Part shown: one piece after another, positions 1 to 64,000 of the stretch
Layout of the letters: each line of letters opens with the position of its first letter
How positions within the stretch are numbered: position 1 is the first letter of the stretch
Origin: Streptomyces sp. NBC_00285
GTDB lineage: Bacteria > Actinomycetota > Actinomycetes > Streptomycetales > Streptomycetaceae
Length of the DNA: 64,000 nt
Direction: 5' to 3'
Assembly: GCF_036174265.1 (NCBI RefSeq)
Contig: NZ_CP108055.1
Coordinates: 1,922,001-1,986,000 of the forward strand
Made by a program: the position numbers and the translations under genes
The notes under the pieces: generated by a model
The model's input: the letters and a program-made list of their open reading frames with translations, nothing else
Databases searched by the model: none
What the model was told of the DNA's origin: nothing

Positions 1-43
1 GACTGTACACGGGGCCGCGAAGAGGGTGCAAATCCATGGGGCT

Positions 44-59
44 GGTGGTCTAGACCACT
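44..59. promoter_or_regulatory. DasR-type operator (dre) upstream of crr
   Basis: The core TGGTCTAGACCA at 46-57 is a perfect 12-bp palindrome, and the flanks extend it to a 14-bp perfect palindrome. It matches the known DasR responsive element consensus (ACTGGTCTAGACCACT) at nearly every position. DasR is the GntR-family repressor of GlcNAc uptake and chitin use in Streptomyces and is known to control pts genes. A possible -10, TATCTT at 66-71, lies just downstream, so a bound repressor would sit on the promoter. The site is seen directly; its function is inferred from the consensus. Confidence 0.88.
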
Positions 60-174
60 TAGCGGTATCTTCCATACGGAGCCCGAACTTCATCTGACAT
101 ACGCTGCTGGAAAGCGCCGTCCTAGCCAGGCAGTGACGGCGCATACCCGCAGCTCCACCCCTGGGAGGCTTCCC

Positions 175-624
175 ATGACCACCGTGACGTCCCCTCTTGC
201 AGGACGCGCCATCGGACTGGCCGCCGTGCCGGATCCGGTCTTCTCCGGGGCCATGGTCGGCCCGGGTACGGCGATCGATCCCGTACGTGAGCCCTCCGAG
301 GCCGTCGCGCCCGTGGACGGAGTGATCGTCTCTCTGCACCCGCACGCGTTCGTCGTCGTGGACGAAGAGGGGCACGGCGTGCTCGTCCACCTCGGGATCG
401 ACACCGTTCAGTTGAACGGCGAGGGATTCGAGCTGCTGGTGAACAAAGGCGACACCGTCACACGCGGGCAGGCTGTCGTGCGCTGGAACCCGGCTGCCGT
501 CGAGGCCGCCGGCAAGTCCGCCGTGTGCCCGGTCGTGGCGCTGGAGGCCACGGCCGAGGCGCTCTCCGAACTGCGTGACGACGGCGACGTGAAGGCCGGC
601 GACAGTCTCTTCGCCTGGAAGTGA
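175..624 (+). CDS. crr: PTS system glucose-type IIA component (IIA-Crr)
   Basis: Soluble IIA domain of the phosphotransferase system, 149 aa, which relays phosphate from HPr to sugar-specific IIB domains. The phosphorylatable histidine lies in the signature LVHLGIDTV, and the partner histidine is in LHPHAFVVV. The ATG at 175 is preferred over the in-frame GTG at 133 because GGGAGG sits just upstream. It lies 82 bp before ptsI on the same strand, so the two are probably co-transcribed. In S. coelicolor the homologous pair serves GlcNAc uptake under DasR control, and a DasR site lies about 115 bp upstream here. Confidence 0.95.
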   Translation: MTTVTSPLAGRAIGLAAVPDPVFSGAMVGPGTAIDPVREPSEAVAPVDGVIVSLHPHAFVVVDEEGHGVLVHLGIDTVQLNGEGFELLVNKGDTVTRGQAVVRWNPAAVEAAGKSAVCPVVALEATAEALSELRDDGDVKAGDSLFAWK

Positions 625-628
625 CGTC

Positions 629-652
629 ACCTACCGTCGGGAGACGGTAGGT
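629..652 (+). terminator. hairpin between crr and ptsI
   Basis: A perfect 10-bp stem, ACCTACCGTC (629-638) against GACGGTAGGT (643-652), with loop GGGA. No T tract follows. It begins five bases after the crr stop codon and could be a partial terminator, a processing site or a 3' stabiliser that sets the crr:ptsI ratio. The structure is seen; the role is inferred. Confidence 0.55.
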
Positions 653-706
653 AGGGATGACAACCACCGCGGCGGCGGGACCCGCCGCACTATCGGAGAC
701 GGTGAG

Positions 707-2377
707 ATGGAGACAACGCTGCGAGGCGTCGGCGTGAGCCACGGTGTGGCGATCGGCGAGGTTCGGCACATGGGAACGGCGGTGCTGGAGCCGCCTGCCA
801 AGCAGATTCCGGCGGAAGACGCGGAGCGCGAACAGGGACGCGCTCGCAAGGCCGTGGATGCCGTGGCAGCCGACCTGATGGCGCGCGGCAATCTGGCCGG
901 GGGTGAAGCCCAGGCGGTGCTCGAGGCGCAGGCCATGATGGCGCAGGACCCGGAGCTGATGGCGGACGTGGACCGGCGGATCGCCGTCGGCAGCACTGCT
1001 GAGCGTGCCGTTTACGACGCGTTCGCCGCGTACCGCGAGCTGCTGGCCGCTGCCGGTGAGTACCTCGCCGGACGCGTGGCCGATCTCGACGACGTGCGGA
1101 ATCGTATCGTCGCCCGTCTGCTGGGCGTGCCCATGCCGGGCGTGCCGGACAGTGACGAGCCGTATGTTCTGGTGGCGCGCGATCTCGCGCCCGCCGACAC
1201 CGCTCTGCTGGATCCGACGCTCGTTCTGGGCTTTGTGACCGAGGAGGGTGGCCCGACCAGTCATAGCGCGATTCTGGCGCGGGCACTCGGTGTGCCGGCC
1301 GTTGTGGCGCTGCCGGGTGCCGGTGAGCTCACGGAGGGCACGGTGATCGCCGTCGATGGAAGCACCGGCGACGTTTTCGTGAACCCGAGCGACGAGAAGA
1401 AGGCCGAGTTGGAGGCCGCGGCCGCCCAACGGAAGGCTGCGCTCGCCGCGTCGACCGGTCCGGGGGCCACCGCCGACGGCCACAGGGTGCCGCTGCTGGC
1501 CAATGTCGGCGGTCCGGCTGACGTGCCTGCCGCGGTCGAGGCCGGAGCCGAGGGTGTCGGTCTCTTCCGTACCGAGTTCCTCTTCCTCGACGACAGCAAG
1601 AACGCACCGTCCGAGGAGAAGCAGGTCGAGGCCTACCGGCAGGTGCTCGAAGCCTTCCCGGAGGGGCGTGTTGTCGTTCGTGTACTGGACGCCGGCGCGG
1701 ACAAGCCCTTGGACTTCCTGACGCCTTCCGACGAGCCGAACCCGGCGCTCGGCGTGCGTGGTCTGCGGACGCTGCTCGACCACCCGGAGGTACTGCGCAC
1801 ACAACTGACGGCGCTCGCCAGGGCCGTTGAGGGGCTGCCGGTCCACCTCGATGTCATGGCCCCGATGGTGGCGGACCGTGCCGATGCCAAGGCGTTCGCC
1901 GATGCATGTCGTGCGGCGGGGCTGCGAGCGAAGTTCGGCGCGATGGTGGAGATTCCCTCGGCCGCCCTGCGGGCGCGGTCGATTCTGCAGGAAGTCGAGT
2001 TCCTGTCGTTGGGGACCAATGACCTCGCTCAGTACACCTTCGCCGCCGACCGTCAGGTGGGTGCGGTGTCCCGCCTTCAGGATCCGTGGCAGCCTGCTCT
2101 GCTCGACCTCGTCGCGCTGTCAGCGGAGGCGGCGAAGGCCGAGGGCAAGAGCTGTGGTGTCTGTGGCGAGGCGGCCTCCGACCCGCTGCTCGCCTGTGTA
2201 CTGACCGGTCTCGGAGTCACCTCCCTTTCCATGGGTTCCGCGTCCCTTCCTTATGTCCGGGGGACCCTGGCGAAGTACACCCTGGCGCAGTGTGAGCGTG
2301 CGGCCGCGGCCGCACGGGCGGCCGACAGCGCCGAAGAGGCGCGCGAGGCGGCTCAGGCGGTGCTGTCCGGCGAGTAA
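707..2377 (+). CDS. ptsI: PTS enzyme I (phosphoenolpyruvate-protein phosphotransferase)
   Basis: 556 aa, the normal length for enzyme I. It transfers phosphate from PEP to HPr, the first step of all PTS uptake. The active-site histidine lies in GGPTSHSAI (about residue 186). PEP-binding signatures follow: GVGLFRTEFLFL, LGTNDLAQYTFAADR and CGVCGEAASDP, which carries the catalytic cysteine. The ATG at 707 has GGAGAC seven bases upstream. It is downstream of crr and separated from it by a hairpin. HPr is not encoded in this window, as is usual for Streptomyces. Confidence 0.97.
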   Translation: METTLRGVGVSHGVAIGEVRHMGTAVLEPPAKQIPAEDAEREQGRARKAVDAVAADLMARGNLAGGEAQAVLEAQAMMAQDPELMADVDRRIAVGSTAERAVYDAFAAYRELLAAAGEYLAGRVADLDDVRNRIVARLLGVPMPGVPDSDEPYVLVARDLAPADTALLDPTLVLGFVTEEGGPTSHSAILARALGVPAVVALPGAGELTEGTVIAVDGSTGDVFVNPSDEKKAELEAAAAQRKAALAASTGPGATADGHRVPLLANVGGPADVPAAVEAGAEGVGLFRTEFLFLDDSKNAPSEEKQVEAYRQVLEAFPEGRVVVRVLDAGADKPLDFLTPSDEPNPALGVRGLRTLLDHPEVLRTQLTALARAVEGLPVHLDVMAPMVADRADAKAFADACRAAGLRAKFGAMVEIPSAALRARSILQEVEFLSLGTNDLAQYTFAADRQVGAVSRLQDPWQPALLDLVALSAEAAKAEGKSCGVCGEAASDPLLACVLTGLGVTSLSMGSASLPYVRGTLAKYTLAQCERAAAAARAADSAEEAREAAQAVLSGE

Positions 2378-2405
2378 CCGCACGGCACCGGTATGACTGT
2401 TCCGG

Positions 2406-2436
2406 GAGGGCGCCTCACCTGTGGTGGGGCGCCCTC
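2406..2436 (+). terminator. terminator after ptsI
   Basis: A 14-bp stem with one G-U pair (2406-2419 with 2423-2436) around a 3-nt loop. It sits between ptsI and the convergent gene at 2444, so it may stop transcription from both sides. There is no U tract, which is common for Streptomyces terminators. Confidence 0.65.
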
Positions 2437-2443
2437 TAGGTGT

Positions 2444-3337
2444 TCAGTGGCTGTGACGCAGTGTCTGCCCTTCCGGGCCGAGGTCGGGTGGGACGCAGTA
2501 GTCGACGTCCGATTCCGGGGAGATCAGGTCGCCGGAGTCGACGTCGGTGCAGTAGGCGTCGAAGACTTCTCCGGCTGTGAGGGGTTCGAGGCCGTCACCG
2601 CGCAGGCGCCAGCCGTAGATGCGGTCGGTGGTTCCCTGGGCAGTGGTGCGCATGACGAGTCCACCTGGGCTCTGGTTGGCGATGCCCAGGGCGAGGACGG
2701 TGGTGAATTCGAGGGCTTCGGCCTCGTCGAGTTGTACGGCTCCCCCGGCGTTCTCGTCGGAGTGGAGAACGGCGACGAGGGTTTCCGGAGTACTGGTGAT
2801 GCTGCACACGAGATGGTGTGTGCCCGGCCGGGCTGTGTCCAGGATCTGGACGAGAAGGTGGGAGGCCCGGGTGAAGGCCGCGCGGCCGAGGTCCTCACCA
2901 CAGGAACCACAGGCACCGAGTCGGGCGAGGAGTGTCGTCGCGTACTCCCAGGTGGCCTGGCGGACAGCCTCGTCCACGAGGGCGGGCACCAGGTCGGTCA
3001 GGGGCTGGCCCTCGTAAGGGAGCGCCGGTCCGGTGTTGGCGAGTTCCGCGGTAAAACGTGTGCGACTCGACGGGATGTCCGGGTTGAGGCCCGTGGCCTC
3101 GCAGAACTCGGCGTACTCCAGGGGGTCGAAGAGGGCCACTGTCGTGTGGCCGCCCTGCGAGGCGCGGGTCTTCAGGAGGTCTTCGACCTGTTTCAGGTAG
3201 GTCGCGTGGTCAGCGAAGGTGAAGCTGCGGTAGCGCCGCATGGCGCGGAAGTCGTGTTCGTCGGTGAGCAGGCCGATGGTGCCGGCGATTTCGCGGCGCA
3301 GCGCGCGTCGCATCGTCTGGTGGGCGGTGTGCGCCAT
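2444..3337 (-). CDS. hypothetical protein, 297 aa
   Basis: No family is recognised. The ATG at 3337 is chosen over an upstream in-frame start because GGGGG lies a few bases before it. The protein is predicted soluble, with a basic N-terminus (MAHTAHQTMRRALRRE) and a two-cysteine motif, CGSCGED, in the middle that could bind metal or be chance. No signal peptide or membrane segment is visible. It is convergent with ptsI and lies beside two decayed genes, so it may belong to an accessory patch inserted into conserved chromosome. No function is assigned. Confidence 0.75.
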   Translation of the reverse strand: MAHTAHQTMRRALRREIAGTIGLLTDEHDFRAMRRYRSFTFADHATYLKQVEDLLKTRASQGGHTTVALFDPLEYAEFCEATGLNPDIPSSRTRFTAELANTGPALPYEGQPLTDLVPALVDEAVRQATWEYATTLLARLGACGSCGEDLGRAAFTRASHLLVQILDTARPGTHHLVCSITSTPETLVAVLHSDENAGGAVQLDEAEALEFTTVLALGIANQSPGGLVMRTTAQGTTDRIYGWRLRGDGLEPLTAGEVFDAYCTDVDSGDLISPESDVDYCVPPDLGPEGQTLRHSH

Positions 3338-3359
3338 GTTTCCCCCTGCGTGCAGTCGA

Positions 3360-4080
3360 TCAATGCTCACTCACAGTAATCGGCGGCACTGACAACGGGG
3401 GTGTGCCGAGACGTACGCGGACCAGCTGGTGCTGGACTGCGCAGGTCAGAGCGATCAGTGTGCCGAACGTGAGCCATCCCGCCGGGCCGGTGTCGAGGGC
3501 GAGGGCGAGGGCGAGGGCGAGGGCGACGGAGAGTTCCCACGAGACGGTGGCGTGAAGCATCTCGGCCGTGGTGAAGGCGGCCGCCGTGGTGGTGCCGAAT
3601 CGGGCGAGCGGGATCTGGAGGGCCACGACCATGACGTTGTTGAGGACCATGAGGAGGGGCGCCAGTCCGTGCGGTGCGTTGCTCGCGTGTGCGATCCGCA
3701 GAGGCAGTCCGACTTTGAACATGGCGTCGTCGAGGAAGAGAACCGCTTCGGTGGCGACGTATGCGAGGTAGGTGCGGTCGCGCCAGGGGTTGGCCGGCCG
3801 GGTCATGGGAGCCGCGTGCTTCGAGCCGGTGACGGTGCGGGAAGGAGCCTGTGGCTCGCCGCATCGCAGGGTGAGGAGGGCCGAGGCGACGAAGGACAGG
3901 GCGTCACCGGCGAGAAGCCACTGACAGGCGGCGGTCGTCCCGATCGTCAGGGCCGCCGCGGCGGCGAGACCGCCGATCGCCCAGCCCGCGTTCGCGATGG
4001 TCTGGTGGAAGCCTGGTAGCGGACGCGGTCCGGGCCTGCCACCCGGGCGGCGTAGAGGTTGGTGAGGACGGCCTAGGAGG
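3360..4080 (-). pseudogene. decayed MFS transporter, C-terminal part
   Basis: Hydrophobic, MFS-like sequence reads clearly from about 4010 down to 3360 (for example HQTIANAGWAIGGLAAAAAL, then several membrane segments). Upstream the same protein continues in another frame as SxAVLTNLYAARVAGPDRVRYQ, where x is an in-frame TAG near 4075. A one-base loss near 4018-4020 separates the two parts. The N-terminal half, with the first membrane segments, is absent. The reading frame is therefore broken by a nonsense codon, a frameshift and truncation. The tract 3490-3525 is a run of near-perfect GAGGGC hexamers, which may reflect slippage. Confidence 0.8.
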
Positions 4081-4087
4081 CGAGGGC

Positions 4088-4604
4088 CAGAATCCGTACG
4101 GTGGTGGCTGCTCCGTCGAGCGCCGGGACGCGCTGTTGGATGTGCTCCGGGACCGTCCTGAGGTGCTGGTCGTAGAGAACGATCACGCCTCTGCGGACTC
4201 TCACCGGCGGCGGGTTGCGGCGCTGGGTGCATGTGCGCACGGTGAGCAAGTTCCTGGGGACGGACCTGCGGTGGGCGGCCGCCGCGTGTGATCCGATCAC
4301 GGTGGACCGGCACGACGGGCGGCTGCTGCTGACCTCGGCTGAGTCAGTCATCTGCTCCCGGAGACGGTGTACGGGCTCCTCACCGACGAAGGTACGCGCG
4401 CGTTGGTGGCTCGCGCCGAGAGCGTCCGGGACGAGTCGGCCGTGGTGAACGGGCTGTGCTCGTACGGCTGGTGGGTCGCGGCCGGGGCCCGGTTCCGGCT
4501 GTCGTCCGGTCCGGGGGTGCGGATCACCGTCGCCGAGCTCGAACCGGCCGACGCGGTGCGGCCGGCCTCGGTCCGAGGCCACCTACGGTGGTTGACCCGC
4601 CGGG
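4088..4604 (+). pseudogene. decayed MocR-type (GntR/aminotransferase) regulator, C-terminal part
   Basis: Pieces of the PLP aminotransferase domain of a MocR-family regulator read on the plus strand in more than one frame: QNPYGG (4088 on), then ERRDALLDVLRDRPEVLVVE with NDH, then VRTVSKFLGTDLRWAA around the PLP-lysine region, then YGLLTDEGTRALVA and GWWVAAGARFRLSSGPGVRI at the C-terminus. Frameshifts fall between about 4190 and 4220 and between 4320 and 4350. The N-terminal winged helix and the first half of the fold are missing. It abuts the decayed MFS gene head to head and runs to the stop codon of the next gene. Confidence 0.75.
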
Positions 4605-6572
4605 TCAGGCGCGCTTGCGGGCCAGGTCCTCGTAGAAGTGGAGCAGGTCGAGATTGTCGATGGAGCCGGGGTTGACCGCCTTGTCCAGGGGCGTGCCCTG
4701 GAGGAGTCGCTTCACGGGGACCTCGATGCGCTTCCCGGTGAGGGTGTGCGGGATGCCGGGCACCTCGATGACCTCGTCGGGGATGTGGCGCGGTGAGAGG
4801 TTTTCGCGGATGGTCCGCTTGATGCGGTCCAGAAGTGCCTGGTCGAGGACGGCTCCCGGGACGAGATGCACGAAGAGGGGCATCCAGTAGCCTCCGTCGG
4901 GCTGTTCGATGCCGATGACCAGTGTTTCCCTGATCTCGGGGAGCCGCTCCACGGCCTCGTAGATGTCGGCTGAGCCCATGCGGACGCCCTGCCGGTTGAG
5001 CGTCGAGTCGGAGCGGCCGTGGATGACGACGGAGCCGCGCGAGGTGATGGTGATCCAGTCGCCGTGGCGCCACACTCCGGGATAGGTGTCGAAGTAACTG
5101 TCGTGATAGCGGCTGCCGTCGGGGTCGTTCCAGAAGTGGATCGGCATCGACGGCATGGGGTTGGCGACGACGAGCTCGCCGACCTCGTCCGTCAGGGGTG
5201 CGCCGCTGGGATCCCAGGACTGCAGGTCGGTTCCGAGACCGGCGGCCTGGAGCTCACCGATGTACACGGGCAGTGTCGGTACGGCTCCGGCGAAGCAGGA
5301 GCACACGTCCGTGCCACCGCTGACGGAGGCGATCCACAGGTCCTCACGGACCTCGTCGTGCAGCCAGCGGAACCCGTCGGGCGGGAGCGGTGAGCCGGTG
5401 GTGGCCACGCAGCGCACCGCGGAGAGGTCGAAGTCGCGTCCTGGGTGCACGTCGGCCTTGCGGCAGGCCATGACGTACGCGGCCGAGGTGCCGTAGAGGG
5501 TGGCGCCCGTGCGTTCGGCGACCCGCCACTGGGCGCCGGTGTCGGGATAGCCGGGGCTGCCGTCGTACAGGACGACGGTCGTGCCGGTGAGGAGGCCGGA
5601 GACGAGGAAGTTCCACATCATCCAGCCTGTGGAGGTGTACCAGAAGAAGCGGTCCTCGGGACCCAGGTCGCAGTGCAGGCCGAGCTGCTTGAGGTGCTCG
5701 ACGAGGATGCCGCCCTGGGACTGGACGATGGCCTTGGGCAGGCCCGTCGTGCCGGAGGAGTAGAGCACCCACAGCGGGTGGGCGAAAGGCACCTGCTCGA
5801 AGACCGGCTCGGTGTCCGCGTTCGTCAGGGCGGACCACTCCAGGGCTCCTTCGGGAGCCTCGGTACCCAGCAGCGGGATGTGGACGACGGCACGGAGGGA
5901 GGGGAGTTCGCCGCGGAGTTCGGCGACTGTCTCCCGGCGGTCGTGCTCCTTGCCGCCGTAGCGGTACCCGTCGACGGTGAACAGGACCACCGGTTCGACC
6001 TGCTGGAAGCGGTCCAGGACGCTGCGGGCACCGAAGTCGGGGGCGCATGACGTCCATACGGCGCCCACGGCGGCCGTGGCGAGGAGTGCGACGACGGCTT
6101 CCGGGATGTTCGGGAGGTAGCCGCTGACGCGGTCTCCCGGACGTACGCCGAGGACCCGCAGCTCGGCGGCCAGGGAGCCGACCTGGCGGCGCAGCTCGGA
6201 CCAGGTCACCGGACGCGGTTCATGGGTCTCGTCGACGTACAGGAGGGCGGGTTCGTCGGCGCGGGTCGCGGCCGCGCGCAGGGCGTGCTCGGCGTAGTTG
6301 AGGGTGGCGCCCGGGAACCATTCGGCGCCCGGCATCGAGCGCTCGCCCAGCACGCGCGCGTAGGGCGTCGAGAACCGTACGTGGAACCACTGCGTGACCG
6401 CTGCCCAGAACTCCTCCAGCTCGTCCACGGACCAGCGGTGGAGAGCCTCGTAGCCGCCCTCGGCCGGGGCACCGTGGTGTTCGGCCGCCCATGCCTGGAA
6501 CCGGGTGACCTGGGCCCGGGCGATGCGCTGCGGATCCGGCTGCCAGAGCGGCTGGGGGTTCACGGTCGACAT
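4605..6572 (-). CDS. aacS: acetoacetate-CoA ligase (acetoacetyl-CoA synthetase)
   Basis: 655 aa, the normal size for this ANL-superfamily enzyme. It activates acetoacetate to acetoacetyl-CoA with ATP, feeding ketone bodies into lipid or polyketide metabolism. The AMP-binding signature LYSSGTTGLPKAIVQ and the motif STGWMMWNFLVSGLL are typical of acetoacetyl-CoA synthetase. The N-terminal ACAS_N-like region (ARVLGERSMPGAEWFPGATL) is present, and the C-terminal LTGKRIEVPVKR carries the acylation-step lysine. The start is the ATG at 6572, with GGGAG about 8 bases upstream. It is transcribed away from the GH31 gene. Confidence 0.93.
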   Translation of the reverse strand: MSTVNPQPLWQPDPQRIARAQVTRFQAWAAEHHGAPAEGGYEALHRWSVDELEEFWAAVTQWFHVRFSTPYARVLGERSMPGAEWFPGATLNYAEHALRAAATRADEPALLYVDETHEPRPVTWSELRRQVGSLAAELRVLGVRPGDRVSGYLPNIPEAVVALLATAAVGAVWTSCAPDFGARSVLDRFQQVEPVVLFTVDGYRYGGKEHDRRETVAELRGELPSLRAVVHIPLLGTEAPEGALEWSALTNADTEPVFEQVPFAHPLWVLYSSGTTGLPKAIVQSQGGILVEHLKQLGLHCDLGPEDRFFWYTSTGWMMWNFLVSGLLTGTTVVLYDGSPGYPDTGAQWRVAERTGATLYGTSAAYVMACRKADVHPGRDFDLSAVRCVATTGSPLPPDGFRWLHDEVREDLWIASVSGGTDVCSCFAGAVPTLPVYIGELQAAGLGTDLQSWDPSGAPLTDEVGELVVANPMPSMPIHFWNDPDGSRYHDSYFDTYPGVWRHGDWITITSRGSVVIHGRSDSTLNRQGVRMGSADIYEAVERLPEIRETLVIGIEQPDGGYWMPLFVHLVPGAVLDQALLDRIKRTIRENLSPRHIPDEVIEVPGIPHTLTGKRIEVPVKRLLQGTPLDKAVNPGSIDNLDLLHFYEDLARKRA

Positions 6573-6786
6573 GGGGCGGCTCCCGGGCTGTGCGCGTCGT
6601 GTGCGTCACCCGCGCACGGGCAAGGGGTGTGCGCGTGACGCGGCTGTCAGGGACGATGCCATGTGATCAACTTCTACGCCAGGGTGCGACCCACACAGTC
6701 CGTGTCGTGAAGATGTGGTCCCGGCACAGGTGAACGGCAGTTGAACGGCACGCGCGCGTGGGGCAGTGAGTGACAGGGTGAGCAGC

Positions 6787-9153
6787 ATGAACGGTCGTGA
6801 CCTGGTGCGTTCGGTGAAGGCGGTCGGTTCTGCGGGGGCGCCCCTGGGGTTCCGTACCGTGCGGGCGGCGTGGCGCAGGAGGCGTACCGACGCCGCCGGG
6901 TTGCCGGCCCGCGGGGCCGAGCGCGCACGGGTGCCGGGTCTGGTGCAGAGCGTCGAGCCGGGGCCCGGCGGGGGCGTCATACGGTTCAACCGCTCCGAGC
7001 TGCTGATCACGGTCACGGTGAACGGGGCGGTGTTCTGGGGCTGGGACGGGGCCCGGGCCGAGCCCTCGTACGGCCTCGCGGGTCGTTGCCCGGAGCCTGA
7101 TCCCCGGGCGGTCCTGGAGCCGGACAAGGACGGCGGCTGGCGGGTCGTCGCCGAGCGGGCGACGGTCGTGGTGTCGCGGCACGGCGCGGTCGAGGTGCGT
7201 ACGCCCGGTGGGGTGATGCTGCGCCGGGATCTGCCGCCTCGGTGGTGGGAGCCGGTGGGCGGCGGTGCGGCGCGTTGGATGCAGCGGTCCGAGGTGGCCG
7301 CCGACGCGCGGTTCTTCGGGCTGGGGGGCCGGGCGTCGGGACCGCGGTTGCGGGACGGAACGTATCGGCTGTGGAACACCGACCCCATGCGGGCGTTCGG
7401 GCCTGGCGACGATCCTCTGTACGTCACGATGCCCGTGCAGGTGGTGGTGGCCGACGCAGCCACCCATCTCGTGTTCCACGACACCTCGTGGGACGGCACC
7501 GTGACCCTGCGGGAGGGCGAGGAAGGCGCTGGTTCCGGGCACGACCGGGCGGGGACGTCCGAGCTGCGGGCGGACGGCGGTCCGCTGCGCTGCTGGGTGA
7601 TGGTGGGCACGCCCGCGCGCGTGCTGCTCGGCTGGGCCTCGCTCACCGGTGCGCCCGCGCTGCCTCCGTCGTGGGCGCTCGGCCATCACCACGCGCGCGA
7701 GGTCTTCGGCACCGAGCAGGAGGTGCGGCGCATCGTGGCCGGCTACCAGGAACGCGGTCTGCCGCTCGACGCCGTCCATCTGGGCACCGACCACTACGAC
7801 GGGCACCAGGTGTTCACGGTCGACCAGGAGCGCTTCCCCAAGCTGCCGCAACTGGCCGAGGAACTGCGGCGGGACGGGATCCGGCTGGTGTCGGTCGTCA
7901 CGCCGGCGGTCAAGGCCGGGCCGGGCGGCGCCGTGTACGACGGCGGGGCGGCCGAGGACGTCTTCGTGCGGGACGCGTCCGGGCGGCTCGTGGAGGGGGT
8001 CGTACGCACCGGGGAGGCGGTTTTCCCCGACTTCACGCACGCGCGTGTGCGCGCCTGGTGGGCCCGCCTCTACCAGGAGCGGCTCTCGGCGGGGTTCGCG
8101 GGCTTCTGGCACGACATGAACGAGCCCACCTCGTTCACCGCCTTCGGGGAGTCCACTCTGCCGCGCTCGGCTCGGCACGCGTTGGAGGGCCGGGGCGGCG
8201 ACCACCAGGAGGCGCACAACGTCTACGCGCTGTGCATGGCCCGGGCCGGTTACGAAGGTCTGCGCGCCTTGGTGCCCGATGAGCGGCCCTTCCTGGTCTC
8301 GCGCTCCGGATGGGCCGGCATGCAGCGCTACGGCGGCACCTGGTCCGGTGACGTGGCCACCGGCTGGCCCGGTCTGCGGGCCTCCTTGTCGCTCGTCATG
8401 GGGCTCGGGCTGTGCGGGGTGCCCTACTCGGGGCCCGACGTGGGCGGCTACGACGGGCACCCGTCGCCGGAGCTCTATCTGCGCTGGCTCCAACTGGGCG
8501 CGTACCTGCCGCTGTTCCGCACGCACGCGGGTCCGCGGGCGGGGCGGAGGGAGCCTTGGGAGTTCGGTGCCGAGGTGCTGGAGCACGCGCGCGTGGCGCT
8601 GGTGGAACGCCGGCGGCTGCTGCCGTACTTCATGACTCTCGCGCAACTGGCCCGGCGTACCGGAGCGCCCTATGTACGGCCCCTGTGGTGGTCCGCGCCG
8701 GAGGACCGCGCCCTGCGGGACTGCGAGGACGCCTTCCTCCTGGGTGACTGTCTGCTCGTGGCACCGGTGCTCGATCCGGGCAGCGACCGGCGTGCGGTCC
8801 AGTTGCCGCGGGGCCGCTGGTACGACACGACGACGGAGCAGGCGTACGAAGGGCCGGGGCAGGTGCTCGTCGACGCTCCGCTGTCGCGGATCCCGGTGCT
8901 CGCGCGCGCGGGTGCCGTCATCCCGGTGCGGGGAGACGACGGCGGTCTCGAGCTGGAGGTATGGGCACCCGCCCGCGGGCGGAGCGGGGGCGGGCTGGTC
9001 GTGACGGAGGCGGGCGACGGCTGGGACGAACCCGGGATCGAGCGCTATGCCGCCCGCTGGGAGGGCGGGAAGGTGGTCGTTCGGCTGGAAGGTGAGGACG
9101 GTGTGCGCCGGCCGTCCCACCCGGTGCGGCTGCGCGGGCTCGGAACGAGCTGA
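6787..9153 (+). CDS. glycoside hydrolase family 31 (alpha-glucosidase-like)
   Basis: About 788 aa, cytoplasmic (no signal peptide). It has the GH31 catalytic core: the nucleophile motif GFWHDMNEP, the acid/base region SRSGWAGMQRYGGTWSGD, and GPDVGGYDGHPSPELYLRW. GH31 enzymes release glucose from alpha-glucosides such as maltodextrin or isomaltose. The ATG at 6787 is preferred because AGGGTGAG precedes it closely; in-frame GTGs at 6766 and 6778 are alternatives. The N-terminal about 90 residues form a separate beta-rich part, as usual in GH31. Confidence 0.9.
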   Translation: MNGRDLVRSVKAVGSAGAPLGFRTVRAAWRRRRTDAAGLPARGAERARVPGLVQSVEPGPGGGVIRFNRSELLITVTVNGAVFWGWDGARAEPSYGLAGRCPEPDPRAVLEPDKDGGWRVVAERATVVVSRHGAVEVRTPGGVMLRRDLPPRWWEPVGGGAARWMQRSEVAADARFFGLGGRASGPRLRDGTYRLWNTDPMRAFGPGDDPLYVTMPVQVVVADAATHLVFHDTSWDGTVTLREGEEGAGSGHDRAGTSELRADGGPLRCWVMVGTPARVLLGWASLTGAPALPPSWALGHHHAREVFGTEQEVRRIVAGYQERGLPLDAVHLGTDHYDGHQVFTVDQERFPKLPQLAEELRRDGIRLVSVVTPAVKAGPGGAVYDGGAAEDVFVRDASGRLVEGVVRTGEAVFPDFTHARVRAWWARLYQERLSAGFAGFWHDMNEPTSFTAFGESTLPRSARHALEGRGGDHQEAHNVYALCMARAGYEGLRALVPDERPFLVSRSGWAGMQRYGGTWSGDVATGWPGLRASLSLVMGLGLCGVPYSGPDVGGYDGHPSPELYLRWLQLGAYLPLFRTHAGPRAGRREPWEFGAEVLEHARVALVERRRLLPYFMTLAQLARRTGAPYVRPLWWSAPEDRALRDCEDAFLLGDCLLVAPVLDPGSDRRAVQLPRGRWYDTTTEQAYEGPGQVLVDAPLSRIPVLARAGAVIPVRGDDGGLELEVWAPARGRSGGGLVVTEAGDGWDEPGIERYAARWEGGKVVVRLEGEDGVRRPSHPVRLRGLGTS

Positions 9154-9266
9154 GGCCCTTCTGACGGATCGCCGCGGGAGAAAGCGCGCCGTTCGGTGCG
9201 TGCGATCGGCGTACGGACGGTCATGTGGCGGACCCGCCCGGCCCGTTGCCCCGTGCGGCTGGGGGT

Positions 9267-9291
9267 CCCCCACGCCTTGAGGCGGTGGGGG
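9267..9291. terminator. terminator between GH31 and Nudix genes
   Basis: CCCCCACGCC (9267-9276), loop TTGA, then GGCGGTGGGGG (9281-9291): a strong stem with one bulged G. It lies between two convergent genes and may work in both directions. Confidence 0.6.
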
Positions 9292-9342
9292 TGCGTGCGG
9301 GCGTCACGACGCTGCGGAGATTACTCGGAAGGGCCCCAGGTC

Positions 9343-9879
9343 TCAGATGTAGCGGCCCTCGAACCAGGCCCGTACGACCAGGGTGTGCAGCGGGAAGGCG
9401 AGCTCCTCCGGTCTGCGCAGGAGATGCCAGCCCTCGGTCTCGTCCGTGGCGGCGGACCGAGGGAGGCCGTCGGCGGGGCGCTCCGGCAGCATCCCGAACA
9501 GCAGCAGGTGCCCGTCGGTCGAGCTCAGGGCGTCGATGAGCCGCACGTCCCGGCTCGCCGCCTCGATGCCGGTCTCTTCCCTGAGTTCACGGACCAGGGC
9601 CTGCCGCCAGTCCTCGCGGTCGTCCATGTAACCGCCGGGCAGTGCGATGCCCCCGCGCGCGGGGCTGATGGTTCGGGTGATGACGACCAGGGCCGTGCCC
9701 TGGGTGTCGTACACGGGCTGGAGGGCGACGGCGACCGGCAGGGGGTTGCGGTAGGCCACGGTGGCGCAGGCGGGACAGGTGCGGGGCCAGCCCGCGACGC
9801 CCTCTCCGTAGGGCGCTCCGCAGCTCGAACAGTGGGAGCCGCGTACGGAGTTGGGAATGGAGTGTTGGGTTTCGGACAC
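9343..9879 (-). CDS. Nudix hydrolase with N-terminal zinc ribbon
   Basis: 178 aa, GTG start at 9879. Two CxxC pairs (CSSC, CPAC) near the N-terminus form a zinc ribbon like that of NADH pyrophosphatase-type Nudix enzymes. The Nudix box runs GGYMDDREDWRQALVRELRE then ETG, which fits GX5EX7REUXEEXGU. Such enzymes hydrolyse nucleoside diphosphates linked to another moiety; the substrate cannot be read from sequence. It is divergent from the DUF35/thiolase pair. Confidence 0.9.
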   Translation of the reverse strand: MSETQHSIPNSVRGSHCSSCGAPYGEGVAGWPRTCPACATVAYRNPLPVAVALQPVYDTQGTALVVITRTISPARGGIALPGGYMDDREDWRQALVRELREETGIEAASRDVRLIDALSSTDGHLLLFGMLPERPADGLPRSAATDETEGWHLLRRPEELAFPLHTLVVRAWFEGRYI

Positions 9880-9993
9880 GCGGCGGACTGTATCCGATCA
9901 TCGGTGGCTCCGGTTCCGTTGGGTCCTCTGCCTCTTTGCCGCCGCCCGTGCGACACTTCTGACGATCCGTCAGTTCTGGTCCGGGGAGGGACT

Positions 9994-10440
9994 TTGTCGC
10001 GCACACGCACACCTGTGGTCGCCGGGTGGTTCGCCGGTGAAGGGGACGACTTCACGCTCCTCGGCACGCGTTGCTCCGGCTGCGCCTCGGTCTTCTTCCC
10101 TCGCGAGGACAGCCATTGCCGCAACCCCGGTTGCGGTGGTGGAGATCTGGCGGAGATTCCTCTTTCGCGGCGCGGTCGCGTCTGGTCCTACACCGACAGC
10201 CGGTACCGGCCTCCGTCACCGTATGTGAGCGATCCGGAACTTCCGTGGGAGCCGTACACGTTGATCGCTGTGGAGCTCGCCGCCGAGCGGATCGTGGTGC
10301 TGGGGCAGGCGATTCCCGGGGTCACCGTCGCCGATCTGACGGTGGGCGCGGAGGTGGAGGTCGTCCCCGGAGTGCTGCACGAGGACGGGGAGACGGTCTG
10401 GACGACCTGGCAGTGGCGGCCGACGGGGGTGACGGCATGA
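9994..10440 (+). CDS. DUF35 zinc-ribbon/OB-fold acyl-CoA-associated protein
   Basis: About 148 aa. It contains a four-cysteine zinc ribbon (CSGC ... CRNPGC) followed by an OB-fold. Proteins of this type pair with thiolase-like proteins and act as partner subunits in acyl-CoA, steroid or polyketide metabolism. No ATG or GTG lies in a sensible place. The TTG at 9994 is chosen because GGAGG (9985-9989) precedes it with a short spacer and the protein then begins MSRTRTPVVAGWF, a good fit to the family. Its stop codon overlaps the ATG of the thiolase (ATGA), so the two are translationally coupled. Confidence 0.85.
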   Translation: MSRTRTPVVAGWFAGEGDDFTLLGTRCSGCASVFFPREDSHCRNPGCGGGDLAEIPLSRRGRVWSYTDSRYRPPSPYVSDPELPWEPYTLIAVELAAERIVVLGQAIPGVTVADLTVGAEVEVVPGVLHEDGETVWTTWQWRPTGVTA

Positions 10441-11627
10441 CGGGCGAGGTGGCGGTGCTCGGCGCGGGCATGCACCCCTGGGGCAAGTGGGGACGCGGAT
10501 TCGTCGAGTACGGAGTGGCGGCGGCCCGCGCGGCGCTGGCCGACGCGGGGCTGGAGTGGCGGGAGATCGGCTCGATCGTCGGCGCGGACACCGTGCGGGG
10601 CGGCTATCCGGGCTATGTGGCGGGGGCGACCTTCGCCAGGGCGCTGGGCTGGCAGGGAGCCCGCGTCACCAGCGTGTACGCGGCGTGCGCGTCCGGGGCG
10701 CAGGCGGTGGCGACCGCGCGGGCACAGATCCTCGCCGGTCTGGCCGACGTGGTGCTCGTGGTCGGTGCCGACGCGGCACCCAAGGGCTTCTTCCGGCCTG
10801 CGGGCGGCGACCGGCCCGACGATCCCGACTGGCTGCGGTTCCGGGCCCTCGGGGCGACCAACCCCACGTACTTCGGGCTGTACGCGCGGCGGCGGATGGC
10901 CGTACACGGGGACACGGCGGAGGACTTCGCGCAGGTCAAGGTGAAGAACTCGGCCATGGGAGCGCTGAATCCATACGCGCGGTACCGGAAGCGGGTGACC
11001 GCGGAAGAGGTCGCCGCCTCCGCCGTGGTGGCCGATCCCCTGCGGCTGCTCGACATCTGTGCCACCTCGGACGGCGGGGCGGCGCTGGTGCTCTCCAGCA
11101 TGGAGTTCGCGCGCGGGCGAGGCGTGGCCGAGCCGGTGCGGATCAGGGCGGTGTCGACGGTGACGCCGACGTATCCGAACACGGTGCTGGACCTGCCGGA
11201 CATCGCGACGGACTCCGCCGCGGCGGTCGAGCCCGCCGCGGAGACCTTCCGCGCCTCGATCGCGCATGCCGCCTACGAGGAGGCCGGGGTCGGCCCGGAC
11301 GATCTCTCCCTGGCCGAGGTGTACGACCTGTCCACCGCCCTGGAGTTGCAGTGGTACGAGGATCTCGGACTGTGCGGGGAGGGCGAGGGTGCGAAGCTGC
11401 TGCGCGAGGGGGCGACGGCGCCGGACGGCCGTATACCCGTCAACATGAGCGGTGGACTCGCCTCCTTCGGTGAGGCGGTCCCGGCGCAGGCGATCGCCCA
11501 GGTGTGTGAGCTCACCCGGCAGTTGCGGGGCGAGGCGGGTGAGCGGCAGGTGGAACACGCGCGCGTGGGGATCACCGCGAACCAGGGGCTGTTCGGGCAC
11601 GGGTCGGCGGTGATAGCCGTCCGGTGA
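10437..11627 (+). CDS. thiolase family / lipid-transfer (SCP-x-like) protein
   Basis: 396 aa, thiolase fold. It has an active-site-like cysteine region, SVYAACASGAQAVATARAQ, and a C-terminal NMSGGLASFGEAVPAQ followed by QGLFGHGSA. This pattern belongs to the lipid-transfer/SCP-x thiolase-like group rather than to classical acetyl-CoA acetyltransferases. It probably forms a complex with the DUF35 protein just upstream, whose stop codon it overlaps by four bases. The pair may carry out a thiolytic, retro-aldol or condensation step on an acyl-CoA. The substrate is unknown. Confidence 0.88.
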   Translation: MTGEVAVLGAGMHPWGKWGRGFVEYGVAAARAALADAGLEWREIGSIVGADTVRGGYPGYVAGATFARALGWQGARVTSVYAACASGAQAVATARAQILAGLADVVLVVGADAAPKGFFRPAGGDRPDDPDWLRFRALGATNPTYFGLYARRRMAVHGDTAEDFAQVKVKNSAMGALNPYARYRKRVTAEEVAASAVVADPLRLLDICATSDGGAALVLSSMEFARGRGVAEPVRIRAVSTVTPTYPNTVLDLPDIATDSAAAVEPAAETFRASIAHAAYEEAGVGPDDLSLAEVYDLSTALELQWYEDLGLCGEGEGAKLLREGATAPDGRIPVNMSGGLASFGEAVPAQAIAQVCELTRQLRGEAGERQVEHARVGITANQGLFGHGSAVIAVR

Positions 11628-11734
11628 TCAGCGGGAAAGGGAGTTTTCCCTACGCTGTGTGAGCATCCCGGAATCCTGCGTGAACGTCTCATGAACTGCG
11701 CCTGGGTGGGCCCGAAGGGCGTCACTATGCTGCC

Positions 11735-13387
11735 GTGCGCTCATGGACGGACACTCTCCGCTTCGCCTTCCAGCCGGTGGTCAACCTGGCGACCGGTGCG
11801 GTGGCAGGACTGGAGATACTCGCCCGTCCCGAGACCGGCGACATCCTGGCGGAGGCCCGCCGCGACCCCGAACTCGACGGCCGGCTCGCGGTGTTGGCGG
11901 TACGGGCGGCGGCTCACCGGCAGACTCCGCTGCCGCTGCACGTCAACGTCTTCGCGGGCACGCTCGCCGACCTCGGCGGACTCACCCCGCTGCACACGGC
12001 GGTGCGTGAGACGGGGCGGCTGCCGTGGGAGGTCACGATCGACGTGGGTCCGCCGTACACGCATGTACCGCACCAGGCGCTGCTGGAGGCGGTTACGGCG
12101 TTGCGGGGGCAGGGCTTCCGGATCAGCGCGGACGGCATCGGGGATGGGGACGTACCGCTGAGACTGCTTGTCGACATGTCGCCCGACCTCGTGAAGCTCG
12201 ACGCGTCGCTGTCGGCCCGGCCTTCGGCGGTACGGGCGATGCGGACCCTGTGCGACGAACTCGGGGCGCTCGTCTGCGTCGAAGGAGTGGAGACCGAACT
12301 CCATTACGCCGCCGTGCTGTCGGCCGGTGCGCAGCTGGCGCAGGGCGTGCTGTTCGCACCGCCGTCCCGGTTGCCCACGGCGCAGGTGTACGTTCCGCCG
12401 CGCTCCCCCGGTGCCGTGGCCCCGCCCCGGTCCGGACCGTCGGTGCGGGAGTTCGTGCGCCCCGCCGCGCTGCTGCCGGCCACGGCGTCGGCGGGACAGG
12501 TGCGGGCGCTGCTGACCGGGGCGCCCGACGTGTCCGGGGTGCTGCTCGTGGACAGGGACGGGGTGCCGTTCCGCTCGGTGCACCGGTCGCGCTTCCTGTT
12601 GTCGATGTCGGGGCGCTACGGACACGCCCTGTACGCCGACCGGCCCGCCGCCAAACTCGGTGATCCGCCGCGGGTGGTCGGCATCGACGCCACCGCGTGG
12701 GAGGTCCTGGACGTGGTCGCGGTCGGGGGCGAGGACCGTACGTCGGACGACGTGGCCGTGGTCGACCGGTACGGCCGGTGCGTGGGCGTCGTACGGCTCG
12801 CGGACCTCGTACGGGCGCTGAGCGAGACCAGGGTGGAGGAGGCGGCCGGGCTCAACCCGCTGACCCGGCTGCCCGGTTCGGACGCGATCACGGGCGAGGT
12901 GGACCGGCGTATCGCGGACGGGCGGACGTTCGCGCTGAGTTGGCTGGACGTCGACCACTTCAAGCAGGTCAACGACGGGGCCGGGTTCGCCGCGGGCGAC
13001 GAGCTGATCCGCTCGGTGGGACGGGTCCTCCAGCAGGCCGCGGCCGGCACCGCGCGCGTGGGGCACATCGGCGGGGACGACTTCCTGGTGCTGGCGGACC
13101 CGGAGGAACTGGCTCCGCTGGCCGCGTCCGTTCTCGACGTTCCCTGGGCGGCAGGCGGGTGGCCCGTGACGCTGTCCCTGGCCACCGTGGTGTGCGTACC
13201 GGGCAGTGTGGCGGACCACCGGGAGACAGCGGCGTGTCTCGCACCGTTGAAAAAGGCCGCGAAGGCCCTCGGCGGGGCGAGCTGGGTCGTCGGGCGGGCG
13301 GGGATGCCCGGGTACGAGATCCGGCGGGGGACGGGGCCACAGGCCGCTTCGACGGGGTACGCGGTGGCGGAGCCGGGGACGGGCTGA
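11735..13387 (+). CDS. EAL-CBS-GGDEF protein (c-di-GMP signalling)
   Basis: 550 aa with three parts in order: an EAL-like domain (residues 8-220), a CBS-pair region (about 240-370) and a GGDEF domain (about 375-525). The EAL motif reads EIL, and the DDFGTG-type metal motif is replaced by DGIGDG, so phosphodiesterase activity is doubtful. The GGDEF signature is GGDDF, with DVDHFKQVND and GDELIRSVGR intact, so cyclase activity is plausible. No RxxD inhibitory site is seen. The GTG start at 11735 has no Shine-Dalgarno; CACTAT at 11723-11728 is placed as a -10 for a leaderless mRNA. c-di-GMP governs development in Streptomyces. Confidence 0.88.
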   Translation: MRSWTDTLRFAFQPVVNLATGAVAGLEILARPETGDILAEARRDPELDGRLAVLAVRAAAHRQTPLPLHVNVFAGTLADLGGLTPLHTAVRETGRLPWEVTIDVGPPYTHVPHQALLEAVTALRGQGFRISADGIGDGDVPLRLLVDMSPDLVKLDASLSARPSAVRAMRTLCDELGALVCVEGVETELHYAAVLSAGAQLAQGVLFAPPSRLPTAQVYVPPRSPGAVAPPRSGPSVREFVRPAALLPATASAGQVRALLTGAPDVSGVLLVDRDGVPFRSVHRSRFLLSMSGRYGHALYADRPAAKLGDPPRVVGIDATAWEVLDVVAVGGEDRTSDDVAVVDRYGRCVGVVRLADLVRALSETRVEEAAGLNPLTRLPGSDAITGEVDRRIADGRTFALSWLDVDHFKQVNDGAGFAAGDELIRSVGRVLQQAAAGTARVGHIGGDDFLVLADPEELAPLAASVLDVPWAAGGWPVTLSLATVVCVPGSVADHRETAACLAPLKKAAKALGGASWVVGRAGMPGYEIRRGTGPQAASTGYAVAEPGTG

Positions 13388-13751
13388 AGGGGCAGGGCCG
13401 CGTTCGGCTCGAACGAGGCTCGGCCGGCCCTGCGCCCGTTCACGGAGGCAGCTGGCCAGCCCGCCCCAACCGTTGCCGTCGGCGACCTTGACGGCCTCCG
13501 GGGCCCGGTGAACACTTCCGGTGTCAGTCGACATCGCCGTACATTCTCGGCGCATCCAGGCAGCACGCGGCGCGGGCCCCCACGAGCCAAGGCCCATACC
13601 TCCACGGGCGATTCGGCTGCGACGGCACGCTCGTCGCGGACGCCGGACGGGGCGCGGAATCCTCCCTGCCCTCGGCAGTTCGCCAAAGGAACCGCAACCC
13701 TGCACGGAGCACCGGGGCGGGAACGTCCCGGGCCAGGGCCTTGGAGCCGCC
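13388..13751. other. 364-bp intergenic region upstream of glpF
   Basis: Apart from the hairpin at its left end, this stretch holds no convincing gene. A possible promoter is TTGACG (13488-13493), a 17-bp spacer and AACACT (13511-13516), giving a leader of over 200 nt for glpF. I see no clear GylR-type operator and no glpR/gylR gene nearby. Confidence 0.4.
13392..13433 (+). terminator. terminator after the EAL-GGDEF gene
   Basis: GCAGGGCCG (13392-13400) pairs perfectly with CGGCCCTGC (13425-13433) across a 24-nt loop that can fold further. It lies five bases after the stop codon. No T run follows. Confidence 0.5.
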
Positions 13752-14477
13752 ATGAGCAACGGAGACGTATTCCTCGGTGAGGTCATCGGAACGGCGATTC
13801 TGATCCTCTTCGGCGCCGGCGTGGTCGCCGCCGTCGTACTCAACCACTCCAAGGCCAAGGACGCCGGCTGGGTGGTCATCGCGTTCGGCTGGGGCTTCGG
13901 CGTGCTGGCGGGGGCGTACACCGCCGCCCCGCTGTCCGGCGGGCATCTCAACCCCGCCGTCACCATCGGGATCGCCGTCGACACCGGGGACTGGGACCAG
14001 GTTCCCGTGTACATCGCCGGGCAGATGGTCGGTGCCATGCTCGGGGCGGTCCTGTGCTGGCTGGTCTACTACGCACAGTTCCACGCCAACGCCGAGGAGG
14101 AGCTCGCCCAGCCCACGCTCGGGATCTTCTCCACCGCGCCCGCGATCCGCAATCCCGTGGCGAACCTGGTCACGGAGATCATCGCAACGATCGGCCTGGT
14201 CCTGCCGATCCTGGCCTTCGGCCTCACCAAGGGGCTCGGCGAGTCCGGTACCGCGGTCCTCGTCGTCGCCTTCCTGGTGGTCGGAATCGGTCTGTCGCTC
14301 GGCGGGCCCACCGGATACGCCATCAACCCGGCCCGCGACCTGGGCCCGCGCATCGTGCACACGCTGCTGCCGATTCCCAACAAGGGCACCTCGGACTGGG
14401 GTTACGCGTGGATCCCGGTGGTGGGACCGCTCATCGGCGGGGCGCTGTCCGGAGTCATCTTCAACGCCGCCTTCTGA
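13752..14477 (+). CDS. glpF: aquaglyceroporin, glycerol facilitator (MIP family)
   Basis: 241 aa, six membrane segments. Both pore motifs are present: [10 protein letters not shown] (first NPA) and [12 protein letters not shown] (second NPA). The Asp after the second NPA is typical of glycerol-permeable channels. The ATG at 13752 has GGAG five bases upstream; the longer open frame before it lacks a sensible start. It is followed 68 bp later by glycerol kinase, so the pair takes up glycerol and traps it as glycerol-3-phosphate. No glpD follows, unlike the gyl operon of S. coelicolor. Confidence 0.93.
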
Positions 14478-14545
14478 ACCACGGCCTTGTGCACCACAGC
14501 CCTTGCGAAACACAGCCTTGTGCAGGAACCGACGAAGGGGACGTC

Positions 14546-16057
<1,512 letters not shown>

Positions 16058-16082
16058 CACGCGCGCGTGGTGCCGTGGAGCC

Positions 16083-16118
16083 GCGGCCCGTACCCCTGTC
16101 GGCGGGGGTGCGGGCCGC
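16083..16118. terminator. terminator between glpK and cvnD
   Basis: A 14-bp stem with one G-U pair (16083-16096 with 16105-16118) and an 8-nt loop, between two convergent genes. It probably serves both. Confidence 0.7.
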
Positions 16119-16127
16119 ACCCGTGCC

Positions 16128-16733
16128 TCAGCCGGTGACGGTCTCGCGGCGTCGCGCCGAGTACGCCATCGCGTGCTGGACGACTCCGACGAGGACGTCC
16201 TTGACCGACTGCTTGTCCCGGGCGTCGCACAGCACGATCGGCACGTCCGCGTCGAGGTCGAGTGCCTGCCGTACGTCCTCCTCCGGGTAACGGTCCGCTC
16301 CCTGGAAGCAGTTGACGCCGATGAGGAAGGGTATGGAGCGCCGCTCGAAGTAGTCGATGGCGGCGAAGCAGTCCTCCAGGCGCCGGGTGTCGACGAGCAC
16401 GACGGCTCCGAGGGCGCCCTCGGACAGCTCGTCCCACATGAACCAGAAGCGTTCCTGACCCGGCGTGCCGAACAGGTACAGCACGAGGTCCTCGCGCAGG
16501 GTGATGCGACCGAAGTCCATGGCGACGGTGGTGGTGCGCTTGTTCTCCACACCGCTGATGTCGTCGACCGGGCGGCCTGCCTCGGTGAGCAGTTCCTCGG
16601 TGCGCAGCGGTCTGATCTCGCTGACCGCGCCCACGAACGTGGTCTTGCCCACGCCGAAGCCGCCGGCCACCAGGATCTTGAGCGTGACGGGCTCGACCGG
16701 GGGCTTGCCGCGCTCAGAACGCCCGAAGATCAT
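16128..16733 (-). CDS. cvnD: conservon GTPase CvnD
   Basis: 201 aa, MglA/Ras-like GTP-binding protein and fourth component of a Streptomyces conservon. The P-loop is GGFGVGKTTFVG; the switch region GVENKRTTTVAMDFGR and the G3-like motif LYLFGTPGQERFWFMWDEL follow, then VNCFQGAD. CvnD works with the kinase-like CvnA, the roadblock protein CvnB and CvnC in a membrane signalling complex resembling a G-protein module. The ATG at 16733 has AGGAG nine bases upstream. Unusually, it is separated from cvnC by about 680 bp. Confidence 0.93.
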   Translation of the reverse strand: MIFGRSERGKPPVEPVTLKILVAGGFGVGKTTFVGAVSEIRPLRTEELLTEAGRPVDDISGVENKRTTTVAMDFGRITLREDLVLYLFGTPGQERFWFMWDELSEGALGAVVLVDTRRLEDCFAAIDYFERRSIPFLIGVNCFQGADRYPEEDVRQALDLDADVPIVLCDARDKQSVKDVLVGVVQHAMAYSARRRETVTG

Positions 16734-16893
16734 TGGTCTCTTCTCCTGCTTGCTGGGGGTGTCGGGTCGACGACGGGCCATGGCCCGAGCCGACCGGGAT
16801 CTCGATGACGCGTCCGGCGACTTCGGTGACCGTACCGTCCGCGAGCGCGCGGCCCGCCATGCCGTACGGGGGCACCTTACGACGCTGGGCCAC
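16714..16893 (-). CDS. possible small protein, 59 aa, overlapping cvnD
   Basis: A GTG-initiated frame starting VAQRRKVPPYGMAGRALADG and ending 20 bases inside cvnD. Third codon positions are strongly G/C, as in the real genes around it, and the frame is collinear with cvnD. No good ribosome-binding site is visible before the GTG. It could be a real small protein, a remnant of a longer gene that once linked cvnC to cvnD, or chance in GC-rich DNA. Confidence 0.35.
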   Translation of the reverse strand: MAQRRKVPPYGMAGRALADGTVTEVAGRVIEIPVGSGHGPSSTRHPQQAGEETNDLRAF

Positions 16894-17417
16894 GGCGCGA
16901 ACTCCCCGAGCCGTACTCCCGCAGAGGCCATCGTGGAGCAGGGTCCGGGATCCGTACGGGACGGCCGCGTCGACCGCCGCCGAGGGCGGGCACGCACGAG
17001 GGGTACGGCGGCTCGGTGAGCGGCCGTACCCGAGCTCGCGGGCGGGCGTCGGAGCCGGTCCTGCGGCCGTGTCCGCCGTCGTGCCACAAGACCGGGGCTC
17101 GCAGGTCGGCGAGGTCGGTCCGAGGAGCCTGTCGTCACGTCCGTCTCCCCGATCGGCCTGCTCGGCAGCGTGCCCGCGGGGCCGGTGGCCGGCCGTCCGC
17201 GAATGGTCGTCGACGATCAGTCAGATCATATCGGCAGGGGGTGCCTGCGCCCGCCACGGATCGACGGGGACCCCAGGGGCGGACGTACGGCCCCTGCTGC
17301 GGCGTTCCACGAGATCAGTCCCGTGCGCCGGACGGTTCGGGCCATGCCGTCCCCGAACGCCGTCCGTGAGCGCCCGGCGACGCCGACGGAACGCCCCGGG
17401 GTGGGCCGGACGGTCCG
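16894..17417. other. non-coding gap inside the conservon
   Basis: About 520 bp between the possible small ORF and cvnC. Open frames here have low-complexity, arginine-rich translations typical of antisense reading in GC-rich DNA. The AT-richer piece around 17218-17232 (CAGTCAGATCATATCG) is the likeliest place for a cvnD promoter. I recognise no gene. Confidence 0.4.
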
Positions 17418-17813
17418 TCACAGGGCCCTGAGGCCGCTGATCACGTCGCGCAGAATGCTTTCGTCAGGCAGTTCGGCGGGCGGCACCGGCCGGTTCACAT
17501 GGACCCACTCCGAGTCGACGAGATCACCTATGAGGACGCGTATCACGCCGATGGGCAGGTTGAGTTCGGAGGACAGCTCGGCGACCGACTGCGGAGTGTC
17601 CCGGCACAGGTCGACGATGTCCACGTGCTCGGGGGACAGCGAGTGGTCCCCATCGGGATCGTCCGTGTCGGGTTCGGCCACGACGACCGCGATGAGGTCG
17701 AGACGGTGCTGGCCGTCACTCGTGGTGCGGCCACGCGTCATGGCGTACGGACGGACCACCGGTCCGGCCTCGTCGTCGAACCAGTGGCTTCTTCCCTGAC
17801 CGTCTGTGCTCAT
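17418..17813 (-). CDS. cvnC: conservon protein CvnC (DUF742)
   Basis: 131 aa DUF742 protein, the third conservon component. The family pattern is visible: an N-terminal GPVVRPYAMTRGRT, a middle LDLIAVVV, and a winged-helix-like C-terminal half (PEHVDIVDLCRDTPQSVAEL, then GVIRVLIGDLVDSEWVHV). The ATG at 17813 lies nine bases after cvnB ends, so the two are one transcription unit. Its exact biochemical role is unknown in the literature; it probably binds CvnD or CvnB. Confidence 0.93.
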   Translation of the reverse strand: MSTDGQGRSHWFDDEAGPVVRPYAMTRGRTTSDGQHRLDLIAVVVAEPDTDDPDGDHSLSPEHVDIVDLCRDTPQSVAELSSELNLPIGVIRVLIGDLVDSEWVHVNRPVPPAELPDESILRDVISGLRAL

Positions 17814-17822
17814 GCCATCTCA

Positions 17823-18245
17823 CTACCCGCCCTGAGGCAGATCGGTGCGTGGAGCGGCACTCAGATGTACACCGACCCGCTTCACCAGGAGCGTCATCTC
17901 GTAGGCGACCAGGCCCACGTCCGAGTCGGCGTCCGAGAGGACGGCGAGGCAACTGCCGTCGCCTGCGGCCGTCACGAACAGGAAGGCGTCGTCCAGCTCC
18001 ACGACCGTCTGCCGGACGTTGCCCGCCTCGAAGTGCCGGCCCACGCCCTTGGCGAGGCTGTGGAAGCCGGACGCCACGGCGGCGAGGTGCTCGCTGTCCT
18101 CGCGGGTGAGGTCCTTGGACACGCCGGTCGGGAGGCCGTCACTGGAGAGCACCAGGGCCTTGCGGATACTCGTGACACGGTCCACCAGGTCATCGAGGAG
18201 CCAGTTGAGCTCGCCGGACTTGTCGGTCGCCTTCGGTGCGGTCAT
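17823..18245 (-). CDS. cvnB: conservon roadblock/LC7 protein CvnB
   Basis: 140 aa roadblock/LC7 domain protein. Residues such as LNWLLDDLVDRVTSIRKALV and LAAVASGFHSLAKGVGRHFE are typical. By analogy with MglB it is expected to act on the CvnD GTPase as a regulator. The ATG start overlaps the cvnA stop codon (ATGA at 18242-18245), so it is translationally coupled to cvnA. Confidence 0.94.
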   Translation of the reverse strand: MTAPKATDKSGELNWLLDDLVDRVTSIRKALVLSSDGLPTGVSKDLTREDSEHLAAVASGFHSLAKGVGRHFEAGNVRQTVVELDDAFLFVTAAGDGSCLAVLSDADSDVGLVAYEMTLLVKRVGVHLSAAPRTDLPQGG

Positions 18246-21211
18246 CGACCGTCCCCCTCTGTCGTTCGTTGTGGTGCTGTGCCGCCGGACACGTCGTCGT
18301 CCTCGGCGTTCTCCTCGCGGCCGCGCTGCCAGCCGCGCTGGAGCGAGGCCATGCGGCTGCGTACCTCGTCGGCGTCCCGCTCGGCGGGCCCCGACTGGTT
18401 CTGGGGGCGTCGCACAGGGCTCTGCTTCAGTTGTGGGGCCAGGTTGGCCTGCCGTACGCGGCGGGGCAACGGGGCGCTGCCGGAAGCCGTGTCCTGCGGC
18501 GGTCTGCCCGAGCCGGACGCTGCGGCGGTGCCGCGGGTGGACTCGGTCGAACCGGCCCTCCCGAGAACGCCCGGCGCGGAGCCGACCGTGCCGAGAGCCG
18601 GTGCTGCCGAACCCGGTGCGCCGGTGACACCTGTGGCGGAGTCGTCCGGCGCCGGACCGCTCGACGCGATCTCGGCTCGCCTGGTGCGCCGGGGCAGGAC
18701 GGGGGAAACGGCCGCTCCGCCCGGTTCACGGCCCGGGGACGCCGAGGAGGCCGGAGCCTGCGTCGTCTCGTCGAGGCGGTCGGCGACGCCAGTGCCCCGG
18801 CGCAGAGCCGCGGCGCGACGGCGGCTGGGCAGCGTCGGGGGCTCGGAGCGCGAAGGGCCCGGAGAAGTCGTGGGATTGGGCTGCGGCCGGGACCCGCCCG
18901 GGCCGATCGCCGGTGGCTCGTCCGTCTCCACGCGTCCCGGCCGTGTGTCGGTGACCGGGCGCCCGTGGGAGCTGACCAGCTTGGGCGTACGCAGCCGAGG
19001 CAGCGGAACCGGGGCGTCGTCGCCGATACCGGCTCCGTCGGTGCCCGGACCGTCGTCGTCGACCTCGGCCAGGGAGCGGCGCGGGTGGAACAGTCCGCCG
19101 CGCTCGCTGTCCTCGGAGTCGAGCGCGCCCGGGAAGTCGTTCAGGGCGTCCAGGTCGACAGGGGCCTCCAGTTCGACCGGCCCGTTCAGGATCGCAGGTG
19201 CCTTGCCCGGCAGCTGGGGCGGTCCCTGGGCGAGCATGACCCGCCTGGACTCCGCCGGTGCGACCTCCTTCGGCGGTTGGGGGCGGTCGAGACGGAAGCC
19301 GATGCCGTTGGTGTCCGGAATGTCGTCGGTCAGCAGCGCGTCGGGGATGAAGACGACAGCGGTGGTGCCGCCGTACGGCGAAGGCTGGAGCGAGACCCGG
19401 ACGTTCTGGCGCTGCGCGAGCCGGCTGACCACGAACAGGCCCAGCCGGTCGGTGTCGGACAGCTCGAACTCCGGTGTCTCGGCGAGCCGGAGGTTGGCGT
19501 CCAGCAGCGCGTCGGCGGCCATGCCGAGTCCGCGGTCGTGGATCTCCAGGGTGAAGCCGTTGGCGACGCGCTCACCCAGGACCTGCACGGCGGTGTGCGG
19601 CGGGGAGAACACGGTGGCGTTCTCCAGGAGTTCGGCCACGAGGTGCGTGAGGTCCGCGACGGCCGGTCCGGTCACGGCCACCCTGGGCAGCCGGCGGACC
19701 TCGATGCGTTCGTAGTCCTCGACCTCGGCGACGGCGGCGCGGACGACGTCCATCAGCTGGACGGGTTTGCGCCACTGCCGGGAAGGGGCTGCGCCGGAGA
19801 GGATGACCAGACCCTCGGCGTGCCGGCGCATGCGGGTGGTCAGATGGTCCAGGCGGAACAGGTCGGCCAGCTCGTCGGTGTCCTCGGTGCGGCGCTCCAT
19901 GGTGTCGAGGAGGGTGAGCTGCTTGTGGAGCAGGACCTGGCTGCGGCGGGCGAGGTTGACGAAGACCTCGGAGACACCGGCACGCAACTCGGCCTGCTTC
20001 ACGGCGGCTTCGACGGCAGCGCGCTGGAGGGTGTTGAGTGCCTGGCCGACCTCGCCCATCTCGTTCTTGTCGTACTCCAGGCGCGGGACCTCGGTCTCGA
20101 CGTCGACCTGCTCGCCCACGGAGAGGCGGCGCATCACGCTGGGCAGCCTTACGCCGGAAGCCTCGTGGGCCTCCAGGCGCAGCTGCCTCAGGTCGCGGAT
20201 GAGGCCGCGGCCGACCCGTACGGACAGCACCAGCGAGAAGAGCAGCGCGATCAGGCCGAGGACGCCCACACTGGCCGCTTTGAAGATGACGCCCATCGCG
20301 TCCGGGTGGACCCGGTCCTGAAGGCGGTCGCCTGCCTGGTCGTCGAGCTTGGCGAGGTCGGCGAGCACACTGCCCCCGGCGGCGTCCCAGCTCTTGGCGC
20401 TGACCTTGTTGAAGGTCCCGGCATCGGCGGAGGCGACGGCCTGCTCGGCCGAGCGCAGGGGAGCGGTGCCGGCGTTCTTCCAGAAGCTCTCATAGCGCTC
20501 CCGCTCCGCCGCCGGCAGTACCGCAAGGTTGATGTCGTACATCAGGGTGCGCTGCGCGACGAGGTCGGAGACGTCACGGATCTCGTTGTGGTCCAGCTTC
20601 CCCACCACCAGGGCGGAGCTGAGCAACGCGTCCTCGCGGGACAGCAGTTCACGGGCGCGGGTGATGTTCACCAGGGCGCGGGCCTGCTTGTCCAGCTCCA
20701 CGCTGTCGACTCCGTCGACGGTGGCGAGGAGGGCGTAGCAGGGGTCCACGAGCCGGTTGTACTGGTCGAGGGCCTGGAGGCGGGAGACAGTGCCCTCCTC
20801 CACGCTTCGGCGCAGCGAGTCGATGCCCGCGAACGCGTCCAGTACGGCGGTGAGCCGATCGTCGTCGTCCTGGTCCAGGCCGTCGCGGACATCGGGATCG
20901 TGCGCGTTGGTGCGGAACTTGGCGATGGCGTCGTCCGAGGCGTTCCGCGTGGTGCGCAGGGCGGACAGGGCATCCGACGCACGCGGGTCGGCGAGGTAGA
21001 CGAGCGTCTGGCGGCGTTCCTGCTGGAGCACGCGAACGGCGTCCTCGGTGGGATAACCGAGCTTCTCCGTGATGGTCGACACCTGGAAGAGCCGGGCGAC
21101 CTCACGTCCCGTCAGCACCGTGGTGAAGCCCCACACCGCGATCAGGGAGAGCAGCGGCACGAGAAGCAGCGCCACGATCTTCCGGCGGATCGACTTCCCG
21201 CGAAAGCGCAT
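18242..21211 (-). CDS. cvnA: conservon sensor histidine-kinase-like protein CvnA
   Basis: 989 aa. N-terminal membrane segment IVALLLVPLLSLIAVWGF, a long extracytoplasmic sensor of nitrate/nitrite-sensing type, a second membrane segment near residue 310 (VGVLGLIALLFSLVLSVRVG), a HAMP-like region, then an ATPase domain with N box ELLENAT, G1 DRGLGM and G2 RLGLFVVSRLA. No canonical phospho-acceptor H box is visible. A disordered, proline-rich tail of about 300 residues ends the protein. The ATG at 21211 gives the MRFRGKSIRRKIVALLL start common among CvnA proteins. Upstream in-frame sequence is probably untranslated leader. Confidence 0.92.
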   Translation of the reverse strand: MRFRGKSIRRKIVALLLVPLLSLIAVWGFTTVLTGREVARLFQVSTITEKLGYPTEDAVRVLQQERRQTLVYLADPRASDALSALRTTRNASDDAIAKFRTNAHDPDVRDGLDQDDDDRLTAVLDAFAGIDSLRRSVEEGTVSRLQALDQYNRLVDPCYALLATVDGVDSVELDKQARALVNITRARELLSREDALLSSALVVGKLDHNEIRDVSDLVAQRTLMYDINLAVLPAAERERYESFWKNAGTAPLRSAEQAVASADAGTFNKVSAKSWDAAGGSVLADLAKLDDQAGDRLQDRVHPDAMGVIFKAASVGVLGLIALLFSLVLSVRVGRGLIRDLRQLRLEAHEASGVRLPSVMRRLSVGEQVDVETEVPRLEYDKNEMGEVGQALNTLQRAAVEAAVKQAELRAGVSEVFVNLARRSQVLLHKQLTLLDTMERRTEDTDELADLFRLDHLTTRMRRHAEGLVILSGAAPSRQWRKPVQLMDVVRAAVAEVEDYERIEVRRLPRVAVTGPAVADLTHLVAELLENATVFSPPHTAVQVLGERVANGFTLEIHDRGLGMAADALLDANLRLAETPEFELSDTDRLGLFVVSRLAQRQNVRVSLQPSPYGGTTAVVFIPDALLTDDIPDTNGIGFRLDRPQPPKEVAPAESRRVMLAQGPPQLPGKAPAILNGPVELEAPVDLDALNDFPGALDSEDSERGGLFHPRRSLAEVDDDGPGTDGAGIGDDAPVPLPRLRTPKLVSSHGRPVTDTRPGRVETDEPPAIGPGGSRPQPNPTTSPGPSRSEPPTLPSRRRAAALRRGTGVADRLDETTQAPASSASPGREPGGAAVSPVLPRRTRRAEIASSGPAPDDSATGVTGAPGSAAPALGTVGSAPGVLGRAGSTESTRGTAAASGSGRPPQDTASGSAPLPRRVRQANLAPQLKQSPVRRPQNQSGPAERDADEVRSRMASLQRGWQRGREENAEDDDVSGGTAPQRTTEGDGR

Positions 21212-21641
21212 GGCCTCCCCCAGCTCGACCCCCGTCGGCCGGGGGTACACATGTACGTCAACAAACGGCGCGAGCCTACTACTGACGCACACGTAACTCG
21301 AAGTTCCATCCGGAACACTAACTTCCGCACCAGCACCGGGACATGTGGAGGTGTCCGGCCATTGCGGGAGATTGCCTCCTGTGATGAGGCAGTCCATGTC
21401 GCACCGGAACCGATCGACCAGGGCCATTGATTGGCTGGATTTTTTCGTTTTTTTGACGTTGCGAGGGAATCTTGTAGGGGTTCTGTACGTAGTTCTCTTC
21501 GGGAAATGGCGGTGGATTCGGCCACAGGAGCCGCATCTGCAACTGGGCGGCGTAAAGCAGCGCAAGCCGGGCAGCCACCTTGAAGCCCGGTTCACGGGCA
21601 TCGGGGCAAGGGATCTGCCGGCGGTGGGGAGTGACACGGTG
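21212..21641. other. 430-bp divergent intergenic region
   Basis: This separates cvnA from a divergent membrane-protein gene. It includes the most AT-rich patch in the region (about 21425-21515, with TTTTTTCGTTTTTTTGACG), which probably holds promoters for one or both genes. TTGACG at 21455-21460 could be a plus-strand -35. The long open frames crossing it do not look coding. Confidence 0.45.
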
Positions 21642-22181
21642 ATGGGCACGGCGGCACGACAGGAGGCGCCGGAAGACGGCGCGGGTACGGCGCGTTCGAG
21701 GGTACCCAGGCGTCGCGAGGCGCCGGTTCACGGTGTTCCGGCAGCGACGGACAGGCCAATGAGGCGCGATGCGGTCCGGGAGGAGTCGTACCGGCCATTG
21801 TGGGTCGAGGAGCCCGCGCGCAGGCGCCGGCTGCCGGACCCGGTGCGGACCTCCGCGGTGCGGGCGGTGATCATCATCGCCGTGACCCTGCTTCAGGCGA
21901 TGGTGGCCTTCCTGTGCACGCTGGCCGGTTCCTGGCTGGCGTTCCCGATGGTGGTGAGCAGCGTGGCCAGCACCGTGGTGGCCACCTGGGGCGCGCTGGA
22001 CGTGTGGGTGACCCGCCAGGTGTGGAACCAGCGGCACGGCGTGGTGTCGACCCCCAGCAGCACGGCGCGCGCGCTGCGGCGCGAGCGGCGCAAGGCCCGG
22101 CGGCAGGTGCGGGCCACCGAGCGGACCCAGGAGCGGATACGGCGCCAGGGCGGCGGCACGGGGCAGTTGTCGCACCCCTGA
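21642..22181 (+). CDS. small membrane protein with two transmembrane segments
   Basis: About 179 aa. A disordered, charged N-terminus is followed by two closely spaced membrane segments (VIIIAVTLLQAMVAFLCTLA and WLAFPMVVSSVASTVVATWG) and a basic C-terminal tail (ALRRERRKARRQVR). The start is uncertain: ATG 21642, GTG 21639, or ATG 21759, which would begin MRRDAVREESYRPL. No family name can be given. It is convergent with the SMC-like operon and divergent from the conservon. Confidence 0.7.
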   Translation: MGTAARQEAPEDGAGTARSRVPRRREAPVHGVPAATDRPMRRDAVREESYRPLWVEEPARRRRLPDPVRTSAVRAVIIIAVTLLQAMVAFLCTLAGSWLAFPMVVSSVASTVVATWGALDVWVTRQVWNQRHGVVSTPSSTARALRRERRKARRQVRATERTQERIRRQGGGTGQLSHP

Positions 22182-22251
22182 GTCCGGGCGGGCGCGAACG
22201 CTCGCCCGGGCTCCGTGGCACGGGGCCCGGGCCACCGCGGCCCCGTGCCCC

Positions 22252-25200
22252 TTACGGAGTGACAGGAGCGACGGGTGCCGGGCGTTTGAACATGCGGGTC
22301 GCCGTGATCTCGCTGTGTCCCACCTCGCCCGCCTGGGGCTGTTGAGGCAGGCCCGGGCGGAGGTGTTCCTCCACGCTGATGTATTTCAGGCCGGCCCTGA
22401 GGTCCGCGTCGTTCCGCAGCCGGATGACCAGGGGGAACTCCGCGAGTGCCGTCGTGTCGAACAGGCCGGTGGTGTAGAGGAGCTGGACGCCCAGGGCGTC
22501 CGAGACCGCACGCTGGAGCTCCAGCAGATACGTCGCGTTGGCGCGCCCGATCGGGTTGTCCAGGAACAGCGTGCCGGCGTGCCGGTGCTTGTCCCTGCCC
22601 CGGTCGTTGGAACGCAGAGCGGCCATCGTGCAGTACAGGGCAATGGCCGCGGTGAGCAACTGGCCGCCGGAGAACACGTCGCCCATCTGCCCGACGGGCA
22701 CGCGCTCCGCACGCAGCACGGCGTCGGGCTTGAGGATCTCGACGGCCACGCCCTTGGGCTGGAGCGCGGCCGCAACTCCCCGCAACAGCAGGGACATCCC
22801 GTCGCGCCGCAGGTCGGAGTTCTTCTTCACGGCTGCCCGCGTCGCCTCGTCGACGACCTCGCCGAGCCGCTCGGTCAGCGTGGCCTGGTCGGGTTCCTCG
22901 AAGCGGATCCGCAGGAACTCCTGCCCGGACCACTCCCCCAGCCCCTCGGGCAGCCGGGACAGCCGCTGGGCGGACCTGAGCGTGGCGAGGGCGGACTCCA
23001 CGAGCCCCCGCAGCCGGTCCACGATCGAGTCCCGGTTCCGCTCCAGCTGCACCAACTCGTCGGTCAGCACCCGCAGTCGGGGCGCGAAGGCGTCCGCCCA
23101 CTTCTGCGCGTGCTCGGGCAGCGCGGACGCGGGCAGCTCCCGGATCTGCTGACGTGCGGGGGTACGGACCTGCTCGTAGCGCGTGGAGTTCGCGTGCCGG
23201 ACGAGCACGTCGCTCGCCTCGCGGACGGCGGACTCGGCGGCGGAGAGGTCGGCGGCGCAGCCGCGCAGCGAGCGGCGGGCGTCGGCGGCGGACTGCCGGG
23301 CCTCCTCGGGGCTGCCCGGGTAGGGCTCCGGCTCCTCCTGGTCCTCCTCCGCACCGTGCTCGCGCAGCAGGTCGCGGAGCATCGCGGCGATCTCGTCGAA
23401 ACCGCTCGCCGCGTCCTCGGCGGCCCGGTGGGAGCCGAGCAGTTCCGCGTGCGCCTGCCCGGCCTGGGCCAAAGACTCGGTGCGGGACGCCAGTTCGGCG
23501 GTGGCCGTGCGCAGCAGCGCCTGCGCGTGCTCGGCGTCGCGGGGCTCCGACTCGTCCGGCAGCTCGGTGTGCACCTCGCCGTCCTCGGGCGCGAGCCGCT
23601 CGGTCTCGCCGCGCAGCCGGCCGAGCTGCTCGCTCGCGGTCGACATGCGGGCCTCCAGGAGCTGAACCAACTCCTCCGCCCGGGCGGCGGCGGCCTGCCG
23701 GGAGGGCCCGTCGGAGCCCTCGGTGGACTGGAGAAGCTGCTCCGCGCGTGTGCGGACCTTGTTGCTCAGCCGGTCCAGCTCGGCCAGGGACCCGCTCTCG
23801 TCGCTCTCCGCGCGGGCCTGCTCGGCCCGCAGATCGGCGTCGACGCCCACCTTCTCGTACAGCTGAGAGGCGGCCCGGTAGGCCTCGCGGAGCGCGGGCA
23901 GGGACGCCCTGGACGGATCCGTCTCACTGTCCGGTACGTCGTCGGGGGCGCCCGCGATCTCGGCGCGCTCGGCACGCAGCGCACGGGCGGTGCGGCGGGC
24001 GTCGTCGGCTGCGCGCTGGGCACCGCGCCGGTCCTCGTCGGCGGCGCGGGCGCGCTCCAGACAGGTCTGGGCGCGGGCCTCCGACTCGCCTGCCTCGTCG
24101 GCGAGTTCGCGCAGCTTGACCTGCCAGCCGGCCCGCTCGCGCAGCCGGAAGGCGAGCCCTGCCAGGGCGTCGGCGGCACGCCGGGTCTTCTGAGCGGCCT
24201 CCTGCCGCTCGTCGCGCATCCGGGCGGCTTCGCCGGCGACCTCGTCGGCCTCGGCACGCACGGCGCGCGCCTCGGTCAGCTCGGCCTCCGCCTCCTCGGC
24301 GAACACGCGCGTGTCGTGGGCGGTCCGGGCCAGCTCGACGAGCCGGCCGGCCGGACAGCCGGTGCGCCAGGAGGCGAGCCGGGCGGTCAGCTCGCGGTCC
24401 TTGCCGAGCCGGGAAGCGAGCGACCGGATCTCCTCGTCGCGCTCACCCGCCCGCGCCCGCAGCGCCTGGCGTTCCTCGTCGGCGGCGTGCTCGTCGTGCA
24501 TGGCCGGGTTCGGCGGTACGAGGAAGACGTCCGTGCTGGGTGAATCGGTCGCCGGAGTCGGCGCGAGCAGCGCGGCGGCCGTACCGACGGCGACGGCCGA
24601 CCGTGGGAGCAGTGCCGCGTCGTTCAAGGCCTCGCGGGCACGAGCGTGTGTGGCGGGGTCGGTGATGATCACGCCGTCGACCAGTTCGGGCCGCGCGGCC
24701 AGCACACGCGCGTGGTCCGCGGGGTCGACGGCCTGGGCGAGATAGCGCCAGCCGGGCAGCGCGGGGATGCCGTTCTCGCCGAGGAACTCGACGGTGGCCA
24801 GTACGTCCGGCCCCGGAGGCAGCAGCCCGCCGTCACCGAGCGCGCCGAGGATCCGCGCATCGTCGGCGGCGGTCGTACGCAGCTCGAACAGCTGGCGTTC
24901 GGCGGAGGAGACGGAGCCGTCGAGCAGTTCACGGAGTTCGTCGGCGAAGCGGTCGAGGTCCTCGGGGGTGAGCGTCCCGTCGTCGGCCGAACCTCCGTAC
25001 GGGTCCGCGTCGGCCTTCTTCGCTCCCGTGGCCCCCGCGCGCGGCCCCGGCACTCCCCCGCGGGACCCGGTCAGGCTCAGCAGCTCCGCGAGCCGCTCCT
25101 CGCCCGCCAGGCCCTCGGCGAGTCGGCGTTCGGCCTCGTAGGACCGCTCGGCCGCCGTGGCCGCGTCCTCCGCGCGAGCTGCTGTGAGCTCCGCGCGGGA

Positions 25201-26910
25201 CTCGGTGGAGGCGGCCTCGCGCGCATGCTCGGCGGCCCGGCTCGACGCCTCGCGGGCAGTGTCCCAAGCGGCCACCGCTGTCTTCTCGGCGTCGCTCGCG
25301 GCGAGGGCGGCGCGGGCGGGGTCGGCGTCGGGTGCGGTGTCGTCGAGCCAGCCCGCGCGGACCGCCTCCGCGGTTTCCTGCTCGACCTCGCTCAGACGCT
25401 GGCGCAGGTGTCCGACCTCGCTGCGGGCGCGCTGTGCCTCGGTGGCGGCAGAGGTGGCGTCCCGGTGGGCCGACTCGCCGACCTCCTGGAGGGCGGCGGA
25501 CCGCTCCTCCCCTTCGTTGGCGAGGTTCTCCGCGCCCTCGGCGGCCGTGTGCAGGGCCCGGACCAGATCGGCGGCGGCCTTGGTGCGGGCGGCGAGCGCG
25601 GGGGCCGCGTCCCGCTCGGCCACCTGGATGGCGGCGGCCACGCGCGTGACTCGGTCGGCGGCGGCCCGGTGGCGCAGTACGGTCTCGGCGGCCTGCCAGG
25701 CGGAGTGCAGGGTGCGCGCCTCGGCGAGCTCGCGCTTCTGGGCGGCGGCCGACTTCTCGGCGGCAGCGAGCGCCAGGGAGGCGTGCCGGTAGGCGAGTTC
25801 GGCGGCGATCAGCGCACTGCGCTCGCGGCCCGCCTCGGCGTGGGTGACGGCGTACGCGGCGGCGGTGACCCGCTGGGCCAGGTCTCCGGCCCGCACGCGC
25901 TCCTGGACGCCCCGCGCGGACAGCCGTCGGGCCAGCGCACGCGTACGGCGTTCGGCGCCCGTGTGGATGTCACGTGCGCGTGAGCGTGCCTCGGCGGCCT
26001 CGACGATCCGCCCCAGCAGATCCGCCGAGCCGGCGGTGAAGTCCCGTTCGGCGATCAGTTCGGCGCGCCGACCCAGTTTGTTGCCGAAACCGCCGACCAG
26101 GTCGGCGAGTCCGTCGGTGTCTCGGGTGTCGGTGACGGCCCGCAGCAGCAGATCGGTGAAGTCGGAGTCCTTCTTCACCGCGAAGAGGCCGGCGGCCTCA
26201 CCCTCGTCGGCGTTCATCTCCCGCTGGTAGCGGAAGAGTTCCGGGTCCAGGCCGAGCTCGCCCAGGTGCTCGATCCACCGGTCGTGGATCTCCTCCCAGT
26301 GCGCCTCCAGGTGCGGATATGCCTTGCCCGACTCGGTGATGGCGTCCCGGAAACCCTTCATGGTGCGACGGCGGCCCTGCGCGGCCGACTGGCCCTCGGC
26401 GGGCCGGCGTACGCCCGTGGACTCGGCGACGGGCAGGTTGTCGAGGCTGAGTCCCGGACCGGGACGGAACGAGTACCAGGCCTCGGCGAACTTCCGTGGG
26501 TCGTTGGAGACCTGGCGCCCCCGCCACTCGCTCACCTTGCCGACGACGACGCACTCGCCGGTGAGGGTGTGCTGCCACTCCAGGGCCACATGCCCGCAGT
26601 CGTCGGCGAGCAGGAACTTCCTGAGCACGCCGGAGCTGGCGCCGCCGAGGGTGTTCCGGTGGCCGGGCAGCATCACCGAGAAGATCAGTTTGAGCAGGAC
26701 GGACTTGCCGCCGCCGTTCTCCAGGAAGAGCACTCCGGCCGGTGCGGGCCGGCGCGGCGGGCCGACGGGTTCGTCCTCGAAGAACTCCGCCTGGGTGGGC
26801 GCGGGGTCGGGCACGACGGCGCCCACACCCCGCAGGTCGAGCACGGTGTCGGCGTAGCGCGCACCGGCGGGACCGATGGAGTAGAGGCGGACCCTGGACA
26901 GTTCGTACAT
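22252..26910 (-). CDS. giant SMC-like coiled-coil ATPase (MukB/MksB-like)
   Basis: 1552 aa. The N-terminus has a Walker A, LENGGGKSVLLKL, at about residue 70. A very long Ala/Glu/Arg-rich coiled coil with a hinge-like break follows. The C-terminus has an ABC signature, DVFSGGQLLTAAIAL, and Walker B TLFLDNPIG. The residue after the Walker B Asp is Asn where the catalytic Glu normally sits. Size and architecture match MukB/MksB/JetC rather than canonical SMC. It is the last gene of a three-gene operon with 31- and 37-bp gaps. A chromosome-organising or plasmid-restricting role is inferred only. Confidence 0.85.
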   Translation of the reverse strand: MYELSRVRLYSIGPAGARYADTVLDLRGVGAVVPDPAPTQAEFFEDEPVGPPRRPAPAGVLFLENGGGKSVLLKLIFSVMLPGHRNTLGGASSGVLRKFLLADDCGHVALEWQHTLTGECVVVGKVSEWRGRQVSNDPRKFAEAWYSFRPGPGLSLDNLPVAESTGVRRPAEGQSAAQGRRRTMKGFRDAITESGKAYPHLEAHWEEIHDRWIEHLGELGLDPELFRYQREMNADEGEAAGLFAVKKDSDFTDLLLRAVTDTRDTDGLADLVGGFGNKLGRRAELIAERDFTAGSADLLGRIVEAAEARSRARDIHTGAERRTRALARRLSARGVQERVRAGDLAQRVTAAAYAVTHAEAGRERSALIAAELAYRHASLALAAAEKSAAAQKRELAEARTLHSAWQAAETVLRHRAAADRVTRVAAAIQVAERDAAPALAARTKAAADLVRALHTAAEGAENLANEGEERSAALQEVGESAHRDATSAATEAQRARSEVGHLRQRLSEVEQETAEAVRAGWLDDTAPDADPARAALAASDAEKTAVAAWDTAREASSRAAEHAREAASTESRAELTAARAEDAATAAERSYEAERRLAEGLAGEERLAELLSLTGSRGGVPGPRAGATGAKKADADPYGGSADDGTLTPEDLDRFADELRELLDGSVSSAERQLFELRTTAADDARILGALGDGGLLPPGPDVLATVEFLGENGIPALPGWRYLAQAVDPADHARVLAARPELVDGVIITDPATHARAREALNDAALLPRSAVAVGTAAALLAPTPATDSPSTDVFLVPPNPAMHDEHAADEERQALRARAGERDEEIRSLASRLGKDRELTARLASWRTGCPAGRLVELARTAHDTRVFAEEAEAELTEARAVRAEADEVAGEAARMRDERQEAAQKTRRAADALAGLAFRLRERAGWQVKLRELADEAGESEARAQTCLERARAADEDRRGAQRAADDARRTARALRAERAEIAGAPDDVPDSETDPSRASLPALREAYRAASQLYEKVGVDADLRAEQARAESDESGSLAELDRLSNKVRTRAEQLLQSTEGSDGPSRQAAAARAEELVQLLEARMSTASEQLGRLRGETERLAPEDGEVHTELPDESEPRDAEHAQALLRTATAELASRTESLAQAGQAHAELLGSHRAAEDAASGFDEIAAMLRDLLREHGAEEDQEEPEPYPGSPEEARQSAADARRSLRGCAADLSAAESAVREASDVLVRHANSTRYEQVRTPARQQIRELPASALPEHAQKWADAFAPRLRVLTDELVQLERNRDSIVDRLRGLVESALATLRSAQRLSRLPEGLGEWSGQEFLRIRFEEPDQATLTERLGEVVDEATRAAVKKNSDLRRDGMSLLLRGVAAALQPKGVAVEILKPDAVLRAERVPVGQMGDVFSGGQLLTAAIALYCTMAALRSNDRGRDKHRHAGTLFLDNPIGRANATYLLELQRAVSDALGVQLLYTTGLFDTTALAEFPLVIRLRNDADLRAGLKYISVEEHLRPGLPQQPQAGEVGHSEITATRMFKRPAPVAPVTP

Positions 26911-26947
26911 GGCGGACTCTCGTAAGTCTTCGGCAGATCGGGAAGGT

Positions 26948-27826
26948 TCAGGAGTGGAACGGCAGACCGGCATCGGCCGCCAGTTCCAGGTCGTCTGCGT
27001 CTGCGGCGGGCAGCAGCGTCGGCGTGCCGTCGGTGACCGGGACGACACCCAGTTCGAGGAGTTCGGCCATGGCGGCGCTGCCGGCCGTGTCGCGCACCTG
27101 GAGCTGGTAACGAGCCGTGGTCCGGTAGGTACCGCCGTTGTCGTCCCCGGTCCGCTGGAGGAACCCGGAGTCGGTGAGGAAGGCGGCGGCCTTGCCCACG
27201 ATGCCGGTCGTGGACCCGGCGAGCCGGCGCGCGTCCTTGGTCGCTCCGGCCGCGCTGCGTCTCGCCCAGATCCGCCAGGCCGCCTCGAGGCCGGGCGCGT
27301 CGGTGACCGGGTCGGTGTTCTCGCCGACCTCCTCGGCCCGCTCCTCCAGGCGCCGGCATGCCTGGCGTACGAAGGCGTCGACGCCGTTGACCGAGACACG
27401 CCCGATGTATCCGTCGTCGGCCAGGTCCTCGGGCCGCGGGAACGCCATGGCGGCGACGGCGAGATGGGCCAGTCCGTGCAGGAACCGGTCGCCGCCGTCC
27501 GCTGACGTGCGCCGCGCGTAGTCCCCCATCCGGACGGCGAACACGGAGTCCTCGGCGGCGGTCACGGCCATCCCCGCGCGCGGGGACACTTCGAGGACCA
27601 CCAGGCCGAGTCCGGCGGCGACGGCGTCGGCGAGCCGCGCGAACGGCGGATCCTCCCGGTAGCGCCGCAGCAGGTCGGCGTACTCCTGGTCACGCGCGGG
27701 CTGCAGCTTGGGCTGCAGCCCGAAGGCGACGAGCCGAGCGGCGTCGGCGGCATCGGCGGGGGTGACGGCGGCGGGCGCCGGCGGGGTCGGGGCCTCCGCG
27801 TCGCTCCACTCGACTTGCTCACTCAC
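26948..27826 (-). CDS. MksE-like partner of the SMC-like ATPase (hypothetical)
   Basis: 292 aa, GTG start at 27826 with AAGGAG eight bases upstream. The N-terminal 30 residues are Pro/Ala-rich. The rest looks like an alpha/beta, winged-helix-rich protein (for example AAAFLTDSGFLQRTGDDNGG then TYRTTARYQLQVRD). No direct sequence signature identifies it. Size, gene order and winged-helix character suggest an MksE/JetB-like subunit that bridges kleisin and ATPase. It begins right after a 12-codon relay ORF. Confidence 0.6.
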   Translation of the reverse strand: MSEQVEWSDAEAPTPPAPAAVTPADAADAARLVAFGLQPKLQPARDQEYADLLRRYREDPPFARLADAVAAGLGLVVLEVSPRAGMAVTAAEDSVFAVRMGDYARRTSADGGDRFLHGLAHLAVAAMAFPRPEDLADDGYIGRVSVNGVDAFVRQACRRLEERAEEVGENTDPVTDAPGLEAAWRIWARRSAAGATKDARRLAGSTTGIVGKAAAFLTDSGFLQRTGDDNGGTYRTTARYQLQVRDTAGSAAMAELLELGVVPVTDGTPTLLPAADADDLELAADAGLPFHS

Positions 27827-27861
27827 GGCTTGGGCTCCTTGTCACGCTCGTGCTCACTCAT
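27823..27861 (-). CDS. 12-codon relay mini-ORF between the first two genes of the SMC-like operon
   Basis: ATG at 27861 overlaps the stop codon of the upstream gene (ATGA), and its own TGA overlaps the GTG start of the downstream gene (GTGA). The peptide would be MSEHERDKEPKP. The Shine-Dalgarno of the downstream gene (AAGGAG) lies inside it. The arrangement is ideal for ribosomes to pass from one gene to the next. The peptide itself probably has no function. Confidence 0.45.
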   Translation of the reverse strand: MSEHERDKEPKP

Positions 27862-29387
27862 GCTGCGTCCCTCCGGTCCGCCGCCATCCCCGCGGCGTCC
27901 AGCAGGGCCGTGCCGACGATGAAGTCGGCGCCACCGAAGTCCGGATCGTCCAGTTCCGTCCCGTCGTCCACCGCGAAGAGCAGCTTCTGCTCGCCCTGCC
28001 GGTAGGCGGTTCCGACGGCGGGGCTGGCCGCGTGGACCGCCAACAGGGCCACCAGATACGCCAGGTCGAAGCCACCGGTGCGGCGAGCCTCCACCAGCAG
28101 GCCCGAGAGTCGTCGTGGTGCGTCCGCCGGCAGGTCCAGCAACTCCTTCGCGATCGCGAGCTGTTCCTCGCTGAACCGGCTGTCGTCCGGCGTGGCGATG
28201 AGGTCCGGTTCCGGCATCTCCGCGCCCAGGTGCTCGCGCTCCATCGGGGGCGTCAGCAGTATGTCGACGAGATCGCCCACTCTTACCGCCACCGGGGTCC
28301 GCAGCCCGGTCCCGCGCGCGAAGAACGCGTCGGTGACGCGGGTGGCCTGCTCCAACGGGAGCGGCAGCACCGGCGCGACGAGGTGGCCGTACAGGTCTAT
28401 CCCCGATGTCGTCATCGGTGTGGCGAAGGCCTGGCGGTCCTGTTCGGCACGGAACAGGGGCCCGGCCTCGAGGAGCCTGGACTGGAGTTGGGTGTGGCGC
28501 CGGATGCAGTCCTTGACGATGTCGACGAGCTCGGCGGCCCGCCGCTTCTGCTCGGGGTCCTCCGACTCGTCCCGTGCCTTGCGGATGTTGGTGAGGATCG
28601 CGTTCTCGTGGCGGTACCGGTCGGCGACGTGATCGAGGGCCTCGGCGATCATGTCGGGTACGGAGTTGAGCCAGTCGACGGCCCGGACATTGCGCCTGGT
28701 CGCGTCCAGCGCCCTGCGCAGGGTCTCGGAGTACTGCACGGTCCGGTACCGCGCCTGCTCGGCGGCGAGTTGGGCGTCGGCGAGGCGTCCGCGGCTGATC
28801 AGCACCTCCAGCTTGACCTCGGCGGCGATCTGGGCGCTGGTGACATCGGTGTCGAGGGCGCCGACGAGAACGTTGACCGCCTCGTCCGTCGTCCGGAGAT
28901 ACACCGAGCCGCCGGGGCCGGGCACCTCCTCGATCAACTTGAAGTCGTAGTCGCGCCGGACATAGGTACCGTCCGGCGCGAAGGTGCCGTACACCGCCCG
29001 GAAACCGCGGTCGACGCTGCCGACGTTGATCAGGTTCTCCAGGACCCAGCGGGCCACCCGCTCGTGCTCGGCGACGGGCCGCTGCGGGGCCTGGGCGGCG
29101 ATGCGCGGGATGAGGCGGGCCACGACCTGGTCGTGGTCGGCGCCCGTGTCGAAGTCCATGTTCAGTGTGACCAGGTCGATGCCGGAGAGGGCCACCTCCG
29201 CCATGCCGTACACCGAGTACTCACCCGCGAGGTTCGCCTTGCGCACGTCCAGGTCGTGCAGCGGCGCGGTGCATGCGAGGGCGCGCAGCCGACGCGCCAG
29301 TCCCTCGTCGGCGGCCGGGCCCGGTGCGGGGCGCGGCCCCGCGCTGAACTGGGGCGGAACGCTGTCCGTCGATGCAGGCGAAGTCAC
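27858..29387 (-). CDS. MksF/kleisin-like partner of the SMC-like ATPase (hypothetical)
   Basis: 509 aa, first gene of the operon. The N-terminal half reads as a helical, winged-helix-like domain (HERVARWVLENLINVG), followed by a helical stretch (LEVLISRGRLADAQLAAEQA, then RYRTVQYSETLRRALDAT) resembling the middle region of MukF/MksF kleisins. The GTG at 29387 is chosen because no Shine-Dalgarno is present and a -10 lies one helical step upstream, giving a nearly leaderless mRNA. An ATG at 29432 is the alternative. Kleisin assignment rests on size, order and helical pattern, not on a recognised motif. Confidence 0.6.
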   Translation of the reverse strand: MTSPASTDSVPPQFSAGPRPAPGPAADEGLARRLRALACTAPLHDLDVRKANLAGEYSVYGMAEVALSGIDLVTLNMDFDTGADHDQVVARLIPRIAAQAPQRPVAEHERVARWVLENLINVGSVDRGFRAVYGTFAPDGTYVRRDYDFKLIEEVPGPGGSVYLRTTDEAVNVLVGALDTDVTSAQIAAEVKLEVLISRGRLADAQLAAEQARYRTVQYSETLRRALDATRRNVRAVDWLNSVPDMIAEALDHVADRYRHENAILTNIRKARDESEDPEQKRRAAELVDIVKDCIRRHTQLQSRLLEAGPLFRAEQDRQAFATPMTTSGIDLYGHLVAPVLPLPLEQATRVTDAFFARGTGLRTPVAVRVGDLVDILLTPPMEREHLGAEMPEPDLIATPDDSRFSEEQLAIAKELLDLPADAPRRLSGLLVEARRTGGFDLAYLVALLAVHAASPAVGTAYRQGEQKLLFAVDDGTELDDPDFGGADFIVGTALLDAAGMAADRRDAA

Positions 29388-29394
29388 GGTGCAC

Positions 29395-29400
29395 AGACTA
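29395..29400 (-). promoter_or_regulatory. -10 element of the SMC-like operon
   Basis: On the minus strand the hexamer TAGTCT fits TANNNT. It places the transcription start at about 29388, one base before the GTG start codon. A -35 match is not obvious. Confidence 0.5.
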
Positions 29401-29547
29401 GGTCCTCGGTCTGACAACTCCCCAAACGGCACGGATCGCCCCCGGCGGTCGGACGGGGCACGACCGGTTGCGACACGTCTGCGGCAGGTCTCACGCCCGC
29501 ACGGCGGAGTCGCACATGGGACACGGCCCCGCGCCCCCAGGTGTCCC

Positions 29548-30243
29548 CTAGGTCTCCTCGCCGACCCTTCGCCTGTACACCTCGACCACTCGCTCCAAGG
29601 AGTCAGCGAGGTACACGGCGAGCAGCCGCTCCGCCTCTTCCCGGTCGCCCGCCTGAAGCGCTCCGAGGATCTGCTGGTTGCGAGCCAGGTAGGGCTCGTG
29701 GAGGGCCTTGGGGTCGTCCACCACGTGGAAGGCCAGGCGGAGTTCGGCGAAGACGCTGCGCATCAGTTCGTCGGTGCGGTCGCTGGCCGCGAGGGCGACG
29801 AGTTCCCGGTGGAAGTGGATGTTGGCCGTCCCCAGCGCTTTCCAGTCGCCTTCGCGCACCGCCCGCTGCCCCTCCACGACCGCCTCGGCAAGGGCGTCCA
29901 GGGCATACGGAGGCTCGCCCAGCCCACGGACGACCGCGCATTCCACGAGGGCGCGGGTCCGGTAGATGTCCTCGACGTCCTCGACCGCCAGGACCCGGAC
30001 GAACACGCCCCGGTTCAGCTCGTGGACGAGCAGTCGCTCATGCGTGAGCAGCCGGAACGCCTCGCGCAGGGTGTTGCGGGAGACCCCGAGCGCGCCCCCG
30101 ATGCTGTCCTCCGACAGCCGGGTGCCGGGCGGGAAGTAGCCCTCCGCGATGCGGCTTCTGAGGATGTCCGAGACCCGCTCGGCCGTGCTGGTACGGCCCA
30201 GGAGGGCGCGGTCGTCGGCCAGTGGGCTCAGCTGCTCTGCCAT
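29548..30243 (-). CDS. GntR-family regulator (FadR/FCD type), probable regulator of the pxp operon
   Basis: 231 aa. An N-terminal winged helix (STAERVSDILRSRIAEGYFP, then LSEDSIGGALGVSRNTLREA) is followed by an all-helical FCD ligand-binding domain, with metal-site-like histidines in NIHFHRELV and RLAFHVV. It is divergent from the MFS/hydro-lyase/pxpABC operon, with 131 bp between the starts and a 19-bp palindrome in that gap. It is therefore probably a repressor or sensor for 5-oxoproline or a related metabolite. Confidence 0.9.
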   Translation of the reverse strand: MAEQLSPLADDRALLGRTSTAERVSDILRSRIAEGYFPPGTRLSEDSIGGALGVSRNTLREAFRLLTHERLLVHELNRGVFVRVLAVEDVEDIYRTRALVECAVVRGLGEPPYALDALAEAVVEGQRAVREGDWKALGTANIHFHRELVALAASDRTDELMRSVFAELRLAFHVVDDPKALHEPYLARNQQILGALQAGDREEAERLLAVYLADSLERVVEVYRRRVGEET

Positions 30244-30291
30244 GCCCGGAATTCAACCGCAGACACGAGTACGAAACAACAGGGGTATTGA

Positions 30292-30310
30292 AGGATCGTT
30301 GAACGATCCT
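30292..30310. promoter_or_regulatory. 19-bp perfect palindrome, likely GntR operator
   Basis: AGGATCGTT (30292-30300), a central G, then AACGATCCT (30302-30310): a perfect inverted repeat. It lies midway between the divergent GntR gene and the MFS gene, in a locally AT-rich promoter region. Its position suits control of both transcripts. Confidence 0.75.
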
Positions 30311-30374
30311 CTACGTTAGAGGAACACCGCACGGCTCAGCTCCGCACCCTCCGTCCTCCCACTGCGAGGTGCCC

Positions 30375-31670
30375 ATGAGCACGACCCCGCCACCCCAGTC
30401 CCTCACCACCGACCCCACGACGACCGAACACGCCGCCGAAGACGGGGCGTTGAGCTGGTTCCGGGCCCTCGGCCCACGCGGCCGCCGCGCCTTCGCCGGC
30501 GCCTTCGGGGGCTACGCCCTGGACTCCTACGACTACTTCACGCTCCCGCTGAGCATGGTCGCGCTGGCCGCGTACTTCGGCCTGGACAGCGGCCAGACCG
30601 GTCTCTTCACCACCGTCACCCTCGTGGCCTCCGGCATCGGCGGGGCGCTGGCGGGGGTACTGGCCGACCGGGCCGGCCGGGTCCGGGCGCTGATGATCAC
30701 GGTGATCACCTACGCGGTCTTCACCGTGGCCTGCGGCTTCGCACCGAACTTCGAGTCCCTGCTGGTCTTCCGCGCCCTTCAGGGCCTCGGATTCGGCGGC
30801 GAGTGGGCGGTCGGCGCGATCCTGGTCGCCGAGTACACGAGCACCAAGCACCGGGGCCGCACCCTGGGCGCGATCCAGAGCTCGTGGGCAGTGGGCTGGG
30901 CGCTGGCCGTGATCGTGTACACGCTGGTCTTCTCGGTCTTCGACGACGGCACGGCCTGGCGCGTGATGTTCTGGACCGGCGCACTGCCCGCACTGCTCGT
31001 CGTCTGGGTGCGGCGCCAGGTCAAGGACGCCCCCGCGGCGATCGAGGTGCGCGAGAAGACCGCCGGCAAGGGCTCGTTCACGGCGATCTTCAAGCCGGAC
31101 CTGCTGCGGACGACGATCTTCGCGGTGCTGCTGTCCACCGGCGTCCAGGGCGGCTACTACACGCTCGCCACCTGGGTGCCGACGTACCTCAAGAGCGACC
31201 GCGGACTGTCGGTCGTCGGCACCGGCGGCTATCTGACGTTCCTGATCTCCGGCGCCTTCCTCGGCTACCTCACCGGCGGCTATCTCACCGACCGGCTGGG
31301 CCGCCGCCGCAACATCTGGCTCTTCGCGCTGCTGTCGGCCGTCTGCATCGTGGCCTACGGCAACATCCCGCACGGAGCCGACACCCTGCTCCTGGTGCTC
31401 GGGTTCCCGCTCGGGTTCTGCATGTCGGCGATCTTCAGCGGCTTCGGGTCCTATCTGAGCGAGCTGTACCCGACGGCGGTGCGCGGCTCGGGACAGGGCT
31501 TCACGTACAACACCGGCCGCGCGATCGGCGCGATCTTCCCGACCACCGTCGGTTTCCTTGCCGACAGCTGGGGCGTGGGCGGCGCGCTGGTCTTCGGCGC
31601 CATCGGCTACGGCATCGCGGCCCTGGCCCTGCTCGGACTGCCGGAGACACGTGGAAAGGAACTCGCGTGA
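30375..31670 (+). CDS. MFS transporter (metabolite:H+ symporter-like)
   Basis: 431 aa, 12 predicted membrane segments. The loop 2-3 motif GVLADRAGRVRAL and the sugar/acid symporter signature RALQGLGFGGEWAVGAILVA are clear, with a second-half copy TDRLGRRRN. It starts at ATG 30375; the in-frame GTG at 30369 is less likely. As first gene of the pxp operon it probably imports 5-oxoproline, glutamate-like or pyrrolidone acids, though the substrate is inferred from context only. Its 3' end forms the first unit of a tandem repeat. Confidence 0.88.
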   Translation: MSTTPPPQSLTTDPTTTEHAAEDGALSWFRALGPRGRRAFAGAFGGYALDSYDYFTLPLSMVALAAYFGLDSGQTGLFTTVTLVASGIGGALAGVLADRAGRVRALMITVITYAVFTVACGFAPNFESLLVFRALQGLGFGGEWAVGAILVAEYTSTKHRGRTLGAIQSSWAVGWALAVIVYTLVFSVFDDGTAWRVMFWTGALPALLVVWVRRQVKDAPAAIEVREKTAGKGSFTAIFKPDLLRTTIFAVLLSTGVQGGYYTLATWVPTYLKSDRGLSVVGTGGYLTFLISGAFLGYLTGGYLTDRLGRRRNIWLFALLSAVCIVAYGNIPHGADTLLLVLGFPLGFCMSAIFSGFGSYLSELYPTAVRGSGQGFTYNTGRAIGAIFPTTVGFLADSWGVGGALVFGAIGYGIAALALLGLPETRGKELA

Positions 31671-31743
31671 ACCCTCTGCCGCAGACGCGTGGGAAGAAAC
31701 TCGCATGAACCCTCTGCCGCAGACCCGCGGAAAGGAACCCGCA
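31638..31743 (+). repeat. tandemly duplicated 38-bp gene junction
   Basis: Two exact-length 38-bp units (31668-31705 and 31706-31743) follow a 30-bp partial copy formed by the end of the MFS gene (31638-31667). Each unit begins TGAACCCTCTGCCGCAGAC and ends with a GGAA-rich ribosome-binding stretch and GC(A/G), so each junction recreates an (A/G)TGA stop-start overlap. Units 2 and 3 differ at only four positions. Only the last ATG (31743) opens the next gene. Confidence 0.9.
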
Positions 31744-32564
31744 TGAACCGCACGGAAGACCGTCCCCTGACCCTGGTCGACGAGCACGCGCACGCGTGGA
31801 GCCCTGCTCAGGCCCGCACCCGCTTCCGCGCGGGCCTGACGGGCCCCACCGCAGGGGTCGCGGCCGGCCACACCCAGGTCAACCTGATCTCGGTGCCCGC
31901 CGACTGGGCGTACGACATGCTGCTGTTCTGCCAGCGCAACCCCAAGCCCTGCCCGGTTCTCGACGTCACGGACGCCGGCGACTGGAGCACCGTCCTCGCC
32001 GACGGCGCGGACCTGCGCACCGATCTGCCGCGCTACCGCGTGTGGGAGCACGGCGAGCTGGTGGACGAGCCGACCGACGTGCGCGCCCATTGGCGCGACG
32101 ACCTGGTGTCGTTCCTGATCGGCTGCAGTTTCACCTTCGAGTGGGCGCTTTCCGAGGCGGGCGTCCCGATCCGGCACATTCAGCAGGGCCGAAACGTTCC
32201 CATGTATGTGACCAATCGCCAGTGCCGCCCCGCAGGAAGGCTGCACGGCCCGATGGTGGTGTCCATGCGCCCGGTGCCGCCGCAGCACCTCGCGACCGCG
32301 CTCAGGGAGAGCAGCCTGCTCCCTGCGGTGCACGGCAGCCCCGTCCACTGCGGCGATCCCTCGGGGCTCGGCATCGACGACCTCGGCCGCCCCGACTTCG
32401 GTGAAGCGGTGGCCGCCGAACCGGACGACATCCCGGTGTTCTGGGCCTGCGGGGTGACGCCCCAGGCCGCGGTGATGGCCTCGCGCCCCCCGTTCGCCCT
32501 CACCCACGCGCCGGGCCAGATGCTCCTGACGGACGCCCGCGACGAGCAGTACCGAGTGGCCTGA
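31743..32564 (+). CDS. DUF1445 putative hydro-lyase / D-glutamate cyclase-like protein
   Basis: 273 aa. Family pattern seen: [75 protein letters not shown] and [13 protein letters not shown]. These are typical of the DUF1445 putative hydro-lyase family, related to D-glutamate cyclase, which makes 5-oxo-D-proline. It starts at ATG 31743 after GGAAAGGAA. In this operon it would feed 5-oxoproline into PxpABC, a link inferred from family and neighbours. Confidence 0.9.
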
Positions 32565-32592
32565 GAGGCCCGGAAGGAGACACGAGCAGTCC

Positions 32593-33351
32593 ATGAGCTC
32601 GATCGATCTGAACGCCGACCTCGGCGAGGGCTTCGGCCGCTGGCAGCTGACCGACGACGAACAACTGCTGTCCGTCGTCACCAGCGCCAACGTGGCCTGC
32701 GGGTTCCACGCCGGGGACGCGTCCACCATGCGGCGGGTGTGCGAACTGGCGGCCGCGCGCGGGGTCCGGGTCGGCGCCCAGGTCTCCTACCGGGACCTGG
32801 CGGGCTTCGGACGGCGCGCGATGGACGTGCCGTCCGCCGAGCTGACGGCCGAGGTGGCCTACCAGATCGGCGCCCTGGAGGTCTTCGCCCGTGCGGCGGG
32901 CACACGCGTGTCCTACGTCAAACCGCACGGCGCCCTCTACAACCGGGTCGTGCACGACGAGGAGCAGGCCGCGGCGGTCGTCGCCGGCGTGGTCCTCGCG
33001 GACGCGACGCTGCCCGTGCTGGGCCTGCCCGGCTCGCGTCTCCTGGAGGCGGCCGGGAAGGCGGGCCTGCCCGGCGTCACCGAGGCCTTCGCGGACCGCG
33101 CCTACACCGAGGAGGGCACGCTGGTGCCGCGCGGCCAGGAGGGCGCGGTGGTCACCGATCCGGAGGCGGTCGTGGAGCGCTCACTGGGCCTGGCCCGGGA
33201 CCGCTCGGTCATCTCCCGCTCCGGTACCCGCATCGAGGTCACGGCCCGCTCCCTGTGCCTGCACGGGGACACCCCGGGCGCGGTCGACCTGGCTCGCCGG
33301 GTCCGGGAACGCCTGGAGGCATCGGGAATCCGGGTGGAGGCCTTCGTATGA
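32593..33351 (+). CDS. pxpA: 5-oxoprolinase subunit A (LamB/YcsF family)
   Basis: 252 aa. The N-terminal IDLNADLGEGFGRW and the motifs VVTSANVACGFHAGDASTMR and YVKPHGALYN are diagnostic of LamB/YcsF. PxpA acts with PxpB and PxpC in the ATP-dependent opening of 5-oxoproline to glutamate. The ATG at 32593 has AAGGAGA about 12 bases upstream, a rather long spacing. Its stop overlaps the pxpB ATG. Confidence 0.95.
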   Translation: MSSIDLNADLGEGFGRWQLTDDEQLLSVVTSANVACGFHAGDASTMRRVCELAAARGVRVGAQVSYRDLAGFGRRAMDVPSAELTAEVAYQIGALEVFARAAGTRVSYVKPHGALYNRVVHDEEQAAAVVAGVVLADATLPVLGLPGSRLLEAAGKAGLPGVTEAFADRAYTEEGTLVPRGQEGAVVTDPEAVVERSLGLARDRSVISRSGTRIEVTARSLCLHGDTPGAVDLARRVRERLEASGIRVEAFV

Positions 33352-33959
33352 GGGCCCTGCCGGTCGGGACCGACGCCCTGCTCGTCGAGGTGTCCTCGGG
33401 CGAGGAGGCCCAGGCCCTGCACGCCGAGCTGCTGCGTCGCCGCGCGGAGGGCTCCCTGTCGGTCCGGGAGATCGTCCCCGCGGCCCGCACTGTCCTCCTC
33501 GACGGCCTCGCCGAGCCGGCCCGCCTGGCCGCGGAACTCGCCGCCGCCGACGTACCGCCCGCCCCCACCCGCGCGCGTGAGGCGATCGAACTTGCGGTGC
33601 GCTACGACGGACCCGACCTGGCCGACGTGGCCGCGTACTGGGGCGTCTCCCCCCGGGAGGTTGCCCGCATCCACGCCGGCACCGAGTTCACGGTCGCCTT
33701 CTGCGGATTCGCCCCGGGCTTCGGCTACCTCACCGGCCTGCCCGCCCGGTACGACGTCCCGCGCCGGACCACCCCCCGCACCGCCGTCCCGGCGGGTTCG
33801 GTGGCGCTCGCGGGGCCGTACACGGGCGTCTACCCGCGTTCGTCCCCGGGCGGCTGGCAGCTCATCGGCACCACGGACGCCGTGCTGTGGGACCACGCGC
33901 GGGTGCCTGCCGCGCTGCTGTCTCCGGGGACACGGGTCCGCTTCGTGGAGGGGCCATGA
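33348..33959 (+). CDS. pxpB: 5-oxoprolinase subunit B
   Basis: 203 aa, KipI/allophanate-hydrolase subunit 1 family. The signature FTVAFCGFAPGFGYLTGLP and the end motif SPGGWQLIGTT are clear. It forms a complex with PxpC. The ATG overlaps the pxpA stop and its stop overlaps the pxpC start (ATGA both times), so the three subunits are made in step. Confidence 0.95.
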   Translation: MRALPVGTDALLVEVSSGEEAQALHAELLRRRAEGSLSVREIVPAARTVLLDGLAEPARLAAELAAADVPPAPTRAREAIELAVRYDGPDLADVAAYWGVSPREVARIHAGTEFTVAFCGFAPGFGYLTGLPARYDVPRRTTPRTAVPAGSVALAGPYTGVYPRSSPGGWQLIGTTDAVLWDHARVPAALLSPGTRVRFVEGP

Positions 33960-34825
33960 CGGACCGCGCCCTCTCCGTCGTACGCGCCGGAGCGCTCACC
34001 ACCGTTCAGGACCGGGGCCGGCCGGGCCACGCCCATCTCGGTGTGCCCCGCTCCGGCGCCCTCGACGGCCCCGCGGCGGACCTCGCCAACCGGCTGGTCG
34101 GCAACCGCGCCGACACGGCCGTCCTGGAGACCACGCTCAACGGCTGTGCGGTACGCCCCCGTTCGGCGGTCACCGTGGCCGTCACGGGCGCCCCCTGCCA
34201 GGTCACGGTGGACGGCCGCCCGGCGGCCTGGGGCGCACCGGTGCTCGTGCCGGCCGGAGCGCTGCTGGTCATCGGCTCGGCCGTCCACGGGGTACGCAGT
34301 TATGTGGCCCTCTCCGGCGGCATCACCGTGGAGCCGGTGCTCGGCAGCCGCTCCACGGACCTCCTGTCCGGGCTGGGCCCGGCCCCCCTCACGGACGGCG
34401 CGGTACTTCCTCTGGGCGCCCCGGAGTCACTCCACACGCGCGTGGACGTCGCACCGCAGCCGGCGCCCCCCGCGGAACTCGTCCTGCGCGTCACTCTGGG
34501 CCCACGGGACGACTGGTTCGCACGGGAATCGGTGCGGGCCTTCACGTCCGCCACCTTCCGGGTGTCGTCGGCGAGCAACCGCATCGGGCTGCGGACGGAG
34601 GGGCCGGCCCTGGAGAGGGTCCTCACGGGCGAACTCCCCAGTGAGGGCATGGTTCTGGGCTCCGTCCAGGTACCGCCCGACGGCAGACCGGTGGTCTTCC
34701 TCGCCGACCATCCGACCACCGGGGGGTACCCCGTGATCGGTGTGGTCCGCGCGACCGACCTCCCGGCTGCGGCCCAGGCTGCACCCGGAACCCCGGTGCG
34801 CTTTGTAGGGGTTCGCAGGCGGTAG
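33956..34825 (+). CDS. pxpC: 5-oxoprolinase subunit C
   Basis: 289 aa, KipA/biotin-dependent-carboxylase-like family. Motifs: LTTVQDRGRPGHAHLGVPRSGALD near the N-terminus (split as LTTVQDRGRPGH and LGVPRSGALD), GVRSYVALSGGI, and FLADHPTTGGYPVIG. It completes the PxpABC complex that hydrolyses 5-oxoproline to L-glutamate. It is the last gene of the operon; a hairpin follows. Confidence 0.94.
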   Translation: MTDRALSVVRAGALTTVQDRGRPGHAHLGVPRSGALDGPAADLANRLVGNRADTAVLETTLNGCAVRPRSAVTVAVTGAPCQVTVDGRPAAWGAPVLVPAGALLVIGSAVHGVRSYVALSGGITVEPVLGSRSTDLLSGLGPAPLTDGAVLPLGAPESLHTRVDVAPQPAPPAELVLRVTLGPRDDWFARESVRAFTSATFRVSSASNRIGLRTEGPALERVLTGELPSEGMVLGSVQVPPDGRPVVFLADHPTTGGYPVIGVVRATDLPAAAQAAPGTPVRFVGVRRR

Positions 34826-34870
34826 CGCGCCCCGCGGGCGCCGGGCTGTATCGAATGTGCGGCTACCGCC
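34818..34870. terminator. inverted repeat between pxpC and the SGNH gene
   Basis: GGCGGTAGC (34818-34826) pairs perfectly with GCTACCGCC (34862-34870) around GC-rich sequence that can fold further. It spans the pxpC stop codon and faces a convergent gene. A two-way terminator is plausible. Confidence 0.45.
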
Positions 34871-34921
34871 GCGTGGGCGCGACCAGCCCCCACGCGGCCG
34901 CACCCGCACCCGCCGACGCCC

Positions 34922-35773
34922 TCATGCCGCCTCGGGCCGCTGCTCCTGCACGGACAACGCCGCCAGCGCCGTGGACACCGCGTGCGCGGTCCGCAGATCC
35001 AGCCGCCCGCTCGTCCCCCGCGCGCGGTGGCGCATCTCGGCCACGGCCAGCGTCACCAACTGCGGCAGCAGATCGGTGCAGCGCCGGACGACCCAACCGG
35101 TCCCCGCCGTGGCCAGCCACCACATGCTCGCCGACTTCGTGGGCACGGGAAACTCCGGCTCGGCCGAGGGCGGGGCCCCCGTCGCCACACCCCGCTCCGC
35201 CAGCACCTGATGAAACCGCACCGCCAACTGCCGGTGCCCCCGCTCGCCGGGATGCAGCCGGTCCGCGCTCCACATCGCCCGTTCGGTGGTCCAGTCTCCT
35301 TGCGCGGCATGCAGATGCACCGCCCCGTAGCGCTCGGACAGCGCGTGCACCACGGTGTTGACCGCCCGCTGCCGCCGTGCCAGCGGCCGGGCCAGCGCAC
35401 CGGGCAGCCCCAGCATCGTGCCCGGGTCGGGCAGACACGCGGTGAGCAGCAGCGCACCCTGCTCACGGAAGGCCGCGTAGACCGTGTCGAGCCGTTCGGC
35501 CACGGCATGGATGTCGAAGGTGCAGCGCAGGGTGTCGTTCACACCGACGACCACGGACACGATGTCCGGCCGCAGGGCGAGCCCCGCGGGCAGTTGCCGC
35601 TCCAACACGTCCCGGGTCTGCGCCCCGCTCTCCGCGAGGTTGGCGAAGTCCACCTCCCTGGCGGAGAGCCCGTCGGCGAGCAGCGCGGCCCAGCCACGCC
35701 AGCCGCCCTCGACGGGATCCCCCACGCCCTCGGTGAGCGAGTCACCGAGGGCGACGAAGCGCGGGCCTCTCAT
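34922..35773 (-). CDS. SGNH/GDSL-family hydrolase
   Basis: 283 aa, no clear signal peptide. SGNH blocks are seen: block I FVALGDSLTEG with the nucleophile Ser, block II Gly in FANLAESGAQ, block III VVVGVNDTLR with the Asn, and block V near SADRLHPGERGHR with Asp and His. It is probably an esterase or deacylase. It overlaps the upstream glycosyltransferase by four bases (ATGA), so the three minus-strand genes at 34922-38063 are one operon, likely acting on a glycolipid or capsule-type glycan. Confidence 0.9.
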   Translation of the reverse strand: MRGPRFVALGDSLTEGVGDPVEGGWRGWAALLADGLSAREVDFANLAESGAQTRDVLERQLPAGLALRPDIVSVVVGVNDTLRCTFDIHAVAERLDTVYAAFREQGALLLTACLPDPGTMLGLPGALARPLARRQRAVNTVVHALSERYGAVHLHAAQGDWTTERAMWSADRLHPGERGHRQLAVRFHQVLAERGVATGAPPSAEPEFPVPTKSASMWWLATAGTGWVVRRCTDLLPQLVTLAVAEMRHRARGTSGRLDLRTAHAVSTALAALSVQEQRPEAA

Positions 35774-36933
35774 GCCACGCCTCCGGGCACGGAGCGTCGG
35801 ACGAGGACGTCCGCGTCATGAGCGGCGAGGAACGCCCGGACCGCCGTGTCCCACCCGAAGCACTCCGCACGCGCGCGTGCGGACTCCCGGCGCTCCGGCT
35901 CGGACTGTTCGAGCAGCATGTCCACGGCGTCCGCGAAGGCCTCCCCGCGGTCGGCGGCGACGGCCCCGGCGGAGCCGATCACCTCAGGCAGCGCGGAGGA
36001 GGCGCTCACCACTACCGGCGTACCGCACGCCATCGCCTCCAGCGCGGCGAGCCCGAACGTCTCGGCGGGTCCAGGAGACAGGCACACGTCGGCGGACGCC
36101 TGGAGCGCGCCGAGCAGTCCGCGGTCGAGGACGTGGCCGAGGAACGTGACCGGCAGCCCGCGCTCCCGTGCCCGCTGCTCCAGGCGCGGCCTCAGCGGCC
36201 CGTCCCCGGCCACCACGAGCACCGCCCGCCGGCCGCGCCGCACCAAGGACTCCAGAGCGTCCAGGGCGGTGCTCGGCCGTTTCTCCACGGACAGCCTGGT
36301 GCAGGTCACGAGCAGCGTCTGGTCCTCGCGCGCGTACCGGTTCCTGAGGCCCGCGTCGCGCAGTGCCGGACGCCGCTCGACCAGATCGACGCCGAGCGGG
36401 GCCCGTACGACGTTGCGTGCTCCGATCCGCACGAACTCCCGCTCGGCGAACTCCGTGGTGCACACCACACGCGCGTACGTGTGCGCCGTACGGACGTTGA
36501 GGGCGTCGGCGGTGCGCCGGGCCGCCGTCTCCGACAGGCCCCAGGTGCGCAGGACTCCGTCGGCGGTCTCGTGGGAGACCATCACGGCGGGGACCCGGGC
36601 CCGCCTGGCCCATTTGCCGGTCCACCTGAGGGTCGTACGGTCGGAGACCTCCAGGCGGTCGGGGGCGAGTTCCTCCAGGAGCCGGGCCACCCGCCGCCTG
36701 TCGGCGAGGACGCGGTAGCCGCCGGTGCCGGGCAGCAGCAGGCCGGGCAGGGTGATGATCCGTCCCTGCTCGGTCTGCCGGTCGCTCGGGCGGTCGCCCG
36801 GCACGACGAGCACGGACTCGTGCCCGGCCGCCTGATAGCCCTTGCCGAGCTCGCGCAGGGCGGTGCGCAGGCCGCCCGAGGCGGGAGCGACGAAGTTCGC
36901 CAGACGCACGATCCGCAGTGACTGCCCGCTCAT
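35770..36933 (-). CDS. glycosyltransferase family 4-like
   Basis: 387 aa, GT-B fold. The N-terminal glycine-rich loop ASGGLRTALRELGKGYQ and the C-terminal donor-site motif SPGPAETFGLAALEAMACG, carrying the EX7E pattern, are typical of GT4 enzymes using a nucleotide-activated sugar. VTCTRLSVEKRPSTALDAL and VVAGDGPLRPRLE are further GT4 markers. It is coupled by ATGA overlaps to the glycosyltransferase before it and the SGNH hydrolase after it. The acceptor is unknown. Confidence 0.92.
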   Translation of the reverse strand: MSGQSLRIVRLANFVAPASGGLRTALRELGKGYQAAGHESVLVVPGDRPSDRQTEQGRIITLPGLLLPGTGGYRVLADRRRVARLLEELAPDRLEVSDRTTLRWTGKWARRARVPAVMVSHETADGVLRTWGLSETAARRTADALNVRTAHTYARVVCTTEFAEREFVRIGARNVVRAPLGVDLVERRPALRDAGLRNRYAREDQTLLVTCTRLSVEKRPSTALDALESLVRRGRRAVLVVAGDGPLRPRLEQRARERGLPVTFLGHVLDRGLLGALQASADVCLSPGPAETFGLAALEAMACGTPVVVSASSALPEVIGSAGAVAADRGEAFADAVDMLLEQSEPERRESARARAECFGWDTAVRAFLAAHDADVLVRRSVPGGVA

Positions 36934-38063
36934 GCCGCCACCGCCGTCTTCCGGCCGCTGAGCACGGCTGCGTAGTGGCCGATCAGCTGGTCGCCGACGG
37001 CCGCCCAGGTACGTCCCTCGACCATGGCCCGCGCGGCGGCACCGAACTCGGCACGCATTCCTGGGTCGGCGGCCAGGGACCGCACCGCGTCCCGTACGGC
37101 GGCCGGGTCGCGCGGCGGGACGAGGAACCCCGTGCGCCCGTGGGCGACCAGGTCCAGCGGGCCGCCCGCGGCCGGTGCGACGACGGGCACACCGCTTGCC
37201 ATGGCCTCCTGCACGGTCTGGCAGAAGGTCTCGAAGGGGCCGGTGTGGGCGAAGACGTCGAAGGAGGCGAAGATCCGGGCGAGTTCGTCGCCCATGCGAC
37301 GGCCCAGGAAGACCGCGCCGGGGAGCGCCTGTTCGAGGTGGGGCGCGCTCGGCCCGTCGCCGACCACCACGACCTTGACGCCCTCAAGGCGGCACGCGTC
37401 GGCCAGCAGCTCGATGTGTTTCTCGGGGGCGAGCCGCCCCACGTAGCCGACGATCGTCTCGCCGTTCGGGGCGAGTTGGCGGCGCAGTGCCTCGTCGCGC
37501 AGATGAGGGCGGAAACGGACGGTGTCCACGCCGCGCGGCCACAGCTTGACCCGGGGCACGCCGTGCGTCTCCAGGTCCTGCAGGGACGCGCTGGACGGGG
37601 CGAGGGTGAGGTCGGCGGCGGCGTGGACGGAACGGATGCGGCGCCAGGCGGCGGCCTCGCCCGCGTGCACATAGGTGCGGGCGTATCCGGCGAGGTCGGT
37701 CTGGTAGACGGCCACGGCGGGGACGCCGAGCCGGGCGGCGGCGGCCATGCCGCGGACGCCGAGGACGAAGGGGCTGGCCAGGTGGACCACGTCGGCACGA
37801 TGCTCGACGATCGCCGCGGCCACGCGCCTGCTGGGGAGGGCGACGCGGACCTGTGGGTAGCCCGGGAGCGGGAGGGAGGGGACACGGACGACGGGGCACG
37901 GCGCGAGGGCGTCCACGCCGGGCTCGGGGCCGGACGCGGTGGCCGGCGCGACGACGAGCGGGAGGTGACCGCGATCTACGAGGTGCCGGGCGGTCTGGAG
38001 CGCGCAGTGGGCCACGCCGTTCACATCGGGGGGAAAGGATTCGGTCACGATGACGACACGCAT
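36930..38063 (-). CDS. glycosyltransferase family 4 (mannosyltransferase-like)
   Basis: 377 aa. It begins MRVVIVTESFPPDVNGVAHC, the opening typical of GDP-mannose-dependent alpha-mannosyltransferases of the MgtA/PimB type. The C-terminal EX7E motif ETFCQTVQEAMASG and VGYVGRLAPEKHIELLADAC support GT4. It is first gene of the three-gene operon. A mannosyl-glycolipid role is an inference from family resemblance. Confidence 0.92.
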   Translation of the reverse strand: MRVVIVTESFPPDVNGVAHCALQTARHLVDRGHLPLVVAPATASGPEPGVDALAPCPVVRVPSLPLPGYPQVRVALPSRRVAAAIVEHRADVVHLASPFVLGVRGMAAAARLGVPAVAVYQTDLAGYARTYVHAGEAAAWRRIRSVHAAADLTLAPSSASLQDLETHGVPRVKLWPRGVDTVRFRPHLRDEALRRQLAPNGETIVGYVGRLAPEKHIELLADACRLEGVKVVVVGDGPSAPHLEQALPGAVFLGRRMGDELARIFASFDVFAHTGPFETFCQTVQEAMASGVPVVAPAAGGPLDLVAHGRTGFLVPPRDPAAVRDAVRSLAADPGMRAEFGAAARAMVEGRTWAAVGDQLIGHYAAVLSGRKTAVAA

Positions 38064-38206
38064 AGGGCTGTTGTCGCCGCGCCGGACGTGGTCACGTCAA
38101 CGTGGATCTTTCCGGGCGGGGAACGTCCCATGAGCGTTCCGGTGCGCACCCGAGCAGGTCGGGCCACGTCCATGCGGACCTGCCCCGCGGGTCACCGCGA
38201 GTTCAT

Positions 38207-38232
38207 CCGGTGGGCGTGACGGTGCCCACCGG
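38207..38232 (-). terminator. hairpin downstream of the HEAT-repeat gene
   Basis: CCGGTGGGC (38207-38215) and GCCCACCGG (38224-38232) form a perfect 9-bp stem with an 8-nt loop, 20 bases after the stop codon of the minus-strand gene at 38252. Confidence 0.6.
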
Positions 38233-38251
38233 TACTCGTTCGGGGCGGGTG

Positions 38252-39670
38252 TCACATGGCGGCCGTGTCCGGTCCGATACGGCCGCGGACCACGGTCTGC
38301 ACCTCGCCCTCCTCGGCCGGGTCGGCGGCGAGCCGGCGCAGTCGCTCCACGACCCTGGCGTCGCCGGTCTCGGCGTGCCTGGCGGCGATCTCGCGGGTGG
38401 CCTCCTCGCAGTCCCACAGGCATTCGACGGCGAATCCGCTGGGGAAGGAGGGGTCGGTGGCGGCGAGCGCGTGGGCGGCCCGGCCCCGTAGATGGGAGGA
38501 CGCCGTCTCCCGGTAGATGTGCCGCAGCACGGGGGCGGCACAGGCGATGCCGAGCCGGCCGGTGCCGTCGACGAGGGTCCACAGGGTGTGCGCGTCGGGG
38601 CCCTCGCCCCGTACGGCTTCCCTGAGGGCCGCGAGCACGAGGTCCCGGTCCTGGACTCCGCCCAGACAGGCGAGCATGCGTCCGGCGGCGGCACCCAGTG
38701 GATCGGGCCGGCGGGCCCAGCCGCGCGCCCGGTCCACGGCGGCGATACTGCGCATACGTTCGAACGAGTCGAGGGCGGCCTCCACGACGGCCGGCGAGCC
38801 GGTGACAACGGCCGCCTCGATCAGGTCGAAGGCCTCGGGATCATTGCCGTCGGCGAGATAGCGCAGAGCGGTGCACCGCGCCCCCTCGGTACCGTCCTTG
38901 GCTGCCGCAAGGATCTCGGGCCGGTCCTCGGGGCCCGCGACGGCGGTCAGGCAGCGGGCGGCGGGCACATACAGGACGGCCCCCCGCTCGACGCCTTGCT
39001 GGGCCCATTCGAAGACGGCCTGCACACTCCACCCCGGGCGGGGCCCGGCAGGTCGCATCTGCCGCTGCCAGAGGTCGAAACAGCCGCTCTCCTGAGCGGC
39101 GCGCACACGCGTGGAGACGGATTCGCGTGGATCGTCCGCCCACAGGCGCCATGGCCTCGGCTCGAAGGCGTCCCGGACGGCGGTGGCCAGTTCGGCCTCT
39201 CCCTCGGGATCGGTCCCGAAGCGTGCGAGGACGGGGGCGGCGAGAGACCGCAGCCCGGCGTCGTCGTCGCGCAGCGCCAGTTCGTCCAGCGCCCAGGCCC
39301 AGTTGGAGCCCGAGGCGGCGTACCTGCGCAGGAGTCCGAGCGCGTCGCGCCTGCCGTAGGAGGCGAGGTGGCCCAGGACGGCGAGGGCGAGGCCCGTGCG
39401 TGACTCCTCGGTGTCGAAGACGTCGTCGACCTCGAAGAGGTGCGCCTCGATCTCGTCCAGCTCGCCGTTCAGGTCGAGATAGAGACGGGCGTAGTACAGC
39501 GAGCGGTTCTCCACCTGCCAGTCGTGGCGGGGATCGCGCAGCACACAGTGGTTCAGGGCCGCGAGCGCCTCGGCTCGCGGGGCGGTGAGCGCGTGCAGTG
39601 TGCCGTCGCCGCGGCCCCGCTGGAGCAGGCCGAGCAGCGTGCCGCTGGGCGCTATGACCGGATCGAACAT
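38252..39670 (-). CDS. HEAT-repeat-like protein
   Basis: 472 aa, predicted soluble and almost entirely helical. Repeats of about 30-50 residues with conserved Ala/Leu/Asp patterns are visible (GLALAVLGHLASYGRRDALG, CTALRYLADGNDPEAFDLIE, LRGRAAHALAATDPSF), consistent with a HEAT/armadillo-like scaffold. The ATG at 39670 has TGAGGC eight bases upstream; a GTG at 39685 is the alternative. No catalytic motif is seen. It probably mediates protein contacts. Confidence 0.8.
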   Translation of the reverse strand: MFDPVIAPSGTLLGLLQRGRGDGTLHALTAPRAEALAALNHCVLRDPRHDWQVENRSLYYARLYLDLNGELDEIEAHLFEVDDVFDTEESRTGLALAVLGHLASYGRRDALGLLRRYAASGSNWAWALDELALRDDDAGLRSLAAPVLARFGTDPEGEAELATAVRDAFEPRPWRLWADDPRESVSTRVRAAQESGCFDLWQRQMRPAGPRPGWSVQAVFEWAQQGVERGAVLYVPAARCLTAVAGPEDRPEILAAAKDGTEGARCTALRYLADGNDPEAFDLIEAAVVTGSPAVVEAALDSFERMRSIAAVDRARGWARRPDPLGAAAGRMLACLGGVQDRDLVLAALREAVRGEGPDAHTLWTLVDGTGRLGIACAAPVLRHIYRETASSHLRGRAAHALAATDPSFPSGFAVECLWDCEEATREIAARHAETGDARVVERLRRLAADPAEEGEVQTVVRGRIGPDTAAM

Positions 39671-39971
39671 GGGAAACAGCCTCACATCAAGCGTCGACGC
39701 AACCGGGGACGTGCATTACCTGGCCGCGCGCCGACACGTCGGGGTGTCCGCCGTTTCCTGCTTGCTGTAAGCCATCTTCCTCTGCCTCTCGTCGGTGGCC
39801 CATGCGGACCCGTGTCACGGTCCGCGCGGTGCGGCATCACCTGCCCTGCCATCACGTCCGTGAACCACGACGTCATGATGACCCGGCACTTCCGTCTGCC
39901 GCGACCGAAATTTCGGCGGCCCCGTACCGCCTCCCCCGTTTTCTGTGTTCCAGCTGGTCAGAACATACGGA
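39671..39971. other. 301-bp gap between ankyrin and HEAT-like genes
   Basis: Two structures stand out: a hairpin at 39804-39825 (GCGGACC pairing with GGTCCGC; more pairs form with one bulge) and a 12-bp perfect palindrome, CCGAAATTTCGG, at 39905-39916. The first may terminate ankyrin-gene transcripts. The second could be an operator. No gene is seen. Confidence 0.45.
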
Positions 39972-40364
39972 TCAGTGTGCGCCGAACAGTTCGAGAAGTT
40001 CCGTCCGGCCGAACATCCTGGCCGTGTCGACGGCGGACGGCGTGCCCTCGGAAGGGTCGGCGCCACCCTCCAGGAGGGCCTTGATGACGTCCGCGGAGCC
40101 CTTGAACACGGCTCCGGCGAGCGGTGTCTGGCCCCGGTCGTTGACGCCGCCCGCCGCCGCTCCACGGGCCACCAGGGCGCTCACCGCGTCCGCGTGGCCG
40201 TGGTATGCGGTGAGCATCACGAGCGAGTCCCCGCGGTCGTTGGTGAGGCCTGCCGGAACACCCGCGTCGACGTACGCCACGAGAGCCTCGGTCTGCCCCT
40301 GCCGGGCCAGATCGAAGATCTTGGTCGCCAGCTCCACGACCTCGGGGTCGGGGGCTTCAGTCAT
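39972..40364 (-). CDS. small ankyrin-repeat protein
   Basis: 130 aa with about three ankyrin repeats: DRGDSLVMLTAYHGHADAVS, DRGQTPLAGAVFKGSADVIK and a C-terminal GTPSAVDTARMFGRTELLEL. No signal peptide or membrane segment. It is divergent from smeA, sharing a 217-bp promoter region. It probably binds a protein partner; which one is not known. Confidence 0.92.
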   Translation of the reverse strand: MTEAPDPEVVELATKIFDLARQGQTEALVAYVDAGVPAGLTNDRGDSLVMLTAYHGHADAVSALVARGAAAGGVNDRGQTPLAGAVFKGSADVIKALLEGGADPSEGTPSAVDTARMFGRTELLELFGAH

Positions 40365-40581
40365 CGGCCGGTCCGCCTTCCATACAACCGTTCAGGTGAA
40401 TCGCAAGGGTACTGGCTCGCGCGGCACATGACCCGATGTGTCGGAGGTGAAGATCACCACGACTCCGCCAACCTGGTGAAATCAAAAGAAATTCACCCTT
40501 TTGCAGCTTTTGTCGTATGGATACATGCTGTGATCCTGGAAGTACTCATGGTGACTGTCCCCGCGAACCAGGAGCACTCAA

Positions 40582-40776
40582 ATGATCTTCTCTATCTCCG
40601 GCGTCGTCCTGCTCGGCATCGTCGTCTTCATCTTCTTCCGCAAGGACGGACTCAAGGCGTCCCACGCCCTCGTCGCCGCCCTGTTCGGTTTCTACCTGGC
40701 CAGCACGGCCATCGCCCCGAGCATCAAGGCCGGTGGCGAGAGCCTCGCGAGCCTCCTCGGCGGCATCAAGTTCTGA
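40582..40776 (+). CDS. smeA: small sporulation membrane protein SmeA
   Basis: 64 aa. One N-terminal membrane segment (ISGVVLLGIVVFIFF) is followed by a short basic loop and a second hydrophobic stretch (HALVAALFGFYLASTAIAP). AGGAG lies eight bases before the ATG. In S. coelicolor SmeA is a 64-aa-class protein that goes to sporulation septa and recruits the FtsK/SpoIIIE-like SffA. Size, sequence character and the sffA neighbour 40 bp downstream support the name. Confidence 0.88.
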   Translation: MIFSISGVVLLGIVVFIFFRKDGLKASHALVAALFGFYLASTAIAPSIKAGGESLASLLGGIKF

Positions 40777-40816
40777 CGCCGCCCCTCCCGTCCGTACGCA
40801 CCTTCAGGAGACCGCA

Positions 40817-42379
40817 GTGGCTCGCCGCCCCCTTCCCCGCATCCTGAGCACAGGCAGCGCGCAGATCGCCCGTAGCCGGGAGCTGGCCCGGACGGCGGCC
40901 GACAGCGCCACCGACGTCCTCCACCCGCTGATCACGATCACCCGCGGTCTGCGCCGGCTGGCCTCGGCCGGTCGGCGCAGATGGGCCGACACCCCCAAGG
41001 ACAGGCGCGGACCGCTGCTGTTCCTGGTGGCCTCGGTGGTCCTGGTCGTGGCACTGGTGCCGTACGGCCCGCTCCTCGCCGTCATCACCGTGATGGCGGC
41101 GGCAGCCTGGCAGGGCCGGGATCACAGACCGCCGGAGCCGGAAGGACCCGACGAGTCGCAGACACAGCGCCTCCAGTCGCTGTACGAAGCGCTCGTCCCG
41201 TACTTCTCGGCGGCCGAGGACCCGGCCCCGCTGTACACCCACGGCGGCGAATGGGAGAAGGCCTTCCCCGCGTACGACTTCGACGGCACCGGCCGGATCA
41301 CCCGCCTGGTGATCCACTACCCGGCGTACTTCACCGACGGCGAGGCCCCGTCCCGGGCCCGTATCGAGCAGCTGTTGTACGCCAAGTCAGGGCGCGGCCG
41401 CGAATACCACTTCACCTGGGACGAGGAGGGCAACCAGCTCACGGTCTCCGTCCTCGTCCCGCTGCCCACCGACATCGCCGCCCAGCGTTTCGTCACCGCC
41501 CCGGGCGAGACCGTCCTCGGCTTCACCGACCCCACCCAGGTCCAGCGCACGCTCCCGCTCGGCTACGGCGACGGGCAGCGCGACGTCCCGCCGGTCGTGT
41601 GGCGCACCGGCATCCGCTCCACCGAGCCGCACCTGCTGGTCATGGGCCAGCCGGGCAGCGGCACGTCGACCCTGCTGCGTTCCATCGCGCTCCAGGCCCT
41701 GCAGTACGGCGATGTCGTCGTCGTCGAGGGCGGCGGCACCGGCGAGTACGCGTGCCTGACCGGGCGGGACGGGGTTCTCGCGGTCGAGTGCGGACTGGCG
41801 GGGGCCCTGGCGAGCCTGGAGTGGGCGGCGACCGAGACGGAACGCCGCCTGATCGCGGCCAACCGCGCCCGTCAGGCCGGCCACCCCCCGCCGGACGACA
41901 CCAGGCGCCCGCTGTGGATCCTCCTCGACCGTCCGAGCGCCTTCACCCACCTGGCCGCCGCGGACGGCCGCACGGATCCGCAGTCCCTGCTCCAGGTCCC
42001 GCTGCGGCACGGTCGTGCGGCGAACGTCACGGTGGTGGTGGCCGACCAGTTCGACAGCGCGGAGGCGTTGAGCGATCCGGTACGGCAGCACACACGCGCG
42101 CGTGTCGTGCTGGGCCCGGCGACGCCGGACCAGTTGGAGGCCGTGCTGGGAGCGCCCGCGCACACGACTCCGGTCACCCAGGTCCCGCCCGGCCGCGGGT
42201 ACGCCCGTCTGGGCACCGGGCCGGTCCATCGCCTTCAGGTCCCGGCGACTCCGGATCCGTACGACGAAGCGACGAGCGAGGCACACCGGCAGGCAGTGCT
42301 GGCATTGCTGCCGCCGCGGACGACGCCGGCGGACGGGGAGACGGTCCCCGCGGAAGCGGTGGTCGCCGAAGCGCCGTAG
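40817..42379 (+). CDS. sffA: SpoIIIE/FtsK-like protein SffA
   Basis: 520 aa, GTG start with AGGAG six bases upstream. Two N-terminal membrane segments (LLFLVASVVLVVALVPYG and LLAVITVMAAAAW) precede an FtsK/SpoIIIE-type ATPase domain. The P-loop reads GQPGSGTSTLLRS: the invariant Lys of GxxGxGKS/T is Thr. SffA is known in S. coelicolor as a septum-located DNA-translocase-like protein acting in chromosome segregation during sporulation. The ATPase site here looks atypical. Confidence 0.88.
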   Translation: MARRPLPRILSTGSAQIARSRELARTAADSATDVLHPLITITRGLRRLASAGRRRWADTPKDRRGPLLFLVASVVLVVALVPYGPLLAVITVMAAAAWQGRDHRPPEPEGPDESQTQRLQSLYEALVPYFSAAEDPAPLYTHGGEWEKAFPAYDFDGTGRITRLVIHYPAYFTDGEAPSRARIEQLLYAKSGRGREYHFTWDEEGNQLTVSVLVPLPTDIAAQRFVTAPGETVLGFTDPTQVQRTLPLGYGDGQRDVPPVVWRTGIRSTEPHLLVMGQPGSGTSTLLRSIALQALQYGDVVVVEGGGTGEYACLTGRDGVLAVECGLAGALASLEWAATETERRLIAANRARQAGHPPPDDTRRPLWILLDRPSAFTHLAAADGRTDPQSLLQVPLRHGRAANVTVVVADQFDSAEALSDPVRQHTRARVVLGPATPDQLEAVLGAPAHTTPVTQVPPGRGYARLGTGPVHRLQVPATPDPYDEATSEAHRQAVLALLPPRTTPADGETVPAEAVVAEAP

Positions 42380-42413
42380 CCACCAGCGGTTGTCGTGCGG
42401 CTCCGGCCGCATG

Positions 42414-42443
42414 GGGGCCTGTCGCGCGGTTCCCCGCACCCCT
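42414..42443. repeat. copy 1 of a dispersed intergenic repeat
   Basis: A 30-bp element centred on TGTCGCGCGGTTCCCCGC. A second copy, identical at 27 of 30 positions, lies at 63498-63527. Both are in 3' intergenic DNA between convergent genes. From memory this resembles a short repeat common in Streptomyces intergenic regions. Confidence 0.7.
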
Positions 42444-42502
42444 GGGCGGTTGCGGTTGCCGTCAGTCCCACAGCTGCGACCGTCCCCGGCCGGCCGCCCC
42501 GT

Positions 42503-44002
42503 TCACGCGACGACCGTACGAGGCACCTCGCCGCCCCCGGACCCCCCGCTCTCCACAACCCGTGCCGCCGCGGCCAGTCGGGTCGCGGCCTCGTCCGCCA
42601 ACGCACCGCCCACCGTGAACGGCAGCCGCACATACCCCTCGAAAGCCCCGTCGACCCCGAACCGTGGCCCTGACGGGACCCGCACGCCCACCCGTTCCCC
42701 GACTTCGGCCAGCCTCGACCCGGACAGCCCTCCGGCCCGCACCCACAGCGTCAGCCCGCCCTGCGGCACCTCGAACTCCCACGAGGGCAGCTCCCTGCGC
42801 ACCGCCGCCACCAACGCGTCCCGGTTCTCCCTGGCCTGCTCCCGCCGCAGGTGCACCGCCTGCTCCCAGCCCCCGGTGGTGAACAGCCAGTTCACGGCGA
42901 GTTGCTCCAGGACAGGCGTTCCGAGGTCGGCATAGGCCCGTGCGGCGACCAGGCTGCGGATCACGTCCGGCGCCGCCCGCACCCACCCGATCCGCATCCC
43001 CGCCCAGAACGCCTTGCTGGCGGAACCGACGGTGACCACGGTGGACCCGGCCGGGTCGAAGGCGCACACCTGCCGCGGCATCGAGACGTCCTCGTCCAGC
43101 CACAGCTCGGTCATCGTCTCGTCCGCCACCAGCACGGTCCCCGCGGACCGCGCCGCCTCCACCAACTGCCTCCGCTGGTCCTCGCCGGCGAGCGCACCGG
43201 TCGGGTTGTGGAAGTCGGCGACGACATAGGCGATCCGCGGCGCCGCGTCCCGCAGCACCTGACGCCAGCGGTCCATGTCCCAGCCGGTCAGCCCGTCCGC
43301 CATCGCGACGGGCACGAGGCGGGCGCCCGCCTCCCGCATCAGCTGAAGGATGTTGGCGTACGAGGGCGACTCGACGGCGATCCGCTCCCCCCGTCCCCCG
43401 AACAGGTGACAGATGGCGTCGATGGCGCCCATCGCCCCCGTCGTGACCATGATCTGCTCCGGCATGGTCGGGATCCCGCGCGCGCTGTACCGCTCGGCGA
43501 TCATCGCGCGCAGCGCGGGCAGCCCGGCCGGATAGTCGCCGTGCGTGTGGGCGTAGGGCGGCAGTTCCTCCAGGGCGCCCTGGACCGCACGCGTCAGCCA
43601 CGGCTCGGGGGCGGGCAGCGCCGCGCAGCCCAGGTCGATCACCGAGCCGAGGGCCTCGGGCGGGAGGGGTTCGAGGCCGCGTGCGGGGAGGGGGTTCCCG
43701 GCCGGGACCGCCGTCCAGCTGCCCGCGCCGCGCCGGGACCCCAGGAAACCCTCGGCACGCAGAGCCTCGTAGGCCGCCGCGACGGTCGTACGACTGACCG
43801 AGAGGGAGAGGGCCAGCTCGCGTTCCGCGGGCAGGCGGGCGGCCACCGGGACCCGTCCTTCCAGGACCAGCAGGCGGATGCCGTCGGCGAGTGCGCGGTA
43901 GGCCGGCGGCCGGCGCGTACCGGGGCCCGCCGGGCGGTCCTGCTGGGAGCTGAGCAGCCGGGCGAGCTGCGCGGCACCCACCGCCGAGGTCCACTGCGTC
44001 AC
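42503..44002 (-). CDS. MocR-family regulator (GntR helix-turn-helix fused to aminotransferase)
   Basis: 499 aa, GTG start. The N-terminal winged helix (YRALADGIRLLVLEGRVPVA, then RLPAERELALSLSVSRTTVA) is joined by a linker to a fold-type I aminotransferase domain. PLP motifs are intact: VVADFHNPTGA, VADETMTELW and the Schiff-base lysine in VGSASKAFWAGMRIG. MocR proteins sense PLP or amine-PLP adducts. It is divergent from a YczE-like membrane protein with about 100 bp between them, an arrangement often seen for MocR regulator and target. Confidence 0.93.
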   Translation of the reverse strand: MTQWTSAVGAAQLARLLSSQQDRPAGPGTRRPPAYRALADGIRLLVLEGRVPVAARLPAERELALSLSVSRTTVAAAYEALRAEGFLGSRRGAGSWTAVPAGNPLPARGLEPLPPEALGSVIDLGCAALPAPEPWLTRAVQGALEELPPYAHTHGDYPAGLPALRAMIAERYSARGIPTMPEQIMVTTGAMGAIDAICHLFGGRGERIAVESPSYANILQLMREAGARLVPVAMADGLTGWDMDRWRQVLRDAAPRIAYVVADFHNPTGALAGEDQRRQLVEAARSAGTVLVADETMTELWLDEDVSMPRQVCAFDPAGSTVVTVGSASKAFWAGMRIGWVRAAPDVIRSLVAARAYADLGTPVLEQLAVNWLFTTGGWEQAVHLRREQARENRDALVAAVRRELPSWEFEVPQGGLTLWVRAGGLSGSRLAEVGERVGVRVPSGPRFGVDGAFEGYVRLPFTVGGALADEAATRLAAAARVVESGGSGGGEVPRTVVA

Positions 44003-44102
44003 CGAAATCAGTCCACCTTCCCAGAATTGGCCATGGATGGCATCTCATCCCAAGCCACAGAGTGACATGAGTCAGGCCACTACCACCACAGGGGGACCCA
44101 CC

Positions 44103-44756
44103 TTGTCCACGCAGAGCCGTCTCGGGCGACGGTTGATCCAGCTGTACGTGGGACTCGCCCTGTACGGGGTCAGTTCCGCCCTGCTCGTCCAGGCAGGTCT
44201 GGGCCTGGAGCCCTGGGGCGTGCTGCACCAGGGACTTGCCGCGCTGACGGGGCTGTCGATCGGTGTCGTGTCGATCATCGTGGGCGCGGCGGTGCTGCTC
44301 CTGTGGATCCCGCTGCGCCAGCGGCCGGGCCTCGGCACGGTCTCCAACGTCTTCGTGGTCGGCATCGCCATGGACGGCACCCTCGCGGTGGTCCCACAGG
44401 CGCACGGACTCGCCGTACAGATCCCTCTCCTGCTGGCCGGCATCCTGCTCAACGGCGCGGCGACCGGGCTGTACATCGCCGCCGTCTTCGGCCCCGGCCC
44501 GCGGGACGGCCTGATGACCGGGCTTCATCGGCGGACGGGCCGTTCGATCCGTCTGATGCGGACTGCGGTCGAAGTGGCCGTCGTGGTCACGGGGTTCGTC
44601 CTCGGCGGCACCATCGGCATCGGCACCGTCCTGTACGCGGTGTCCATCGGACCGCTCGCCCAGCGTTTCCTGCGCGTGTTCGCCGTCCCCCCGGCATCCG
44701 ACGGCAGCACGGTCGTCGCCGGCGGGCAACCGCAGGGAGCGATAATCCGTCCGTGA
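44103..44756 (+). CDS. YczE/YitT-like integral membrane protein
   Basis: About 217 aa, five or six membrane segments. The motif LVQAGLGLEPWGVLHQGLA is typical of the YczE family, whose genes frequently neighbour MocR regulators. The TTG at 44103 is chosen because GGGGGA sits six bases upstream. The ATG at 44067 lacks a good ribosome-binding site but is an alternative, as is the ATG at 44037. Its stop overlaps the GTG of the next gene (GTGA). Function is unknown; transport is likely. Confidence 0.83.
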   Translation: MSTQSRLGRRLIQLYVGLALYGVSSALLVQAGLGLEPWGVLHQGLAALTGLSIGVVSIIVGAAVLLLWIPLRQRPGLGTVSNVFVVGIAMDGTLAVVPQAHGLAVQIPLLLAGILLNGAATGLYIAAVFGPGPRDGLMTGLHRRTGRSIRLMRTAVEVAVVVTGFVLGGTIGIGTVLYAVSIGPLAQRFLRVFAVPPASDGSTVVAGGQPQGAIIRP

Positions 44757-45520
44757 CCTCGCCGATACGCCACCCCTACCTCGACCATCCCGGCCCCATC
44801 CCCTTCGCCCACCGGGGCGGGGCGGCGGACGGGCTCGAGAACACCGCGTTCCAGTTCCGGCGGGCGATCGAGGCGGGCTACCGATATCTGGAGACGGACG
44901 TCCACGCGACGGCGGACGGCAAGCTGGTCGCCTTCCACGACGCGACGCTGGACCGGGTGACCGACGGCGCGGGCCGGATAGCCGACCTGCGCTGGGCGGT
45001 CATAGAACGCGCGCGTGTGGCGGGCAAGGAGCCCGTACCGCTCTTCGAGGAGCTCCTGGAGACCTTCCCCGAAGCGCGCTGGAACGTCGACGTCAAGGCC
45101 GAACCCGCTCTCCGGCCACTCCTGGACCTCATCGAGCGCACCGGCGCCTGGGACCGGATCTGTGTCGGCTCTTTCTCGGAGGCACGGGTGATGCGCGCCC
45201 AGCGGCTGGCCGGGCCGCGCCTGGCGACGTCGTACGGCACCCGGGGCGTGCTCAACCTGCGGCTGCGCTCATGGGGCGTGCCGGCGACGCTGCGCCGCTC
45301 GGCCGTCGCCGCCCAGGTGCCCGAGGCCCAGTCCGGCATCCAGGTGGTCGACCACCGGTTCGTGCGCACCGCCCACGCGCGCGGGCTCCAGGTGCACGTG
45401 TGGACCGTCAACGAACCCGATCGCATGCACCGGCTCCTGGACCTGGGAGTCGATGGCATCATGACCGATCACATCGACACACTGCGCAAGGTCATGGAGG
45501 ACCGGGGCATCTGGGTCTGA
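44753..45520 (+). CDS. glycerophosphodiester phosphodiesterase
   Basis: 255 aa, cytoplasmic GDPD. The catalytic set is visible: FAHRGG (first His), ENTAFQFRRA, ETDVHAT (metal-binding Glu/Asp) and FHDATLDRVTDG (second His), with VHVWTVNEPD and LGVDGIMTDH at the C-terminus. It hydrolyses glycerophosphodiesters to glycerol-3-phosphate and an alcohol. The GTG start overlaps the stop of the YczE-like gene, so the two are coupled. Confidence 0.94.
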   Translation: MTSPIRHPYLDHPGPIPFAHRGGAADGLENTAFQFRRAIEAGYRYLETDVHATADGKLVAFHDATLDRVTDGAGRIADLRWAVIERARVAGKEPVPLFEELLETFPEARWNVDVKAEPALRPLLDLIERTGAWDRICVGSFSEARVMRAQRLAGPRLATSYGTRGVLNLRLRSWGVPATLRRSAVAAQVPEAQSGIQVVDHRFVRTAHARGLQVHVWTVNEPDRMHRLLDLGVDGIMTDHIDTLRKVMEDRGIWV

Positions 45521-45583
45521 CCCCCGTCCGGCCCGTCCCTCCCCCGGCCCGCGCACGGCATTCACGGGGAAGCGAGGGCACGG

Positions 45584-46939
45584 GTGGGCACCGACACCGT
45601 GCGGGCGGGCTCGGCGGACGAGGCCACCGAGCGGCGGCGCGAGCAGCGCGGCTGGTACTTCTACGACTGGGCGTGCTCCGTCTACTCGACGAGCGTGCTC
45701 ACCGTGTTCCTCGGCCCCTATCTGACCTCGGTCGCCAAGAACGCGGCGGACGCGGACGGCTACGTCCATCCGCTGGGGATCCCGGTGCGCGCCGGCTCCT
45801 TCTTCGCGTACTCGGTGTCCCTGTCGGTGATCGTCGCCGTGCTGGTGATGCCCCTGGTGGGCGCCGCCGCCGACCGCTCCGGCCGCAAGAAACCCCTGCT
45901 GGCCGCTGCCGCGTACACCGGGGCCGCCGCGACGACCGCCATGTTCTTCCTCGGCGGCGAGCGGTATCTCCTCGGCGGGGTCCTGCTGATCGTCGCGAAC
46001 GCCGCGCAGTCCGTGGCGACCATGCTCTACAACTCCTACCTCCCGCAGATCGCCCCGCCCGAGGAACGCGACGCGGTCTCCTCCAAGGGCTGGGCGTTCG
46101 GCTACGCGGCGGGCTCGCTGGTCCTGGTCGGGAATCTCGTCCTCTACACCGGCCACGAGTCCTTCGGCCTCTCCGAAGGCGCGGCGGTCCGCATCTGCCT
46201 GGCCTCCGCGGGGCTGTGGTGGGGCGCCTTCGCCGTGGTCCCGCTACGACGGCTGCGGGACCGCCGTGCCACCCCTGAGCGCCCGAAGGAGTCGACCGCC
46301 CCCGGCTTCCGGCAGTTGGCGGCCACCGTCCGCGACATGCGCCGCCACCCGCTCACCCTCGCCTTCCTGCTCGCGTACCTCATCTACAACGACGGCATCC
46401 AGACCGTGATCTCCCAGGCCTCGATCTACGGCTCCGAGGAGCTGGATCTCGAACAGTCGACCCTCATCACGGCCGTGCTCATGGTCCAGGTGCTGGCGGT
46501 GGCGGGGGCGCTCGCGCTCGGGCGACTCGCCCGGGCGTACGGGGCCAAACGCACGATCCTCGGCTCACTGGTCGCCTGGGCGGCGGTCCTCGGGGCCGGA
46601 TACTTCCTGCCCGCCGGCGCGCCCGGGTGGTTCTTCGTCCTGGCCGCCGGGATCGGGCTCGTGCTCGGCGGCAGTCAGGCCCTGTCCCGCTCCCTGTTCT
46701 CGCATCTCGTCCCGCCGGGCAAGGAGGCCGAATACTTCTCGGCATACGAGATGAGCGACCGGGGCATGAGCTGGCTGGGCCCGCTCCTGTTCGGGATCAC
46801 CTACCAGCTGACGGGAAGTTACCGGGACGCGATCATCTCGTTGGTGGTCTTCTTCGTCATCGGATTCGTGCTGCTCGCACGGGTTCCGGTGGGGCGGGCG
46901 ATCAACGACGCGGGCAATCCGGTACCGGAAAGGATTTAG
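45584..46939 (+). CDS. MFS transporter, UMF1-like family
   Basis: 451 aa, GTG start with GAGGG upstream, 12 membrane segments. It opens with RGWYFYDWACSVYSTSVLTV, close to the WxxYDWANSAY opening of UMF1/Atg22-like transporters. A basic loop, ADRSGRKKPLL, follows TM2, and GGSQALSRSLFSHLVPPGKE lies near TM11, also typical. The substrate is unknown. It lies 63 bp after the GDPD gene and may be co-transcribed. Confidence 0.9.
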   Translation: MGTDTVRAGSADEATERRREQRGWYFYDWACSVYSTSVLTVFLGPYLTSVAKNAADADGYVHPLGIPVRAGSFFAYSVSLSVIVAVLVMPLVGAAADRSGRKKPLLAAAAYTGAAATTAMFFLGGERYLLGGVLLIVANAAQSVATMLYNSYLPQIAPPEERDAVSSKGWAFGYAAGSLVLVGNLVLYTGHESFGLSEGAAVRICLASAGLWWGAFAVVPLRRLRDRRATPERPKESTAPGFRQLAATVRDMRRHPLTLAFLLAYLIYNDGIQTVISQASIYGSEELDLEQSTLITAVLMVQVLAVAGALALGRLARAYGAKRTILGSLVAWAAVLGAGYFLPAGAPGWFFVLAAGIGLVLGGSQALSRSLFSHLVPPGKEAEYFSAYEMSDRGMSWLGPLLFGITYQLTGSYRDAIISLVVFFVIGFVLLARVPVGRAINDAGNPVPERI

Positions 46940-47024
46940 CGTTCAACACGAAAGCGCTGTAGTGTACGCGTTTGGCCTGCCAGGCGTACCGTTACTGCGC
47001 GTCAAAGATGCCGAACACTGGGTG

Positions 47025-47042
47025 ACATCTACTAGCAGATGT
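47025..47042. promoter_or_regulatory. small inverted repeat upstream of rbpA
   Basis: ACATCT (47025-47030) and AGATGT (47037-47042) flank six bases; GTGAC occurs as a direct repeat around it. It lies about 165 bp upstream of rbpA and could be an operator for a second promoter. Function is unproven. Confidence 0.3.
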
Positions 47043-47118
47043 GACAAACCGGGCACTGGTGGGTACAACAAGGGGCGGCTACGACGGCGACGCGTTGCCC
47101 GGGACGGGACCCGGAACG

Positions 47119-47144
47119 GGAATCTTTACCGCCGACCGGACGTT
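47119..47144 (+). promoter_or_regulatory. SigR-type promoter of rbpA
   Basis: GGAAT (47119-47123), exactly 18 bases, then GTT (47142-47144): a perfect match to the thiol-stress sigma factor SigR consensus GGAAT-N18-GTT. rbpA is a known member of the S. coelicolor SigR regulon. The start point would fall about 55 bases before the rbpA ATG. Confidence 0.88.
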
Positions 47145-47205
47145 GACCGGATGACGACGACAGCGACACCTGTCCTGTGGGCGACAAGCCCGGGAGGCAC
47201 GATTC

Positions 47206-47580
47206 ATGAGTGAGCGAGCTCTTCGCGGCACGCGCCTCGTGGTGACCAGCTACGAGACGGACCGCGGCATCGACCTGGCCCCGCGCCAGGCCGTGGAGTA
47301 CGCATGCGAGAAGGGGCATCGTTTCGAGATGCCCTTCTCGGTCGAGGCGGAGATCCCGCCCGAGTGGGAGTGCAAGGTCTGCGGGGCCCAAGCACTTCTC
47401 GTGGACGGCGACGGCCCTGAGGAAAAGAAGGCCAAGCCTGCGCGTACACATTGGGACATGCTGATGGAGCGACGCACCCGAGAGGAACTCGAAGAGGTCC
47501 TTGAGGAGCGTCTGGCGGTTCTGCGTTCGGGGGCGATGAACATCGCTGTTCACCCCCGAGACAGCCGCAAGTCGGCCTGA
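47206..47580 (+). CDS. rbpA: RNA polymerase-binding protein RbpA
   Basis: 124 aa, normal for RbpA. It binds the principal sigma factor and RNA polymerase, stabilises the open complex and gives basal rifampicin tolerance in actinobacteria. The N-terminal RALRGTRLVVTSYETDRG, the zinc-binding core (CEKGHRFEMPF and CKVCGAQALLVDG) and the basic-linker/sigma-interaction helix (RTHWDMLMERRTREELEEVL) are all present. Expression is tied to disulfide stress through the SigR promoter upstream. Confidence 0.97.
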   Translation: MSERALRGTRLVVTSYETDRGIDLAPRQAVEYACEKGHRFEMPFSVEAEIPPEWECKVCGAQALLVDGDGPEEKKAKPARTHWDMLMERRTREELEEVLEERLAVLRSGAMNIAVHPRDSRKSA

Positions 47581-47604
47581 GCGGGACACAGCAGCACATA
47601 CGAG

Positions 47605-47649
47605 AAACCGCGGGCGCGGTACGTGATTCACGTACCGCGCCCGCGGTTT
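47605..47649. terminator. very strong bidirectional terminator
   Basis: A perfect 21-bp stem (47605-47625 with 47629-47649) around the 3-nt loop ATT. T runs follow on the plus strand (TTTT) and A runs precede (AAA), so it can stop both rbpA and the convergent fxsA transcript. It is the longest perfect hairpin in the window. Confidence 0.92.
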
Positions 47650-47668
47650 TCTGCTGCCCTCTGCCGGC

Positions 47669-48235
47669 TCAGCGCGTGAGCGGCGGGCGCGACCCCTGCG
47701 GGGTGTCGTCGCCCGGCTCGTCCCGGACGATGACCTCGCCCTGGACCACCTTGCCGTCGGGGCGCTGCATACGGGCCTGCTGGAAGGCGTCACCCAGGGT
47801 GCCCGGAACAGCCGCGCGCATTTTGCGGTCGAAGGTGCGCTCGGCGTAGCGGCCGACGGCCTTCTGGACGGGCGGGATCAGCAGGAGCAGGCCCACCGCG
47901 TCCGAGATCAGGCCCGGGATCATCAGGAGCAGGCCGCCCAGCATCATCAGGCCGTTGCCCCCGCTGCCGGAGCCCGACGGGGTGCCGCCCCGCTGGAGCG
48001 CCTCGTTCAGGTTCTGGAAGGCACGGCGGCCGGCCCGCTTGATCACCACCGAGCCGAGGACGAAGCCGGCGATCAGCAGCAGGAACACCGCGAACCCGCT
48101 CGCCGCGCCCGCGACCACGGTCAGCAGCCAGATCTCCAGCACCAGCCAGGCGGCGATACCCAGCGGCAGGAAGGTGCGCATACGGGAGCGGCGGGGCCGG
48201 GCGGGATACGTGGGGGTCGGAGCGCCTGTCGTCAT
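47669..48235 (-). CDS. fxsA: FxsA family membrane protein
   Basis: 188 aa. Two clusters of membrane segments (LGIAAWLVLEIWLLTVVAGA, GFAVFLLLIAGFVLGSVVIK, LMMLGGLLLMIPGLISDAVG) carry the FxsA pattern GG.LL.IPG..SD..G. In E. coli FxsA overproduction relieves phage T7 exclusion by F; the actinobacterial role is unknown. A long hydrophilic C-terminal tail is present. It is convergent with rbpA, and ppm1 lies upstream on the same strand. Confidence 0.9.
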   Translation of the reverse strand: MTTGAPTPTYPARPRRSRMRTFLPLGIAAWLVLEIWLLTVVAGAASGFAVFLLLIAGFVLGSVVIKRAGRRAFQNLNEALQRGGTPSGSGSGGNGLMMLGGLLLMIPGLISDAVGLLLLIPPVQKAVGRYAERTFDRKMRAAVPGTLGDAFQQARMQRPDGKVVQGEVIVRDEPGDDTPQGSRPPLTR

Positions 48236-48307
48236 GCGTCCAGTGTGCCTGGGCGCGGCTCAGCACGGGATAAGGAGACGATCAGCCGGGACTGTGAGGG
48301 CGTACGA

Positions 48308-49102
48308 CTAAGGCTGTGCGCGCTTTCCCCGGGCTGTGATCCGGCCGACCCGCTCCCCCACACCCCAGGTGGTGACCCGCCACAGGGCCTCCACCAGGAT
48401 GTCGCGGCTCATCTTCGAGTCGCCGAGTTCGCGCTCGACGAAGGTGATGGGCACCTCGACGACGTGGTAGCCGGCCTTGACCGCGCGGCGGGCGAGGTCG
48501 ACCTGGAAGCAGTAGCCCTGGGACGCGACGTCGTCGAGGCCGAGGCCTTCGAGGGTCTCGCGGCGGAAAGCGCGGTAACCGCCGGTGATGTCACGCAGGG
48601 GCAGGTCGAGGGCGACGCGGGAGTAGAGGCTGCCGCCGCGGGAGATGATCTCGCGGGACCTGGGCCAGTTCACGACCCGGCCGCCGGGCACCCAGCGGGA
48701 GCCGAGGACCAGGTCGGCGCTCTTGAGGGCGGTCAGCAGACGGGACAGTTCCTCGGGCTGGTGGGAGCCGTCGGCGTCCATCTCGACCAGGACGCCGTAA
48801 CCGTGCTCCAGGCCCCAGCGGAAGCCCGCGAGGTAGGCGGCGCCGAGACCTTCCTTGCCCTTGCGGTGCAGGACCTGGACGTGGTCGTCCCCGACGGCCA
48901 GTTCGTCGGCGAGCTTGCCTGTGCCGTCGGGGCTGTTGTCGTCGGCCACGAGGACGTGCGCCTCGGGGACGGCCTTGCGCACCCGGCCGACGATGGCCTT
49001 GATGTTCTCCGCCTCGTCATAGGTCGGAATGATCACCAAGGTCGTGCCGAGCGGGCCGAAACGCGTCCCCTGTGCCGTGCGGGTCCCGTCGCCGTCGTTC
49101 AC
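48308..49102 (-). CDS. ppm1: polyprenol monophosphomannose synthase
   Basis: 264 aa, GT2 family, GTG start. Motifs: VIIPTYDEAENI, VADDNSPDGTG, VEMDADGSHQPEE (DXD), and DITGGYRAFRRETL. It transfers mannose from GDP-mannose to polyprenyl phosphate, the donor for protein O-mannosylation at the membrane. In S. coelicolor Ppm1 is required for glycoprotein formation and phiC31 infection. There is no membrane domain, so the Lnt-like partner is encoded elsewhere. Confidence 0.95.
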   Translation of the reverse strand: MNDGDGTRTAQGTRFGPLGTTLVIIPTYDEAENIKAIVGRVRKAVPEAHVLVADDNSPDGTGKLADELAVGDDHVQVLHRKGKEGLGAAYLAGFRWGLEHGYGVLVEMDADGSHQPEELSRLLTALKSADLVLGSRWVPGGRVVNWPRSREIISRGGSLYSRVALDLPLRDITGGYRAFRRETLEGLGLDDVASQGYCFQVDLARRAVKAGYHVVEVPITFVERELGDSKMSRDILVEALWRVTTWGVGERVGRITARGKRAQP

Positions 49103-49507
49103 TGCTGCCCCTTCGAGTCATTGCGCAGGCGTCCACCATAATGGGCGCGGCCTGCGATGACGTGACAAGGCGTTCGTATGCTGGTGTCGTTTCCACAAGA
49201 ACGGGGTAAGAGTCCGATTTTCACCCTTGTGGAATCGCGGTCCCTGCTGCGGATGGGGGCCCGGCGCCCTTCGGGCCGACCTGGGGCCCGCTGGCTGCGG
49301 GTCGACCGAAAGCCGTTGTCTACTGAGCCCCCGGGCCCCACCCGGGTCACACCTCCCCGGCCGGACGGAACGTTCCCTCGCCGTGGCGCGAGCGCTGAGC
49401 CTGGCTCCCAGTGGCGGTGCTCCGGTGCGGTACACCGTCTGACCCAGCGGCGCTGCGACGACTCGATGGAGGTTCCCCGGTCGGGTGTCCGGTGGTGGAC
49501 CCGGCCG

Positions 49508-49538
49508 AACCTACCGGCCCCCTGCCGTCGCCTGTCAA
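49508..49538 (-). promoter_or_regulatory. possible promoter for ppm1
   Basis: On the minus strand: TTGACA (49538-49533), a 19-bp spacer, TAGGTT (49513-49508). Both hexamers fit the principal sigma factor well; the spacer is one or two bases long. Confidence 0.5.
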
Positions 49539-49546
49539 CACTCCTC

Positions 49547-49600
49547 CGACCTGCGCATCTACCACCAACGCCCTGGTCAGCGGGGAGGATGCGCAGGTCG
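49547..49600. repeat. 13-bp perfect inverted repeat upstream of ppm1
   Basis: CGACCTGCGCATC (49547-49559) and GATGCGCAGGTCG (49588-49600), 28 bases apart. The left arm ends nine bases from the -35 of the possible ppm1 promoter, and inside the loop ACCA and TGGT can also pair. It could be an operator, a cruciform or the terminator of the amidohydrolase gene that ends at 49648. Confidence 0.6.
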
Positions 49601-49647
49601 CGCGACAGGGGGCGTGCGGCCGATCGGTGCCGCGCCACCCCCGGAGA

Positions 49648-51234
49648 TCACTCGCCCGGCCCTACGAAGACGGTCCGTCCGCCGACCACGGTGCGCAGAC
49701 AGACGGGCAGGTCGAGCCCCGGCGTCAGGTCCGGAAGACCGGGGGTGCCGGAGCCGGGGTCGGTGGACCAGCGGGCGACCCGGTCGTCGGGGGCCTGCAC
49801 GATCAGTTCGCCGGTACGCCACACGGCGTAGTCGGCAGGAGCGCCGGGCACCAGGACGCCCGCGTCGTCGCGGCCCACCGCCCGCCAGCCGCCGCGGGTG
49901 TGCGCGGTGAAGGCGGCGCGCACGGAGACGCGGTGCTCGGGGGTCCGGTGGAAGGCGGCCGCGCGGACCGTGCCCCACGGGTCGAGGGGGGTGACGGGAC
50001 TGTCGGAGCCGAAGGCCAGCGGGACACCAGCCCGCAGGAGGGCCGCGAAGGGGTTCAGGCGGCCCGCCCGCTCCCGGCCCAGCCGCTGGGCGTACATGCC
50101 GTCCTCGCCGCCCCACAGGGCGTCGAAGGCGGGCTGGACGGAGGCGGTGAGGCCCAGTTCGGCGAAGGCGGCCACGGCCTCGGGGGTGAGCAGCTCGGCG
50201 TGTTCGACACGGTGCCGGGCGGCACGGACGCGGGCGAGGCCGAGCTTCTCCGCGGCGGCGCGGACGCCCGCGACGACGGTGGTCACGGCCGCGTCGCCGA
50301 TCGCGTGGAAGCCGGCCTGGAGGCCCGCCTCGGTGCAGGCGGTGACGTGGGCGGCCACGGCGGCGTCGTCCAGGTAGGCGAGCCCGGTGTGGTCGGCGTC
50401 GGTGTACGGCTCGTGCAGGCACGCGGTGTGCGAGCCGAGGGCGCCGTCCACGAAGAGGTCTCCGGCTGCGCCGACCGCGCCGAGTCGCCGGGCCTTGTCG
50501 ACGTCCTGCTCCGCCCAGTACCCGACGACCCTGGGGCCGGTCCCCTCGGCGGCCAGCCGCAGCAGACCCGTGAAGTCGTCCTCGGAGGAGATCTCGGGCC
50601 CGGCGCACTCGTGCACGGTGCCGATGCCCAGGGAGGCGGCGTGGGCCAGGGCGGCACGCTGGGCCTCGACGCGCTGGGCGGGTGTGACGGAGCCGAGGGC
50701 GGTGGCGCGGACGGCGTGGTGGGCGTCGGCGGTGAGGGGGCCGTCGAGGAGCCCCAGGGAGGTCATGTCGAGCAGTGCCGTCGTCACGACCGCCGAGTGG
50801 ACGTCGATCCGGCTCAGATACAGCGGGCGGCCGCCCGTCGCCTCGTCGAGCTCCACGCGCGTGGGCGGGCGGCCGCCGGGCCAGCGGGCGGCGTCCCACC
50901 CGTGCCCGAGCAGGACGCGGTCGCCGGGACGCGCGGTCGCGAAGTCCCGTACGAGGCTCAGGGCCGCGTCCAGGGAGGGGGCGCCGGAGAGGTCGAGGCC
51001 GGTCAGGGCGAGGCCCGTGGCGGTGGTGTGGACGTGGGCGTCGGTGAACGCGGGGGTGACCAGGGCGCCGTCCAGGTCGACGATCTCGTCGACGCCGTCC
51101 GCGAAGGCGTCCGCGGCACCTTCCGACCCCACCCAGGCGACTTGGCCTCGCTCCACGACCATCGCGGTCGCGAACGGGTCGGCGGGGCTGTGGACCTCGC
51201 CGCGGCGCAGGAGGACGGTCTTCGGTTCACTCAT
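49648..51234 (-). CDS. amidohydrolase, YtcJ-like (metal-dependent hydrolase)
   Basis: 528 aa. The family start VTPAFTDAHVHTTATGLAL carries the HxH metal site. GFHAIGDAAVTTVV and RHRVEHAELL supply further histidines, and PLAFGSDSPVTPLDPW holds the catalytic Asp. These fit the YtcJ-like amidohydrolase family, acting on cyclic amides or ureido compounds; the real substrate is unknown. The start is the ATG at 51234. It is next to an Lrp-type regulator on the same strand. Confidence 0.92.
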   Translation of the reverse strand: MSEPKTVLLRRGEVHSPADPFATAMVVERGQVAWVGSEGAADAFADGVDEIVDLDGALVTPAFTDAHVHTTATGLALTGLDLSGAPSLDAALSLVRDFATARPGDRVLLGHGWDAARWPGGRPPTRVELDEATGGRPLYLSRIDVHSAVVTTALLDMTSLGLLDGPLTADAHHAVRATALGSVTPAQRVEAQRAALAHAASLGIGTVHECAGPEISSEDDFTGLLRLAAEGTGPRVVGYWAEQDVDKARRLGAVGAAGDLFVDGALGSHTACLHEPYTDADHTGLAYLDDAAVAAHVTACTEAGLQAGFHAIGDAAVTTVVAGVRAAAEKLGLARVRAARHRVEHAELLTPEAVAAFAELGLTASVQPAFDALWGGEDGMYAQRLGRERAGRLNPFAALLRAGVPLAFGSDSPVTPLDPWGTVRAAAFHRTPEHRVSVRAAFTAHTRGGWRAVGRDDAGVLVPGAPADYAVWRTGELIVQAPDDRVARWSTDPGSGTPGLPDLTPGLDLPVCLRTVVGGRTVFVGPGE

Positions 51235-51334
51235 GGGGACAGTTTCGCAGGGAGCCCGGCGCCCCCGGGGGTGCGGGTGCACGGCCGGACTCCGCTTCGT
51301 CGCGGCTGGTCGCGGCCCTTTGGCGCAGGCTCGT

Positions 51335-51775
51335 TCAGATGCGCGGTGGCCGCGCCTCGTACGGGGTCGACAGGACCACCGTGGTCCGCGTCGACACCCC
51401 CGCGAGTGACCTCAGGCGAGCCAGCAGCTCCTCCAGCTCGTGCGGGGTCGACACCCGCACCTTGAGGATGTAGTTCTCGTCGCCCGCGACGCTGTGGCAG
51501 GCCTCGATCTCGGGTACGCCCGCCAGCCGGTCCGCGATGTCGTCCGGGGCACTGGGGTCGAACGGTTTCACCGAGATGAAGGCTGTCATGGGCAGGCCCA
51601 CCGCCCCTGGGTCGACCACCGCGGCGTACCCGCGGATCACACCACGCTGCTCGAGCCGTCGCACCCGCTGGTGCACGGCCGACGTGGACAGGCCCGTGGC
51701 CTTGCCCAGGTCCGTGTAACTCATCCGCCCGTCCTTGACGAGCAGCTGCACGATTTGTCGGTCCAGCTCCTCCAT
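51335..51775 (-). CDS. Lrp/AsnC family transcriptional regulator
   Basis: 146 aa. An N-terminal helix-turn-helix (LDRQIVQLLVKDGRMSYTDL, LSTSAVHQRVRRLEQRGVIR) is followed by a RAM effector domain (VPEIEACHSVAGDENYILKV). The ATG at 51775 lacks a Shine-Dalgarno; TAGGTT ends eight bases upstream and may give a nearly leaderless mRNA. Such regulators sense amino acids. The amidohydrolase gene downstream is a possible target. Confidence 0.93.
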   Translation of the reverse strand: MEELDRQIVQLLVKDGRMSYTDLGKATGLSTSAVHQRVRRLEQRGVIRGYAAVVDPGAVGLPMTAFISVKPFDPSAPDDIADRLAGVPEIEACHSVAGDENYILKVRVSTPHELEELLARLRSLAGVSTRTTVVLSTPYEARPPRI

Positions 51776-52042
51776 GGCGCAAGAACCTACAGTGCGTCTG
51801 ATCTCCACCGATACCTGAGCGGCCCAGGTCATGCCCGGTTCGTGATGTGACCGGGGGTCTCCTGGCTGCCGTCCGAGGGACAAAGCGAACGCGGCGGGCA
51901 TCTGCAATCGGCATGTGACGAAGGCCACACCCCTGCGCGGGCCCCGGTGATGGTCTCGTGATTACGTCCGTGACGGGACGGGAAGTGCTTGCTGTGGTCG
52001 AGGCCGCAGTGCCGTCACGGCCCAGCCCTAGGGGGAGAACCC

Positions 52043-52474
52043 ATGCAGAGTGTTAAGCGTCCTGGACGTACCGCGCCCAAGCGACTCCAGGCGGTTGTCG
52101 AGCTCGAACCGGAGGGCTTCGAGACCGACGCCCTCGACGACGAGGAGTTCGACGCGTACGACACCTTCGAGATGTACCGGGTGATCTGCCCGGACTGCGT
52201 GCAGCCCATCGCCCTGCTGGCGGACGAGGAGAAGCTGCCGGAGCACGCGCTGTGCGCTTCGCCGTGGAACCCGTTCGGTCTGACGGTCTGCACCGGCACG
52301 GGCCGCACGGCCTCCGAGGCCCGGTCGGCGGACGAGTCGGCGGAGCTTCAGGAGCAGGACACTGCGCTGCTGTTGACGCTCCCTCAGGGACTCGACTGGC
52401 GGACCCAGCCCTTCTCGCACGTCGGTGGCCGGGGCTCGCGCCCCGTGCCGGTGATACGGCGTCAGGCCGCCTGA
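52043..52474 (+). CDS. hypothetical actinobacterial protein, 143 aa
   Basis: GGGGGAGAA precedes the ATG at 52043. A basic N-terminus is followed by a very acidic stretch (EGFETDALDDEEFDAYDTFE) and a cysteine-containing core (VICPDCVQPIALLADEEKLP ... CASPWNPFGLTVC) that could bind zinc. No known family is recognised. It is divergent from the Lrp gene with 267 bp between them and convergent with the phosphotransferase-like gene. Confidence 0.85.
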   Translation: MQSVKRPGRTAPKRLQAVVELEPEGFETDALDDEEFDAYDTFEMYRVICPDCVQPIALLADEEKLPEHALCASPWNPFGLTVCTGTGRTASEARSADESAELQEQDTALLLTLPQGLDWRTQPFSHVGGRGSRPVPVIRRQAA

Positions 52475-52484
52475 GCCGCTTCGC

Positions 52485-53579
52485 TCAGTCCCAGTAGCTG
52501 CCCTGCACCATGGCTCGCAGGCTGCCGTGGTGCAGGATCAGTGTGTCCGGGTCCGCCGGTACGGCCACCTCGCCGAAGTGGGCCTGGCGGTAGGCGACGC
52601 GCAGCATGACGATCGCGTGCCGCAGTGCGGCGTAGAGCGTGAAGAAGTCCATGTCGTGCGGTGTGTGGCCGGTGAGGTCGGCGTACCGGGCCTCGATCCG
52701 GTCGCGACGCAGGAAGTCCGGCAGTCCGCGCTGGCCGAAGGCGACCGTCAGGTCCTGGAAGAAGCGGTGCAGATAGACGGTCCAGCCGAGGTCGACCTCG
52801 CGCGGGGCCGGGGCCGCCATCTCCCAGTCCAGTACGGCCACCGGGTCGAAGCCGTCGTAGATCACGTTGCCGATGCGCGCGTCGCCCCAGTTGAGGACGG
52901 GAGCGCCGGGAGCGCGCGGCCAGAGTTCCTCCAGCCGGTCGAAGGCCTGCTCGATGAGCGGTGAGCGGGCGAGTCCGTCGACCACCCAGTCGTAGTAGGC
53001 GTGTTGGGCGGTGACGTGACGGCGCAGCGTGTCGCCGTCGCCGGGCAGTGCCAGGAACTCTGCTTCCGCTGGCGGGACTTGGTCGTGCAGGCGGGCCAAC
53101 AGCCCGACCGTGGCCGCCTCCAGGTGCTCGCGCTCGGCGTCGCTCGCGGAGTGCAACCAGTTGCCCTCGTAGGTGTAGGGCATGACGTCCGGCGGCACTC
53201 GCCCCGCCACGCGTTCCATGACGAAAAAGGCCGCGCCGAGCGGGCCCGGGTCCTCTTCCAGCCACTGCACCCTCGGCACCGGCACATCCGAGAAGCGGGC
53301 CACGGTCTGCATCGTGCGGTACTGGCGGGGCATGTCGTACACCGGGAAGACCGTGTACGCCGACGGGTCCGCGGCGAGCCGCAACGCGCAGGCCCGCAGC
53401 GGCGGTTCGGGGTGCTCGATGTCGAAGAGCAGGGTCTCGCTGGACAGGCCGTTCGTGGCCGGGACGGTGACGTCGACGGCCTTTGCCCCGGGCAGCCGGG
53501 CGGCGAGCCAGGCGGTGAGGCGGTGGGTGAGCTCCTCGGGGTCGCGGGTGGTGGTGCGGGGGCGGGGTGCCGTGGCCAT
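52485..53579 (-). CDS. aminoglycoside-phosphotransferase-like protein (APH family)
   Basis: 364 aa. Kinase-like features: VMERVAGRVPPDVMPY in the hinge, the catalytic-loop motif LNWGDARIGNVIYD (Asp and Asn kept) and the metal motif VLDWEMA in place of DFG/DxD. APH-fold proteins next to acyl-CoA dehydrogenases often act in fatty-acid or steroid degradation rather than antibiotic resistance. AGGGAG lies about ten bases before the ATG at 53579. It follows the next gene (54793-53678) by 98 bp on the same strand. Confidence 0.88.
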   Translation of the reverse strand: MATAPRPRTTTRDPEELTHRLTAWLAARLPGAKAVDVTVPATNGLSSETLLFDIEHPEPPLRACALRLAADPSAYTVFPVYDMPRQYRTMQTVARFSDVPVPRVQWLEEDPGPLGAAFFVMERVAGRVPPDVMPYTYEGNWLHSASDAEREHLEAATVGLLARLHDQVPPAEAEFLALPGDGDTLRRHVTAQHAYYDWVVDGLARSPLIEQAFDRLEELWPRAPGAPVLNWGDARIGNVIYDGFDPVAVLDWEMAAPAPREVDLGWTVYLHRFFQDLTVAFGQRGLPDFLRRDRIEARYADLTGHTPHDMDFFTLYAALRHAIVMLRVAYRQAHFGEVAVPADPDTLILHHGSLRAMVQGSYWD

Positions 53580-53677
53580 GGGGTCAACTCCCTTGTGTGG
53601 AGCTCCGGGTGGCCGACGCCCGGTGCGGGGCTTCACGGGGTCGGCCCGCCGTGCGGAGGTCCGTGCGGTCAACGCCC

Positions 53678-54793
53678 TTATGGAGCAACCGAGTCGAAGC
53701 CGGTGAAGCCGCTCGGGTCGTGCCGGCCGAACGAACCGTGTTCGAAGATGCCGTGGCCGGTCCGGCCGTCCAGCCGGAAGCGGGCGGCGTGGTCGGTGAC
53801 GCCGTACCCGGCCAGGGGGTGCGGCTCGGTGAGGTCGTAGGTACGGCGGTCGGTCCAGTCGCGGCCCTGCCAGGTGCCGTGCTGCCAGTCGTCGGCGGGC
53901 GGATAGCCGGCGCCGAGCGCGAGCGGCGAGGAGGTGAGGACCTCCATCTCCAGCTCCATGGGTTTGCGGATGTCGCCGAGGCGCACGAGGGCGCGTTCGG
54001 GGTGACGGGTTCCGGAGCGGTAGGTGATCTCGGGCTGGGGCCAGCCGAGTTGGCGGTCGCGGTGGCCGGGACGGACGAGGGTCGCGTCGTTGAGAGAGCG
54101 GTGGCCGTCGGCGTCCTCCTGGACGATCACCATGAGGAAGCGGTCCCCGAGGTGCACCGGGCTCCAGAGCCAGTGGAAGCCCTCGGTCGGATGGTCCTCG
54201 GCGAGTCGGCCGCCGTCCTCGCCGGGGACCGTGCGCACGCCCCAGCTGCGGTCGCGGGTTCCGGTCCAGCGATCGGGGGTCAGCTGGATCTCCTCCCCGC
54301 CGACGCGCAGCACGCCGTGACAACGGCCCGCCTGAACGAACCGTTTCCCCTCCAGGGTGAGGCGCCCGCCGCGCCGCTGCTGGTGGTGCGGTTCCCACAG
54401 CGGCGGGAAGCCCGCCGACCACCTGATCATGAACGACAGTCCGTCCGGATCGTCGGGGTCCGGATCACACTCCAGGACGAACTCGCGGAGCGGCTGCAGC
54501 ACACCGACGGACACGGGACCGACGTGCAGCCGCATCCGGTCGTCGCCGAGCGCGTCCGAGGCGCGCACCGCGTGCAGGGTGTCGCCGAGGCGCAGAGTCG
54601 CGTAGGCGTCGATCACCCCGAGGTTGGGGTACACCCCGAGCCCGATGATGAGCAGGGCGCTCCCCTCGTCGTCGATGACGTGGAAGATGCAGCGGTCGTA
54701 GGCGTTGCGGTCCCCCGTGGCCACATGCTTCATGGACAGGGGAACCTGGTGCACGGGGTACTCGTCGAGCGGCACGGGGCGGTCGTCGGCCAC
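53678..54793 (-). CDS. conserved hypothetical protein, lipocalin/hydratase-like fold
   Basis: 371 aa, GTG start with GGGAGG six bases upstream. Predicted beta-rich with many Trp/Asp pairs (DRWTGTRDRSWGVR, GFHWLWSPVHLGDRFLMVIV), like AttH/carotenoid-hydratase-type lipocalin domains seen beside APH-like proteins. No signal peptide. The pairing with the APH-like gene downstream and the nearby acyl-CoA dehydrogenase hints at a lipid or terpenoid role. The family assignment is tentative. Confidence 0.75.
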   Translation of the reverse strand: MADDRPVPLDEYPVHQVPLSMKHVATGDRNAYDRCIFHVIDDEGSALLIIGLGVYPNLGVIDAYATLRLGDTLHAVRASDALGDDRMRLHVGPVSVGVLQPLREFVLECDPDPDDPDGLSFMIRWSAGFPPLWEPHHQQRRGGRLTLEGKRFVQAGRCHGVLRVGGEEIQLTPDRWTGTRDRSWGVRTVPGEDGGRLAEDHPTEGFHWLWSPVHLGDRFLMVIVQEDADGHRSLNDATLVRPGHRDRQLGWPQPEITYRSGTRHPERALVRLGDIRKPMELEMEVLTSSPLALGAGYPPADDWQHGTWQGRDWTDRRTYDLTEPHPLAGYGVTDHAARFRLDGRTGHGIFEHGSFGRHDPSGFTGFDSVAP

Positions 54794-54924
54794 CTCAACC
54801 TCCCTGTCAGGCAACGTCGCTGACGGTACGTCAGCCGACTGACGGAGGCCAGATGCACGGCCGTGAACGCACGCTCGATTCCCGGAACCGGTGACCCCGC
54901 CGCGGGCCGCCGCGTTGCCCCGGT

Positions 54925-55164
54925 ATGACCTCCGCATACGCGCCGTTCGCAGAATCGGTTGCGCTGATTCCGCTCCCCGCGCCGCCGGCCCCGCCACCAC
55001 CACCGCAGGACCCGCCCATCTACCGCGACCTGCTGCACACCTGGGCCAGCGGCGGCCGCACCCTGCCGGGGCGCCATGATCCGGAGTGGGTCCGGCTCGC
55101 GGCGCCGCAGGTCAGGCCCGGTCAGTTCAGCGCGTCTCCGGACCCGCTAGGTGCCGGGCGATGA
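54925..55164 (+). CDS. small proline-rich protein, 79 aa
   Basis: Begins MTSAYAPFAESVALIPLPAP, then a Pro run, then IYRDLLHTWASGGRTLPGRH and DPEWVRLAAP. The C-terminal half looks like a conserved domain, and codon third positions are G/C-rich. Its last 38 bases overlap the 3' end of the convergent acyl-CoA dehydrogenase gene. There is no Shine-Dalgarno before the ATG. Probably real; function unknown. Confidence 0.6.
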   Translation: MTSAYAPFAESVALIPLPAPPAPPPPPQDPPIYRDLLHTWASGGRTLPGRHDPEWVRLAAPQVRPGQFSASPDPLGAGR

Positions 55165-56299
55165 CCATCCGCTGGATCTGATTGGTGCCCTCGACGATCT
55201 GGAGGACCTTGGCCTCGCGCATGTACCGCTCGGCCGGGAAGTCAGCGGTGTAGCCATAGCCGCCGAGGACCTGGACGGCGTCGGTGGTGACCTTCATCGC
55301 GGTGTCGGTGCAGTGCAGTTTGGCCATGGCCGCCTGCTTGGCGAACGGCCGCCCGGCGTCGCGCAGCCGTGCCGCCGCGAGGTACAGCGCCCGGCCCGCC
55401 TCGATCTGGGTCGCCATGTCGGCGAGCATGAAGCGCAACCCCTGGAAGTCGGCGATCGGCCGCCCGAACTGCCGCCGCCCGGTCGCGTAGCCGACCGCCT
55501 CGTCGAGGGCCGCCTGGGCCACCCCGATCGCGCACGCGGCGATACCGAGCCGCCCCGAGTCCAGCGCGGACAGGGCGATCGCGAAGCCCTGCCCCTCCTC
55601 GCCGATGCGCCGCTCGTCCGGTACGCGCACCCCGTCGAAGTGGACCTGGGCGGTCGGCGAGCCCTTCATGCCCATCTTCCTCTCCGGCACCGCGGCGCTC
55701 AGCCCCTCCGCGTCGGCGCGGACCAGGAACGCGGTGATCCCGCGCGGGCCCTCCTCGCCGGTGCGTGCCATGACGGTGTAGAAGTCGGCGACTCCGCCGT
55801 GGGTGATCCAGGCCTTGGTGCCGGTGACGACCCAGTCGCCGCCGTCCCGGACGGCCCTGGTGCGCAGCGAGGCCGCGTCCGAGCCGGAGGACGGCTCGGA
55901 CAGACAGTAGGCGCCGAGGAGTCCGCCGCCGAGCATCGCGGGCAGATGCTCGGCCTGCTGCGCCTTGGTGCCGTAGGTGGCGAGGGCGTAGGAGGCGAGG
56001 GTGTGCACGCTGACGCCGAGGCCGACGGTCAGGCGGGCGGCGGCGAGTTCTTCGAGGACCTGGAGGTAGACCTCGTACGGCTGGTCGGCGCCGCCGTTTT
56101 CGGAGTCGTACGGCAGGCCGAGCAGGCCGGTCCTGGACAGCAGGGTGAAGACCTCGCGCGGGAAGTGCCCGGCGTCCTCCTCCTCGGCCGCCTTCGGGGC
56201 GATCTCTCGCTGCGCGATGTCGCGGACGAGCGAGATCAGGTCCCGGGCCTCGTCCGTGGGCAGATGCCGGTCCACTGGCTGCGGGGCGCGGTCGGGCAT
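55127..56299 (-). CDS. acyl-CoA dehydrogenase
   Basis: 390 aa, full length. FAD-dependent first step of beta-oxidation. Signature 1 CLSEPSSGSDAAS and signature 2 QVLGGYGYTADFPAERYMRE are intact, and the catalytic Glu lies in LQIVEGTNQIQRM, as in short/medium-chain enzymes. AGGAGA sits before the ATG at 56299; the longer upstream frame lacks support. It is divergent from the chitinase. Confidence 0.95.
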   Translation of the reverse strand: MPDRAPQPVDRHLPTDEARDLISLVRDIAQREIAPKAAEEEDAGHFPREVFTLLSRTGLLGLPYDSENGGADQPYEVYLQVLEELAAARLTVGLGVSVHTLASYALATYGTKAQQAEHLPAMLGGGLLGAYCLSEPSSGSDAASLRTRAVRDGGDWVVTGTKAWITHGGVADFYTVMARTGEEGPRGITAFLVRADAEGLSAAVPERKMGMKGSPTAQVHFDGVRVPDERRIGEEGQGFAIALSALDSGRLGIAACAIGVAQAALDEAVGYATGRRQFGRPIADFQGLRFMLADMATQIEAGRALYLAAARLRDAGRPFAKQAAMAKLHCTDTAMKVTTDAVQVLGGYGYTADFPAERYMREAKVLQIVEGTNQIQRMVIARHLAGPETR

Positions 56300-56531
56300 G
56301 GGGACGCTCTCCTCCTGTAGGGGGCTGACGGACGCACGCCGTGGGGTGGGGCGGCTCCGCCGGGTCTCACCGGCGCCGGTCGCTGCTCGCGTCTCCCGGG
56401 TCTCGGAAGCTGCTGACCAGCGGCTGCGCCCTGTGAGTATGCCCGACAAGGGGGACCAGGTCACCGGTTAACGACCGCTTACTTCAAGGCGGCCCGGCCC
56501 GCCGGCAACGGAACCGGCAACGACCTCGGAT

Positions 56532-56564
56532 TGGTCCGAACCATTGACGCGGTGGTCTAGTCCT
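56532..56564 (+). promoter_or_regulatory. 12-bp direct repeats typical of chitinase promoters (DasR-linked)
   Basis: TGGTCCGAACCA (56532-56543) and TGGTCTAGTCCT (56553-56564), 21 bp apart centre to centre, i.e. two helical turns. Streptomyces chitinase promoters carry paired TGGTCCAGACCT-like repeats recognised in chitin induction and glucose repression, overlapping DasR sites. Confidence 0.8.
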
Positions 56565-56572
56565 CCTACTGT
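56544..56572 (+). promoter_or_regulatory. chitinase promoter
   Basis: TTGACG (56544-56549), a 17-bp spacer and TACTGT (56567-56572) match the principal sigma factor consensus. The -35 sits between the two 12-bp repeats and the spacer contains the second repeat, so a repressor there would block polymerase. Predicted start near 56579. Confidence 0.75.
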
Positions 56573-56639
56573 TCCGGCAACGCTTTACCGCGTTCATGCC
56601 AATCGCAGGCGATCCCCTCTCCCCCACGAGGAGACACCC

Positions 56640-57872
<1,233 letters not shown>

Positions 57873-57890
57873 CCTGTCCGGCACCGGACT

Positions 57891-57920
57891 CGGGGCGGGG
57901 GACCACGAGCCTCCGCCCCG
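57891..57920. terminator. terminator between chitinase and TetR genes
   Basis: CGGGGCGG (57891-57898) pairs perfectly with CCGCCCCG (57913-57920); flanking GACT/ACTC adds imperfect pairs. It lies between convergent genes. Confidence 0.6.
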
Positions 57921-57932
57921 ACTCGTCGGCCG

Positions 57933-58628
57933 TCAGCCCTCGCGGCGGGCCGGCGGCGGAGTCGGGTAGGCGGGGTCCATCTCCGCGATGGCGCGCATCG
58001 AGCCGCCGAGCGACTTCACCAGGAGGTCGCACATCGTGTCCCGGGAGAGCTGGGGAGGGCCGTCGATCCAGTCGAGGGTCGCGCCCTCGACGCTGCACAC
58101 CCACGCGAGCAGGCCCATCCGGGCCAGCGGGGAGACGTCGGTGCGGCCGTAGGCGCCTTGGGCGATGGTCGCGACGATCGCCTCGCGCACCCCGTCCCGG
58201 ATGGCGTGCACCTCGGCGTCGAAACCGACGCCCCCGCTGACGACGGTGCGGTAGGCGGCCTGGTTGTGCTCGGCGTAGCGCAGATAGCTGTCCAGCGTGC
58301 GGTGGACGCGGTCCACCTGCCCCAGTTCGAGACCGCTCGCCGCGTAGGTGACCAGGTCCGCGACGGAGTCCTGGATGATCGCCAGGTAGTAGCCGCGCTT
58401 GGACTGGAAGTAGTAGTAGATCAGCCCCTTGGCGACGTGCGCCTGGCGGGCGATGTCGTCCATGGAGAGCGCGTCGTAGGAGGTGTCCGCGAACAACTTC
58501 CGCCCGATGGAGATGAGTTCGGCACGGCGCGCGACCGAGCGCTCGGTGCCGCGAGCCCGCGGCCGGGCGGCTTCACGCTGCTCACTGATGTTCAATATCG
58601 ACCTGGTCTCGGGCTGGCGGCAGGACAT
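57933..58628 (-). CDS. TetR-family transcriptional regulator
   Basis: Up to 231 aa. Helix-turn-helix: ALSMDDIARQAHVAKGLIYY, with the YYYFQSKRGYY continuation typical of TetR. The C-terminal ligand domain is generic. The start is uncertain: ATG 58628 is annotated, but the first 12 residues look uncoded and a TTG at 58595 may be used. Neighbours do not show its target; the 46-aa membrane protein upstream on the same strand is one possibility. Confidence 0.9.
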   Translation of the reverse strand: MSCRQPETRSILNISEQREAARPRARGTERSVARRAELISIGRKLFADTSYDALSMDDIARQAHVAKGLIYYYFQSKRGYYLAIIQDSVADLVTYAASGLELGQVDRVHRTLDSYLRYAEHNQAAYRTVVSGGVGFDAEVHAIRDGVREAIVATIAQGAYGRTDVSPLARMGLLAWVCSVEGATLDWIDGPPQLSRDTMCDLLVKSLGGSMRAIAEMDPAYPTPPPARREG

Positions 58629-58660
58629 CCGCAGTATGTCAGGTCACCAATTGCATCAGG

Positions 58661-58801
58661 TCACAGCAGGCCGAGCTGCGTGACGAGCATCGCGATCACC
58701 GCGACGAGGGTCCAGCCCGCGACATGTTCGAGGATCCTCGGGCCGCTGTCCTGGGGGCTGCCGGTACGGGCGCGGGCGGTGGTGGCGGAGTGTGCGGTCA
58801 T
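58661..58801 (-). CDS. 46-aa single-span membrane protein
   Basis: ATG at 58801, stop at 58661-58663. The sequence opens MTAHSATTARARTGSPQDSG, continues PRILEHVAGW, and has one membrane segment (TLVAVIAMLVTQLGLL) at the very C-terminus. The codon pattern is strongly G/C at third positions. It is short enough to be missed by many gene callers. Tail-anchored topology is likely. Function unknown; it lies upstream of the TetR gene on the same strand, 33 bp away. Confidence 0.75.
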   Translation of the reverse strand: MTAHSATTARARTGSPQDSGPRILEHVAGWTLVAVIAMLVTQLGLL

Positions 58802-58961
58802 GGCGTCTCACTGCTCTCGGATGGCCGTCGGAACGGCTGGACGGGCTGGACGGTCTCCCCCACCGATCCGTCCACCTTGCCACCGACATGGGCCTCTGCG
58901 GCCGAGAGCTTGGTCACAGCGAACGGCCCCCGGCGGGTGCCGGGGGCCGCTGCGGGCCTGC

Positions 58962-60329
58962 TCAGCGCACGCCCACCGCCGCGAGCGCCTTGCGCTGGCG
59001 CGCGGTCGGACAGGCCGGGAAGTACAGGTAGCAGACGCCGCCGGTGCCGGAGACGACCTTGCCGGTGGCGTTGTACCGCTTGGTCCTGAGCCAGATGTTC
59101 TCCCACTCACGCCGCTTGTAGACGCGCCGCACCGCCGCGTCGCTGGGCGAGGCCGGGTCGTTCGCGATCACATCGCCCTCGGCGGTGAAGCCGATGACGG
59201 TCATCAGATGGCCGGAGGTGCCGTAACCCGCCCCCGTGAGCTCCTCCTTGAGGAACGACTGGGACGTTATGGCCGGGATTCCGGCGGCGATCAGCGTCTC
59301 CAGGTCGGTGAGCGAGCCGAGCCGGGTCACCACGCCCTGGAGGTCGTCGTAGGTGGCCGCGTAGGCCGCGTTGAACGGCCAGTTGCCGCAGCCCGCGTAC
59401 TGGTAGTCGTAGGTGTACCGGGCCGCGTGGCAGACCTGCGGATCGGCGTACGACGGGTCGACCCAGGCCAGTTGTTCCGCGGTGAGGCGGCCGCCCCAGT
59501 ACTCGATGATCATCTGCGAGGAGGTCGGACTGCACCAGGCCTCGCCGCCGTTGTCGTACTCCGGGTACTGGCCCTTGTGGATCTCCTGCGAGTAGCGCGG
59601 GACGATCAGCTCACGGGCGACGCCGGGTGCGGAGGCGGGGACGGTGAACCGGTCGGGGACGTCCGAGCCCATCGCGCCCAGCCGCCACACGGTCGGCGTG
59701 GCCTTCGTGCCCGGCTTGCGGTAGAGCGTCAGCCGCAGCCGGTACGAGGCCAGGCGCAGTCCGGTGGCCGGGTCGTCGATCGCGAAGGTGTCCGTCCAGA
59801 CCGTGCTTTTGCCGTCGGTCTGGTCGTCGACCGAGGTCCGCTTGATGTCGCCGTCACCGGCGGCCCAGCGGCCCATCACGTACCAGGGGGTGACCGTGCC
59901 GTCGGAGTACGTCCCCTCCAGCTCGATCTGGATCCAGGTGCCGGCCGGGGTGTGGGCGTTCCAGGAGGCGATCACCTCGGTCGAGGGCACGGCGAGCCGG
60001 CGGACCGGGGAGGTCCAGGTCGCGTACTCCCAGGTGGCGGTGGTTCCGGTGTGCGGGTCGGTGTAGTCGGTGGTGCCGGCGGGGGCGCCGATCACGACAC
60101 CGGGTCGTCTGCCGGGGACGGCACGGGTGCCGCTGCCCGTGCCGCCGTGCCAGTCGCTGTACGTGGTCCAGGCATGGTTGTCGACGGGGCGGGTGTCCCG
60201 GTCGGGTTCCGCGTCGGTCGCGTTGCCCGCGGCGGCCGCGGCGGCCGCGGGGCCCACGCTGCCGGCCACCGCGGCGGCGACCGCGACGGCCAGAACGGTT
60301 CTGCGGGACGGCTGTTGGGCTTGGCTCAT
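58962..60329 (-). CDS. secreted C39-like cysteine peptidase family protein
   Basis: 455 aa. A twin-arginine-type signal (PSRRTVLAVAVAAAVAGSVG, then an Ala run) suggests Tat export. A beta-rich N-terminal half is followed by a peptidase_C39-like domain: Cys in GEAWCSPTSSQM, His in SGHLMTVIGF and Asp in VIANDPASPS form the expected triad. The substrate may be a cell-wall or secreted peptide. A DasR-like site lies about 115 bp upstream of the ATG at 60329. Confidence 0.88.
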   Translation of the reverse strand: MSQAQQPSRRTVLAVAVAAAVAGSVGPAAAAAAAGNATDAEPDRDTRPVDNHAWTTYSDWHGGTGSGTRAVPGRRPGVVIGAPAGTTDYTDPHTGTTATWEYATWTSPVRRLAVPSTEVIASWNAHTPAGTWIQIELEGTYSDGTVTPWYVMGRWAAGDGDIKRTSVDDQTDGKSTVWTDTFAIDDPATGLRLASYRLRLTLYRKPGTKATPTVWRLGAMGSDVPDRFTVPASAPGVARELIVPRYSQEIHKGQYPEYDNGGEAWCSPTSSQMIIEYWGGRLTAEQLAWVDPSYADPQVCHAARYTYDYQYAGCGNWPFNAAYAATYDDLQGVVTRLGSLTDLETLIAAGIPAITSQSFLKEELTGAGYGTSGHLMTVIGFTAEGDVIANDPASPSDAAVRRVYKRREWENIWLRTKRYNATGKVVSGTGGVCYLYFPACPTARQRKALAAVGVR

Positions 60330-60442
60330 GAGTGGAAAGACCCCCGGTGTGCGAATCGGACAGACTGTGCACGGTCGTGCGCCAACTATGGAGGAGGGGG
60401 CATGCTCCTGCCAGCACTTCGGCCCGTGCCACGCCCATGAAT

Positions 60443-60458
60443 ATTGGTCTGGTCCACT
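60443..60458. promoter_or_regulatory. possible DasR-like site upstream of the C39 gene
   Basis: TGGTCTGGTCCA (60445-60456) matches the dre core TGGTCTAGACCA at 10 of 12 positions, and the 16-bp window at 13 of 16. It also resembles the direct-repeat units of chitinase promoters. The symmetry is imperfect, so this is a candidate only. Confidence 0.4.
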
Positions 60459-60540
60459 GACGTGACCTGGGAAGCTTCGGTTCCGGCGGTGATCACAGGC
60501 CCTCACTAGACTGGACGGGCCCGACCGCCCGTCCGTATGA

Positions 60541-61179
60541 GCACCTTCAGGACTCGTCATCCACCTCCTCGCCTCCCGGCTCCGCCGGCTGCCCCCGTCC
60601 TGCGGCCCGGTCCGTCTGATCGGCATCGACGGACACGCGGGCTCCGGAAAGTCCACGTTCGCCCGGCAGTTGGCCGCCGCCCTCGGCGGCGTTCCCGTGC
60701 TGCACCTCGACGACATCGCCCGGCACGACGAACTGTTCGACTGGACCGGGCGGCTGCTGAGCGAGGTGATCGCACCGCTCGGCCGGGGCGAGACCGCGCA
60801 CTACGCCCCCTACGACTGGCGCACCCGCCAGTGCGGAGCGCCCCGCGACGTGCCACCGGACCCGCTGATCCTGCTGGAGGGGGTCGGGGCCGGCCGACGC
60901 GCTCTGCGGCCGCACCTGGCGCACCTGCTGTGGATGGAACTGCCCCGCGAGGAGTCCTGGACGCGTGGCCGGTTGCGGGACGGGGCGGAACAGCGGGAGT
61001 TCTGGGACGGATGGGTCGCGGCGGAACAACGGCATTTCGCCGAAGACCCCTCCAGGCCCTTCGCCGACCTTCTGGTACGGCAGTGCCGGGAGGGATATGA
61101 GACCGCCAAAGGGCCTGCCGCGCCTGTTGGACCGGACCAGGATGTCACGCACGGTGACGGCTCGACGGCGATGTGTTGA
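60541..61179 (+). CDS. P-loop kinase, uridine kinase-like (start codon unclear)
   Basis: About 212 aa of continuous coding frame. Walker A GIDGHAGSGKSTFARQ (60622-60669) is followed by LHLDDIARHDELFDWTGRL, and ILLEGVGAGRRALRPHLAHL is the Walker B region; this is the uridine kinase/phosphoribulokinase-like group. An in-frame TGA lies at 60538-60540, and between it and the P-loop there is no ATG, GTG or TTG; the first (TTG 60670) would cut off the P-loop. An ATG at 60537 lies in another frame, so a frameshift or a rare start codon is needed. Confidence 0.75.
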   Translation, partial: APSGLVIHLLASRLRRLPPSCGPVRLIGIDGHAGSGKSTFARQLAAALGGVPVLHLDDIARHDELFDWTGRLLSEVIAPLGRGETAHYAPYDWRTRQCGAPRDVPPDPLILLEGVGAGRRALRPHLAHLLWMELPREESWTRGRLRDGAEQREFWDGWVAAEQRHFAEDPSRPFADLLVRQCREGYETAKGPAAPVGPDQDVTHGDGSTAMC

Positions 61180-61228
61180 TCCTGTGAAGGCCCACTGACA
61201 GGAACTTGCCGGACTCCCCCAACTCGGC

Positions 61229-61258
61229 TTGACCGAGGGGCCGTACAGGTCTTACGTT
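61229..61258 (+). promoter_or_regulatory. strong sigma-70-type promoter
   Basis: TTGACC (61229-61234), an exact 18-bp spacer, TACGTT (61253-61258). Both hexamers fit the Streptomyces principal sigma consensus (TTGAC-N18-TANNNT). Predicted start at 61263-61265. Confidence 0.7.
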
Positions 61259-61263
61259 CTCAA

Positions 61264-61331
61264 TGTGCGGCCGTTCGAGGTCGCCCGCAGTCGCGAAGCC
61301 CCCGGTTGTTCCCCCGTGATCGGGGGCTTCG
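61264..61331 (+). ncRNA. candidate small RNA or attenuator leader
   Basis: A short transcript of about 70 nt is expected from the promoter just upstream. It ends in a perfect 11-bp stem, CGAAGCCCCCG (61294-61304) with CGGGGGCTTCG (61321-61331), followed by TTCT. The loop carries a second CCCCCG (61311-61316) that can pair with the same CGGGGG, giving two exclusive folds. An 18-codon frame (MCGRSRSPAVAKPPVVPP) starts at 61263. Confidence 0.5.
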
Positions 61332-61611
61332 TTCTGCCCTCACCCGGGATTCCGGACGCTGTGAGGCGCGATTCGCTCACCCTGGGTCACCGCGCCCGAT
61401 GCGCCCCATCTGCTCCCACCTCGCCAAACGGCCTGTGCGGCACCCTACGGCGAGCGACACCACCGCAGGTACGATGCCCTCGGTGCGACCTACGGACGGC
61501 TGCTCTGCACACCGATGCAACTCCGGTCCGCGGCACAGCGGTTGGACGAAGGCGGCCATCGGGCGACGGCCCGGTGGTGAAACCACGGGGGCACGGCTTG
61601 TGGGGGACGTG

Positions 61612-63477
61612 ATGGATTTCGGCACGCAGGGCCCCGAGGCCCCGGCCGACCTCGCCTGGCTGCGGGGTGTGGACGCCTACACGATGGGCGCCTATCCGCA
61701 GGCCGAGGAGGAGTTCCGGGTCGCGGTGCGGATCGATCCCGGGATGGCCGACGGCTGGCTCGGGTTGCACGCACTGCGCGTCGACACGACGACCGCGCTG
61801 CTCCGGATGTTCCGGCACCGCGAGCGTTTCGGCGAACAGCGCACCCGGCATCGCAGGACGCTCAACTCCTGGTACTGGCTGGGGTGGTGGGTGCAGCCGG
61901 TCCTGGAGAGCCCGCGTGACCTGCTCCTCGCGCACGCCTCGCACTGGCTCGACGGCCGCCATGTCCCCGAGCTGGACCGGGCCCTCGCGGGACTGCCGCC
62001 GGTGGACACCGACCACCAGGTCCGCTTCCTGCACGCCTGCCGCGCCTATCTGGTCAAGGACTGGGACCAGTTGGTCCGGCACACCGACCCACTGATCGAC
62101 GACGCCATGCTCGGCATCGAGGCAGGTCTGTTCGGCGGCATGGCCCGGGTCCGTCTGGAGACGTTCGGCCAGGCCGAGCCACTCCTGTCGGCGGCACTGA
62201 TGCGCTGTCGCAGCGAACAGCCCCAGCGCAAGGAACTGCGCTACTGGCTGGCCCGCGCCCACGAGGGAACGGGCCGGTCCGCGGCCGCACTCCCCCTCTA
62301 CCGGGCCGTGCACCGCGTCGACCCCGCCTTCATGGACACCTCGGCCCGGCTCGCCGCCATCGCCGAGAGCGACGGGTACGACGACCCCGCCGATCTCGCG
62401 GCGATCACACTCACCGGCTTCGGGCAGGACGTCCTCGAGGGGCCCGACGGGGTCGATCCCCTGTTCGGCATCGAAGGGCGGGAGTTGAGGCTCTCCGAGC
62501 CTGAGCCGCCGCCCAGTGGGCCCCTGCCCTCGATGACCGACCCGGCCGGACGGGAGCGCTCCGGCGTACCGGTGGGGCCGCTGCCCGCCGGACCCACCGA
62601 TCCCGCCTTACTGGAGGAAGCCCTCACCGAACTGGAGCGCATGGTCGGCCTGGACCCGGTGAAACGCCAGGTCAAGGCGCTCTCCGCCCAGTTGAACATG
62701 GCCCGCCTGCGAACCGGCCAGGGCCTGCCGGTGCAGCCGCCCAAACGTCACTTCGTCTTCTCCGGCCCCTCCGGCACCGGCAAGACCACGGTGGCCCGCA
62801 TCCTGGGGCGCGTCTTCTACGCCCTCGGTCTGCTGGGCGGCGACCATCTCGTGGAGGCGCAGCGGGCGGACCTGGTCGGGGAGTACCTCGGTCAGACGGC
62901 GGTGAAGGCGAACGAGCTGATCGACTCGGCCCTCGGGGGCGTGCTCTTCGTCGACGAGGCGTACTCCCTCTCCAACTCCGGCTACGGCAAGGGGGACGCG
63001 TACGGCGACGAGGCGCTCCAGGTGCTGCTCAAGCGGGCCGAGGACAACCGGGACCACCTGGTCGTGATCCTGGCCGGCTACCCGGAGGGCATGGACCGAC
63101 TCCTGGCCGCGAACCCGGGGCTCTCCTCCCGCTTCACGACCCGCGTCGACTTTCCGTCGTACCGACCGCTCGAACTCACCTCCATCGGCGAGGTGCTGGC
63201 GAGCGAGAACGGTGACATCTGGGACGAGGAGGCGCTGGACGAGCTGCGCTCCATCGCCGGCCACGTGGTGGATCAGGGATGGATCGACGAGCTGGGGAAC
63301 GGTCGGTTCCTGCGGACGCTGTACGAGAAGAGCTGTGCGTATCGGGATCTTCGCCTGTCGACGTATCCGGGCGTGCTGACGCGGGACGACCTGTCGACGT
63401 TACGGCTGGCGGACCTGATGCAGGCGTACGGGGAGGTGCTGTCGGGGCGGGGGCCGCAGGACCCGTCGACGACGTAG
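61612..63477 (+). CDS. AAA+ ATPase, CbxX/CfxQ (EccA/SpoVK) type, with two TTA codons
   Basis: 621 aa. The N-terminal about 290 residues are TPR-like helical repeats (YPQAEEEFRVAVRIDPGMAD), followed by a proline-rich linker and a CbxX/CfxQ AAA+ domain: LERMVGLDPVKRQVKAL, Walker A SGPSGTGKTTVARILG, Walker B GVLFVDEAYSL and the Arg-finger region GLSSRFTTRVDFPSY. Size and layout match EccA of type VII secretion, but no other ESX gene is nearby. GGGGGA lies before the ATG at 61612. Leu-333 and Leu-597 are TTA codons, so translation should need the bldA tRNA. Confidence 0.92.
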   Translation: MDFGTQGPEAPADLAWLRGVDAYTMGAYPQAEEEFRVAVRIDPGMADGWLGLHALRVDTTTALLRMFRHRERFGEQRTRHRRTLNSWYWLGWWVQPVLESPRDLLLAHASHWLDGRHVPELDRALAGLPPVDTDHQVRFLHACRAYLVKDWDQLVRHTDPLIDDAMLGIEAGLFGGMARVRLETFGQAEPLLSAALMRCRSEQPQRKELRYWLARAHEGTGRSAAALPLYRAVHRVDPAFMDTSARLAAIAESDGYDDPADLAAITLTGFGQDVLEGPDGVDPLFGIEGRELRLSEPEPPPSGPLPSMTDPAGRERSGVPVGPLPAGPTDPALLEEALTELERMVGLDPVKRQVKALSAQLNMARLRTGQGLPVQPPKRHFVFSGPSGTGKTTVARILGRVFYALGLLGGDHLVEAQRADLVGEYLGQTAVKANELIDSALGGVLFVDEAYSLSNSGYGKGDAYGDEALQVLLKRAEDNRDHLVVILAGYPEGMDRLLAANPGLSSRFTTRVDFPSYRPLELTSIGEVLASENGDIWDEEALDELRSIAGHVVDQGWIDELGNGRFLRTLYEKSCAYRDLRLSTYPGVLTRDDLSTLRLADLMQAYGEVLSGRGPQDPSTT

Positions 63478-63591
63478 TCGTACGGCTACGGGCCGGTGGG
63501 GCTTGTCGCGCGCTTCCCCGCGCCCCTGAAGCAGTGGGTGCAGCCGGACATCCTTGACTGCACCCACCCCACCGGCCCGCAGCCGTACGAC
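63477..63591. repeat. long nested inverted repeat between convergent genes
   Basis: Outer arms of 25 bp (63477-63501 and 63567-63591) match at 24 of 25 positions. A perfect inner 10-bp pair, GTGGGTGCAG (63534-63543) with CTGCACCCAC (63558-63567), lies inside. The loop contains copy 2 of the dispersed repeat (63498-63527). The whole would fold as a large branched hairpin and probably acts as a two-way terminator; the left arm overlaps the last base of the AAA+ gene's stop codon. Confidence 0.85.
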
Positions 63592-63596
63592 GACCC

Positions 63597-64000
63597 CTAC
63601 GACGCCAACGCCTCCTCGCTGCTCCGAGGCTCGGCGACCCGGACCTCCGGCAGCTCCCGGTGAGCCGGATCCCGTACCTCGCCCACCAGCAGCTCCAGTA
63701 CGTCCTCCAGCGCGACGAGCCCGAGCACCTTGCCCGAACCGTCCGCCACCTGGGCCAGATGCGTCGCCGCACGCCGCATCACCGTCAGCGCGTCGTCCAG
63801 CGGCAGATCAGACCTGAGCTTCGTCATCCGACGCCAGATCTGCTGGGGCACCGCCCGCTGCGAGTCCTCCAGATCCAGGACGTCCTTCACGTGCAGGTAC
63901 CCCATGAAGGCACCGTTCTCCGCGGCGATCGGGAAGCGTGAGTACCCGGTGTGGCCGGTGAGTTCGATGATCTGGCCCGGGGTCACCGAGGGACGCACCG
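63597..64000 (-). CDS. CBS-domain protein of the CNNM/CorC family (cut by window edge)
   Basis: The C-terminal about 134 residues of a longer protein whose start lies beyond 64000. It holds a CBS pair (LTGHTGYSRFPIAAENGAFM, YLHVKDVLDL, then VMRRAATHLAQVADGSGKVL and GLVALEDVLELLVGEVRDPA). This pattern is typical of HlyC/CorC-like proteins with an N-terminal CNNM membrane domain, linked to magnesium or cobalt efflux. There is no C-terminal CorC_HlyC domain after the CBS pair. Confidence 0.85.
   Translation of the reverse strand, partial: VRPSVTPGQIIELTGHTGYSRFPIAAENGAFMGYLHVKDVLDLEDSQRAVPQQIWRRMTKLRSDLPLDDALTVMRRAATHLAQVADGSGKVLGLVALEDVLELLVGEVRDPAHRELPEVRVAEPRSSEEALAS

Follow-up and report, generated by a model that had tools for sequence, protein, structure and literature searches.

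MksBEF of Pseudomonas aeruginosa stands beside canonical SMC, and by sequence it is not known to belong to Wadjet type III. A review (PMC10586767) proposes that MksBEF originated by loss of JetD and puts forward, for MukBEF/MksBEF, the idea that chromosome SMCs arise from defence SMCs; it also describes Smc5/6 as a complex that compacts DNA circles and keeps viral genes from being expressed. The Wadjet system of Corynebacterium glutamicum is called type I in an accessible part of PMC12287153.

The window analysed here, a stretch of 64,000 nucleotides from Streptomyces sp. NBC_00285, contains an operon (Table 1) that encodes a type III Wadjet motor, JetABC, but not the JetD nuclease; it is not an unknown SMC family. 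JetC matched the PADLOC type III profile JetC3 (PDLC00588) at 1391.5 bits and JetA matched JetA3 (PDLC00567) at 613.4 bits. The predicted model of JetA resembles the kleisin MukF, and that of JetB resembles JetB/MukE (KITE fold; compared by VIA-align). No Pfam or NCBIfam family scored above cut-off for any of the three proteins, and JetC had no NCBIfam match at E ≤ 1, and so none to the profile for canonical SMC, TIGR02168 (SMC_prok_B). When the PDB was searched by sequence, using JetC as well as profiles of JetA and JetB, no Jet or Muk protein was matched; only the folds gave a likeness. A canonical SMC is encoded elsewhere in the same genome (TIGR02168, 932.7 bits). A sequence-only reading of this DNA had described a tight operon of three ORFs, whose sizes and order agree with those of our three minus-strand ORFs, and an extra kleisin-KITE-SMC, condensin-like complex beside the resident SMC; both points stand. 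Its claim that the operon matches no known system did not hold: JetC and JetA match the type III profiles, and the genus also contains homologues that have JetD. The phrase "undescribed system" should accordingly be replaced by "a fixed form of Wadjet type III that lacks JetD". Among the roles it had suggested, in sporulation, mobile-element control or conjugation, our results favour no single one.

Table 1. Features of the jetABC operon (positions within the window).
Feature	Position	Strand	Evidence
JetA-like kleisin, 509 aa	27858..29387	-	ORF; PADLOC JetA3 profile; MukF-like model
JetB-like KITE (winged-helix) protein, 292 aa	26948..27826	-	ORF; model resembling JetB/MukE
JetC-like SMC ATPase, 1552 aa	22252..26910	-	PADLOC JetC3, 1391 bits; LENGGGKS, FSGGQ, LFLDNPIG
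Promoter-like block, TTGTCAGACCGAGGACCTAGTCT	29388..29428	-	Abuts JetA start on upstream side; function inferred

The genes are separated by gaps of 31 and 37 bp, and GC3 is about 0.9 in the JetC and JetA ORFs. The longest JetA ORF begins 15 codons upstream of the start adopted here; the N-terminus of JetC reads MYELSRV. The nucleotide-binding motifs that had been noticed in JetC are present, namely Walker A (LENGGGKS), the signature (FSGGQ) and Walker B (LFLDNPIG), and a six-frame check found all three in 29/29 core loci. Walker B carries DNP instead of DE, a feature shared by JetD-bearing relatives, and ATPase behaviour should therefore not be assumed. Within the promoter-like block, a -10-like TANTCT lies 7 nt ahead of the JetA start codon, suggesting that the transcript may be leaderless. 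The block is recognisable, with some bases changed, in all 14 aligned Streptomyces loci, and the sequence upstream of it is not conserved among them.

The spread of the operon was surveyed with JetA alone as the query. JetA was present in 148 of 150 sampled Streptomyces genomes (one match is partial, owing to an N gap), and both genomes without it are assemblies of more than 1000 contigs; in the order survey it was found in 280/280 sampled Streptomycetaceae. JetB and JetC adjoin JetA in each of the 23 core loci viewed. Across nine close loci, dN/dS values of 0.085, 0.133 and 0.130 indicate purifying selection. JetA of at least 60% identity occurred on none of the 72,556 plasmids in the collection searched, and distant JetA on five.

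JetD profiles, those in Pfam included, matched none of the 12 neighbouring ORFs scanned (10071-33351; one ORF is probably spurious). Genome-wide, no match to JetD_C (PF09983) passed (best E 1.45), and JetD3 (PDLC00594) gave nothing at E ≤ 10. The earlier remark that a nearby nuclease is missing thus stands, and the neighbourhood survey it had called for points the same way: of 29 core loci fetched, 26 lack JetD, none has it and three were not assessable, and operons without JetD were likewise seen in Pseudonocardiaceae and one further actinobacterial family. Weak JetD matches in 8 of 23 core loci were rejected, as they fell within the upstream stretch by which an over-extended JetD ORF overlaps JetC in another frame, and trimming that stretch left none. 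With JetD absent from the operon and, by profile search, from this genome, plasmid cutting in the known way would be impossible; restriction of plasmids by cleavage, as in Wadjet type III, is improbable for the core JetABC without JetD, although an unrelated nuclease could stand in for JetD, since JetD was sought by sequence.

A second, divergent JetABC is found in 12 of the 150 Streptomyces genomes, with JetD behind JetC in 12/12; among 15 accessory Streptomyces copies, 14 carry JetD, none lacks it and one was not assessable. Strong JetD3 matches are confined to these 12 genomes, and 128 of the 150 have no JetD3 match at E ≤ 1e-3. The ten weak matches were not accepted as JetD3: four are clear type I and six are weaker, JetD1/2-like. 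In two of the 12 strong matches (genomes G055 and G088), one TGA lies within the match, where it may either interrupt the gene or close it. Core JetA sequences share a mean pairwise identity of 88%, as against 39% for accessory JetA (8 of the 12 two-copy genomes). One genus therefore holds both a patchy, nuclease-bearing defence form and a near-universal, nuclease-free one.

We consider it probable that this JetD-less Wadjet type III JetABC, which Streptomycetaceae retain among their core chromosomal genes, serves as a second condensin on the chromosome. Homology and predicted folds suggest that the SMC JetC, the kleisin JetA and the KITE protein JetB would form a complex of the Wadjet/MukBEF kind, an ATP-driven DNA loop extruder. 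The core complex would have the host chromosome as its substrate and would work alongside SMC in the manner of P. aeruginosa MksBEF, and its operon would have been passed on by vertical descent. This suggests a defence machine turned into a house-keeping chromosome machine. The position of the operon counts against a house-keeping role: among 33 one-contig Streptomyces genomes (sizes partly rounded), 27 have it within the outermost fifth of the record and four within the outermost tenth, and the outer region of the chromosome is not typical for house-keeping genes. Georjon et al. (2023; PMC10482375) likewise locate Wadjet systems of Streptomyces mainly near the ends of the chromosome.

That same outer-fifth position, together with the anti-plasmid origin of the family, favours defence or mobile-element control without cutting. 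Here JetABC would capture or compact small DNA circles (plasmids or excised integrative elements), silencing them or blocking their transfer, much as proposed for Smc5/6 with viral circles. The compaction of circular DNA by Smc5/6 described in the review cited above (PMC10586767) points the same way. Defence genes, however, are usually patchy and fast-evolving, like the 12 accessory JetABCD operons, whereas the core operon is conserved and found in nearly all genomes sampled, and we regard this explanation as rather unlikely. A Wadjet served in trans, by a JetD or another nuclease encoded elsewhere, would fit the clean presence or absence of JetD behind otherwise similar JetABC and the type I or other JetD1/2-like proteins of the ten genomes with weak matches; it is very doubtful given that profile search finds no JetD in this genome, that most of the genomes lack JetD3 and that each of the 12 strong matches follows an accessory JetC. 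Streptomycetaceae and genera of Pseudonocardiaceae such as Amycolatopsis are largely mycelial, as would suit a specialised task distinct from folding the chromosome in bulk, for instance at its linear ends, in DNA repair or during segregation in hyphae or spores; Cellulomonas timonensis, which is not mycelial, also carries JetABC without JetD in the flank (locus L190), and we hold such a role to be similarly improbable. A decaying Wadjet remnant with no present function, as the absent effector might suggest, is close to refuted by purifying selection (dN/dS 0.085-0.133), by ATPase motifs in every core locus and by JetA in every Streptomycetaceae genome sampled.

Also counting against the reading of a JetD-less motor kept for the chromosome, the operon is not universal in the two other families (18/29 and 20/60 genomes). 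At a spot that spans 14-36 bp in six congeners, Amycolatopsis rifamycinica carries about 1.1 kb with JetD in it. Within Pseudonocardiaceae, JetD is present or absent at one spot, precisely so for locus L156 and by context for L136. The JetD distance between these two loci is 5.77 times their JetA+JetB distance, a ratio that no other pair among 152 reaches (median 1.19). This is a hint that the two acquired JetD separately, and it weakens the notion that JetD is simply ancestral at these loci. A single clade uniting all JetD-less copies was not supported. JetC is 1516-1632 aa long in seven Streptomycetaceae core operons versus 1481-1499 aa in five JetD-bearing ones; as the JetCs of JetD-less Pseudonocardiaceae are short as well (1480 and 1488 aa), JetC length does not track JetD loss. 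We tentatively propose, with slightly less than even confidence, that (i) Streptomycetaceae have permanently adopted the Wadjet III motor as a second machine for folding the chromosome, (ii) related JetABCs in Pseudonocardiaceae and the further actinobacterial family have switched likewise, and (iii) JetD is a plug-in nuclease that can be lost or re-acquired at a fixed spot behind JetC, such that defence and house-keeping forms interconvert.

We found no account of JetABC as a fixed, JetD-less form of Wadjet III in open-licence PMC papers, and a 2026 paper on smc deletion in Streptomyces (PMC13121528) does not mention Wadjet in the portion of its text available. Should Streptomyces indeed possess another near-universal SMC motor, its Hi-C maps, the phenotypes of smc mutants and spore segregation will need re-reading in that light. 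The passage from defence to chromosome SMC also becomes testable, as nuclease-bearing and nuclease-free forms coexist in one genus and JetD varies at one spot in Pseudonocardiaceae.

Compared with known systems, the operon shares with Wadjet type III (JetABCD) the JetA and JetC profiles, the gene order of JetABCD homologues in the genus, and the predicted kleisin and KITE folds; it differs in that the Streptomycetaceae core operon lacks jetD and is near-universal and chromosomal, not patchy. Like P. aeruginosa MksBEF, it is a Wadjet-related kleisin-KITE-SMC operon without a nuclease (MksG), but by PADLOC profiles it would represent another Wadjet branch, in Actinomycetota, and is near-universal in its family. 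MksBEFG/EptABCD, the Wadjet of Corynebacterium and Mycobacterium, is likewise actinobacterial and composed of kleisin, KITE and SMC, but, according to the available parts of PMC10123090 and PMC12287153, it retains MksG/JetD and acts on plasmids. Streptomyces SMC-ScpAB is also a chromosomal SMC motor, with its SMC in the same genome as the core JetC; in contrast to JetABC it contains the canonical SMC, and it is the condensin studied in Streptomyces in the accessible portion of PMC13121528.

The window encodes three tightly consecutive minus-strand ORFs, read in the order JetA (kleisin), JetB (KITE) and JetC (SMC ATPase), which agree in number and size with the three-gene operon of the sequence-only reading. 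Codon-position GC backs the JetA and JetC ORFs, and JetC carries the motifs LENGGGKS, FSGGQ and LFLDNPIG. As judged by sequence searches, the type III Wadjet nuclease JetD was absent among 12 neighbouring ORFs scanned by profile; over the whole genome, the best match to JetD_C (PF09983) reached only E 1.45, and the PADLOC profile JetD3 (PDLC00594) had no match at E ≤ 10. The absence of a linked nuclease noted in that reading is thus borne out, as is the canonical SMC that it assumed alongside the operon (932.7 bits in the same genome).

Features of the window operon and its surroundings, with the JetD ORF of the Amycolatopsis rifamycinica locus L156
Feature	Position	Strand	Length
JetA	27858-29387	-	509 aa
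JetB	26948-27826	-	292 aa
JetC	22252-26910	-	1552 aa
Block abutting JetA start	29388-29428		
GntR/FCD regulator gene, upstream of operon	29548-30243		
Convergent ORF behind JetC	21345-22181	+	
JetD ORF, L156	16704-17786		360 aa

The surveys, all queried with JetA, covered samples of genomes with completeness of at least 90% (80% for the survey of family f43). JetA was detected in 148 of 150 Streptomyces genomes, one match being partial owing to a run of N; the two exceptions, missed again in a repeat search, come from assemblies fragmented into 1140 and 1040 contigs. An order survey, whose sample overlaps this one, found JetA in all 280 Streptomycetaceae (275 Streptomyces and five genomes from four other genera); outside the family, 12 of 13 genomes lacked it and the other contained a distant relative (E 1.5e-47). 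Core JetA proteins, among the matches shown, are 80-97% identical to that of the window. JetB and JetC adjoin JetA in 23/23 core loci, all three JetC ATPase motifs are kept in 29/29, and mean dN/dS over nine close loci is 0.085 for JetA, 0.133 for JetB and 0.130 for JetC. The operon lies in the outer fifth of the record in 27 of 33 one-contig Streptomyces genomes and in the outer tenth in four (sizes partly rounded).

Core-type JetA was found on none of 72,556 plasmids searched, five of which carry a distant JetA (≤52% identity). The one inspected, L244 (NZ_CP070616.1), a linear 77-kb Rhodococcus plasmid, encodes a JetA homologue (51.7%) as part of four consecutive genes, the last of them an annotated JetD. 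Since linear DNA escapes Wadjet, according to passages of a review (PMC10586767), the plasmid would be spared by the system that it encodes.

Downstream of the window operon, the short convergent ORF is followed by genes for a NIT/HATPase sensor, Roadblock, DUF742 and an ATP-binding protein, a cvn-type conservon. The convergent ORF has no Pfam match, is found near JetC in 17/23 core loci, and in part resembles, by eye, a small membrane protein. The block around TTGTCAGACCGAGGACCTAGTCT is recognisable in all 14 loci aligned and resembles a promoter for a leaderless transcript, perhaps including an operator.

A second JetA copy, of 26-53% identity, is present in 12/150 Streptomyces genomes; a thirteenth, G125, has a short and weak match only. 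In all 12, this accessory JetA is accompanied by JetB and JetC, with JetD behind JetC, and the three accessory JetDs tested with PADLOC scored 317-389 bits against JetD3. Strong JetD3 matches in the genus were confined to exactly these 12 genomes (two contain one TGA within the match); weak matches in ten others represent type I or other JetD1/2-like proteins, and 128 of the 150 had none at E ≤ 1e-3. Across eight of the 12 two-form genomes, mean pairwise identity was 88.0% (minimum 84.4) for core JetA and 39.1% for accessory JetA. In G087 and G148, accessory JetA occurs with equal scores near both ends of a one-contig chromosome, and so apparently sits in terminal inverted repeats; JetD likewise lies near both ends in G148, and the second JetD match of G087 is shorter.

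The sequence-only reading had proposed surveying actinobacterial neighbourhoods for a linked nuclease. By sequence search, JetD was found in none of the 26 assessable core loci and in 14 of 15 loci of the accessory form.

JetD at JetABC loci (trimmed queries; JetD+, match anywhere in the locus; JetD-, no match and 2.5 kb or more of sequence beyond JetC; some loci belong to both the f43 and the named set)
Set	Loci	JetD-	JetD+	Not assessable
Streptomycetaceae core, fetched	29	26	0	3
Streptomyces accessory	15	0	14	1
Family f18	22	10	3	9
Family f43	20	16	3	1
Family f3	1			1
Named loci	80	66	4	10

A class survey (JetA3 at E ≤ 1e-10) was positive in 63/393 genomes (44 Streptomyces, 18 f18 and one f43), and family surveys in 18/29 f18 and 20/60 f43 genomes, so the operon is not universal outside Streptomycetaceae. 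Family f43, matched to Prauserella isguenensis and P. shujinwangii, is Pseudonocardiaceae. In 12 of its 20 loci (L111, L127-L129, L131, L133-L136, L138, L139 and L143) a glycolysis operon lies behind JetC, gap at a distance of 0.2-5.8 kb and, in loci that extend far enough, pgk and tpi as well; among these 12, only L136 has JetD, between JetC and gap. In the named set, gap flanks 31/80 loci. Cellulomonas timonensis (L190), of a distant family, also has JetABC, its JetA 65% identical to the L128 query, with no JetD within 4.7 kb behind JetC.

The Amycolatopsis rifamycinica locus L156 keeps collinearity with six congeners (92-93%) up to a point within about 60 bp of the JetC stop, and resumes it (81-88%) past a segment of about 1.08 kb that holds JetD; in the congeners, 14-36 bp separate the matched blocks. 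Its JetD ORF overlaps the last 59 bp of JetC and scores 22.4 bits against PF09983 (cut-off 22). The JetD-bearing segment, including the last JetC codons, is therefore present or absent as one block. The JetD distance between L136 and L156 is 5.77 times their JetA+JetB distance; no other of the 152 pairs has so high a ratio (median 1.19), a hint that the two JetDs were gained separately. In the JetA tree, the Streptomycetaceae and f18 cores each form one fully supported clade, the branching between them lacking resolution; a quick JetA+B+C tree, without bootstrap, mixes JetD- and JetD+ loci, and its supported branches force at least four changes.

Walker B of other SMCs reads DE. Here it is DNP (LDNP), both in core JetCs and in 15/16 JetD+ JetCs of the motif table (the pattern was unmatched in the sixteenth, L073), making it a family trait; going by this substitution, ATP hydrolysis by JetC would have to use another residue or differ. 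A variable low-complexity insert at residues ~615-660 of the window JetC, beside the presumed hinge, occurs in 5/7 Streptomycetaceae core JetCs compared, is nearly missing in L028 and L123, and is absent from the JetD+ JetCs and from the JetD- Pseudonocardiaceae JetCs shown in the comparison.

In known Wadjets, passages of PMC10586767 present JetABC as a modelled DNA loop extruder and JetD as cutting circular plasmids; under the total extrusion model, JetABC is expected to act on the chromosome too. Given its near-universal occurrence, its conservation and its lack of JetD, the core JetABC is best read as a motor that would act on the chromosome, the cellular role that we infer for it. Georjon et al. 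2023 (PMC10482375) describe an enrichment of Wadjet in Actinobacteria and, on Streptomyces chromosomes, towards the ends, and the relevant passages do not set JetD-less loci apart from other Wadjet. Among open-licence PMC papers, we did not find a family-wide, actinobacterial, type III case lacking JetD. The idea of a JetD-less Wadjet-derived condensin as such is already known from Pseudomonas aeruginosa, and what appears to be new, within that literature, is its type III, actinobacterial, family-wide form.
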